This document shows, in pieces, positions 1 to 64,000 of a stretch of 64,000 bases of DNA (within the stretch, counting starts at the first letter, position 1; the number at the start of each line of letters is the position of its first letter). The position numbers were made by a program, and so were the translations under genes. The stretch is from Daphnia pulex (lineage: Eukaryota > Arthropoda > Branchiopoda > Diplostraca > Daphniidae): NCBI RefSeq assembly GCF_021134715.1, contig NC_060021.1:992001-1056000 (forward strand), read 5' to 3'. The notes below the pieces were generated by a model, which saw only the letters and a list, made by a program, of their open reading frames with translations, was not told where the DNA came from and did no database searches.

Positions 1-2254
1 TCAGAACAAGGTAAAATTGAATTGTACTATTGCCGTGTTCAATTATTAAAAAAAAAAAAAACCGTGGGTAAATTTTCGTTTTGATTTTCAGTTGCGTACA
101 CTGGGAACCGAAATGACCACCGAGCGGACACGGGCTGCAGCGGCACGGAAGCAACTCGAAGAATCTTTGGCTAGGCAAACGGCAGAGATGCAGATGTTAT
201 CCGTTCGACTCCAACAAACAACTGAGCAACACGTGGCGGAGGTTAATGCTCTACGAGTTGCGGTCCAACAAGCCCAGAAGGCGTCTCAAACGTCGGAAGA
301 ACACCTCCGTCAGCTGCAGCGTTTGCAGGACGAAAAGAACCAATTTGACGCTAGATTCGCCACTGCCCAGCAAATGCAACAAGAAATGGGTGCTCGCGTT
401 CAACAGCTGGAGGATTTCTTGATGCACAAGGAACAGCAATTGATGGAACAAGCCAATCAAATGGCAATCATTGCCGGCAAGTTGCAAGAATCGGAACAAG
501 CACGAAATGGACAAAGTCACGAAGTGCAGCGCGAGGTTGCTCAGTTGCGAGAAGCGCTTCAAGCTGCTGAAGCCCAGTCATTGCACACGGCTCATGACGC
601 CCGTGTCCGTCTGGAAGAGATGGAACGGACAAAGGAGCTATTGGAAAATCGCATTACTAAAGTCGATCGCGACCTAGCGATGGAACGAAGCCTGGCCGCC
701 CAAAATGAAGAACGCATCCGACAGGAAGTATCTCGCCTTTGTTTGGAAAATCAGGCTCTTAATCTCCAGTTGACCAACGCGACCCAGAATCGACAGGAAG
801 ATGACTCTAAATGGGCGGCTGTCCAGGAACAGATGCAAGTTGAACGTAATCAAATGGCTGCGAAAGAGTCTGAAGTACAGAAAGAGCTGGAAAATTTGCG
901 TAGTGAAATCAACTCTCTCAATCAACAATTGTCAAACACATCCCAAAGCCGACAGAATGATGATGTCAAATTGGCAGCTATTCAGGAGCAGATGCAAGTT
1001 GAACGTAACCAAATGGCCGCCAAAGAAGCAGAAGCACAGAAAGATCTGGAACACCTAAAGAGTGAAATTAATTCTCTTAATCTACAGTTATCCAGCTCAT
1101 CCCAAAACCGACAAGATGATGATGTTAAATTGGCAGCTATTCAGGAGCAGATGCAGGTTGAACGTAACCAAATGGCCACCAAAGAGGCAGAAACGCAGAA
1201 AGAATTGGAACAGTTGAAGAGTGAAATACATTCTCTCAATCAGCAATTGTCAAATTCATCCCAAAACCGACAAGACGATGATGTTAAATTGGCAGCTATT
1301 CAGGAGCAGATGCAAGTGGAACGTAACCAATTGGCCGCCAAAGAGTCCGAAGCACAGAAAGAATTGGAACAGTTGAGGAGTGAAACTCAGTCCCTCACTC
1401 AGCAGCTGAATGAAACAAAACAGAACGAGCAGGATCGCCAGAATAAACTTGATGTAGAGCTGAAGAGTAAGGACGAAGAATTGGAAACCCAAAAGCGGAA
1501 AAACAATGAACTTCGTGACAAAAATTACAAAGCCATGGATGCCCTTGCTGCTGCTGAAAAGGCTCTTGTTGAATTGAAAAAATCCAGCAGCAGTGCGAAG
1601 AATGTCCCCAGTCCAGTTGAAATTAATCAGGCCATTGGTGCCGGCCTGCAACGAGTCTTTCCCGAGTTGTCCTTTGACGCATCCGCATCACCAGCCGCGT
1701 TTACAGAATCTCTCTCCAGTCAAATGACACGATCGCTTGAACGACTCCAGAGTGAGGAACAGTCGAAAGCTCAGGCTCAAGTACTCCATTACAAGACGGT
1801 CCTCTCACAGACGGAAGAGTTACTCAACCGACTCCAGAGTCGCGTAGAAGCTGAAGAGACGTCTTGGAAAGTGAAGCTGACTCAAATCGAATCTGATTTG
1901 CTGACCGTGAAACAAGAGAAAGAGTTTTGGATGGATCAATGCCAGAAGCAGGAAGCCCATCAACAACAACAAACATCTGAAGTGGATGTCCAACCACTCA
2001 ATGCCCAAATTGAATCTCTTCAAAAAGAAAAAGATCATCTATTACAAGTTTGTTGAATTTAACTGTTGGTTTATAAATAAGTGCTAAATATTATTTGATT
2101 GATGAAATAGGAGATTGAAAAAGAACGCCAAGCAGCAGCAGAACTGGCATCTCAGTCTGGAAGTCATCGAGACCAATTGCAAGCTGTAGAATCACAGCTG
2201 GCCGAAGAGAGAAAATCAGTTCAGCAGTTGCGGGACCAGCTGGACCAAGCCAAG
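1..2254 (+). CDS. Ribosome-binding protein 1 / kinectin-like coiled-coil protein, 3' part (5' end outside window)
   Basis: Exons read as 1-10 (tail of an upstream exon, donor at 11), 92-2047 and 2111-2254, all joining in phase 0; the gene starts left of the window. The visible part is an almost uninterrupted Gln/Glu-rich coiled coil of about 700 residues. Its last ~150 residues resemble the C-terminus of vertebrate RRBP1 as remembered: a 'YKTVLSQTEELLNRLQ' segment followed by 'VEAEETSWK', then 'EKEKDHLLQEIEKER' and a run ending 'QQLRDQLDQAK'. RRBP1 and kinectin are ER membrane proteins that bind ribosomes, kinesin or microtubules through the cytoplasmic coiled coil; the N-terminal membrane anchor would lie outside this window. 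Residues from base 770 to 1405 are four tandem 53-residue repeats. The family match is fairly strong, but RRBP1 and KTN1 cannot be separated here, and other long coiled coils remain possible. Confidence 0.72.
770..1405 (+). repeat. Four in-frame tandem repeats of 53 codons (159 bp) in the coiled coil
   Basis: Units start at 770, 929, 1088 and 1247, each exactly 159 bp. Each encodes a block beginning L(T/S)-x-x-(T/S)-Q-x-R-Q, followed by a 'QEQMQVERNQ' core and ending with S-L-x-x-Q. Units 2-4 are nearly identical, which suggests recent unequal duplication or gene conversion. Confidence 0.9.
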
Positions 2255-2346
2255 GTAACATAGAGTTAGTGTGTTTCTTCTTCTTTCTCGAGTGTTGATT
2301 TCTCTCAAACAAAACAAAAAAAAAACTACTTGGCCGGGGAGCGCAG

Positions 2347-3697
2347 GCTCAGTTGTCGGCCACAAAGGTAGGTTCCATCGGCTTCATGGTGGGCTGGGCA
2401 AAGAGCTCAGCGGCTACAGTGGCCGCAGCCACGGCTAGGAAAAACAGCCTTAACTCAGAGAATGTTTCTTCAGAGGCCAACCCGCCATCGCCACAGGTTA
2501 GCCACACAAACTCACTGCCCCGTTTGCCTCCTTTCTGTCGTTTTTCTCTTGTTCTTCTTTGCAGTGGCTTTTTTTCTTTTTCCACACTTTCGACTAACAA
2601 CCTCCTTTTCATTCCTCAATTTGTTTTCTCTTTCCGTTATTTTTCCGTCAGACTCCTCGTCCATCCCTTTGCGTGGCACCTGGGTACTGGGAGGTCTAGA
2701 TCAACCTTATCTAGTACACCAGACGGGCTTTGTATTTGAATCAAAGGTGTTGCGTCTTTCCCTAACGTTGTGCCGCGCGGCATTAACCTCGTTATATTTT
2801 TCTCTATAAAAATTAGACGCACAATGTCTTTCACACTTGACACCCGGAAATATTGGTGGACTACATTTTATTTTTATTTTTGTTTATTTTCATAACAGAA
2901 GGATGAAGCAGCGACCAAATCTGCAGCAGCGACCACCAATGGTAACGGAACCAAGGCTGAATCACCAGTGGAAGAGGTAAAGACTCTATAATTTTTTTTT
3001 TCACACATTTCATTGGGTGTATTGTTGAATGTGCATTGGACTTGTCTCATTCACGACTAACTCATGTGCCGTGCTTTTTTTATTCTCTCAATCACCTTCT
3101 TGTCCTGTGGGGATTGTCTATAAAATTAACATAAATAATGACACAAAAAAAGCCGATTACAACAGTGAAGATGGGCAGCAACGGTCAGAAAAGCAAAAAT
3201 CGGAAGAAAAAGGTACCGTGTAGCTTTAACGAAAAGGCTGAAAAAGTATCAGACTTGTAGTATTAGCTGTAGATAGACATTTTCTTTCTTACTATCGTGC
3301 TTCATGATTTCTCCGTTTCTTTTCTCTGGTTTCTTCTTGTAATTTTGTATTTTCTCCTTCGTTGGTATTATGCCCCCCATAACATTCAATTAAAACAAGC
3401 ACTCTACTACTACTTCTTCTTCCACCAATCTACTTGATCACAAAGTTGGCGACTTTAATTTGGCTGATCCCGCTAAAAAACACTCCGTAGGTAAATTAGT
3501 TGTAGTAGTGTGCATATTGGGATTTCGGTTTGGTTTTGCTTCAATCATTTCCCCTGTATTTATTGTGTTTTTGTTTTGTTTTGTTTTTTAAATTCCTATC
3601 GTGTTGACCAGTTTAATAATTGAATTTGCATTTTTAAAATTTATTCGCAGGCTGCTTCTCATTTCGAAAGCTGAAACCACGAGCTTAGTGTGAAATA
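2347..3697 (+). CDS. Candidate 3' exons (alternative C-termini) of the RRBP1-like gene
   Basis: After the conserved coiled coil, several short exon-like segments follow. 2347-2496 is open in phase 0 and can end early at a donor at 2368. 2652-2751 has acceptor and donor signals, but read in phase 0 it stops after 15 codons. 2899-2976 is phase 0 and Ala/Thr/Glu-rich ('KDEAATKSAAATTNGNG'). A Lys-rich segment ends near 3211, a segment ends near 3489, and a terminal piece follows the acceptor at 3650, ending in TGA or TAG by 3690 depending on phase. Vertebrate RRBP1 ends soon after the conserved coiled coil, so these look like lineage-specific, probably alternatively spliced tails. Which exons join cannot be settled from sequence alone. 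Confidence 0.4.
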
Positions 3698-5460
3698 ACG
3701 CGTCCCTGGGAAACGGACCCTGGATGGAGGAGAGCACCAGATCGAGCTTGATTATTCATTTCTTGGTTTTATTTTCTTGTCTCCCTCCCTTCTACGTTAA
3801 AAAAAAAACCTATCCCCCATTCCTCTTGAGTGAAGAAGTCTGTATTTTCAAAGAGAACAAGTAATCCTGCTTCCACTAACACTTTTTTCTTGGATTCGTC
3901 GGACTCCTCGTGTTACTTTTTCCCCCCCCCCCTTTTCAGTCGTCATCCACCAACATATTTTCGAAATCGCCCGTTTCTCAACAGGTGGTTTTGTAAACAG
4001 TAAATGAATTCCTTCGGGTCAGAACTCTTCATCTAAATCGTTAGTCAATGAAAACAAATTGAAAAACTAACACCCTCTTCTCCACCGTTTAGAGCGATGA
4101 CATTTATTCGCCCCCTTTATTTCCCTGTGTACTGTGGGGCCTAATGAGATGATTGTCTCTTTCTGTTGAGTTAATTGAACAAAACAAGAATACCAATCCC
4201 AGAGTCAAATACTGTTTGTGTCTGGCTGTAATTTCCAATGACCGGTTTTCGTTGATCCCGTTTCACACACCCCCTCTGTACTCGCCAGCCTAGCTCTCTT
4301 TTCTTCTTTATTCTCTTGTTTTGGGTTTTGATATTTCGTTGATGTTTAAGAAGTTTTTTTCCACCACCCTCTGCTCCCTGGCCTCCCCCTATTATATCGC
4401 ATCCTCCTATGATGCCCAAAGCCATGTATACAACAACTCTGTTACATCGGACTGAAATACATCAGCATTCCTAACCTCTAAATTAGGTCCCTGGTTATTA
4501 GTCGAAGACACTCACCGCAAACCTTTTTGTAGAATTTAATGGATCGCGAAGTAAGTAAGATGTAAATATTTTATTTCATAATTACGCATAATTATAACCT
4601 ACATGGCTACTGTTTGCATTTATTTAGGAATAACTATTTTTAACGGTCTACACTGTCGAGGAAATATCGTGAATGGGAATCCTATCAAATTTCGACTAAC
4701 TGTTCGACCAACTACGTCCGAATAACAGGATTCCCAGTTTTGGCCTGAGACTAGTTTCCTCTTAGTCTCTTGCATTTGGATATGATTCAACATTTCCTTG
4801 TTTTTAGTCATAACATTTTTTTATCGAATACTGCCACTGCGCATAAATCACTAGCACATGCATCTATGGCATCTATAGTTTACTAGACATCTTGGGGTTA
4901 TGTTTATTTTTTCTTTCTCATATCTTATCGTGAATCTTGTAAACCTCAAAAAGCGTATAGTCTAAATAAGCTTTACTTTAAGATTTTGTTAGGTGAAATT
5001 TGACGACTCTTACTTGAGCATTGACAAAATTTAAAGTTAAGTTTAATAGTTATTTTTTACTCCCTAAGACAAGAGGTCAGACAATCCAAACCTAGGTAGT
5101 TGAACTTAAAATCTCAAACAGTTGTTAACCAAAAATATGAGGAACCCAAATCTTTTTATCTGTCCACGGGAACAAGGAAACCTCTCAGTCTACGCATCAC
5201 GGTACCTATTTGTCTTTTTTCTACCTGACAAACTCATGACCTTTCTCAATCTACAAGTTGTTGACCTCTTTTCACCTGTCTTATTTTTAAAGGCCTCAAC
5301 ACAAAACCTGCGAGTCGCCATCGGGTCATCTCAGGTCATTGCCTTGACCAACCAGAAGAAAGAGAAGAAAGCAAACGAGGAAGTAAAAAAAGGTGGATCT
5401 CAATTGTTTTTATCTGAGATATTTTCCAGCTCCCATCCGCAGTTGGAGTTGAGCCGCGGA
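3698..5460. other. 3' UTR of the RRBP1-like gene and intergenic DNA
   Basis: Pyrimidine-rich, AT-rich sequence with homopolymer runs (poly-C near 3925). Open frames here are short and lack coding character. The frame at 5122-5544 runs into the presumed 5' UTR of the next gene and shows no recognisable motif. No RNA gene was recognised. Confidence 0.5.
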
Positions 5461-5574
5461 TCAACGACGTCCGCATTTATTTCGCACCCAACTCAACTTC
5501 ATCATCGGTCAAGATTCGGACATAATTATTTTCAATATTGTTGACGCTCTCATTGCCATATCGACAGCCTTAAG
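5460..5574 (+). other. Probable non-coding first exon (5' UTR) of the secreted-protein gene
   Basis: A good donor (AAG|GTAATC) at 5574/5575 pairs with an acceptor ending at 5699, which places the ATG at the very start of the next exon. The exon's 5' limit is a guess. Confidence 0.45.
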
Positions 5575-5699
5575 GTAATCCCTACTTTTGTTTAATTGAA
5601 ATTTACTTTCCTTTAGATTGTGCATATTTGAGTAGAAAATAATTATATTGCGAATGTGTGTGAGTAAATGTTTAGCTACATGTATTTTAAAATTGACAG

Positions 5700-7246
5700 A
5701 TGAAGCCGAAATCCATCTTAGCGACGTCATGGATGCTTGCGTTCCACCTGTGTGCCTTCCAAACATTCGTCTCCGTAGCCCTTAGTGAAGATACCGATGT
5801 GAAGCGATATACCTACGGCGCGGGAATTCCCAAACAGGAGGCAGCGATTAATGAAACGGACGTGAATGCAGTTGAAAATCCGGACCCAAACTCTTCTACA
5901 GATCCAAATTCTGCTACAGATCCCGGAACAGACTCGGTTATTACCAATCCAGACCCAAATTCGGTTAACAATCCAGAGACAACTTCGGGTACAAATCCTG
6001 AGACGAATAACTCTCCGCCAATAGACATCGGCAACAACATCTTGACGGGTATCTCCATCACATCTGCTGTCCTAACAATCCTGGAAGGAATTGACCGACG
6101 AATCTTGCCTCAGCCGACGACAGCGTTGGACATTTTAGACAGCGTGAGACGTTTGGAAGATCTCATTCGTCCCAGCGACGAAGGCCAATACAAGAAGGCA
6201 GAAGATACTATTTCAAGAGCTCTATACGACATGGGTGTCATGATGGCCGGAGTTGGGCGGCAAGGCACCATCGAGTCCTCAGCGTTCCAGGAACTGTTGT
6301 GGCTGGAACGGGCGCGTCTCATTGATGGCAACATTATTTTACTCATGGAAGGCTTACTTGGCCAACCGGTGGCCGGAGCTGATATAATGGAAAATATTCA
6401 AAACGACTTGAAGGTAAATAGAATTTTTCTTTCTGAAGCATAGGAATTTATACTTGACAATCATTTTTATTTTCAGTGTGACGCCATGGATGTTTCGGAA
6501 AAGGTGAGCAGATATAACGATCTCATCGAAAGTGGATCGATTGCCTTTAACCATTTCGCTAAGCTAGGACAAATGTCGGAACTGTAAGATAATTCCCTTA
6601 AAATAATGAATACAGAGTAGGCATGTTTATTAATTCTAAATTTGATTTGATCAGGGAAACGGGTCGGAGAAGAGCTGCCTTCAGGCAACGGAATCTGAGG
6701 GTTCAGGCTCGTAACGTAAAGGTGGTAGAAGAATGTTTCCAGCGGCAATTAAATAAAGTCCCAAGCGAATCCTCAACGTCCGAAGAAGTTGCCCTAAATG
6801 TTGGCCAAGCCATGTCTGAACTTTATCCATTGCCGACACGGTGGATCGTCGCTGCGTACGCGGACGATGACGGAATGTCTCGTGGCGCTGTCAAACCGAT
6901 GAAATCTAAACTTTCTGCCGATTTCAACGTCGTCATCAACGGCTTTCGAGTGGCATTGTTCCCGTTCCTGGATGGGAAAATGCCTAAAATGATTGACGGT
7001 CGCCGTGTGGATCGGTTCTGCAACCTACCCGTCCAAGGCGCTGGACAAATGCCAATTTGTGACGTCGGCAGCACCGACGGAGAATATGTCTTCGATGAAA
7101 TAAGACGACTCGGCATCGTTCCTGATCCTTTTGATTTGATTGTTGTCCCTTCCGGTGGCCAACTGAGCGTCACGACTGTTCCGTACGGTAGTTTACCGCC
7201 ATTTTTCGCTAAACAGTATCCCGATTTCGACATTGTGGTGTTTTAA
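5700..7246 (+). CDS. Secreted protein of unknown function, 470 aa
   Basis: Three exons: 5700-6413, 6477-6583 and 6655-7246, with phases 0 and 2 that join cleanly to a TAA at 7244. The start ATG immediately follows a splice acceptor. Residues 1-30 form a signal peptide with a hydrophobic core around 'WMLAFHLCAFQTFVSVAL'. Residues about 55-105 are low complexity, with repeats of Asn/Asp-Pro-(Asp/Glu) type ('NPDPNSSTDPNSATDPG'). The remaining ~360 residues are mixed helical, with three Cys after residue 230, and end in a beta-like tail 'PDFDIVVF'. No enzyme motif or family was recognised. The spaced prolines and acidic linker suggest an extracellular tether followed by a globular domain; this is inference only. 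Confidence 0.85.
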
Positions 7247-7640
7247 TTTAAACATTTGATTGAATCCTGAAATGTGTTGTTTAGCTAACTTATTTTTTTG
7301 AATTGTAATCAACCTTCTGTCTTGTGATGTATTTTACCTATAAATTGCCAATACAAATCTTGTATTTGATAAAACTAACAAATTAAATTAACTAGCACTA
7401 ACTAGCACTAACTAGCAGTTCAATGAAAACTAAAGAAATACTTTGTAAAAAAAATTTGAATTTCCTACTAGCGGTGGCGATTGAAAGCTCGTAACTACTA
7501 CCGTCGTCTGACCCGTGGTGAGAAAAGACTTCCAACTTTCAATTTATGTTTATCAACAAGTCATCAGACAGCTGATTCTTTTTCCCTGTTTTTCTCTTTT
7601 CAGTCATTCATTAATTCATTTCTTGCACTCAAAGCTTGAA
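7247..7640. other. Intergenic DNA and 5' UTR of kaptin
   Basis: Short AT-rich spacer holding three copies of an 11-mer around 'CTAGCACTAA' near 7394. The last ~120 bases are probably kaptin 5' UTR: the frame stays open upstream, but no upstream ATG gives family similarity. Confidence 0.5.
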
Positions 7641-9157
7641 ATGGACGATTCTATTACACCCAACAAGTTTCATGACTGTCACATATTTAGTCTGTCGTCA
7701 CAGGGCAGTATTTATACGTTGTGTCGACTACCCAATCCAAATCCTTACGGTCGTATTCGATTACTAGCAGCATCTTTACGTAGACCAGTCTTCTTGCTAG
7801 AATTCAATCACGGCTACAAGGAGTCTTTAGTTCCCTATTCCAGAGAGCTCAGTTTTACATACCTTCCAGGTAAAGGCTTATTTGTAGCTTTCCGTCAATG
7901 TGTGGTTTTTTCTAGCTTCAATTTTTTTTTGTTCACAGGAAATGCCGAAATTGTGTCTATCACATCATTTTCCAAGCCTGGATCAAGCAACACTGTTATT
8001 GGAGTTGCCTACATCAAAGTATTTTCTTTAACACTACAAGAAGTAATATAAATAATGAAACTTGTGCTTTGAATGCAGGTTGGCAATACAGAAACTGGCC
8101 AATGTCTCAACATTTTCACTGTAAAGGAAAGTGGATCAGATTTGAATGCTGATGGTCTTGCCTTTTCCTGTTCATTTGAGATCAACTTTATTCCATATCA
8201 CCTCACTCATTGCCTTTGTTCCAACGAAGTATTATTTCAATCAGAAACAGAATAAGCCTTCATATTTTTAAGATATTTTTATTATAATGATTTTGTAGGT
8301 TACCATTGTACTCAGCGGTAGCGATAACCGAGTTCATCTTTTTACCGAAGATTCCAACACTCACATTGCTCAAGAAAAAATTGCTAGTGATGAATTTCCA
8401 GAATTCGGAAATGAATTTCCTAGTGTTGTTCTTTGGATCGAGTTTCACATCTTGAAAGAAAAATCTCTCCGTTTGACTGCTGTGGGATGTGAATGTGGAG
8501 GTTTTTTCTTGTACGTCGTCGATACCGAATCTAATTCCATAAAATCTTATGCCAATGTGAATCACGGAACGTCCGTCACGTCATCTAAATTTTTCGATTC
8601 TTCCGACTCGATTCATCTGTTGGTAACCAGCTCGCTTTTACCAGCCACGGTTTATCGGTAATATTCAGCGGTCCTTGTTGATAGTAAATTACTTATAAGT
8701 TAATTTTATCATTTTTTAAATTGGGTTAATAGGAATGTTTTGGAGAACCAGCTGAACGATTCGGTGATATTAGTCGGCAGCGATAAACATGATGTCCTCA
8801 CATGCAGCATAGTCTGCGACATTCACATGGACCAGCAGCCCACCATTCTGCTAGGTACCTACGGTCAAGAGCTCCTGGCCTATCGGCCCGAAAATCTCGA
8901 ATGGTCTTTGGCTTGGCAAAGGAGTTTCAGTCATCCAATACTGGCTCTCGACTACTGTGATGTAACGGGCGACGGAGTCCGTGAACTCGTCGCTTTAACC
9001 ACTAGGGGGGTCCAGATTCTTCAGGTAACTTATCGCAAATACGTTTCACAATAATGTTAAAGGTTAAAATAATTTTCTTACTTTTCAGCACGATCTGGAG
9101 GAAGTTGTAGCCCTCTTTTTGAAACGCCATTGTTTATCAAATCTGCAAAAAGAGTAG
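7641..9157 (+). CDS. KPTN: Kaptin, KICSTOR complex subunit (392 aa)
   Basis: Six exons: 7641-7869, 7939-8018, 8079-8228, 8299-8657, 8733-9024 and 9089-9157, all in phase, with TAG at 9155. The translation follows vertebrate kaptin along its length: 'AEIVSITSF', then 'VLSGSDNRVHLF', 'VVLWIEFH', 'LLGTYGQELLAYR', 'WQRSFSHPILAL' and 'DVTGDGVRELVAL' before 'GVQILQHDLEEV'. Kaptin is a beta-propeller-like protein. With ITFG2, KICS2 and SZT2 it forms KICSTOR, which tethers GATOR1 to lysosomes and restrains mTORC1 when nutrients are low; it was first described as actin-associated. The start lies just before 'MDDSITPNKFHDCHIF', which aligns with the family N-terminus. Slightly shorter than the human protein, mainly at the C-terminus. 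Confidence 0.93.
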
Positions 9158-9700
9158 TAAAATAAATTCTTACTTTATTCTTTTCGAGCCTTACGCTCCA
9201 TTTCGCATTTCCTCGTTTGTAAATGTAACTTTGACTATTTACATTTGGTGTTTTATGCTGCCATCCACTTAAGACTTAACCTTATATGTAAAATAGAAAA
9301 CACATCATCCTCATTGTAAATAAATTGTAGCCAAATTGTCAGCTACCTGTATTAGCAAGGTAGGCTGTTTGTGACTGTTGTGTTACATGATGAATCTCCA
9401 AAGTAGAGCCAGAAGATACATCTATTACGGCCGCACCAACATCGAACGGAACTTATTCGGAATAAGTTATTCCCATTACATGTCCAAGACGTTCAAGTTA
9501 ACTTACCTCGTATCTAGCTGCTTGGTCTAAGATAAACGGAAACATTTCAAATTTCACGAGGGTCATAGATCTATGGTCAAATTTGTTGTCAGTTAAGGGC
9601 ATTTCATTGAGAAACGGTATAATTATGGCAAAACAACTGCAAATTTCGGCACTAGATGGCGGTCCATATTGTTTTTTTCGTGACGAAACAAATGCATGAC
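9158..9700. other. Kaptin 3' UTR and intergenic DNA
   Basis: An AATAAA lies at about 9162, just after the stop codon. The rest is AT-rich without a supported gene. A CTCF-like core, GCACTAGATGGCGGT, is at 9649-9663. Confidence 0.5.
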
Positions 9701-9834
9701 AAACTGTAGGCAGCACCCTGGTGGTGATAATGGACGCCAGTCCAATGCTAGCGACCCCCGCGCCACCGCGCGGCTGCGTCCATAGCAACACCTATTATTA
9801 AAAAAAAAAAAAAAAAAAAAAAACTGTAGGCAGC
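9701..9834 (+). mobile_element. Short poly(A) retroposon with 14-bp target-site duplication
   Basis: A perfect direct repeat, AAACTGTAGGCAGC, occupies 9701-9714 and 9821-9834. Between them are about 85 bp of GC-rich sequence and a run of about 24 A (9800-9823) abutting the right copy. A target duplication plus a 3' poly(A) tail is the signature of LINE-machinery retroposition. The insert shows no recognised tRNA or 7SL promoter boxes, so it may be a 5'-truncated SINE/LINE or a retrocopy fragment. Confidence 0.8.
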
Positions 9835-9886
9835 GTACTCGTACGCAGCAAGGTACAGTACCCGAAAAGGGAATGTTAAGGGTATA

Positions 9887-11028
9887 GACAAGTTCGGGAT
9901 GCTGAGTTGCACAACCGCTAAATTAGGATCGTGCGCCAACGGGTCCTTTTAACGTTGTGGGGATAGTAGAAAGCGGGTTTTTTATTATTTAAGCATAGAA
10001 TTACTTATCTAATCTTAGAAATGTTCAGGATTATCGTTGTTTAGAACATTCTGCTTTTTATAGAGTAATTTGAAATGTATAATTCAGCTTAGTTTACCCA
10101 TTAAAATTAAAGAAAGTCCAAGCCTGGGATGCTGTTTAGTCTTTTCTTGTGTTTTTTGACAGATCTGCTGACAAGTGACAAGCCATGGACTACTTAAGCT
10201 AGAGGACGGGACACTTCGTCAATTCCTATGTCGGCTACCATTTTTTTTTTGTTACAGTAATCAATAGAGCTTTAGAAATGAGCTATAGTTTATTAAATTA
10301 TCCCTATGCGGCAAATATTTAATTTCGATGATATTCTAATTAGAAATTGACGGAGGTGCTCGTTAGTTGTCGCCGCCTAGCGGTGATTGTTGGTTTACCA
10401 CTCTATGATTCTCTGGTTTTGTTTTGGTTTGGTTTGATTAGGTGCGTCTGCTATCTGTGATTCTCTGGTGATTCTCTGGATTCTGTTTGTTTCTAAAAAC
10501 CATAGTTTAGAATTCTTAGCGCTAGGTGGAGACAACCAACGAGCACCTCTCCCGTTCCCCTCAAAATTTAAGCGCAAATATCTTTTTTTTTAATATCTTC
10601 ACAAGAAAGGTGCTTTGGAGACTTAGAATAGCTTTTTAAATCTCTATCGATTGACCCTTCTTTAAAAAAATTGATTAAAAATCCACCCGACAAGCTATAA
10701 CACGGCGGGATAGGACGAGTGTCCCGTCCTCTAGCTTAAGTAGTCCATGGACAAGCTCAAACACACAAGAAAAGACTAAACAGCATCCCAGGCTTGGACT
10801 TTCTTTAATTTTAATGGGTAAACTAAGCTTAATTATACATTTCAAATTACTCTATAAAAAGCAGAATGTTCTAAACAACGATAATCCTGAACATTTCTAA
10901 GATTAGATAAGTAATTCTATGCTTAAATAATAAAAAACCCGCTTTCTACTATCCCCACAACGTTAAAAGGACCCGTTGGCGCACGATCCTAATTTAGCGG
11001 TTGTGCAACTCAGCATCCCGAACTTGTC
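9887..11028. mobile_element. Foldback DNA transposon (MITE-like) with ~320-bp inverted arms, flanked by TA
   Basis: The left arm, 9887-10219, and right arm, 10712-11028, are inverted copies, nearly identical over most of their length with one diverged patch beside the CCATGGAC match. The outer ends read GACAAGTTCGGG... and its complement. The dinucleotide TA lies directly outside both ends (9885-9886, 11029-11030), fitting a TA target duplication as in Tc1/mariner-type elements. No transposase ORF lies inside, so it is non-autonomous. Confidence 0.85.
10353..10549. repeat. Nested imperfect inverted repeat inside the foldback element
   Basis: 10353-10383 and 10519-10549 are inverted copies of a ~31-bp sequence containing GAGGTGCTCGTT and CCTAGCG with a few mismatches. 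They enclose a short A/T- and GGTTT-rich core. This looks like a second, smaller element lodged within the core of the larger one. Confidence 0.65.
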
Positions 11029-11233
11029 TAGACTATATTGGTATAGTAGTTTTATAAAGGCAGAATAGTTATAGAATAATATTAATATTCTGTTATTAAG
11101 GTATTAATAATTAATTATTTAATAAAATAAATATAATTATTTAACATGCAATCCACCACTCAAGGCTCAAGCGCACCAAATCCATGGACCCGGAGGACCC
11201 CCCTTTTTTTCCCTTCCCGCTATGGGACCTAAA

Positions 11234-11658
11234 AATCTGTAATTTAAAAAAAAATAGTCAGCTGATCAAATCTGGTCTTTCGGATCGAATCCAAATTTGT
11301 ACCAGTTATAGGTGTGATTGTGAAGAACACACAGTTAAAGAATGATACTTGTTCTGCAATCCGTTCAAGAGTTATGAATTTTTTAATTTCGTTTTGTTCC
11401 TATGCCTTTAGTACGCGCGCACCATCCCTCCTCACCATCCCTCCCTCCCTCCGCCGGGAAAGGGAGAGCGTGCATCAAAGGCACAGGGAATAAAAACGAA
11501 ATTTAAAAATTCATAACTCTTAAACAAATTGCGGAACAAGTTTTATTCTTCGGCCAGATGTTGTTCATACTACCACCTATAACTGGTACAAATTTGGGTT
11601 CGATCCGAAAAACCAGATTTGATCAGCTGACTATTTAAAAAACAAATCTTTGAAGAGA
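11234..11658. mobile_element. Second foldback element, ~200-bp inverted arms
   Basis: The left arm (about 11234-11425) contains AGTCAGCTGATCAAATCTGG and is repeated in inverted orientation in the right arm (about 11455-11658), where the complement reads CCAGATTTGATCAGCTGACT. The GC-rich loop holds CCATCCCTCC repeats. There is no ORF; exact ends and target duplication were not resolved. Confidence 0.75.
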
Positions 11659-11745
11659 TTGCTCCATAAAGACAAAATCTGTTTTCCGTTACAAATACTG
11701 AAATACATCATTAGAAAGAGAAAACAAATCTCTTTTTTATCGTTG

Positions 11746-12099
11746 TGTAATGACTCGCCCCATCTCCCATATGTTCTTTCTAAGTCTAAGCAACCGTGAG
11801 GTTGCTTGACTCTTCTTCACGCTTCCCCAAATAGGAAAGCTGGTGAATGTCCCCCAACACCTCGTTGGTGTTGGCCGTGACGAACCAGTGGACCGAACAT
11901 CCCTCCTTTGTTATTCTCTAGTGGACCATAACTATTGTTTGTATTGCATATGTTTCCCTGAGTTTCTCTTTGTCTTCCCCAGTATAAAAGCCCGACGCCT
12001 GCCTAATCCCGGCAGATCGTCACAGGCAGCTGTATCTGCAACACCAAGGTAAATACAAAAGTTACAAGTCTCTAAGTGTCCTTATTGTGTATCATCACA
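11746..12099 (+). repeat. 5' LTR (354 bp)
   Basis: TG...CA termini. It holds a TATA box (GTATAAAAG near 11981), which would drive transcription of the element, and an imperfect palindrome around CAACACCTCGTTGGTGTTG. Confidence 0.9.
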
Positions 12100-12166
12100 A
12101 ATTTGTGAACGTGCCAGGGACGACAAGACCGTTTCACCTCTTTGCTTTCTCCATCTCCACCTGGGT

Positions 12167-12388
12167 ATGTCCCCTCAACATTTTTTCAAAATATGTATGC
12201 CACCTCCCATTCGCCTACGTAACGAGGAGGAGTATCGCCGCCATCGCCGCGAACTAATTGGGCAGTACAACCGCGATGTCATGGACTTGTACTATAAGTA
12301 TGAGTTCCATGCCCAGGAGCTTAAGAGAGCAAGACGCCACTACAATAATAATAAAACTATTCAATCATTTCAAAATGTAAGCAATTAG
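12167..12388 (+). CDS. 73-codon ORF inside the LTR element
   Basis: This ORF occupies about half the internal region. It is rich in Arg, Tyr and His ('EEEYRRHRRELIGQYNRD') and predicted helical and basic, so it could be a nucleic-acid-binding peptide or a decayed gag fragment. No zinc knuckle or protease motif is present. Its ATG lies 67 bp after the LTR. Coding status is unproven. Confidence 0.35.
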   Translation: MSPQHFFKICMPPPIRLRNEEEYRRHRRELIGQYNRDVMDLYYKYEFHAQELKRARRHYNNNKTIQSFQNVSN

Positions 12389-12590
12389 TATGTTAACTGT
12401 ACCTGTACTCTACTTACCTGTACCCGTACCGTAACGATAAAAGGAGATGGTTTTCTTATACTTTATGTTTACCCCTACAAAAATATACAACCACTTAGAT
12501 TAGCAGCATTTAAAAAACTGATTTGAAAAATGTGCTTACTTCTATATCCTTCCCCTCCCCCCAACTACAGAAATTCACCGGGAAGGGGAG

Positions 12591-12943
12591 TGTAATGACT
12601 CGCCCCATCTCCCATATATTCTTTCTAAGTCTAAGCAACCGTGAGGTCGCTTGACTCTTCTTCACGCTTCCCCAAATAGGAAAGCTGTTGAATGTCCCCC
12701 AACACCTCGTTGGTGTTGGCCTGACGAACCAGTGGACCGAACATCCCTCCTTTGTTATTCTCTAGTGGACCATAACTATTGTTTGTATTGCATATGTTTC
12801 CCTGAGTTTCTCTTTGTCTTCCCCAGTAAAAAAGCCCGATGCCTGCCTGATCCCGGCAGATCGTCACCGGCAGCTGTATCCGCAACACCAAGGGAAATAC
12901 AAAAGTTACAAGTCTCTAAGTGTCCTTATTGTGTATCATCACA
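12591..12943 (+). repeat. 3' LTR (353 bp)
   Basis: Differs from the 5' LTR at only about ten positions, including a TATA box changed from GTATAAAAG to GTAAAAAAG, so the insertion is not very old. Confidence 0.9.
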
Positions 12944-13184
12944 GTTGTTATGTCATAATTTTAAAATTAATTTAAATGACATGCGTAGTAATTTAAATGA
13001 AAAAACGCGCATACCATTTGTGAAAAAGCGCAAAACTTTAACATTTAATTGAAGGCTTCCCATTAACGATAAAAAAATCCTTTGATACAATGTTTCTTCG
13101 TGTTATGAAGAACACGCGATAAAAAAATTAAGCAAATCTAATTTTTTTGCGACAAACAAATTCGAAACTCGGCAGAATGGCCCT

Positions 13185-14325
13185 CATAAAAGTGTTTTTT
13201 CCCTAGATACTGGAAGATTTTCCATGAACCATTTTTCTTAAACTATTTCTTCATTAATTGATTGATGAATTTATTGATTCAATAGACTTGAAATGGTGTA
13301 TTGGAAATCGATTTACACATCATGTAATAAAGAAATGGTTTTAACAAGTGAAATAATCATTTTAGCAACTTCACACTCATAAAAGTTCTTTCCCAGTTCC
13401 TTGAAAATTTTCTATGAACCATTTTTCTAAAACTAGTTCTCCATGAATTGCTTTATGAATTTATTGATTCAATAGACATGAAATGTGGACATCGATTTAC
13501 TCATCCTGTAATAAAGAAATGGTTTTAACAAGTGAAATAAATATTATATAGCAACTTCAAACTCATAAAAGTGTTTTTTCCCAGTTCCTGGAAGATTTTC
13601 TATGAACCATTTTTCTAAAACTATTTCTTTATGATTTGCTTTATGAATTTATTGATTCAATAAACTTGAAATGGTGGACATCAATTTACACATCCTGTAA
13701 TAAAGAAATGGTAAGAAACAAGTGAAATAATCATTTTAGAAACTTAAACTCATAAGAGTGTTTTTCCCAGATCCTAGAAGATTTTCTATTCTATTTTTTT
13801 TTCTTTTTTTTTACACTGCATAGCACTCACTGCACTGATAGTTGGAAGGTTACGCAAAAAAAGCGAATTCACTGCCTAGGATTCGGCAACCAGCTAGGTA
13901 ACAAATCCGCAAATTAAATTTTTAAAACAGTAACGGAAACAAATGAAAACCCCACTACGCAATGTATCAAATTTTGACAGAATTAAGTACAAAATTTGGT
14001 GACGATTGGTCATTCAGTGAAGAAACGTATAATGGAAAATACATAATGGACATTATCACTACTAGCTACTACCTAGCTGCTGTGCTGTGATGTGCATTTT
14101 TCTAAAACTTTTTGTTCATGAATTGCTCTATAGAACTCAAATATCTTGAATAATTTTTAAAAATTCAAGTGCTGTGATGTGCATTTTTCGAAAATTTTTT
14201 GTTCATGAATTTCTCTATAAATTTAGTGATTCAATAGACTTGAAATGGTGTATTGGACATTGATTTACACATCCTATAATAAAAAAATAGTTTAAACAAG
14301 TGAAATAAATATTATAGCAACTTCA
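13185..14325. repeat. ~187-bp tandem repeat, about three and a half units plus a displaced part
   Basis: Units start at 13185, 13378, 13564 and 13751, each beginning CATAA(A/G)AGTG and containing ATTTATTGATTCAATA and ATGGTTTTAACAAGTGAA. The fourth unit is broken near 13800 by about 290 bp of unrelated sequence, and the theme resumes at about 14095-14325. Confidence 0.85.
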
Positions 14326-14337
14326 AGTATTGAGCTG

Positions 14338-15185
14338 TGCTCTTCTGTGCTCTCCTTTGTTCTCCTGTGCTCTCCTGTGCTCTCCTGTGCTCTCCTGTGC
14401 TCTCCTGTGCTCTCCTGTGCCTGATTCTTTCTTACAGGATATGTTTAAAGATGTCAAATACACGTTTTTTAAAGTACATAGAAAAAATGAATTCATAATA
14501 CAAATAATGAAGAAATAGTTTTAGAAAAAAGGGTTCATGGAAACTCTCCCAGGAACTGTGAAACACTACTTCAAGCACAGCAAAGCACAGCACAGCACAG
14601 CACAGCCCAGCACTTGAAGTTGCTATAATATTTATTTCACTTGTTAAAACCATGTTTTTAATTACAGGATTTGTTAATCAATGTCCAATACACCTTTTAA
14701 AGTCTATTGAATCAATAAATGTTTAGAGCAGTTCATGAAAAAAAAAGTTTAAGAAAAATGCACAGGAGAGCACAGGCGAGCAAAAGAGAGCACAGAAGAG
14801 CACAGGAGAGCACATGAGAGTACAGGAGAGCACAGGAGAGCAAAGAACAGCACAGCACTTGAAGTTGCTATAATATTTATATCACTTGTTAAAACCATTT
14901 TTTAAATTACAGGATGTTTGAATCAATGTCCAATACACTCCTTCAAGTCTATTAAATCAATAAATTCATAGAGAAATTAATGATCAAAAAGTTTAAGAAA
15001 AATGCACAGGAGAGCACAGGAGAGCAAAGGAGACCACAGGAGACCACAGGAGAGCACAGAAGACAACAGGAGCGCACAGGAGAGCACAGGAGAGCACAGT
15101 AGTGCACAGTAGAGCACAGGAGAGCTTAGCAGAGCACTTGAGAGCACAGCAGATCACAGGAGAGCAAAAGAGAGCACAGGCACAC
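14338..15185. repeat. Decamer simple repeats in both orientations with inverted satellite fragments
   Basis: (TGTGCTCTCC)n runs at 14338-14420. Its complement, (GGAGAGCACA)n, runs at 14759-14860 and 15004-15185, with CAGCA-rich variants near 14575-14610. Between these, pieces of the 187-bp repeat recur in inverted orientation (for example CACTTGAAGTTGCTATAATA at about 14612 and again near 14855). The region is a large imperfect palindrome. Confidence 0.8.
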
Positions 15186-15186
15186 C

Positions 15187-18100
15187 ACAGGCTAAGAACT
15201 CAACACCAAAATGAAAACTAAGTCTCAAAAGGTTCAGGGGAATGTCTTCTATTACCTAGGTTCCAAATATTCAAACATCAAAATAAATTTTTAAAGTTAT
15301 GTGCATTTGAAGTTTTGTTTTGCCATAATTTTTGTGATTTCAAGACTTTACGGTCACACCACAGGCTAAGTACTCAACACCAAAATAAAAACTAATTTTT
15401 AAAATGTTCAGGGGAATGTCCTCTACTACCTTGGTCCCAAACATTCAAACAACAAAATAAATTTCAAAAATTATTAACATTTGAATTTTTTTTTTGCCAT
15501 AATTTTTGTGAATTCAAGACTTCACGGTCACACCACAGGCTTAGTACTCAACACCAAAATAAAAACTAAGTCTCAAAAGGATCAGGGGAATGGCCTCTAT
15601 TACCTAGGTCCCAAATATTCAAACACCAAAATAAATTAAAAAAATTATGTATTGTGTGGAATATGCTACTCTACAATAAAACCACAAGATAACTTATAAG
15701 TTATATCTTGCATTGGCGTTGAAGAAAAATAAAAAATACTGCTTTGGCGAGCTGGGAAACACAACTTCAATGAATTTGAATTTGATATATTTATTGTTTC
15801 GCTTATTCAAAGCGATTTATTCTTACAGGATATATAAATAAATGTCCAATACACCATTTAAAGTTAATTGAATCAATTAATTCATAAAAACATCCATGAT
15901 GTTGATGAAATAGAAAAAAGGAGAAATTCTTCCAGGCAGCACAGCACAGCACAGAACAGCACAACACAGCATGCTGGATACCTTTTCTACCATTTATAAA
16001 AGTAATTATCATTCTGAATAAGTGTGGGATATCCTTTTCTACAATATAACCTTACGGTCACACCACAGGCTTAATACCCAACACCAAAATGAAAACTAAG
16101 TCTCAAAACATTGAGGGGACTGTCATCTATTACCTAGGTTTCAAATATTCAAACACCAAAATAAATTTCAAAAGTTATGAGCATTTGAAGTTTTTTCTGC
16201 AACAATTTTTGTGATTTCAAGACTTTACGGTCACACCACAGGCTTAAAACTCAACACCAAAATAAAAACAAAGTCTCAAAAGATTGAGGAGACTGTCCTC
16301 TATTACCTTGGTTTCAAATATTCAAACACCAAAATAAATTTCAAAAGTTATGAGCATTTGAAGTTTTTTCTGCCATCATTTTTGTGATTTCAAGACTTTA
16401 CGGTCACACCACAGGCTTAATACTCAACACCAAAATCAAAACTAAGTCTCAAAAGATTAACAAAACTGTCCTCTATTACCTAGGTTTCAAATATTCAAAC
16501 ACCAAAATAAATTTCAAAGGTTATGAGCATTTGAAGTTTTTTCTGCCATCATTTTTGTGATTTCAAGACTTTACGGTCACACCACAGGCTTAATACTCAA
16601 CACCAAAATGAAAACTAAGTCTCAAAACATTGAGGGGACTGTTCTCTATTACCTAGGTTAAAATATTCAAACACCAAAATAAATTTCAAAAGTTATGAGC
16701 ATTTGAAGTTTTTTCTGCCATCATTTTTGTGATTTCAAGACTTTACGGTCACACCATAGGCTTAATACTCAACACCAAAATAAAAACTAAGTCTCAAAAC
16801 ATTGAGGGGACTGTCCTCTATTACCTAGGTTTCAAATATTCAAACACCAAAATAAATTTCAAAAGTTATGAGCATTTGAAGTTTTTTCTGCAACAATTTT
16901 TGTGATTTCAAGAATTTACGGTCACACCACAGGCTTAAAACTCAACACCAAAATAAAAACAAAGTCTCAAAAGATTGAGGAGACTGTCCTCTATTACCTT
17001 GGTTTCAAATATTCAAACACCAAAATAAATTTCAAAAGTTATGAGCATTTGAAGTTTTTTCTGCCATCATTTTTGTGATTTCAAGACTTTACGGTCACAC
17101 CACAGGCTTAATACTCAACACCAAAATCAAAACTAAGTCTCAAAAGATTAACAAAACTGTTCTCTATTACCTAGGTTTCAAATATTCAAACACCAAAATA
17201 AATTTCAAAGGTTATGAGCATTTGAAGTTTTTTCTGCCATCATTTTTGTGATTTCAAGACTTTACGGTCACACCACAGGCTTAATACTCAACACCAAAAT
17301 GAAAACTAAGTCTCAAAACATTGAGGGGACTGTTCTCTATTACCTAGGTTAAAATATTCAAACACCAAAATAAATTTCAAAAGTTATGAGCATTTGAAGT
17401 TTTTTCTGCCATCATTTTTGTGATTTCAAGACTTTACGGTCACACCACAGGCTTAATACTCAACACCAAAATCAAAACTAAGTCTCAAAAGATTAACAAA
17501 ACTGTTCTCTATTACCTAGGTTTCAAATATTCAAACACCAAAATAAATTTCAAAGGTTATGAGCATTTGAAGTTTTTTCTGCCATCATTTTTGTGATTTC
17601 AAGACTTTACGGTCACACCACAGGCTTAATACTCAACACCAAAATGAAAACTAAGTCTCAAAACATTGAGGGGACTGTTCTCTATTACCTAGGTTAAAAT
17701 ATTCAAACACCAAAATAAATTTCAAAAGTTATGAGCATTTGAAGTTTTTTCTGCCATCATTTTTGTGATTTCAAGACTTTACGGTCACACCATAGGCTTA
17801 ATACTCAACACCAAAATAAAAACTAAGTCTCAAAACATTGAGGGGACTGTCCTCTATTACCTAGGTTTCAAATATTCAAACACCAAAATAAATTTCAAAA
17901 GTTATGAGCATTTGAAGTTTTTTCTGCAACAATTTTTGTGATTTCAAGACTTTACGGTCACACCACAGGCTTAAAACTCAACACCAAAATAAAAACAAAG
18001 TCTCAAAAGATTGAGGAGACTGTCCTCTATTACCTTGGTTTCAAATATTCAAACACCAAAATAAATTTCAAAAGTTATGAGCATTTGAAGTTTTTTCTGC

Positions 18101-18541
18101 CATCATTTTTGTGATTTCAAGACTTTACGGTCACACCACAGGCTTAATACTCAACACCAAAATCAAAACTAAGTCTCAAAAGATTAACAAAACTGTCCTC
18201 TATTACCTAGGTTTCAAATATTCAAACACCAAAATAAATTTCAAAGGTTATGAGCATTTGAAGTTTTTTCTGCCATCATTTTTGTGATTTCAAGACTTTA
18301 CGGTCACACCACAGGCTTAATACTCAACACCAAAATTAAAACTAAGTCTCAAAAGATTAACGGAACTGTCCTCTATTACCTAGGTTTCCAATATTCAAAC
18401 ACCAAAATAAATTTCAAAAGTTATGAGCATTTGAAGTTTTTCTGCCATCATTTTTGTGATTTCAAGACTTTACGGTCACACCACAGGCTTAAAACTCAAC
18501 ACCAAAATGAAAACTAAGTCTCAAAAGATTAAAGGGACTGT
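15187..18541 (+). repeat. Satellite A, ~173-bp monomer, about 18 copies with higher-order order
   Basis: Each monomer carries TTTACGGTCACACCACAGGC, then ACTCAACACCAAAAT and CAAACACCAAAATAAATTTC. Three diverged units (15187-15650) are followed by a non-satellite interruption (about 15650-16055) and then an array of about 15 units with starts spaced 172-175 bp. Variant classes recur in order (see findings). No coding frame is conserved. Confidence 0.92.
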
Positions 18542-18542
18542 A

Positions 18543-21500
18543 AGTATTCTATATAATTATAAAAAATAATACGGATAAAGTATTCTATACTGATTCAACA
18601 CGAAAAATACTAAAACATGTGATAGGAAAGGTCTCTACCACGATTTGGAAATATTTCAGGCTAGATGTTTGGGACGTTTTTTTTTTGGTATTTCTTCAAC
18701 TCCAATAAAACCTGTCACATGAAATGAGTTTCTTCTTATAATTATTGTAAAATAGAGTATTCTATACTGATTCAACATGAAAAATACTAAAACATGTGAT
18801 AGGAAAGGTCTCCACCACGATTTGGAAATATTTCAGGCTAGATGTTTGGGACGTTTTTTTGGTATTTCTTCAACACCAATAAAACCTGTCACATGTTCTG
18901 AGTTTCTTCTTATAATTATTGTAAAACAGAGTATTCTATACTGATTCAACACGAAAAATACTTAAACATGTGATAGGAAAGGTCTCCACCACGATTTGGA
19001 AATATTTCAGGCTAGATGTTTGGGACGTTTTTTTTGGTATTTCTTCAACACCAATGCAACCTGTCACATGTTCTGAGTTTCTTCTTATAATTATTGTAAA
19101 ATAGAGTATTCTATACTGAATCAACACGAAAAATACTAAAACATGTGATAGGAAAGGTCTCCACCACGATTTGGAAATATTTCAGGCTAGATGTTTGGGA
19201 CGTTTTTTGGTATTTCTTCAACACCAATGCAACCTGTCACGTGTACTAAGTTTCTTCTCATAATTTTTGTAAAATAGAGTATTCTATACTGATTCAACAC
19301 GAAAAATACTAAAACATGTGATAGGAAAGGTCTCTACCACGATTTGGAAATATTTCAGGCTAGATGTTTGGGACGTTTCTTTTGGTATTTCTTCAACACC
19401 AATAAAACCTGTCACATGTTCTGAGTTTCTTCTTATAATTATTGTAAAATAGAGTATTCTATACTGATTCAACATGAAAAATACTAAAACATGTGATAGG
19501 AAAGGTCTCCACCACGATTTGGAAATATTTCAGGCTAGATGTTTGGGACGTTTTTTTGGTATTTCTTCAACACCAATGCAACCTGTCACATGTTCTGAGT
19601 TTCTTCTTATAATTATTGTAAAATAGAGTATTCTATACTGATTCAACACGAAAAATACTAAAACATGTGATGGGAAAGGTCTCCACCACGATTTGGAAAT
19701 ATTTCAGGCTAGATGTTTGGGACGTTTTTTTGGTATTTCTTCAACACCAATAAAACCTGTCACATGTTCTGAGTTTCTTCTTATAATTATTGTAAAATAG
19801 AGTATTCTATACTGATTCAACATGAAAAATACTAAAACATGTGATAGGAAAGGTCTCCACCACGATTTGGAAATATTTCAGGCTAGATGTTTGGGACGTT
19901 TTTTTGGTATTTCTTCAACACCAATGCAACCTGTCACATGTTCTGAGTTTCTTCTTATAATTATTGTAAAATAGAGTATTCTATACTGATTCAACACGAA
20001 AAATACTAAAACATGTGATGGGAAAGGTCTCCACCACGATTTGGAAATATTTCAGGCTAGATGTTTGGGACGTTTTTTTGGTATTTCTTTAACACCAATG
20101 CAACCTGTCACATGAACTGAGTTTCTTCTTAAAATTATTGTAAAATAAAGTATTCTATACTGATTCAACACGAAAAATACTAAAACATGTGATAGGAAAG
20201 GTCTCTACCACGATTTGGAAATATTTCAGGCTAGATGTTTGGGACGTTTTTTTTGGTATTTCTTCAACACCAATAAAACCTGTCACATGTTCTGAGTTTC
20301 TTCTTATAATTATTGTAAAATAGAGTATTCTATACTGATTCAACATGAAAAATACTAAAACATGTGATAGGAAAGGTCTCCACCACGATTTGGAAATATT
20401 TCAGGCTAGATGTTTTGGACGTTTTTTTGGTATTTCTTCAACACCAATGCAACCTTACACGTGTACTAAGTTTCTTCTCATAATTTTTGTAAAATAGAGT
20501 ATTCTATACTGATTCAACACGAAAAATACTAAAACATGTGATAGGAAAGGTCTCTACCACGATTTGGAAATATTTCAGGCTAGATGTTTGGGACGTTTCT
20601 TTTGGTATTTCTTCAACACCAATAAAACCTGTCACATGTTCTGAGTTTCTTCATATAATTATTGTAAAATAGAGTATTCTATACTGATTCAACATGAAAA
20701 ATACTAAAACATGTGATAGGAAAGGTCTCCACCACGATTTGGAAATATTTCAGGCTAGATTTTTGGGACGTTTTTTTGGTATTTCTTCAACACCAATGCA
20801 ACCTGTCACATGTTCTGAGGTTCTTCTTATAATTATTGTAAAATTGAGTATTCTATACTGATTCAACACGAAAAATACTAAAACATGTGATGGGAAAGGT
20901 CTCCACCACGATTTGGAAATATTTCAGGCTAGATGTTTGGGACGTTTTTTTGGTATTTCTTCAACACCAATAAAACCTGTCACATGTTCTGAGTTTCTTC
21001 TTATAATTATTGTAAAATAGAGTATTCTATACTGATTCAACATGAAAAATACTAAAACATGTGATAGGAAAGGTCTCCACCACGATTTGGAAATATTTCA
21101 GGCTAGTTGTTTGGGACGTTTTTTTGGTATTTCTTCAACACCAATGCAACCTGTCACATGTTCTGAGTTTCTTCTTAAAATTATTGTAAAATAGAGTATT
21201 CTATACTGATTCAACACGAAAAATACTAAAACATGTGATGGGAAAGGTCTCCACCACGATTTGGAAATATTTCAGGCTAGATGTTTGGGACGTTTTTTTG
21301 GTATTTCTTCAACACCAATAAAACCTGTCACATGTTCTGAGTTTCTTCTTATAATTATTGTAAAATAGAGTATTCTATACCGATTCAACATGAAAAATAC
21401 TAAAACATGTGATAGGAAAGGTCTCCACCACGATTTGGAAATATTTCAGGCTAGATGTTTGGGACGTTTTTTTGGTATTTCTTCAACACCAATGCAACCT

Positions 21501-24500
21501 GTCACATGTTCTGAGTTTCTTCTTATAATTATTGTAAAATAGAGTATTCTATACTGATTCAACACGAAAAATACTAAAACATGTGATGGGAAAGGTCTCC
21601 ACCACGATTTGGAAATATTTCAGGCTAGATGTTTGGGACGTTTTTTTGGTATTTCTTCAACACCAATGCAACCTGTCACATGAAATGAGTTTCTTCTTAT
21701 AATTTTTTTAAAATAGAGTATTCTATACTGATTCAACACGAAAAACACTAAAACATGTGATAGGAAAGGTCTCCACCACGATTTGGAAATATTTCAGGCT
21801 AGATGTTTTGGACGTTTTTTTGGTATTTCTTTAACACCAATGCAACCTGTCACATGAACTGAATTTCTTCTTAAAATTATTGTAAAATAAAGTATTCTAT
21901 ACTGATTCAACACGAAAAATACTAAAACATGTGATAGGAAAGGTCTCTACCACGATTTGGAAATATTTAAGGCTAGATGTTTGGGACGTTTTTTTTGGTA
22001 TTTCTTCAACACCAATGCAACCTGTCACATGTTCTGAGTTTCTTCTTATAATTATTGTAAAATAGAGTATTCTATACTGATTCAACATGAAAAATACTAA
22101 AACATTTGATAGGAAAGGTCTCCACCACGATTTGGAAATATTTCAGGCTAGATGTTTGGGACGTTTTTTTGGTATTTCTTCAACACCAATGCAACCTGTC
22201 ACATGTTCTGAGTTTCTTCTTATAATTATTGTAAAATAGAGTATTCTATACTGATTCAACACGAAAAATACTAAAACATGTGATGGGAAAGGTCTCCACC
22301 ACGATTTGGAAATATTTCAGGCTAGATGTTTGGGACGTTTTTTTTTGGTATTTCTTCAACACCAATGCAACCTGTCACATGAAATGAGTTTCTTCTTATA
22401 ATTTTTTTTTAAATAGAGTATTCTATACTGATTCAACACGAAAAACACTAAAACATGTGATAGGAAAGGTCTCCACCACGATTTGGAAATATTTCAGGCT
22501 AGATTTTTTGGACGTTTTTTTGGTATTTCTTCAACACCAATGCAACCTGTCACGTGTACTAAGTTTCTTCTCATAATTTTTGTAAAATATAGTATTCTAT
22601 ACTGATTCAACACGAAAAATACTAAAACATGTGATAGGAAAGGTCTCTACCACGATTTGGAAATATTTCAGGCTAGATTTTTGGGACGTTTCTTTTGGTA
22701 TTTCTTCAACACCAATAAAACCTGTCACATGTTCTGAGTTTCTTCTTATAATTATTGTAAAATAGAGTATTCTATACTGATTCAACATGAAAAATACTAA
22801 AACATGTGATAGGAAAGGTCTCCACCACGATTTGGAAATATTTCAGGCTAGATGTTTGGGACGTTTTTTTGGTATTTCTTCAACACCAATGCAACCTGTC
22901 ACATGTTCTGAGTTTCTTCTTATAATTATTGTAAAATAGAGTATTCTATACTTATTCAACACGAAAAATACTAAAACATGTGATGGGAAAGGTCTCCACC
23001 ACGATTTGGAAATATTTCAGGCTAGATGTTTGGGACGTTTTTTTGGTATTTCTTCAACACCAATGCAACCTGTCACATGTTCTGAGTTTCTTCTTATAAT
23101 TATTGTAAAATAGAGTATTCTATACTGATTCAACACGAAAAATACTAAAACATGTGATGGGAAAGGTCTCCACCACGAATTGGAAATATTTCAGGCTAGA
23201 TGTTTGGGACGTTTTTTTGGTATTTCTTCAACACCAATGCAACCTGTCACATGAAAGGAGTTTCTTCTTATAATTTTTTTAAAATAGAGTATTCTATACT
23301 GATTCAACACGAAAAACACTAAAACATGTGATAGGAAAGGTCTCCACCACGATTTGGAAATATTTCAGACTAGATGTTTTGGACGTTTTTTTGGTATTTC
23401 TTTAACACCAATGCAACCTGTCACATGAACTGAATTTCTTCTTAAAATTATTGTAAAATAAAGTATTCTATACTGATTCAACACGAAAAATACTAAAACA
23501 TGTGATAGGAAAGGTCTCTACCACGATTTGGAAATATTTAAGGCTAGATGTTTGGGACGTTTTTTTTGGTATTTCTTCAACACCAATGCAACCTGTCACA
23601 TGTTCTGAGTTTCTTCTTATAATTATTGTAAAATAGAGTATTCTATACTGATTCAACATGAAAAATACTAAAACATTTGATAGGAAAGGTCTCCACCACG
23701 ATTTGGAAATATTTCAGGCTAGATGTTTGGGACGTTTTTTTGGTATTTCTTCAACACCAATGCAACCTGTCACATGTTCTGAGTTTCTTCTTATAATTAT
23801 TGTAAAATAGAGTATTCTATACTGATTCAACATGAAAAATACTAAAACATGTGATAGGAAAGGTCTCCACCACGATTTGGAAATATTTCAGGCTAGATGT
23901 TTTGGACGTTTTTTTGGTATTTCTTCAACACCAATGCAACCTGACACGTGTACTAAGTTTCTTCTCATAATTTTTGTAAAATAGAGTATTCTATACTGAT
24001 TCAACACGAAAAATACTAAAACATGTGATAGGAAAGGTCTCTACCACGATTTGGAAATATTTCAGGCTAGATGTTTGGGACGTTTCTTTTGGTATTTCTT
24101 CAACACCAATAAAACCTGTCACATGTTCTGAGTTTCTTCATATAATTATTGTAAAATAGAGTATTCTATACTGATTCAACATGAAAAATACTAAAACATG
24201 TGATAGGAAAGGTCTCCACCACGATTTGGAAATATTTCAGGCTAGATGTTTGGGACGTTTCTTTTGGTATTTCTTCAACACCAATAAAACCTGTCACATG
24301 TTCTGAGTTTCTTCATATAATTATTGTAAAATAGAGTATTCTATACTGATTCAACATGAAAAATACTAAAACATGTGATAGGAAAGGTCTCCACCACGAT
24401 TTGGAAATATTTCAGGCTAGATTTTTGGGACGTTTTTTGGTATTTCTTCAACACTAATGCAACCTGTCACATGTTCTGAGTTTCTTCTTATAATTATTGT

Positions 24501-27500
24501 AAAATAGAGTATTCTATACTGATTCAACACGAAAAATACTAAAACATGTGATAGGAAAGGTCTCTACCACGATTTGGAAATATTTCAGGCTAGATGTTTG
24601 GGACGTTTTTTTTTTGGTATTTCTTCAACACCAATAAAACCTGTCACATGTTCTGAGTTTCTTCTTATAATTATTGTAAAATAGAGTATTCTATACTGAT
24701 TCAACATGAAAAATACTAAAACATGTGATAGGAAAGGTCTCCACCACGATTTGGAAATATTTCAGGCTAGATGTTTGGGACGTTTTTTTGGTATTTCTTT
24801 AACACCAATGCAACCTGTCACATGAACTGAGTTTCTTCTTAAAATTATTGTAAAATAAAGTATTCTATACTGATTCAACACGAAAAATACTAAAACATGT
24901 GATAGGAAAGGTCTCTACCACGATTTGGAAATATTTCAGGCTAGATGTTTGGGACGTTTTTTTTTTGGTATTTCTTCAACACCAATAAAACCTGTCACAT
25001 GTTCTGAGTTTCTTCTTATAATTATTGTAAAATAGAGTATTCTATACTGATTCAACATGAAAAATACTAAAACATGTGATAGGAAAGGTCTCCACCACGA
25101 TTTGGAAATATTTCAGGCTAGATGTTTGGGACGTTTTTTTGGTATTTCTTCAACACCAATGCAACCTGTCACATGTTCTGAGTTTCTTCTTATAATTATT
25201 GTAAAATAGAGTATTCTATACTGATTCAACACGAAAAATACTAAAACATGTGATGGGAAAGGTCTCTACCACGATTTGGAAATATTTCAGGCTAGATGTT
25301 TGGGACGTTTTTTTTGGTATTTCTTCAACACCAATGCAACCTGTCACATGAAATGAGTTTCTTCTTATAATTTTTTTTTTAATAGAGTATTCTATACTGA
25401 TTCAACACGAAAAACACTAAAACATGTGATAGGAAAGGTCTCCACCACGATTTGGAAATATTTCAGGCTAGATTTTTTGGACGTTTTTTTGGTATTTCTT
25501 CAACACCAATGCAACCTGTCACGTGTACTAAGTTTCTTCTCATAATTTTTGTAAAATATAGTATTCTATACTGATTCAACACGAAAAATACTAAAACATG
25601 TGATAGGAAAGGTCTCCACCACGATTTGGAAATATTTCAGGCTAGATTTTTGGGACGTTTTTTTGGTATTTCTTCAACACTAATGCAACCTGTCACATGT
25701 TCTGAGTTTCTTCTTATAATTATTGTAAAATAGAGTATTCTATACTGATTCAACACGAAAAATACTAAAACATGTGATGGGAAAGGTCTCCACCACGATT
25801 TGGAAATATTTCAGGCTAGATGTTTTGGACGTTTTTTTGGTATTTCTTCAACACCAATAAAACCTGTCACATGTTCTGAGTTTCTTCTTATAATTATTGT
25901 AAAATAGAGTATTCTATACTGATTCAACATGAAAAATACTAAAACATGTGATAGGAAAGGTCTCCACCACGATTTGGAAATATTTCAGGCTAGATGTTTG
26001 GGACGTTTTTTTTTGGTATTTCTTCAACACCAATAAAACCTGTCACATGAAATGAGTTTCTTCTTATAATTTTTTTAAAATAGAGTATTCTATACTGATT
26101 CAACACGAAAAACACTAAAACATGTGATAGGAAAGGTCTCCACCACGATTTGGAAATATTTCAGGCTAGATGTTTGGGACGTTTTTTTGGTATTTCTTTA
26201 ACACCAATGCAACCTGTCACATGAACTGAGTTTCTTCTTAAAATTATTGTAAAATAAAGTATTCTATACTGATTCAACACGAAAAATACTAAAACATGTG
26301 ATAGGAAAGGTCTCTACCACCATTTGGAAATATTTCAGGCTAGATGTTTGGGACGTTTTTTTTTTGGTATTTCTTCAACACCAATAAAACCTGTCACATG
26401 TTCTGAGTTTCTTCTTATAATTATTGTAAAATAGAGTATTCTATACTGATTCAACATGAAAAATACTAAAACATGTGATAGGAAAGGTCTCCACCACGAT
26501 TTGGAAATATTTCAGGCTAGATGTTTGGGACGTTTTTTTGGTATTTCTTCAACACCAATGCAACCTGTCACATGTTCTGAGTTTCTTCTTATAATTATTG
26601 TAAAATAGAGTATTCTATACTGATTCAACACGAAAAATACTAAAACATGTGATGGGAAAGGTCTCCACCACGATTTGGAAATATTTCAGGCTAGATGTTT
26701 GGGACGTTTTTTTGGTATTTCTTCAACACCAATGCAACCTGTCACATGAAATGAGTTTTTTCTTATAATTTTTTAAAAATAGAGTATTCATACTGATTCA
26801 ACACGAAAAACACTAAAACATGTGATAGGAAAGGTCTCCACCACGATTTGGAAATATTTCAGGCTAGATGTTTGGGACGTTTTTTTGGTATTTCTTCAAC
26901 ACCAATGCAACCTGTCACGTGTACTAAGTTTCTTCTCATAATTTTTGTAAAATAGAGTATTCTATACTGATTCAACACGAAAAATACTAAAACATGTGAT
27001 AGGAAAGGTCTCTACCACGATTTGGAAATATTTCAGGCTAGATGTTTGGGACGTTTTTTTTGGTATTTCTTCAACACCAATAAAACCTGTCACATGTTCT
27101 GAGTTTCTTCTTATAATTATTGTAAAATAGAGTATTCTATACTGATTCAACATGAAAAATACTAAAACATGTGATAGGAAAGGTCTCCACCACGATTTGG
27201 AAATATTTCAAGCTAGATGTTTGGGACGTTTTTTTGGTATTTCTTCAACACCAATGCAACCTGTCACATGTTCTGAGTTTCTTCTTATAATTATTGTAAA
27301 CTAGAGTATCCTATACTGATTCAACACGAAAAATACTAAAACATGTGATGGGAAAGGTCTCCACCACGATTTGGAAATATTTCAGGCTAGATGTTTGGGA
27401 CGTTTTTTTGGTATTTCTTCAACACCAATGCAACCTGTCACATGAAATGAGTTTCTTCTTATAATTTTTTTAAAATAGAGTATTCTATACTGATTCAACA

Positions 27501-29925
27501 CGAAAAACACTAAAACATGTGATAGGAAAGGTCTCCACCACGATTTGGAAATATTTCAGGCTAGATGTTTCGGACGTTTTATTGGTATTTCTTCAACACC
27601 AATGCAACCTGTCACATGTTCTGAGTTTCTTCTTATAATTATTGTAAAATAGAGTATTCTATACTGATTCAACACGAAAAATACTAAAACATGTGATGGG
27701 AAAGGTCTCCACCACGATTTGGAAATATTTCAGGCTAGATGTTTTGGACGTTTTTTTGGTATTTCTTCAACACCAATGCAACCTGTCACGTGTACTAAGT
27801 TTCTTCTCATAATTTTTGTAAAATAGAGTATTCTATACTGATTCAACACGAAAAATACTAAAACATGTGATAGGAAAGGTCTCCACCACGATTTGGAAAT
27901 ATTTCAGGCTAGATGTTTTGGACGTTTTTTTGGTATTTCTTCAACACCAATGCAACCTGTCACGTGTACTAAGTTTCTTCTCATAATATTTGTAAAATAG
28001 AGTATTCTATACTGATTCAACACGAAAAATACTAAAACATGTGATGGGAAAGGTCTCCACCACGATTTGGAAATATTTCAGGCTAGATGTTTGGGACGTT
28101 TTTTTGGTATTTCTTCAACACCAATGCAACCTGTCACATGAAATGAGTTTCTTCTTATAATTTTTTTAAAATAGAGTATTCTATACTGATTCAACACGAA
28201 AAATACTAAAACATGTGATAGGAAAGGTCTCTACCACGATTTGGAAATATTTCAGGCTAGATGTTTTGGACGTTTTTTTGGTATTTCTTCAACACCAATG
28301 CAACCTGTCACGTGTACTAAGTTTCTTCTCATAATTTTTGTAAAATAGAGTATTCTATACTGATTCAACACGAAAAATACTAAAACATGTGATAGGAATG
28401 GTCTCTACCACGATTTGGAAATATTTCAGGCTAGATGTTTGGGACGTTTTTTTTTGGTATTTCTTCAACACCAATGCAACCTGTCACATGAACTGAGTTT
28501 TTCTTAAAATTATTGTAAAATAAAGTATTCTATACTGATTCAACACGAAAAATACTAAAACATGTGATAGGAAAGGTCTCCACCACGATTTGGAAATATT
28601 TCAGGCTAGATGTTTGGGACGTTTTTTTTGGTATTTCTTCAACACCAATGCAACCTGTCACATGAAATGAGTTTCTTCTTATAATTTTTTTAAAATAGAG
28701 TATTCTATACTGATTCAACACGAAAAATACTAAAACATGTGATAGGAAAGGTCTCCACCACGATTTGGAAATATTTCAGGCTAGATGTTTTGGACGTTTT
28801 TTTGGTATTTCTTCAACACCAATGCAACCTGTCACGTGTACTAAGTTTCTTCTCATAATTTTTGTAAAATAGAGTATTCTATACTGATTAAACACGAAAA
28901 ATACTAAAACATGTGATAGGAAAGGTCTCCACCACGATTTTGAAATATTTCAGGCTAGATATTTGGGACGTTTTTTTGGTATTTCTTTAACACCAATGCA
29001 ACCTGTCACATGAACTGAGTTTCTTCTTAAAATTATTGTAAAATAAAGTATTCTATACTGATTCAACACGAAAAATACTAAAACATGTGATAGGAAAGGT
29101 CTCTACCACGATTTGGAAATATTTCAGGCTAGATGTTTGGGACGTTTTTTTTTGGTATTTCTTCAACACCAATAAAACCTGTCACATGTTCTGAGTTTCT
29201 TCTTATAATTATTGTAAAATAGAGTATTCTATACTGATTCAACATGAAAAATACTAAAACATGTGATAGGAAAGGTCTCCACCACGATTTGGAAATATTT
29301 CAGGCTAGATGTTTCGGACGTTTTATTGGTATTTCTTCAACACCAATGCAACCTGTCACATGTTCTGAGTTTCTTCTTATAATTATTGTAAAATAGAGTA
29401 TTCTATACTGATTCAACACGAAAAATACTAAAACATGTGATGGGAAAGGTCTCCACCACGATTTGGAAATATTTCAGGCTAGATGTTTGGGACGTTTTTT
29501 TTGTATTTCTTCAACACCAATGCAACCTGTCACGTGTACTAAGTTTCTTCTCATAATTTTTGTAAAATAGAGTATTCTATACTGATTCAACACGAAAAAT
29601 ACTAAAACATGTGATAGGAAAGGTCTCCACCACGATTTGGAAATATTTCAGGCTAGATGTTTTGGACGTTTTTTTTGGTATTTCTTCAACACCAATGCAA
29701 CCTGTCACGTGTACTAAGTTTCTTCTTATAATTATTGTAAAATAGAGTATTCTATACTGATTCAACTTGAAAAATACTAAAACATGTGATAGGAAAGGTC
29801 TCCACCACGATTTGGAAATATTTCAGGCTAGATGTTTGGGACGTTTTTTTGGTATTTCTTCAACACCAATGCAACCTGTCACATGTACTGAGTTTCTTCT
29901 TATAATTTTTGTAAAATAGAGTATT
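18543..29925 (+). repeat. Satellite B, ~174-bp monomer, about 65 tandem copies (11.4 kb)
   Basis: Each monomer contains TATTCTATACTGATTCAAC, GATTTGGAAATATTTCAGGC, a variable poly-T tract after GGGACG, and CTTCAACACCAAT. Spacing of the first units is 177, 174, 175 and 173 bp, the variation coming largely from the T tract. Neighbouring copies are nearly identical. Monomers differ by diagnostic variants (acg/atg after TCAAC, gatagg/gatggg, aatgcaacc/aataaaacc, four spacer types). Recurrent 63-codon minus-strand frames here are by-products of the monomer. Confidence 0.96.
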
Positions 29926-30138
29926 GAAACGATGTTGTGGTTTTATTGTAGAATAAGGTATTTTACACAGATTCAGAGTGATAATCACCGTTATAAAAGA
30001 TAGGAAAGGTCTCTCTCCCCGTTCTCGCGCTACAAAAGTGCAAAGCCATGCTGCGTTGCCAGATAAAACGGTAAAAGAAAACAGATCCCGAAGAGCCCTT
30101 TAGGACGTTCTCCGTTCTCGGATGATTGTTTTTAGGTT
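29926..30138. other. Array edge with a diverged satellite B relic
   Basis: The last clean monomer ends near 29925. The following ~85 bp still show GATTCAGAGTGATAATCACC and GATAGGAAAGGTCTCT, a strongly diverged monomer, before unique GC-richer sequence. Confidence 0.6.
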
Positions 30139-31020
30139 CTAGTCATTTTCTTCCCCCACCCCCATTTCCAGGAGCGACCGCCAACGGCCTGGGTGGCGTA
30201 CCGGTACCGGCCTTCTCCTATGCTGAACGACGCCAACCTGGGCATGGACCTCCACTTGGACATTAGCGGCCTGTGGTTTAAGATTCACATGATCGGACGG
30301 GTTCTCTCTGGGGTAGCCCCCAGGAGCTTCGTTGACTGCTTCTACCACCGGCGGAAGATACTCCAGACTGGGTTGTGCTTCTTTGACCGGTTCGTCTCTT
30401 ACCATTGGTTTCAGGTTGATGTCGTCCAGCGGGGGCTGCGGAATGTCCCATTGGATATGTCCCGTCTTCTTGGTGGTGGCCGTACGCTTCTGGAGCGTCG
30501 TACGAGGTGTCGTAAATGAAGGTGAAGGATCGGACGTCGGGTCCTCTTCTATATACAACAACAATCGAAACAAAATAGCGTGTGTATAATTCAAATTGTA
30601 AAATTCAAATTAATGTGTAATTAAAAACCTAAAGTCAACAGGGACGTCAATTCAGCGCTTAGCTTTCGAAAGAAAATTGGTTTAAGAACATCGACAAAAT
30701 AAAAAGGTGATCAGCAACGAAATCCATCGAGAAATAAAAATCAATTAAGGGAACATCATCTTTTCAAGTCGTTGAAAATTACGCGCATCAGTTTAACTTT
30801 TCCGACGAGTCACGATTAAGCAGTTTAGAAACTCAGAAACAAAATTTTTATGCAGATGACGTTACCTCTAACAGCAATGCTGGGGAAAGAATTTGAATAC
30901 CCAGATCCAGCAATAAGAAAGAAGAAAACAGCCTAAAAGAATTAACAGGAAATTTAATACAAGAGCTAGAAGGAGCAAAAACAACGATTGCAAAAATATT
31001 ATCAACACATTGATATGCAT
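30139..31020 (-). CDS. Small secreted protein (162 aa), newly assembled from three exons
   Basis: Exons on the minus strand: 31020-31009 (ATG plus three codons), 30932-30866 and 30548-30139. The first intron is 76 bp; all junctions are GT-AG and keep frame. The first 20 residues form a signal peptide with the core 'AVFFFLIAGSGYS'. The mature part is Pro-, Glu- and Asn-rich without Cys and carries a partial internal repeat ('DDINLKPM' and 'DHVNLKPQ'), ending in a basic stretch 'RRRPVPVRHPGRW'. The last exon is clearly GC-richer than its surroundings. A TATATAAAG box lies about 95 bp upstream of the ATG. An internal GTAAGA could act as an alternative donor near 30404. No family was recognised. 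Confidence 0.6.
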
Positions 31021-31111
31021 GGTTAGAAGTGTTGAGCGGACCTCAGCAAAATGTCAATATTCAGGTAAAGCGCTAATTGACTAATGCGTGCAGTCGCTGA
31101 GGTATACCCTC

Positions 31112-31122
31112 CTTTATATACC
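31112..31122 (-). promoter_or_regulatory. TATA box of the secreted-protein gene
   Basis: On the minus strand this reads GTATATAAAGG, about 95 bp upstream of the proposed ATG. That suits a transcription start near 31085 and a ~65-base leader. Confidence 0.55.
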
Positions 31123-32000
31123 TGTGTAACAGCCAATTATTGCTGCTGCAATAATGAGATTTCTTTCGTTACATTAGAAATACACCATTGATGACCCCAT
31201 TTCACGCGTTGTTTGCTTACTTGTATAGTAAATTAACAGTATCCTTATTCTTCACAGACTATTTGTCACATAGAGGCTAGACTAAAACTTTGGTCGATCT
31301 GCACTAGGCGGCGATATTAGGTTGTGTTTTATCACCGCCATATGTGAAATATTGCACCAATTGTGTTTGCGTGACACAGATTCACCTATACATGGTTCGA
31401 ATTAATAATAGGAGGTCTGCTCTTTAGGTCGTCTACTTGTTATGAGACATACGTTACCAGTTCGGAAAACAAACGAAAAAACAAACAAAAAACAAAGCAG
31501 ATGTTATCATGTCAGATGATGTGCTGCTTTGCATGACCCAGGCTTACCCAGCGTTTATACTGTAATACGTTCAAAACGTTTCAAAATTAAGTGTAGGATA
31601 TATATAGTTCATTCCAGCAAAGATAATTTTCATTTTTATTGCTGGAATATTAAAATTAAATATAGGCCCTACTCTTTGAGCGGAAGGGACCCAAAAAACG
31701 ATACAACAAAATAAAACATTCAAACTTTTTTAATTTCTCGATAAAAAATTTTCAAGAAATAATAATAGCCCGAGATATTATTATCTCAGATTTAAAAAAA
31801 AATTATTGCTGATTGAATGAATGGTGTTTCGTTGTTTGTTTTTGTTTTTCCTAGAAGCGCAAAATAATCTATCCTGGTGACGCAGCTTATGATAAAGGTG
31901 AGATTGAGATATACCTTATTTGCGCAATTTTTCACCACATCAAACGGCGGAGGCTCTTATTAGATGTAAGAAAATTCGAAAAAAATGCTGATGTAAAAAA
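31123..32000. other. Intergenic DNA, no supported gene
   Basis: AT-rich. A CTCF-like core, GCACTAGGCGGCGATA, is at 31301. An isolated exon-like stretch with acceptor TCCTAG and donor AAAG|GTGAGA lies at about 31855-31898, but no partner exon was found. Confidence 0.45.
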
Positions 32001-32019
32001 ATTGTCACATTACGTTATC

Positions 32020-32460
32020 GCTCTGTTATCGGCTCGCACATCGTCGGGTATAAATGATATCTAATTTTACGTTTTTGGAAGAACAACCCGAACACAACTT
32101 TGAAAGTACGCACAGCACCGGTTTCGTATTCATTGGTCACCTTCAATCCACCACTATCACCGCCAACATAAATATTGTTTTAAATTTTCAGTAAGTCAAT
32201 TCCAATTTTTTTTTTTTTTACTAATTAAACTTAAGTCAACTATATAAAATTTTTAAAAAATTGTGTGGCAATTGCAAAAATATATTAGTTTAGAGTATTT
32301 AGATTTAAGTAAGACATTTGTACTGTTGCGTGCATCAGTCATTTCAAAATACTTATTATTATTAGGGGATTATTTATGGGGCAAATGGCGAGAAGTTTCA
32401 AACGAAAAACAATTTGATTTAGGAGACACTGAGAAATTGATTGTATCTTGTCTTTATTAA
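32020..32460 (+). repeat. Diverged upstream duplicate of the cysteinyl-tRNA synthetase 5' region
   Basis: Segments recur in the same order about 600-670 bp downstream: an AACA(A)(C/G)CCGAAC stretch, TTTTCA(G/T)TAAGT with TTCCAATT, TGGCAATTGC(A/T)AAAATAT or its close match, and GAGAAGTTTCAAA followed by GA(C)GCTGAGAAAT just before the real ATG at 33075. In the upstream copy the position corresponding to the ATG is lost. Confidence 0.55.
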
Positions 32461-33074
32461 CTCGGTTCACCTAGCTGTTATTTTCAAACTGACGCAATTA
32501 TTGTAAACTGTTGCTCAATCAATGGCCTCGGATTTGCGGTTGTGCTATAATAGAGGTTGAGAAACCTTCTTTGTTGATTTTTTTTAAATTTCTTACCCCA
32601 TAACACACATCCCTCTCCCCGGCTCCCCCCCCCCCCTTGATTGAAAAGAAAATGCCGCTATAAAAATAAATTGTGTGCTACATTTTGTTATCACTGATAT
32701 CGGCGTAGTCTGATAAACCTTATCTCATTTTGCGTATTGCATTCTTGGAAAAACAAGCCGAACTTTACAATTGATTGCTCTCTCGTTGACCAATTTTTGT
32801 TAATTTTCATTAAGTTACTTCCAATTATAAAATAAAATGTTTTACTATACTCTGTTTCCGTGCCAATTGCTAAAATATTTAAATGTATCATAAGTTATAG
32901 TTTTGAGTGTTGGTAGTCAGTATAGTAGCAGAAAGTAATACGTTTTAATTATTGCATCAGACAATTCTTAATAACTGATTAATGGTAGATTTCTATCCTA
33001 TCCTATACAGGGAGAGAAGTTTCAAAGGGGAAATAATTTAATTCAGCGAAGACGCTGAGAAATAATTTGCAATC

Positions 33075-36000
33075 ATGTCAGAAGCCACCTCGTTAAACAA
33101 CAGCGGCACGAAGCTGATGATTTACAACAGTCTGACTCGCAAGAAGGAGGTGTTCACTCCGCAGAATGGCAACAACATCACCTGGTACTCTTGCGGACCC
33201 ACAGTCTACGATGCCTCCCACATGGGCCACGCCCGCTCCTACATGCACAGCAGCGGTAGAATACTTACCTTAACATACTTTAGTGGGCCAGGATTACTTA
33301 CAAGACGAAACTACTTACGAGCTTAACATACTTAAATAGTTTTTTCATACTTAGATTTTGTAAGTAACGAGTAAGCATGTAAGTATGTGCCTCCAACATA
33401 CTTACTTGAATAAAAGAAAAGATTTCCGTAGGAATCGAACACGGGTCTCACGCATCACAGTCAGATGCTTTTCCGCTGTGCCATTCTAGATTTGATTTTA
33501 CCAATTAAATAACCGTTACTAATCAACGGGGGGGTTTAGGACTTAGAGATTTTTATGTCCAAACATCATATTCAATTTTCTCTCCTAAAGCGGCGAGCAT
33601 GTGCCCTTATTCATTTTTTTCACAAAAATGATTTACAGGAAAGCTGCTTTAAACTCGGTACTACCAGTTCCTTCAGTAGATATAAATAGGGCAGCAAGTT
33701 TTTCCTACAATTAATGAAAAAAAAGGAGTTATATTCCTTAAACAAGTAGTTTACATGTATTCTAGAGTTCTACCTGAACGATGGCCATATTTCTTGAATA
33801 ATGCTCATGGATGGACTGAGAAACAAAGAGCAGGGCCTCGTAGGTCAGGAAATATCTTTGTCGCAACATAAGTAGCAAGCCAGCCTCCCATTCAAATTCA
33901 CTAAACGCAGCACCATGAGTGAAAAGGAGGGATTCAATGTCACGATGAGCAGCAGGAACCAAATTTTGCTGGCCAAAATGTTTGGGGTTGTTGTTCGTGA
34001 TCAAAATCATGCCTATCTTCAGCTGATGATTGTTCAAGACCAGCCCTGACGCCATCAGTTGTGTTACTACTAGCAATAACAACATCTTCAATGGACGTGG
34101 GATCACTAGCCTCGTCGACTAACAAGTTGAATCCAGTAGTCGATATATATAGGCTAAGCTCAATCAAATTTCAAAAGTGAGCAAAAGTACAAGTACAAAG
34201 TACAAGTATGTTATTAGCTGTTTAAGTATGTATACGACGAAAATAAGTATGAAAAATAGGTATAAGTATGTTCGTCCAATATACTTACAAATTTACAATA
34301 CTTACAAATAGTTGAACATACTTACAACTCCCTAAACTACTTGATATTTAAAAAAGATAGTGCTTGCAAGTATGAAAATGAGTTGTAAGTACGTTAAAAA
34401 ATATTTCAAGTAGGAAATTTTCCAAATTAAGTATGAAAAAAGCCCTACTTGACAAATTCAGTACTTTTAACCTACTAACATACTGGAAATTAAGTATGTT
34501 ACCGCTGCTGTGTGTCCTTCGACATCCTGCGGAGGGTCCTGAGAGACTACTTTGGCTACGACATTACTTACGTCATGAACATCACCGACATCGACGACAA
34601 GGTAAGGCATCAATTACAATTACAACAACCAAACATTTGAAAAACTATAATTTAATTGATGTAATTGATTTAACTAAGATCATCAAAAGAGCCAGGCAGA
34701 ATTATTTGTACGAAAAGTACGCAGCCGAGTCGAGTGAGCTGGAAACTCTCCGAAAAGATGTCGAGGAATCTGTCGGCCGTCTAGCCAAACAAATGGCGGT
34801 GACCACCGATCCCGATAAGAAAGTCATGCAGGAGACGATGCTGGCCAAAGTCACCGCCGCCATTAACAAATCGGCCGAAATAACCATCAAAGCTGCGGAT
34901 GGTCTATGCCACGATGCCAAGAGCTTTTTGTTGGCGGAAGCCAAAGACGTTTTGAGCGACTGGCTCGACTCCAAGCACGGCATGGACGTTTCGGACAACG
35001 CCATTTTCGCTTCACTCCCGCGATACTGGGAGGAGGAATTCTACAAAGACATGGCCGCTCTCAACGTCCTACCCGCCGACGTGATTACTCGCGTCAGCGA
35101 ATACGTCCCGGAGATTGTCGATTACATCGCCAAAATTATGGAACGTGGATTTGCATATTCGGGTGAGAGATTTTCTTACTTTTTCTTCTATTACGTCTTG
35201 TGAAATAATTTCTTTGGTTTTATTATTTTGAAGCCAATGGCTCTGTGTACTTTGATGTCTCCAAATTCGATTCGCAAAAGAATCACAAGTACGCCAAATT
35301 GGTGCCGGAGGCTTACGGCGACTCCAAAGCCCTGCAGGAAGGCGAAGGCGATCTGAGCGTCTCCGAAGATCGTCTGAGCGAGAAGAAATCGCCCAACGAT
35401 TTCGCCCTGTGGAAAAATTCCAAGAGCGGCGAGCCTTCGTGGGATTCTCCATGGGGAAAAGGTAATCACAAATTCATGAACTTTTGAATGGATTGCGTTA
35501 TGAGTTATGTAATATTTGGTTTTTCATTCAGGACGTCCTGGTTGGCATATTGAATGCAGCGTGATGGCCAGTGCAATTTTGGGGTCGTCAATGGATTTTC
35601 ACACGGGCGGCGTCGACCTCAAGTTCCCCCATCACGACAACGAACTTGCCCAGTCTGAAGCCTATTACGATAACGACGAATGGGTTCGCTATTTCCTTCA
35701 CACCGGTCATCTGACCATCCAGGTAAATACTAAATACTAAATGCAAACTTAACAAGTCACTCCTCCCAACTCTAATGAATTGGGCAGGGTTGCAAAATGT
35801 CCAAATCGCTCAAGAACTTCATCACGATCCAAGATGCGCTGAGTCGCAACAGCAGCCGCGAATTGCGTATCTTCTTCCTGCTGCACCAGTGGAAGGAAAC
35901 GCTCGACTACAGCGACAGCGCCATGGAAGAAGCCTCGAGCTACGAGAAAATGCTCAGGGAATTCTTCCTCAACGCCAAGGATCTCTTGAGGAGCGGCCCG

Positions 36001-36702
36001 ACTGCTGCCGCCATCACCGCCCATCAGCAGCAACATTTCCAAAAATGGAGCGACGCCGAGCGGGAACTCAACCAGCGGTTCGTCCAAGCCAAAAATCGAG
36101 TGCGCCAAGCTCTCTGCGATAATATCGACACTAAAACTTCCTTGGAGGCCATCAAGAGCCTGATTTCAGACTGCAACAAATATCTGGCGCGGATGAAACG
36201 ATCGGCCAACCGGGTGCTGATCAAGTCCGTCGCCGAATACGTCACACGATTGTTCCAGATCTTTGGCGTGATCGAAGGCAAGCAAACCCTCGGATTTCCC
36301 AGCACTGAATCGTCTGCTGGCGGACCAGGTAATAATGACATTAGCGCCGAAGAAATCGTCATGCCCGTCCTGGAAGCGCTGGCGGAATTCCGGGAAGAAG
36401 TGAGGAAAGAAGCTCGACAGTTAGGGGCGAAGCCAGTTCTGGAACTTTGCGATCGATTTCGAGATGATGTCTTGCCCAGCTTGGGCGTACGACTGGAAGA
36501 TCGTGAGGGTCAACCACCTGCTTTGAAGCTCGTCCCGCGTGATGAACTCCTCAAGGAGATGAAACTTCTCAAGGAGAAACTCCTTACGGAGAAAGAAGAG
36601 AGAAAGGATGCCAGACAAGCTGAGCTAAATCGTAAAAAGATACAGTTAGAAGAATTGCGAGAAGCAAGGGATGCCAGACGAGCTGCGTTAAATCATCAAT
36701 AG
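33075..36702 (+). CDS. CARS1: Cysteine--tRNA ligase, cytoplasmic (701 aa as spliced)
   Basis: Exons 33075-33255, 34495-34601, 34679-35162, 35234-35461, 35532-35722 and 35788-36702 join in frame to TAG. The enzyme charges tRNA-Cys with cysteine in the cytosol. Visible class Ia features: zinc-ligand Cys in '[10 protein letters not shown]'; the HIGH motif as 'HMGHAR'; 'MNITDIDDK' followed by '[14 protein letters not shown]'; the eukaryote-specific insert (residues ~110-200, '[16 protein letters not shown]'); 'WHIECSVMA'; '[13 protein letters not shown]'; and the 'KMSKSLKNF' loop. The C-terminus is a Lys/Glu-rich helix. It lacks the conserved tail that follows in animal orthologues as remembered. 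Intron 1 is a transposon-like insert placed directly behind the HIGH motif; splicing as drawn adds about 10 residues there. Confidence 0.93.
33243..34511. mobile_element. ~1.27-kb DNA-transposon-like insert in the cysteinyl-tRNA synthetase gene
   Basis: It begins CACAGCAGCGGTA and ends with the exact complement, 13-bp perfect terminal inverted repeats, and interrupts the codons between Tyr-Met and Ser-Phe-Asp of an otherwise conserved stretch. Both ends are crowded with TACTTAC/GTAAGTATG-type subterminal motifs. Open minus-strand fragments at 33762-34167 might be transposase remnants but showed no recognised motif. Only the dinucleotide TG could be a target duplication; no 8-bp repeat was found. 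Confidence 0.72.
33425..33495 (-). pseudogene. tRNA-like relic inside the insert
   Basis: The minus strand reads TGGCACAGCGG, resembling an A box, then a GCATC/GATGC stem with a 7-base loop, then GTTCGATTCC, a good B box. The T and acceptor stems do not pair properly and loop position 33 is not U. It looks like a decayed tRNA or tRNA-derived SINE head, not a working tRNA gene. Confidence 0.45.
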
Positions 36703-37658
36703 ACTTTATTTTATTAGAAGAATTGCGAAAAGAAAGACGAAATGAAATCGGTACGCACATCCCAAGAAATAAAGATAGTAATTAATTGTATAACAATTCA
36801 TTTTGCCACCCAATTGTTATTACGGGAGTATCGTTAACGTCCATTCTTCTTTGATCTACAGGTCAAACGGATAAGTAGTCTGCTTTCAACGAAAGAGATG
36901 CCAATTCTGGAGCTTAACAAGTTGGAGAAAGAATTAATGAGTTAATTTCTAGTACACGAGTAAGATTTTAGATGTATTCGATTCAACCAATTACAAATAC
37001 AATCATTCATATGGCAACCATCAGAGTATGTAAGTGCGGTTTGATTCGACAGGTTATCGTTATTTTCAATCGATCCACGATTTCACTCTGACTTCAAAGT
37101 AGCGCGAAGCAAACGTGCTGCCAATCAGACCAACCTTTTTCCGTTTCTAATTCAATTCATCGCTATCCTTGTCGACTCTTGCGCAAGTCTGTGCTGTGCA
37201 AGAATATCAAATTCGGAAAAGAAATACATTTTTTAAAAAAGACCGCGCATTTGTTTAAAAAAAAGAAAGGAAAAAAATTCAAAAGATTTCATTCTTGAAC
37301 GCTAGGTGGCTTCGAGGATGATGACATTAATAGATATGTGTGAATAAGATTTTTTTTTTTTTATCGAAGTATCAAAGTCTAACGAGCCGGTAGCGATTCC
37401 TCCTTCCTAAACGTTGCTGCTTATCGCTCTATGTCAATTTTACTTTCCGACTTGTTGGTTTGCCGAAAAAAACTTTTGAAAACTTTCAAGGATGTTGGCA
37501 AGTTTAGGATCTTAATACTTTTGGTGTAATAACAACCAGCAATGTACCGAATCAAATATAGGTTGTTAGAAATGTATTTAAATATTTGTATTACAATAGA
37601 ACGCGGAGCAATTTCTCGACTGTGTTTAACGCTGTTATTCTTTGAACGACATTAATTT
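36703..37658. other. Downstream of the synthetase: possible tail relic, then intergenic DNA
   Basis: Just after the stop, TTAGAAGAATTGCG recurs from the end of the ORF. At 36862-36945 a short frame after an acceptor CTACAG encodes about 27 residues ending TAA; it could be an unused alternative terminal exon. The rest is AT-rich and without a gene; a GCTAGGTGGC motif is at 37301. Confidence 0.4.
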
Positions 37659-39338
37659 TTAAAATGTCGACACAGTTCGAACTTGTTTGAAATCGGGTGT
37701 TGGCATTGATCGAGTTGAGAGATGGCGGAGATGTGGCCAATTAAAGTAGTTGGAATAAACCCTTTGGTTGGCTGCAATCCAGTCTAAGAAGTAAGACACC
37801 TGAGTGTAGATACCTGAAAGAACAATACTAGCGATTTAGTACATTTTTATCCCACAAAAATTCACGGTTGTTTAAAAATAATTCATTTAAAAAAAATGTC
37901 GGAATGGAATGATGTGGCTAATGTGGCGATCAAGATTCCTGCATCCGCATGTAACCAGTTAACTTGACTGTCATTTGAGATAACAACGAAGGGCATTATG
38001 CCATTCCGCATTGTATCGTACGTACCAGGATAAGAAGCTAAAGCGCATCCTTCGCCCCAGGAGACAATTCCGTAAAGGACGGCCGTCTCACCACTGCCTG
38101 TGAACAGCGGGCCGCCAGAGTCTCCCTGACAAGAATCAAGGCCGCCTGTGGGTATACAAAAATAGAAACAATTTCATTTTATTTTTATTTTTTCACTCAA
38201 CAGCGCATCCCACCAAATTCTATTTTGTGAATTACCCTTTTTCATGTCACCAGCACACATCATCGACGGAAGAACGATTCGATTTTCGGAATCACCACCG
38301 TAAGCCTTGTCGCAAACTTGGTCGGAAACCACCGTGATGTTGACACTTCGGAGAAGGTCAGAGAGCCTGTCATTTGACCAGGATGCAGACTATATCCGAT
38401 TTTAAAAAAAAAATGAAATAAAAATATTTCAATGTTATCAGTGATTTGCAATTCCAAGATAGAGATCAAAGTTTATATTACATTCGTGAATCCCCATCCG
38501 GATACGTTGACGTGAGTTCCAGCCGGCGGATCGTACTGAGAGGTAGGCTCCGGTAAGTTAATTGGTTTGGCAGAAGGCACACTGAGATCCAAAGGAGCTT
38601 GGTTCATCTGAATATAATGAAATCAAATTTATACAGAAAAAAAAATGATAATGAATTTACATACGAAAATAAGGGCGATGTCGTTTTTGAAATGATCGGT
38701 ATCGTATTCTTCGTGCACGATAAATGAAACGGGAAATGCATCCTGTTCATGTCCGCTGTTGATGGAGAGACTGTGCTCTCCGGCGACTACGCGCAAAGAG
38801 GTGTCATCAATCCTAATAAATTATAATAATAACATCATACATAATTAATGATAATTAATGCATCAAAAAATCTCGATCATTTTTATCAATTCCAAAGCAC
38901 TTAAAAAGGAGAAAAAAAAGATAATTTTCCAGCCTATATACCCGGAGACGCAATGGGCGGCAGTGATGACGACGTTAGCATCAAGAATAACTCCTCCGCA
39001 GTAATGAGCCCAGCGAGATCCGGCGTCACTCCGGCGCTGTATAGAAACCTGGAATGGAAGCGAATTGGGCACGACTATTGTCCCTCCTACGATTTTCTCC
39101 TGTGGAATCCTTTGATAGCTTCCTCTATTATTCATAATGAGCGAGGCGCTCCTGTGAGGTGATGACGTCACGGATTCGGAAATCACTTGGCAATAATGAA
39201 TGAGAAAAGCAATCCAAGAATATGTTATCGAGAAGCCAATCAATATTTACAAAAAAAAAAGTAAAAATTTATTTGTTTTAAAGTTTTACCGGTAGAACAG
39301 CAGACAACGAAGGTAGCAAGCAGCACAACGAACTTCAT
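37659..39338 (-). CDS. Secreted trypsin-like serine protease (S1 family), 331 aa
   Basis: Seven exons on the minus strand: 39338-39290, 39185-38942, 38812-38665, 38607-38482, 38389-38236, 38145-38026 and 37813-37659, all GT-AG and in phase. A signal peptide ('[16 protein letters not shown]') and a ~35-residue propeptide precede the activation site 'QEK|IVGGT'. Catalytic residues: His in 'VITAAHC', Asp in 'KNDIALIF', Ser in 'GDSGGPL'. Asp six residues before the Ser ('[10 protein letters not shown]') and 'SWGEGCA' predict cleavage after Lys/Arg, consistent with self-activation at Lys. After the usual end at 'FLDWIAANQ' there is an unusual extension of about 38 residues to the stop. Likely a digestive or haemolymph protease. 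Confidence 0.92.
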
Positions 39339-40230
39339 TTCGGCCGGAATCGTTAACTTTTACTAACGAGAAGAGTCAACCGAAGAAAGCCCTTAATGAA
39401 ATGGTTCGGAAAGGAAGGTTAAACTAATTTTAAGAAATTTGCGTAGAAATTGAAATCAAAACTAAATTTTCACTTTTTTAGTTTGCCGTGCAAATACAGG
39501 AAGAACGTAGAGGCCAATAGTTCAACTTAGACTGATGAATTTGCCGCAAGCAAAGTGGAGTTCTTTTGAGTTTTATTTCGCAGAAAAGGTCATTATCATT
39601 TTTGGTTTTTCCGAGAATCCGCTGCTCTGGCGGATGGGGGTGAAGAGGTCAAAGTTTACCACAGGTCAATGGAATTATAAAAAATTTATTTAAAAAAATT
39701 TAATTAGATCAGAATTACTGAAGTCGAATATTATATCTATACAAATAGGAGAGCAGCAAACAAGGTTTCACACATAATCTTTAATCAGATTATAATGTGT
39801 CGCATGAATCCGTGTAGTTACCAGTTACATTTGTCACACCATAAACGAGACCAGAAACGAAAGCTTATCTCCTTGTATTGGTACTATTTCAAAGTTCAAC
39901 CGATATCTCTGCCGTTGTTATAAAATAAAAACAACAGCTTTGAGTTTATTTGTTATGTTTTTAACTGGTCCAACTGCCATTCGTTAAAATTATAAATACA
40001 TTTTGGTCAAAATAACCTTTTTTTTTGTAACCGAAGAAAATTATCTCATCTAAATTTGACTGATGTTGACTGTTGATTATCGATTATGACTCATATTATT
40101 TTACTTCAAGTTTGAGTAATAAATAAAAAGGGCTGAAGCACTTTACATTTAAAAGAACACATTCGTAATGATTGCTTCTTCTTGATTTATTATTTGTCAG
40201 TTGCTATGCCGACGAAATTGTCCACTATAG
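39339..40230. other. Protease promoter region and intergenic DNA
   Basis: AT-rich; no gene is supported. The first ~60 bases on the minus strand are the likely 5' UTR of the protease. Confidence 0.5.
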
Positions 40231-40485
40231 ATGGTTCGAAGGAAATCTGGGTCTCCATCATCTGGAAATTTACTCGACTCCAACGGAAGTGTGTGGATTG
40301 TGGACTCTCACCCTAATAACGTGGTGACGAAGCGGAGGGCTAAACTCCACTCTAAAAGTGTAAGCCCAAATCATATCGAATTGTTGAACAAATTTCGACG
40401 AGCCTCCAGCGAGAACTCGACCATCATTATTCCAACTGTCGTGGTTGGATACAGTCACAATCGTACAAAGCGCTCGTTAAAATAA
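40231..40485 (+). CDS. Hypothetical small ORF, 84 codons
   Basis: Basic, Ser/Asn-rich frame ('MVRRKSGSPSSGNLLDSNG', ending 'RTKRSLK'). Another ATG in a different frame starts 25 bp upstream (40206) and reads 37 codons. It lies 0.6-0.8 kb upstream of the receptor start, so it could be an upstream ORF or part of that gene's leader. No family was recognised. Confidence 0.25.
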   Translation: MVRRKSGSPSSGNLLDSNGSVWIVDSHPNNVVTKRRAKLHSKSVSPNHIELLNKFRRASSENSTIIIPTVVVGYSHNRTKRSLK

Positions 40486-40999
40486 GAAAAGAAACAGTAA
40501 CCATTTTTTCGACATGAAAAATTGTTCAATTGAACGGTAGATGGTAGCAGAGGGAGCCGCCCAAGTAAATGCCCGTGGAAAAAAGGAAAAAAAGAAGAAG
40601 AGAAGCCAAAGCCAGAGCCCAACGTTGACCGATTTAGTGCCCATGGTTAAGCGCAAACAAAAAAAGAATTGTCAGCCAAATACTAGATTCAGTGTGCGTT
40701 CTGCGTTGTTTGTTATCGACTGCTTTTTTAACTTTTAACTTCTCACATTACGTATTGTTTGCTGGTGGACATTGTTGCTACGCCGAAACGGGAGCAAAAT
40801 TTGGTCACTTGAAATTGCAATTTCTTCCCAGTGCGGATTTACGTTATTTCTTTCCTCTTTGGTGTTGTACATTGTACATATATTCGATGGTTTCATTCCA
40901 GACAGCCATGTCTGGAATGGCTAGACTGGGCGGAGCGTAACCGTTTTTTTTCTCTCTCTCTACGCATCCCGAATTGAAATTTTCATCTTCTTTCTTCAC

Positions 41000-41049
41000 C
41001 GGGGGTCTTTTATAATATCCACCGTACAACAACCTTTGCCGAATCGAAA
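41000..41049 (+). promoter_or_regulatory. Core promoter / 5' UTR candidate of the type I receptor
   Basis: TTTTATAATA near 41009 lies about 40 bp before the ATG. It may be a TATA-like box or simply AT-rich leader; a farther upstream start is equally possible. Confidence 0.3.
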
Positions 41050-45354
<4,305 letters not shown>

Positions 45355-47155
45355 TAAAAATAACAACACTGCCCCCCCTCCCCCTTCTCCTTCCCGTTGA
45401 CCTTATGTCAGAAAAAATTAAAAACAGATAAATGAACAGTTCAAATACGTTTGTCAGCTACTTATATACATTTAGTACGTCTCGCTTTGTTTCAAAACAA
45501 TTTAAGTGTGTGTACGTGTGTGTGTTGAAAAATGTGAATGCGTTGGGAGTGCATGAGAGTGTCTCGTAACCCCTGCCATCAACCCACTTTTTTTGTTTTT
45601 CTCTCTTTGATTGTTGATTGTGTGGATGGTGATGATGATCTGTCTCCTGATTACTAGCTGTAGTAATTCTGTTTTAAAAAATCAATTCATTAATTATTAT
45701 TATTATTATTCAGTCTTTAAATTTTTTTTTTCTTCCTTCTCCTACCCCCTGCCCTATTATCTCTATGTGACCGAGACACACATTTATATGATACCCAAAC
45801 TCACTCATCGGTACGATTCCGAAACAATTATCGCGTGTTGGAATTTTGTTTAATTGCTTTCAATTTCATCCAATCCAAATTTCGTTTCAGAAGAGTATAT
45901 ATAGATATATTCATCATTTATGTTCTTTTTTTTAATGTCCTCCAGCTCCTAATTTTGTTTTTCGGTTTTTTCAACATGAAACAGTTATTGATGACACATA
46001 TACAGAGTCAAAAATTCTTTTCTTTTCCAATAATTTTCTTTTTTTCTTAATCTTGTTTTTTTTATTTTTAATCCGACGATACTTGATACGACAAACGATT
46101 GAATTTCTTATTTTGATCGGATTAACTGTTAGTCGATTTGGTTTTCCACTGAAATTTTAATAGGTTAAAAAATTTAACTTTTGTTCTTTTCTTTAGGTCT
46201 GCCTAAAAGAAAAAGTATTTCAGGAGTCAACACTATTAGAATGTAGATAGATGTATATATGTATAGTTATGTGCTTGAATATATACCGTATATGAATATA
46301 TATACGTATACACTTTAAAGACATGAAGCTATAAACATGTAAAACTATTGCATCTTCTTCAATATTAATAATAATCTTCCAACATCAACATAAAAATTAG
46401 CAACAAATTAGAGAGAAAAAGAAATTCATCATCTTCTTTATATATAGTATATGTATATGACTTTGTCGAACGGAATAGTATACGATTGGTTTGGGGGAGA
46501 GGGGAATTATTTCATATAATATAAATGTGTTTTAATTTCGTTTTTTTTTTGTCTTTTTGTCTTCTCCATTAATTTAATGGGAACTTGTAGAGTCTTCGCG
46601 CTGTGGGCGCACGGCGCCGCTTCTCCGCCAAAGTCTTCTTTTTGGTTTAAATCCTCAGCTGCTCAGCAGTTTCGTCACTCTCTTGAAAAGCCATCAAGTT
46701 GATTTATCAGGAGCCCAAATTGTCTTCTTCTTCTAGAATCGACTGTCGTCTTCAAACAGACGACCGGCCGCCCAAGTTCAATAATAAAAATCTTTTTTTT
46801 TTTTAAATCATCTACCTAATTTAACCCAATCACTTTTCTATATAATCTACAAAAACATGGGATCGATGCTACATGATAATTGATCAAATCGGCGGAAGGA
46901 AAAATGAATTATTAACACGAATATTAATTGTTGAATATTTTGTTCTTTGTCTTGAAGTGAGCCGACGATAAATAAAACCAAACGAACGAACCGAAATTCT
47001 CAATCTATATAGCGCGGAGATCATCTATAAACTCTTGTAAAACGCGTACCAGCACAAACCAAAAAAAGTTTCGAAAAAGTAGAAAATGTATAACGCGGCA
47101 CCTGGCGAGTTGATGACGCAATGTCATCATTGTTTGGGAGGGGGTTATTAGATTT
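45355..47155. other. Receptor 3' UTR and intergenic DNA between convergent genes
   Basis: AATAAA overlaps the receptor stop region (45353-45358). The rest is AT-rich with TATA/TGTA microsatellite-like tracts near 46250-46320. The receptor and the transporter converge here, so both 3' UTRs probably occupy much of the stretch. No gene was seen. Confidence 0.5.
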
Positions 47156-50100
47156 TTAGTGTTCGTCGCGGTGGCTGATGCTGAACGACCGATTGCTGGA
47201 CGCCGTCATTTCTAAACGGCCGACAGCCTCTTCTTCATCTTCCTCTTCGATGGCCGTGTCGATGTACTCCTAATATTCCAAAATTAATTTAGAAAATTGA
47301 TAATCTTTGAAATTTCATTTTAAAACTGACGTCGACGTCGGTCATCATCTGCTTGGTGGAAATGGTCGTCTCGTTGCGCCGGATGACACCTTTGTTGATG
47401 TCCGTGTCGAGCCGGAGGAATTGGAAGCGACGCAACAGGAACACGGCCGGAATGGGCAGGACCGACAGGGTGGCCAGCAAACCGCCAACGATCAACACCC
47501 ACTGCGGGTAGGGTGTCAGAAAGCTCTTGCCCTGGAAACCAGCCAAAAAAAAAGTGAATTAATAAATGATAAACCAGGAAATATGATGGATGGCGGTCAA
47601 TGGGTTCTTTTCATGGGCGTCGGTATAATAAGGCAAACGAGTCACGCGCCGGCCCATCACCCAGCAGTCCCAGCACCAGCACCCACCTCTTGGGCATTCC
47701 AGGCATAATAGGCGGGTTTGTCGAACGAGCGGTAAATGATGGACGCCACCAAGAGGACGCTGATCAATACGGGGCCGACAAAACGCCATGTGATCTGCCA
47801 GTAGGGCCCTGGCATGTGACCCGTCATCTGCAGGATGTCTTGCGAGAATCTGCCGAATAATTGACAATTTTTTTTAATAAATTTAGAACTTATGAAACGA
47901 TCGCTCGGATAATTAAACAGAAAAGAATAAAATATGATTTCATATGTCAAGACGGCCCATATAGTATATAAATGCTCTTTTAAAAAAGGAATTAAATAAG
48001 GAAAATTACGCAATCTGCTATCTTGTAAATTCAAGAGCAGATCGATACGATATTACTATACGCCGTTTCCAGGGCGGTTTCACGCTCAGCTTATTGTTCA
48101 CCTTATCGTCGCCGGGAGATGCCAACTGATTCGATTGGAACAGCGGCAACAATCTGAACCTTATAGTTCGTTACATCAAAGATGCTATCATCATCTGGCA
48201 ACATCTTCCATCGGTAAAATAAATAAAAAAGGAGGAATAATGATATGGCGACACGGTTATCTAGCCATTTAAACGGACCCGTCAATAACTCTTATATTAT
48301 ACTGTGCTCCTAAGTAGATTTCTAGGTCATGCCCAAAGTGCCTAGGGAGATTATCTCTAAGACGTACTTTCGGTGTCCATAAATGTACATGACGGCGATG
48401 GACTCTAGGAGGGCGATAAAGATCAATCCGGTAGTTCCGGCGAACGAGTCGAAGATCTTGACCCAGTACTCGCCCGATCCGGTCACGAACAGCAGGCCGA
48501 TCAGGTAACTGACGATGCACACGGCGGCTATTATACAGATAATAAGTCAAAAACCAAAATCGATATAATAATTGATATGGGGATAAAAGTCTATACCGGA
48601 GACGACTTCCTTGCGGGCTCCGCGGACGATCTGAATGTCAAAGACGGTGCTGATGACGCCTTCGAGCGTGCCGATCTGGGAGCCGACGCCCAGGGCCAGC
48701 AACATCAGAAAGAAGAGAATGGCCCAGAACGGGGCCGCCGGTAGCTCGACGATGGCCTGCGTGAAGACGATGAACACCAGACCCGTCCCTTCCACCGACT
48801 AGATATAATAATATTTTCCAACAATCGAAAAGAGCCGATTAGACAAACACAGCACACACACATACAGTTCATATCATTCGTCCGTATGGTCTATTTGTCT
48901 GGTACGGTCGGGTTATTATATTCTACATTGATAGTCCTTACACAGATGATCAAACGAGACGAGTATTATAAAGAATAAAAAGCTGACTCTGCTGCTGCTT
49001 GCATTCTCTGAATAAATCGATCCTACTGTACTATACATATCCTTTGTCTGTTCAATAGTCATCTAAGCTCTCTCTGCCTTGATGCCTCACATATCCATTC
49101 TGCTCATCCACATTCATCTCTTTCATATATTTTTCACGGCAAATGTAAATAGGTACACCACAAAAGGCGCTAGATGACGAATGGATAATGGCTGGTCATT
49201 CTAGGCAATCGTATATATAATAGCCTATATACTTTCTGGATATTAACTCAAAGAAGTATTATACCATTGAAAAAATAGACACTTGAAAACAAATCAAGCG
49301 AGTCTGAGTGAGCCCAGGGCAACCACCGTGACTTTTCACTATTCAGAGATGAACCTTTCGCATTTGATCTTTTTAACTACTTTCTTAATATTATGCAATT
49401 TCACCTCGTTCATGATTTCTTCCAGGTTGCAACCTCGGAGTCCCAGGTCTTTGGACTCGTCGCGGTACTGCAGGAAATTGGCGTAGGCCTCGTCTGTCAA
49501 ACTGCCGTTGACGAGTAGACCGGGAAATCGCTGGCCAATCAGATCTTTATCGCTGTTATATAATGATGTAACAATAAGTTATTTAAATAATTTTGAAAAT
49601 GGAATAATGAAGAGATATAATATAACTGACTGGTTGACGCAGAGGTCGTAAGAGCGGACGGCCTTGAAGCCGAGAATGGCGAAGATGACGACGCTGGCGT
49701 AGACGGCCGTGGCCGCGTTGCAGACGGACAGGATGAGAGTGTCTTTGACGCAATTGTTGCGCGGCGGGTTGTAGCTGCCGAAGGCGATGAGCGAGCCGAA
49801 CCCGATGTTGAACGAATAAAAGACCTGGGTGGCAGCGTCCAGCCAGACGGTCGGGTCCAATAATTTGTGCATCTGCAAATCAAATCAAATATTGAATTTT
49901 AAAAAGTAATAAAAACACGTTCAATCATTCAAATAGGATTACTACATATTCCAGTTATTTTACGACAGTCTAACACGAATATTTCATAATTTGCTTCGGT
50001 AAACACTAGACAATTGAATTGTTTGATAATCAACACAGGAAAATGAAGTCAACAAAATTTGAATTTGTCGCTCTTTCATAACTCTTACGCCGGCATGGCA

Positions 50101-53100
50101 ACATGAGCACCCCGGCAATTTTCCAGGTATTTCAGATCACGCAATCACGAATGTCGTAACAACAGCTGTCGTCTCCCAAAACACATAAAAAAATAAATCA
50201 TCGATTTTCTTGACTATATAGCTCTAAAAAACAATAATTTCTGTTTGGCAAATCCTGAAGATGGAAGAATAAGGAGCTATTTACTATACAGAAAATACAC
50301 ATATGAACGTTTTCTATATACTTGTGGTTGTAGCATGTGGGCTAATCCAGCGCCAGCTCCCTTGAGGGTGATGCCTCTGATGAAAAAGATGGTGAGAACG
50401 GCGTAGGGGAAGAGCGCCGTGAAATAGACAACCTACACACAAAACAGAATAGAATCATAATAGCACATAGATCAGCCATCAGCACTGAATAACCGCCCAT
50501 GTAACAAGTATAAACCATTTCACGTATGGACACACAGATGTTACAAAGAATCAAAATTTACAATAGAACATCGTTGGCTTATAAACTAGACACAAAAACG
50601 GGACTTTTATAACTCACGCCAGCCATTGTGGGATGAACACAAAAACGACCAATGGGATCGAAATGAATTTTTAGGCGGTAAAATTCAAATTGAGAAATTT
50701 TTTTTTAAATGATACCTTTCCGGAAGATTGGATGCCTCGCATCGTGATGAAGTAAACAATAATCCAGGAGAGTAGAAGACACAGGGCCATCCACCACTTG
50801 ATGCCTTCCGGCTGGTCGACGCTCGGCGAAATGTCCAGGGCCGTCCGGTACCAGAAGTAAGCCGTTTCGGTGGCGGCCGTGCATTCCTTGACGGCCGTCC
50901 CGTTCGAATCGATCGGACACGTCGACCAAGGTAGAGGAGACTATCATAAATCAAAATTGAATCAAAATCAATATCAAACATAGATAGAAATTGATTTATA
51001 TTCGATTAAGTTATAGTTAGACCTGGAAGGAGTTGAACAGGTAGTAGAAACACCAGGTGATGATGACGTTGTAGTAGAGGCCGACGAGAAAGGCGACCAG
51101 CGTCGAAGCGATGCCCAGACCGCCCAGCCACGGGTGGATGAGATTCCAGGCCCCGAGCGAGCCCTGACGTAACTTCTGCCCCAGCGCCAACTCCACCAGG
51201 AAGAGCGGGATGCCCTCCAGCAGTAGCATGACGAAGAACGGAATCAAAAACGCTCCTACATGCACAGACGTAACAGGATTATATAGGTAGGTCAACGAAA
51301 TCACATGCCAAACAACAAACAGCAGCAGCAGCAGCAGCAAATAGAAATGTAACATGAATAAGGACAAAAAGAGAAGTGGATTATACACACAGCAGCACCA
51401 GCACTCAATATTCACGAATGCGTTTTTCCTTTTGAACGCCTCCAAACGTGCCAATCGGATCACGTGTCCTCCCCCCATATAGTCTTACCAGGGATAAAGA
51501 CTTATAGACTATATAGACTTGGTTCATCGTCACACGCAAACTATAACTCCAGCACTTTGAAAAAGTATCTGATGTGGAAGGGGTTTATTTTTGCTACTAT
51601 ATTCAAAACAAAATGCAACTATACATAGTATAGGAGCCTAAATACTTTTGACACAAGGTTTATAGATACACATGGACGCAGTACGGAAACCTGTCCCGGT
51701 CTTCTTCATTACACGCGCTGTCACATTCGATCGATATATTGGTATTATCTATATAATATCTGTTTTTTTGTTTGAAATCTTGTATATAATAGCGACTCTA
51801 TCCGGTCCTTTTGCAAGAATTAAGAGTGGAAAAGCATCTGCTGCACACCAATAATAATGGCGCGTGTATACATAAAAAAAAGGAAATTTCTCTAGAAGCT
51901 TTTTCGTCTTTGTTGTCGATTGATTACATTACGTCGATGAAGATCTCGAATCAAGTCGGCCTTCTTTATATCTATACACATGTTGTCTATGTATAGCTCA
52001 CCGATGAGAGTGTATTTAGCTATATAGCGCTCACGTCGTCGTCTCATCTTCCAGGACGGAAACGGAAGCGCAGATGAGCGCGAGCGCGATGACGCTCGTG
52101 ATTCGCAGAAACCTGTATAGATGTTGGCTCTCAGCTCTCTCTCTGTTTGATTCACTTATTCATCTGTGAACATTGTAGTAAATATATATGACTTTGGCTG
52201 TATTACATATATAATACACGACCTGACTTCTTTGTTTAAAAAAGAACCAGCCGTAAAATAGAAATGGGATGTTATATACTACTAAAATTAAAATCTATAA
52301 GGCTTCTTTTCCTACATAGCTATTACGCAACACAGTTATTTGGGTCGTATCCGTTTTGGCTTTGGGAAAGAGCGTTGATTGCCTTTTTTGTTTGGGCTAT
52401 TTTATTCCCATCGATTCTTTTCGCGATGAATACAAGAAGTGAACTCGATGTTACATTGGAGATTGATGCGACTGTCGCCATAGTGATCAACTCTATAGGA
52501 CGACATTTTTCGCGTGAACCCCTTGGCATTTTCGAGTGATATAGCATACATTTAATACCCATCGAACGTATTTGGAGGACCCATTACTATTGCTGCTGGC
52601 GCGTCTCTATCGCGCTATATCGATTTCGCCGTCGGATCGAATTTTCAACTCTCTCTCTCGTCTCTCTGGCTCTTTTTTCTCTGTCTCTTTCATCTACGTC
52701 ATGCGCGCCTGATTTCACGCTCTCATATTTGCCCTTCCCCCAGTCCCAGTCTTTACTGCCGTGTATTGGGTCTATCTATCCAATTTTTGTTTTCTATATT
52801 ATGTGATGTGCTTCTTTTTTTTATTTTTATCCAATCGATAAATCGCAATTACAATTTTTTTTCGTTTTTTTTGGGGGTTGCGATGCATAAAAAAATGTCC
52901 CACTCTGCTGATTTGTATTTACAGTTTGGCTGATTGCGTAAATTATTCCGTATTTATACAAATCATTATTTTGATTTTGTTTGTTCGCTGCGGGGTTTGG
53001 GCGCCCGCCTGTTGACTTGCATTACATAGTCAAAAGGGAAAATACATAGTACTCAAAATAGATTCGGGTGAATAAGAAAAAATAGAAAAACTATATTCGA

Positions 53101-56100
53101 TCGAAGGAACTTGTAGCTATTATATAAGGCGCCGATTGTATTTTTTTTCATCATCAACCAACCGCGCCCAGTCTTTTTTTTTTGCATCTCCTATATCCTC
53201 GCTCTCGACAGACATAATATAGAAAAAAGGCTAAAAGTTTCGAGTGGGCGATTATATAACTTTGGCTCTCCTATTCTTTTTTTTTCGGTGGAAAACTCTC
53301 TCTCCGCGTTGTTATAGATATAACTAATGATTTGATCCCCTCATTTTCCACTCTTTCAAACACACACGGTGTGTTATATACTATACTGCCGCTGCTGCTG
53401 CTGCCTTTGTGCTACGCCGCTGATTGCAGTGTGTGTGTCAAAAACGGAAGTCCGCGCGCTGACGGCGTGCCACGCGTGGACATTTGCGCGGAAGGATGAA
53501 ACGAAAATTATTGAAGCGAAAGATAGCAGCGCAGACGACAGCACAGGATGGACATGTTGTCGCCCCAGAGTGCAATTGTACATGTATACGGAACTATATT
53601 AATATACATCCGACTTCCCGAAAACGAAACGAACATTTCTATAGCTCTTCTGATGCCATTAAAAATGAACAACATCAATATCGCAAAGTTATACTATGTC
53701 GTCATGTTTTCCCCAAGGTTTTCCCTCTGTTTCGCTTATGCATCTGTTTTGTATGGTATATTTGATGGCTTTTCATCTGCGTCGGTGAGCTTTTAGATCC
53801 GGTACATTTATTTAGAAAGAAAACTATTCCGATATCGTCTATGGGCAATATTTTTAAAAAAATACATTTACGGAAAGCATCCTTGTTCTGGATACATCAC
53901 ATTATAAAATATGTCATATAGTCTATAATAAGAAAATGAATGGATAGATGCTGCGCATCTATGCGTGACCCGTTTTCTACCCACTTCATTTCAACTCTCC
54001 ATACGTGATGGTATCTAATACGAAATAATGCTGTATCACGCTTTCCCAGCAGAATAGCTCAGCATTCGTCAGCACCGGACAGATCGATTGCATCACTGAT
54101 TTCAAAGTTTATGGGAAGTCGGAGGAAGAAGAGGCGAACTTTCTCGCTCATTCTCGGAAGTGAATTTTTCTATTTACTTTCAAAAATAGAATACAACATT
54201 TTAAACTTTGGAATCCAATAACATAAAATGTTGGGTATATACTCGTACTTCGGAATCGGAAACGATAGAATCAAAATTATCGATAATGTAGTCAGTATAA
54301 AAATGACTATTATTATTTGATCGACACGTTCACTAAATAATTTGCCTTTACTCTGGCCTATTAGAATTTGATTATTAAATTTCGTGCGGAGCGCGCTCCG
54401 ACGTCTACTATATAGTCAATCATTTGCTCATTTTCCTGTGTTCATTTTGAAGGGTGAGCCGTATAATATATAGAGAGGAGTAGGAGGGAGAAAAATGAAA
54501 TGAGAAAAACAAAATAGAGAGTAGAAAATTCATTTAAGAGATTGGTTGGCTATATAGCTCTATGAGATTGAAGAAGTGATGAACTAGACAAGACCTGCGC
54601 ACGGGAAGGAAGTGGGCGCGCCAGATTCGATCGATAATCAACCTTCTCGTTTTCTATCTGTAGCCTACTAGTACCCTATAGTAAGTATATATAGTACTTG
54701 AGCGTTTCCTTTTGGCCGCGCGCTGTGATGATGCTAGCTACTTTTCTATATAGATAATAGCCATTAAGGTCTTCCCGAGGGCCGGCGGTTATTCCCTCAT
54801 TATTGAAAATAAGAAAACAAAATTGTTATAAAACATTTCCCCGCAAAAGTATTAGCCTATATAACTTTTCCCATCGTTACACAGATTTTTCGGTCGTTTC
54901 TCTTATACAATTTCGTCTGCGTTGTTTAGCAGAAGAAGACATAGCAAGACCAGACGTTGTACTACTTATATATCCTTTGTTTGTTTCCCTTTTGAATATA
55001 AAGCGCGCATCAGACAATTGCGGCGCGGAAGCAGTAAAAGATGAGTATATTATATTAGGCTATATTATACTGTATATAATAATCGTGTGAGTAATAGGTC
55101 GTTGTTCTGCACGTGTTGTTGCGGGAATCGGGAACACGAGGCTCTAATAGATATATATACGCGACGACGAGAGCGTGGGATCACGCCGCAAATCTCCCGG
55201 TCGCAATCAAAATCACGGAACGAGTCTTGTACACACTTATACTACGTGTCCTTCACGCCCTTCTGGTTCTCATTGAAAACGCTCATATGATATATACAAG
55301 GGACCACAAGTTCTCCGAATCTGTTTGATGAGTTCATGCCCCTTTCTTTACGCTTCTCCAACATCCATCAAAACGATCAAAACACACACAGCAAAGAGGA
55401 AACGCAATTGATATACTATATATATCTACTACTACTGTGTGTCTATATAATACCGGGATGTATCGCAATATTGATCTGATAAATGAATTGAGATGCTCTC
55501 GTATTTTGTTTCCTTTTCCATTTTGTATCAACTTTATGTTCTCTCTAAACAAGAAAGAAATATAATAAGTTAATCATTTCTTTTTGTAACTTTTGGGCAT
55601 AGTTTCTCCTTATTTGTCTTCTCTCTCTTTTTCGTAGACAGAGACAAAACTTTAAGGGTTATAACTTGGAGGACTCGACGAGACTTTCAATTGCACGACT
55701 GTCTGTACATGCGCGCCAAGAAATGTCGTCACACCGACTTTCTCCGGGAATCTAACGAGAGCTCGTATGGTATGTGCTACGGCGCTCACCTACTCATACA
55801 TCCAACAGACAGCAGCCTGTTGTTATTCAATACTAGGAATCTAGGATGTAATACCTATACTGAAAAAACCTATTTACTATTTACTTGTCAAGAATTATAG
55901 AAAAACCCAATTACGTGTTGAACGTTTTGATAAGAGTAAAAAATCAGAAAGGAAAAACATTTGCGGATGGGAACAATTCCAGCGCATAAAAGCGCAAAGA
56001 AAGAAGCTCACTCAATGCTGCTCTGTTATATTCTTTCTACTGGTTTTGGCAACCAGTATATATATAATAGCGAACCTTTTTCTACATAACTCATGCATCG

Positions 56101-57851
56101 GGCATTCAACATGTCTGCCGTGTATATGCGCGCCCCAGGATTAATATTATATGCAAACAGAGAAGAATGTAGAGCTAGCAGCTATAGAGCAATAACAAGG
56201 CGAAGCCCAGCAGGAACAGCACTGTGAAAACAACACAGCAGACGCGCGCTCACTCGCCGACCAAATTCTATAGCCTATATACCAGCAGGAGCTTTTTTGC
56301 TAGAGCGCCTTATGTGGCTGGATGGATTGGACTGGGATCCCCACTTTTTTTTTGCTGGGCCGGAAATGTTATTGTGACGCGTATACCAGCAGTGGCATAT
56401 AAATAAGAGAGAATCCGTCTAAGAAACAATCGAGATGTTTTGTTCTCTTCTCTCCTATGTATTTTTTTGGTCGGCTATTAGAAGTTACACAGCACACTTA
56501 TAGGTTACAGGATCTCGCACTTATAACTGAATTGCCACAGTCTATGTATATAGGCTTATATCTATTTGCTATACGTGACGCGATATATCGAATTACATTG
56601 CGACCTTTTTTCCCCTCTTCTTTCCCGCCTAAGTGAATTTGATTTTGACAGCTATTTTGGGTGTCACGCACAACAGCCGAGTCTCAATATGGCGACTAGG
56701 TCAGTGAAGACGATACACCTCATTATGGTACATAAACAACATCCATCTATAATTAAGATTTTGAATAATGCGCGCTCTTAATCATTTCCGTCCACCATAG
56801 CCCCACGGATGATTAGCCAGCGCGAATCTGACAAGTTGAAGTTTAAAAGAGGTTAAATTGCTGTAGGAAAGGAGATTCTGCGAATGTTCCTTTCCGCGCC
56901 GAGAGCTAATACGTTATGAAAGGTCATCAATAAAAGCTAATAGTTGGGAGAGTTCATTGTGAACGATGTTGCCGGATCTCTCAATGGCTCTCCACGTAGA
57001 TATACACACACTGAATGATTGAACGGCGAGATGTTTTCGCCATCGATCCGAATATTTTTCAGACCAAAAGCAAACTCTCCTATATCGATATAGTGTACAC
57101 ATAGGCAGCACGGGAATATATATAAGGCGAAAGGCTCTCTTTGTCGAAGCGCTCGTTGACGTTCAATCAATAAACTTATAGATCTATCTCCGAAAAAGCA
57201 GCAGCACAGCAGCAAGCGAGAGCTGATGAAATACATCGGCGCGCTGCTTTTTGATTACTCTGAATAGTTTTGATGTCCTTTTGTTTGTTATTTCGCTCTT
57301 GATGCGCCCACCCTGACAATTGCCAGCGCAGCATCAGCGCTGGATACTTTCCCGGCGTATAGACAAGAAGAATATTTATTACGCGGCTTGCTGTTGCGGT
57401 TTGGAAGAAAAAAAATAAGGATGCTGTAATACTACGTACCGCCTCCGTTTTGCTGGACCAGATAAGGGAAACGCCAAACGTTGCCCAATCCCACCGAGTA
57501 TCCAATAGCGCTCAACATGAACTGCAATTTATTATCCCATTTTTGGCGCTCGGGTAGCGACTCGGGCACGTGAAGAACGGCATCGTTGACCACGCTGCTC
57601 TTATTGTGCCCCGCTGATGTGGCAGCACCCGACGGCAGTAGCGAAGGTCCTCCTGATGTCGCCGCTCCTTCGGATGAAACTCCTCCTGATGCTGGCCCCC
57701 TATTATGAGGTGGTCGAAAGTTCTGCCGATGACTGCCGTCAGCTCCCGTGTCGCTCCCGTTGAGGAACATCATCTCCTGCCCGCTGTCGTCGTCATCCGC
57801 TCCGCCAGCAGAACTCCGCGGAGGTGTCCGGCTCTTGACCGTGGTTGACAT
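47156..57851 (-). CDS. SLC6-family Na+-dependent transporter, SLC6A15/SLC6A17-like (736 aa)
   Basis: Eleven coding exons on the minus strand: 57851-57440, 51255-51023, 50940-50716, 50432-50322, 49872-49631, 49552-49405, 48798-48597, 48527-48368, 47849-47687, 47531-47331 and 47269-47156; all phases agree. Family members couple Na+ (often Cl-) to uptake of neutral amino acids or transmitters across the plasma or synaptic-vesicle membrane through 12 helices. Seen: TM1 '[18 protein letters not shown]' (about residues 120-137), '[13 protein letters not shown]', the TM3 region '[18 protein letters not shown]', EL2 with paired Cys and N-G-T, 'MRGIQSSGK', TM6 '[17 protein letters not shown]', TM8 '[14 protein letters not shown]' and a cytosolic tail with an acidic run. 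'NSFQSPLPW' and '[11 protein letters not shown]' point to the SLC6A15/17 clade rather than monoamine or GABA carriers. The long Ser/Gly/Pro-rich N-terminus (~100 residues) is unusual. Confidence 0.93.
51256..57439 (-). other. First intron of the SLC6 transporter (6.2 kb)
   Basis: No coding exon was recognised. It is AT-rich with many TATATA tracts, CT-rich runs (about 52640-52700, 53290) and short CTGCTG repeats (53388-53402). Long first introns often hold enhancers, but no specific binding site can be claimed. Confidence 0.6.
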
Positions 57852-59408
57852 GACTCTCTCGTCGACGAGACCCAATCAATAATAATAAAGAGCGAAGCTG
57901 ATTGGCAAGACACCAAATTATAAATCGGAGAAAAAAGAGCGAAATTCCACTGGAAAATGACGTCGACAAATTCAATACAATTTGATATATCCGCGCGAAG
58001 CGATAGAAATTAAAATAAATGGAAGAACTAATATAATAGACTCCACTCTTATTGTTAATAGATATAACTTTGCTGGTATAAAGGTAACGCGCGCTATACA
58101 AGGTCCGTAGTTGGCCACCGACTGAAACTACACCCGTGTATCGCAATCGTGAATGACGTCGAAGACAACGGCGCGGGGACCAAACACACACGCAGTAGAG
58201 AGAAGAGACCAGCAGGAGGAGGACGAACATATATATAAGAAGAGGACGGCTGCGTGCGGGTAGTGGATAGGATATGCGCGACGCCTACGCGCAGTTATTG
58301 ACTTTCTGCGATTGTGTTTGTGTGCTGCCGCTGCTGCTGCTGTGTATATAGTGCGTGGTGGTTGCGTGCTGCTGCTGGTGCTGGCCCTGTGTGATATGCC
58401 ATCGTCACCACCGTCGCTTCTTATTTCCCAGACTCATCTATATGGTATATACAGCACATATATAGACTTGTATAAATACTATCTGGATTAAACGTAGTTG
58501 GTCTCTCTATATATTTCGTCTTATCGTCATATTGGAGACCCCGAGCTCTTGTATTTATTTTTTTTTTGTGTGTGTGACTGTTTTCTTTTGAAACGCGTCG
58601 TCAACAGGAGCTGCAATTGAATGCTACTTTTATGTGTGAGGACGCGTCTATATAACCGTGTCAACACCAGTTTCATCATGGCGTGTAATAATGTTGTGTA
58701 TTATACATGTATAGCTGCTGGACGCATCAATATAAAAAGGCATTTGGCAGCCTATCCTTAACTTGAAAAAAGCAATTGATGCTCAAAGGAAACTGCTGCT
58801 GGTGAATTTAAATCATAACTCCCAGTTGGGATGATTTTATACGTGTATTTGTGTAATTCCGGAATTTGTAATTTAATACCCCGTTGGCCTGTGCGGCTTT
58901 CGTACAACAAGTTGTCAATTGAAAGCTGCTGATATACCTAATTATGCTGCTCGTTGATTGCGCCATCAAATTCCTTCCTCAATCAATTTGCGTTACATAA
59001 TTTTGCCACTCTGTTCATCAAACGGATTTATTTTCAATAATAGATCCTCATTAAAAATTCATGTCTTTTTAAAAAGAAACAAATCTTTCCATTTTCACAA
59101 TTTCAGATGAGGTAATCATGTTATTGAATCCTTCATCTCATATCGAGAACGCGCGAGGACATGTCCGATAAAAAAAATAACAAAATAAAAGACAAAAATT
59201 ATTATGATGCTTTTTAAACCAAAATTATATATTCATACCATATTCCCATATACGTCGTATACATTTCCCATAAAATGCACGTGTAGTTCAATATATTTTA
59301 ACTATACCGATACACCGCATTTCTCACAAACGTTTTAGCGAGCATACACGACATTCGATAAGCGGACGTATTATATAATAGCATAGTATAATAGTATATA
59401 GTCAACTT
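57852..59408. other. Transporter upstream region and intergenic DNA
   Basis: The minus-strand promoter and 5' UTR of the transporter are expected here. It contains CTGCTG/GTGCTG repeats near 58325-58385 and several TATATA stretches, none clearly a TATA box. No gene was seen. Confidence 0.5.
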
Positions 59409-60023
59409 TTAACCAGCAGCGGTGGTGGTAGTAGCGACGGTGGTGGTGGTGGTGGCCGCAATCAAAGCCTGGGCCAACTGAGCTAGAAGAAGAGCCAACA
59501 AGAACAAGCAGCGTTCGGCTATACATGGAGTGGAGTTAACACAAAATGGAAAATGCAACATTATAAATAACGTGATGTAATATTTTAAATGTATATATTG
59601 GGCTATAAGATAAACTCAATTGTTACCAGGGCCAGCATCAGAGTCGGTTCCAAAACTAGAACTGAGTGACTCCATGTTGTCCTAAAATACAGATTAAAAA
59701 AAGTCAGTCTAAATCTTTAATCAGCTATATATAGCTTAAATAAATAACAACTTACGGCGATCAACTGTTCAACAAATTGGGGATCGCCGAGAAGGTTGGC
59801 CAGCTCTAGTTTCACGCTTTCGGGCAAATCAGACTCTTGCACAGCCTTATGGGCGTCATTGATCAGGCTTTCAGTGTCTATCGGACCCTTCGGCTGAAAT
59901 TAAATTGTTTCAATTCAAACACATTTATTTTGACTGAATTAAACTGTATTTAATATATATAGTTCTTACCAGAACAAATGCTGTTGCGCAAGCAACGATG
60001 GCCAAAAGGACGCAAATCTTCAT
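59409..60023 (-). CDS. Small secreted or membrane-anchored protein (118 aa), unknown
   Basis: Four exons on the minus strand: 60023-59970, 59893-59756, 59681-59627 and 59518-59409, all in phase. A clean signal peptide ('MKICVLLAIVACATAFVL') fills exon 1. A helical, acidic central part ('ESVKLELANLLGDPQFVEQL') and a Ser-rich linker follow. The end is a hydrophobic stretch ('CLFLLALLLAQLAQALIA') with a Thr/Ala tail, which could be a GPI signal or membrane helix. A TATATAAAC box lies about 70 bp upstream. Many arthropod lineage-specific small secreted proteins look like this; no family was recognised. Confidence 0.75.
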
Positions 60024-60083
60024 GTTTTTAGATCGGGTAACTGAATAAGGTACAATGATGCCATTTTCAGTCCGATGATATCG

Positions 60084-60096
60084 GTTTATATAGTCC
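60084..60096 (-). promoter_or_regulatory. TATA box of the small secreted-protein gene
   Basis: Minus strand reads GACTATATAAACC about 65-70 bp upstream of the ATG, giving a predicted start near 60060. Confidence 0.6.
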
Positions 60097-60618
60097 ACCA
60101 AGCTTCAGGGCGACTGTGCTGGGTTCACTCGCGTTCACTCGGTTGTTCTCCTACAGGAACTCATCGCCCAGTCGCTGACTCGCGCTGACTCTAATGCAGC
60201 TGTCGTTTTTCGAGATATTCGTGCGGTTCCAACGTGTGCTAATCGGTCCGTCGAATTCAACAAACACTTTGGCTCTCCTGACGTCAATCAAACAGACTGT
60301 CGGTTAGTTTTTCAAACAAGAATATTAGTAATATGTAAACAAATAACGGTTGGAAAGTGATATTTACCAAAAAATTGTAGCGATACTACATAACTATTTG
60401 GATAGAACTCGAAAAGGTGGTTTTGTGGTTTTGAATAATCGGTGCGAACTGCGAAGGGAACCGACGTTCATTTTATTTGCGTTCTTTTCTATAAGCATGC
60501 ATGTGGCACGAAACAGGTTTTGCTGTAACGTCTTTGTTCAGTGATTTAATATTAGTGATGATAATATTATGATGTTATGAAATGTATATAATACCGAGTA
60601 TTATATACATATTATATA
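60097..60618. other. Upstream DNA, no supported gene
   Basis: Contains paired GTTCACTC(G/C)-type repeats near 60123-60145; otherwise AT-rich. Confidence 0.45.
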
Positions 60619-61479
60619 GGGGAGACCGGGGCTATGTGGGACACGGGGCTAAAATGTACAGGGCAATTTTTATATGTGCAATTTGTCTTAAAATTACGAA
60701 ATACATACAGCGTATGTTAAATGATGTTTTATTTATAATATAAAGTTTTATTCCTGAATTTCCGATTTTTTGTCGAGTTGTATCACTGTATGGGAAAAAC
60801 AAAAAATGGGAATCGGAAAAAAAAATTTCCGACGTTTTGTTTTTCATTTTCGTAATATTTTTTTTAATATTTTTATAAAACCCAGATAGCTGTTTGATAG
60901 GGTTTTTTTCCTAGTTTAAGATAATATTGATATTTTATAAAAAATGTGTTCCTAAGTATGTTATATTTTAGTTTATTTGATGTTGTTTGGGTTCGGGTTA
61001 AACGGGACATGGAAAACGGAGTAAAACAGGTATTGCCAGATCAACGTTATTTCCAGAAAAACGCCCCCTGGCAACAACAACAAAGGAAAAGTGATCAAAA
61101 AAACTTTTTTGATAGTATCTCCACTTCTACATTAACAAATAAATAAAAAGACAGCACTTCTGAAAGGGAAATAAATTTCCTTTTCAGCAGTGCATTATTT
61201 AATAAATATAATTAAGCCGTTGCAGAGAAAATTGATGTTCCATTTTTCCCCCGGCTCTGTTCCGTTTAACCCTAATTTTTTTTGTTTTTTGGCATTTTTT
61301 CATGTTGGCATTTCATCATATAACTATTAAATGATTCAACCAAAAAAATTAAAAAAATTGCCAAATGTTAATAAATGCCAGGGAATCACCCCTATACTTT
61401 TATTTTTTTCATAATTCTTATTTTTATTTAAATGGCAGCGAAAAGAAAAAAAAATGTCTCACATAGGCCCAGTCTCCCC
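60619..61479. mobile_element. Inverted-repeat DNA element A, TA-flanked (861 bp)
   Basis: Starts GGGGAGACCGGGGCTATG and ends in the near complement GGCCCAGTCTCCCC, with TA immediately outside both ends (60617-60618, 61480-61481). Internal AT-rich DNA has no transposase. Its right end is an inverted copy of the left end of element B. Confidence 0.75.
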
Positions 61480-61789
61480 TACTAGCCTTTTTTTGCAGTT
61501 GAACGGCTAGGGCTAGGGAAACCAGGGAAACGCGACTTTTTTTAAAATAGACCTGCGTTAGCTTTAAATCAGGCCTGATTTTCAATTTTTTTCATTTATA
61601 TTATGAGCAAAAAAAGGCCAGAGTGGCCTAATTTGCATAAGGTCCTCTCGGCTTTCCAAACGACTTTTAGAACGGGTCAAAAGTACTTCGGAAAATGAAA
61701 AAAAAATCTGAAAAAAAATCAGATGTGTTCTCACTACCTCTACCAATGTACATACCAAATTTGAAAGAATTTGGTTAAAAACTGTAGTA
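61480..61789. other. Spacer between elements A and B
   Basis: No gene. A stretch at 61628-61668 (TTTGCATAAGGTCCTCTCGG) resembles 62530-62570 just beyond element B, so the spacer and the right flank may be parts of one older repeat. Confidence 0.45.
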
Positions 61790-62503
61790 GGGGAGACCGG
61801 GGCTATGTGGGACATTTTTTTTCTTTACGCTGCCATTTAAATAAAAATAAGAATTATGAAAAAATAAAAGTATAGGGGTGATTCCCTGGCATTTATTTAC
61901 ATTTGGTAATTTTTTAAATTTTTTTCGTTGATTCATTTAATAGTTTGATGCATGCCAATATATGGTTAAAAAAGATGTCGAACAGCCCTATAGTTAGCGC
62001 TGTCCAAATACACCCCTAAAACTGCTGTCCAATCTGACCCAACCCTACACTTTTGGTATTTTGCTTGTATCTATTAATGTACTTGACATTAAAATTACAT
62101 TTTTACGGTTAACATAAAGGAATGAATACTATAGTTATATCCATAATTTGTTTATTAAAGTTTAACGTTTTTATGTTTTTTTATAGCTGTTGAAATGGAA
62201 CAAAATTACATCAAACGCCCCTATTATTTTTATTTTGCGATAACATCCAAAATAATCAAGCGATATCAATAAAAAGTTTATCCGTGATGTAAAACACTAA
62301 ATTCTACATAAAAAATAAAAATAAATAAATTTTATCTTCTGAACTGAGGGAATTAGGTATTACATTTGTCCAATATGACCCGTGTCTATCATGACCCCGT
62401 TCTCCCCTACTCTACATTTATTTCACAATTTGTAAACGAATTTTACATATTTTTAATTGCCTTGTACATTATAGGCCGTGTCCCACATAGCCCCGGTCTC
62501 CCG
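61790..62503. mobile_element. Inverted-repeat DNA element B, TA-flanked, probably composite (714 bp)
   Basis: Starts GGGGAGACCGGGGCTATG and ends with its complement up to GGTCTCCCG; TA lies outside both ends (61788-61789, 62504-62505). A further element-like end (ACCCCGTTCTCCCC followed by TA) sits inside at about 62394-62408, suggesting nested or joined copies. No ORF. Confidence 0.75.
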
Positions 62504-62505
62504 TA

Positions 62506-63041
62506 CTGAGAGGACTGAAAAACAGCGTTTTTGCATTAAGTTCTCTTGGGCTTCCAAAGACTTTCGGTAGTAACTGTATGCAAACAATATTTTTTTGTTT
62601 TCGTTTATTCCGTCCGTTTTCGTGCCTGATACAAATACAGATAAACAATTAAGGATATCATACTGAACAATAGAGATAGAATTTTCTTTACAACCTGAGA
62701 CTTAACATTCCACTACATAGCCTCTTTATCTGCTGCACTTTTCAAGTTCACAAAGTCTGTGAAATTAACTGCTACAGCAGTTGTGACATTGTCTAAAGAT
62801 GTTCCAGTCTTTTATTCGAACAACTTTGTAGCATGCAGTTATACACGCAAGTATTTTTATTCGCTTTGATAACACTTCACATGCCATTTTTGGTTAATCA
62901 GCAATCCATTTCATTTTTTATTTGATGTTCAATCAACACGGATTTAAGGTTGCGGTCAAAAATGAAACCATAATAAGCTGATGCAAATTAAAACATGGAT
63001 TATTCTTACTATTGTTTGTTGTTGTTGTTGCTGTTCATCCC
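62506..63041. other. Downstream/intergenic DNA, no supported gene
   Basis: AT-rich; the end nearest 63041 is the probable 3' UTR of the minus-strand peptide gene. Confidence 0.45.
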
Positions 63042-63311
63042 TTATGGTGCTGGCAGAGGTATAACCAAAGCACAAACCGTCATGCAGACTCCTAAAGCTT
63101 TGTTACACGATACAAGAGCTGCAGGTATGGCGGCACCCCATGTCGGCACTCCGAAGGTAAATCCTGCTGCCGCGTAACAGGCGACGGCCAAAGCGTTACA
63201 ACCGGTTTGGCATATTCCGTAAGAAATGATTCCGCCTTCCGTCAACAACGGCAGAGCTGTTGTCATAAGTAAACCGACTACAAGGAAATTTCTCGACAGA
63301 TGCTGCATCAT
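63042..63311 (-). CDS. Small Cys-rich secreted peptide, GICQTGCN type (89 aa)
   Basis: Single exon beginning with two ATG codons (first at 63311) and ending TAA at 63042. A signal peptide ('NFLVVGLLMTTALPLL') precedes a compact, hydrophobic, small-residue-rich domain with paired Cys: 'YGICQTGCNALAVACYAAAG', 'SCNKALGVC' and a last Cys in 'VCALV', with a Pro-Ala-Pro end. I recognise this spacing from short secreted proteins in fungi, algae and invertebrates annotated as 'zygote-specific class V' proteins, whose function is not established. The naming is from memory. Confidence 0.75.
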   Translation of the reverse strand: MMQHLSRNFLVVGLLMTTALPLLTEGGIISYGICQTGCNALAVACYAAAGFTFGVPTWGAAIPAALVSCNKALGVCMTVCALVIPLPAP

Positions 63312-64000
63312 CTATCTTGTGGGGTAAATTGATTCAATCAGTATAAAATTAATATTACATGCAAATAAATAAGGTAATAGATATATGACAGATTATACCT
63401 TAAGAAATGAATGGTGATGAGAAAACTGTTCCAGCAGTGTGAACGATAGTTGAATCTCGTTTGGGAAGCTCAGCACTGTTATAGTTACATAATTAAATTT
63501 AGAGGCCGGAATATAGGATTCACAAACAAATCTGAACAGAACTCAAATTTACCTGTAAGTTAAAAATGTATAATGCCCTTGATTGCTGGAGGTATTCTAT
63601 ATTTTCTAGCAACATCAGGATCCACTAGCAAGTCTGTAGTGAAATGCCATCTAATTCGCTAGAGCCTACAATAAAATCTACCGTGGGCTGCTTCTGAATG
63701 CGCAAGTCGTATATTGTGCAACATGTTTATTGGTATCATCATGCAGCGCTTTCTTCGAAAGATAACAACGTTCATGTTGACTGGACTTTATTATTTTTTT
63801 ATCAGCAGCATGACTGATAAATCTATTAATTATACAGTAGTCTACAGCACACTATTAAATTATAGCTACGGCATGACTCATAAACTATGATTCATAGTCT
63901 CAATATTATTTATTTCACATAATTGATATTGATTGAAAGCAAAATTATATACATCATGAAAGCAAAATATAGCTGAACCCAAATTTTATGTACAATTGCT
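63312..64000. other. Right-edge DNA, no supported gene
   Basis: AT-rich; the first part is the upstream region of the Cys-rich peptide gene. No coding exon or RNA gene was recognised. Confidence 0.45.

Follow-up and report, generated by a model that had tools for sequence, protein, structure and literature searches.

A split cysteinyl-tRNA synthetase gene and its paralogue

The window, a stretch of 64,000 nucleotides of the Daphnia pulex genome (C5:992001-1056000), carries on its forward strand a gene for cytosolic cysteinyl-tRNA synthetase (CARS). The gene was recognised by its class I (C) catalytic domain, by the HIGH and KMSKS motifs and by its matches to solved CysRS. Its first exon is a single exon split in two by an insert of 1,267 bp, located immediately behind HMGH. 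The first half (33075 to 33245) runs from the start codon to HARSYM, and the second half (34515 to 34601) from SFDILRR to DIDDK. Exons 2 to 4 follow at 34679 to 35162, 35234 to 35461 and 35532 to 35722, and the present frame ends with a stop codon at the close of exon 5 (35788 to 36702). Joined without the element, these exons encode 691 residues. Elsewhere in the window, a stretch of 14 kb (16001 to 30000) has a uniformly low GC content of 0.32 to 0.33, below that of most of the window.

The initial annotation had placed at 33243 to 34511 a 1.27-kb insert with perfect terminal inverted repeats (TIRs) of 13 bp, and had described it as splitting the stretch HARSYM/SFDILRR. The insert is real, and its borders on the forward strand were corrected to 33246 and 34512. 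The left TIR, CACAGCAGCGGTA, occupies 33246 to 33258; the right one, at 34500 to 34512 on the reverse strand, is its exact reverse complement. On either side lies one copy of a target-site duplication TG (33244-33245 and 34513-34514). When one TG is omitted, the exon reads HARSYM-SFDILRR, identical at this place to the paralogue described below, in which the stretch is uninterrupted. The proposed split is confirmed. Read-through from the first half of the exon into the element meets a first in-frame stop, TAA, at 33324 to 33326.

The genome was searched over 133,188,837 bases in 13 contigs. A second intact CARS gene, the existence of which the initial annotation had left to be checked, was found at C3:9162585-9165067, and it contains no insert. 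A pattern corresponding to the uninterrupted site occurred once in the genome, at C3:9162735, within this paralogue. Between the window copy and the C3 paralogue, 581 of 665 aligned residues are identical, with a pairwise dN of 0.074 for a dS of 1.20, so both copies were under purifying selection for a long time. The catalytic domain PF01406 scores 404.3 bits in the window copy, element left out, versus 402.0 in the paralogue; given this score and the past selection, the window copy may still matter. Decay of the catalytic core preceding the insertion was looked for in the window copy and not seen. The C-terminal end is in a different state: GMPTLDKDGKEVSKGQLKKLEKL, present in the last exon of the C3 paralogue, is lost from the window copy, where a decayed remnant of this conserved exon lies on the forward strand at 36862 to 36945. 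This remnant contains a stop when read in the frame of the paralogue, and its alignment to the paralogous exon has gaps of 2, 30, 7 and 34 nt. We concluded that the insertion hit a second copy whose end is shortened, and that this copy is not the only gene for cysteinyl-tRNA synthetase. The description of the interrupted synthetase as essential is weakened by the intact C3 gene and by the decay of the last exon.

The 77-bp intron that follows DIDDK in the window copy (34602-34678) is absent from the C3 paralogue; the duplicates thus differ by intron gain or loss at this place. Two further PF01406 loci were found on C2, as well as a marginal match on C11. The C2 loci (C2:6835992 and C2:6854050) are CARS-type, lie about 18 kb apart and have identical scores; they may correspond to the mitochondrial enzyme, perhaps duplicated, or to an assembly duplicate.

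The element, its copies and its relatives

The initial annotation had asked whether the element occurs elsewhere in the genome. At least 15 full-length copies, the window copy included, were found among at least 38 genome matches, the remainder being fragments or short similarities. The objection that no other copy exists therefore falls, and with this many full-length copies the insert is far beyond what chance would produce. The other 14 full-length copies align to the window copy at 96.6 to 98.4% identity, and all 15 have the perfect 13-bp TIR. Matching 2-bp flanks (TA, CA, TG, TT, AA or CT) were observed around 14 of them, the sole exception being L021, flanked by TA and TG. One full copy (L014, C9:3800012-3802079) is nested, with a CA duplication, within an incomplete member of its own family. 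Compared to the majority sequence, the window copy has 16 substitutions, of which 6 are private in about 1,266 bp, 4 of these falling within 33422-33470. Such a small number of private substitutions points to a recent insertion, and part of them may have been inherited from the source copy.

Elements of the CACTA/EnSpm superfamily have short TIRs beginning with CAC, produce target-site duplications of 2 to 3 bp with a variable sequence, and contain multiple short subterminal repeats. The TIRs of our element begin with CAC, although its ends read CACAG and not CACTA. Variable 2-bp duplications were found, as described above, in all copies except one, and also in 6 of 8 related elements (L051 and L026/L049 being the exceptions). 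Thirteen CATACTT/AAGTATG sites are clustered at both ends of the element, 5 in the left subterminal region (33274 to 33403) and 8 in the right one (34204 to 34498). A tnp2-type transposase, finally, is found in relatives with the same ends, not in the window element itself, in which the longest wholly internal ORF measures 118 aa from stop to stop.

These relatives were approached through the element ends. The genome contains 42 exact matches to the TIR, versus 4 to a reversed control, and 108 matches to the block CACAGCAGCGGTANNNYACTTA with at most 2 mismatches, versus 20 to its control. Two longer elements on C8 are bounded by the terminal block and flanked by a TA duplication. The one at C8:2693333-2700142, with 1 to 2 mismatches in its TIRs, contains a tnp2-like ORF, which matches PF02992 with an E of 6.7e-6 and a score of 25.9 bits, short of the curated cut-off (28.6). 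The other, at C8:1978283-1984069, has an identical left TIR and an ORF without a Pfam match of its own, which aligns piecewise to the ORF of the first element at 46 to 54% identity. Two PF02992 loci above the cut-off exist elsewhere in the genome, and no link was made between them and the terminal block. Two near-identical loci about 34 kb apart (C2:7867198 and C2:7900898) each show a diverged fragment of the element beside a tnp2-like frame.

Judging from its borders, its ORFs and its copies in the same genome, we consider that the insert is best described as a young non-autonomous CACTA/EnSpm-like transposon, since relatives with the same ends carry tnp2-like frames and since it has the 13 subterminal repeat sites. 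Families of CACTA elements in D. pulex were published in 2010, ten of them in Table 1 of the source (PMC2884549), and our element may already be one of these. It resembles CACTA/EnSpm (CMC) transposons in its short CAC-initial TIRs, 2-bp duplications, subterminal repeats and tnp2-type relatives with the same ends, and differs from the superfamily type by its CACAG ends.

Some other features of the element were considered. The segment at about 33409-33485 appeared tRNA-like by eye, with stretches resembling the promoter boxes A and B. Capture of a tRNA was nevertheless dropped, as ARAGORN and Rfam reported no tRNA there. This stretch of about 76 bp recurs in other loci, mostly at 74 to 86% identity. 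The right end of the element gave no match to viral contigs, in a search from which near records may be left out.

Predicted splicing of the element

According to the initial annotation, the element apparently functions as an intron, with a donor in its left terminus and an acceptor near its right terminus that join in frame and leave about ten extra residues, three of them Cys. Such a pair exists on the forward strand. The candidate donor is a GT in the left TIR (33256-33257, GCG/GTAGAA), and the candidate acceptor AG ends at 34494, preceded by a putative branch site TACTAAC (the two together spanning 34473 to 34494) whose A, at 34478, is 16 nt before the acceptor end. The predicted junction, 33255/34495, restores the frame and adds the ten residues HSSVCYRCCV. 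The TTAAG acceptor is not a bad one here, because AAG is the acceptor in 2 of the 4 introns native to the window gene.

Donors were scored, for GTs from 33200 onward, with a generic table of metazoan weights that was not trained on D. pulex. With this table the donor at 33256 scores -1.7, and all 7 native donors of the gene pair score higher (0.8 to 8.2). Inside the element, the GTs at 33360, 33364, 33371, 33379 and 33383 also outscore it (-1.2 to 5.4), yet they lie past the stop at 33324. Among the GTs between 33200 and this stop, in-frame joins are possible from three only: 33256 and 33283, to the acceptor ending at 34494 or to an exon-internal one at 34545, and 33204, only to the exon end at 34601, with loss of the second half of exon 1. 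The predicted intron, 1.24 kb long, compares with native introns of 65 to 77 bp. The alignments to three solved CysRS, among the matches listed, show no gap at the insertion point.

An in-frame pair lying at most 40 nt from both ends was obtained in 275 of 500 dinucleotide shuffles in which the TIRs were kept, and in 247 of 500 full shuffles; for a pair at any position, the yields were 354 and 292 of 500, respectively. The function of the element as a new intron, which is possible, is therefore close to chance level and not supported beyond it. Of the initial proposal, the transposon origin stands, given the multiple copies, the TIRs, the 2-bp duplications, the empty site in the paralogue and the superfamily assignment; as to the intron function, in-frame pairs are common by chance and the donor is weak. 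The alternative offered by the initial annotation itself, a disrupted allele, is now the likelier one.

The putative splice sites belong to a 22-bp terminal block of this CACTA group, CACAGC(A/G)GCGGTANNNTACTTA. As the donor lies 10 nt from one end and the acceptor 18 nt from the other, and as insertion duplicates 2 bp, 30 nt are predicted to be retained, so ten codons would be left whatever the phase. For the window element, tested with the duplication CA, the predicted remnant is free of stops in each of the six combinations of phase and orientation. Out of 1,000 shuffles of either type, 60 with the TIRs kept and 43 full ones gave this outcome. All six combinations are likewise open in 6 of 8 related elements, that is, in 3 of 5 families by our own grouping, in which L052 to L055 form a single family; L050 is open in five, and the element L042+L056 in three. 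Among the block matches listed, which come from a search whose pattern itself favoured the block, at least 12 have GC where the donor GT would be, and at least 10 have TAATTA, which removes the acceptor AG. The splice sites are thus not conserved across the wider group, and ends conserved for transposase binding are the simpler cause. That the terminal block doubles as a frame-neutral splice cassette, the element ends perhaps being moulded in part by selection for insertions that do no harm, appears improbable to us.

The sites of the other copies bear on whether the element belongs to an introner family, specialised in making introns. ORFs spanning the insertion site were scanned with Pfam, independently of annotation, for 13 of the 14 other copies, L014 being left out as it is nested in its own family. 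In L009 (C3:2096936-2098200) the spanning ORF matches Sushi (22.7 bits, cut-off 20.7). This copy lies inside a native intron, estimated at about 63 nt, of a Sushi-repeat gene, in reverse orientation to the gene and immediately after the GTA of the intron's donor, which is thereby altered. L018, by its Pfam match, lies at the margin of a reading frame for a MULE transposase. The scan gave no match for the 11 other copies, a result that does not prove them non-coding. Of the 15 copies, the one in CARS is the only one found within a coding exon of a host gene, instead of the several similar introns in unrelated genes expected of introners. In PMC9860276, an introner family is defined by at least four similar introns, and TIRs and target-site duplications are given for 72 of 177 and 49 of 130 assessable families, respectively. 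An introner family would agree with the TIRs and duplications of our element, and with a predicted splice pair in the terminal blocks in both orientations. Against it stand the single insertion in a coding exon, the location of L009 in a native intron and that of L018 at the MULE frame. On the positions of the copies examined we rejected this explanation, which we regard as very improbable.

Explanations for the locus and known transposon introns

We think it probable that a transposon inserted recently in one of two cytosolic cysteinyl-tRNA synthetase genes, that this copy is largely inactivated, and that the C3 paralogue supplies the enzyme. A tnp2-type transposase produced by relatives with the same ends would have moved the non-autonomous element in trans, and the element would have entered the first coding exon of one CARS duplicate in recent times, duplicating 2 bp. 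Transcripts that read through, or that use the internal donors with better scores, would give a truncated product because of the stop at 33324, leaving the window copy largely inactive and the enzyme to be supplied from C3. Part of the transcripts might be spliced at 33256/34494, which would put ten residues right behind the HIGH motif; that the product of such splicing is a good enzyme is unlikely. The element itself, its copies, the duplication, the empty site, the intact paralogue and the decayed C-terminal exon were all observed. The history of purifying selection, a catalytic domain scoring on a par with that of the paralogue, the native AAG acceptors and the TACTAAC upstream of the acceptor run counter to inactivation.

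Efficient splicing of the element, from the donor in the left TIR to the acceptor in the right subterminal repeat, with a working enzyme ten residues longer, would make the locus a case of intron gain. This would fit the frame restored by the pair, the TACTAAC upstream of the acceptor, the native use of AAG acceptors, a downstream frame intact to 36702 and the splicing of other transposons known from titles. We nevertheless hold it to be unlikely: the donor is weaker than every native donor and the better GTs are behind an in-frame stop, in-frame pairs are frequent in shuffled sequences, the intron would be far longer than the native ones, and the ten residues would interrupt a stretch that is ungapped versus the solved structures listed. 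Compared to a new intron, the better explanation is most likely a duplicate broken by the insertion, perhaps in a heterozygous state or with some splicing. The insertion could also be a rare or heterozygous allele, or private to the sequenced clone, with an intact other haplotype, and represent a mere load mutation. Here we are tentative, and would put the chances somewhat below even. The scarcity of private substitutions and a young-looking family of near-identical copies agree with such an allele, and the assembly represents one allele only; this possibility is, moreover, compatible with a disrupted duplicate rather than opposed to it.

Transposons that are spliced from genes are already known, to judge by titles, and a working intron at this locus would add one more case to them. 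Menssen et al. 1990 reportedly described, by the title, a dSpm insertion in maize A2 in which splice sites at the element termini create a new intron. By our assignment dSpm belongs to the same superfamily as the window element; our case differs in that it comes from an animal, its splicing is predicted only, its donor is weak, and ten residues would remain. Rushforth and Anderson 1996, Fridell 1990 and Giroux 1994 are likewise said, by their titles, to deal with transposon insertions that are spliced out or make introns. Tc1 in C. elegans genes, 412 in an exon of Drosophila vermilion and Ds in maize are reportedly such insertions. These are other elements, and their splicing was, by the titles, seen on RNA, whereas the window case is known from its sequence.

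Introners are also DNA elements with TIRs and target-site duplications, which may supply both splice sites and leave extra codons (PMC9860276). The window element differs in lacking a set of similar introns in different genes. In D. pulex itself, recent intron gain has been documented (PMC4202315). Most of these neointrons are linked to staggered double-strand breaks, and the section on their sources names few, with no DNA transposon among them (PMC4202315), which sets them apart from the present case.

With a clean and recent exon insertion and an empty site in the paralogue, the locus offers a ready test of a DNA transposon becoming an intron. If the junction 33255/34495 is not used, the locus is an unremarkable case of a spare copy broken by a transposon. 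If it is used, the birth of an intron would be caught in the act, and the enzyme would be shown to tolerate ten residues beside its active site.
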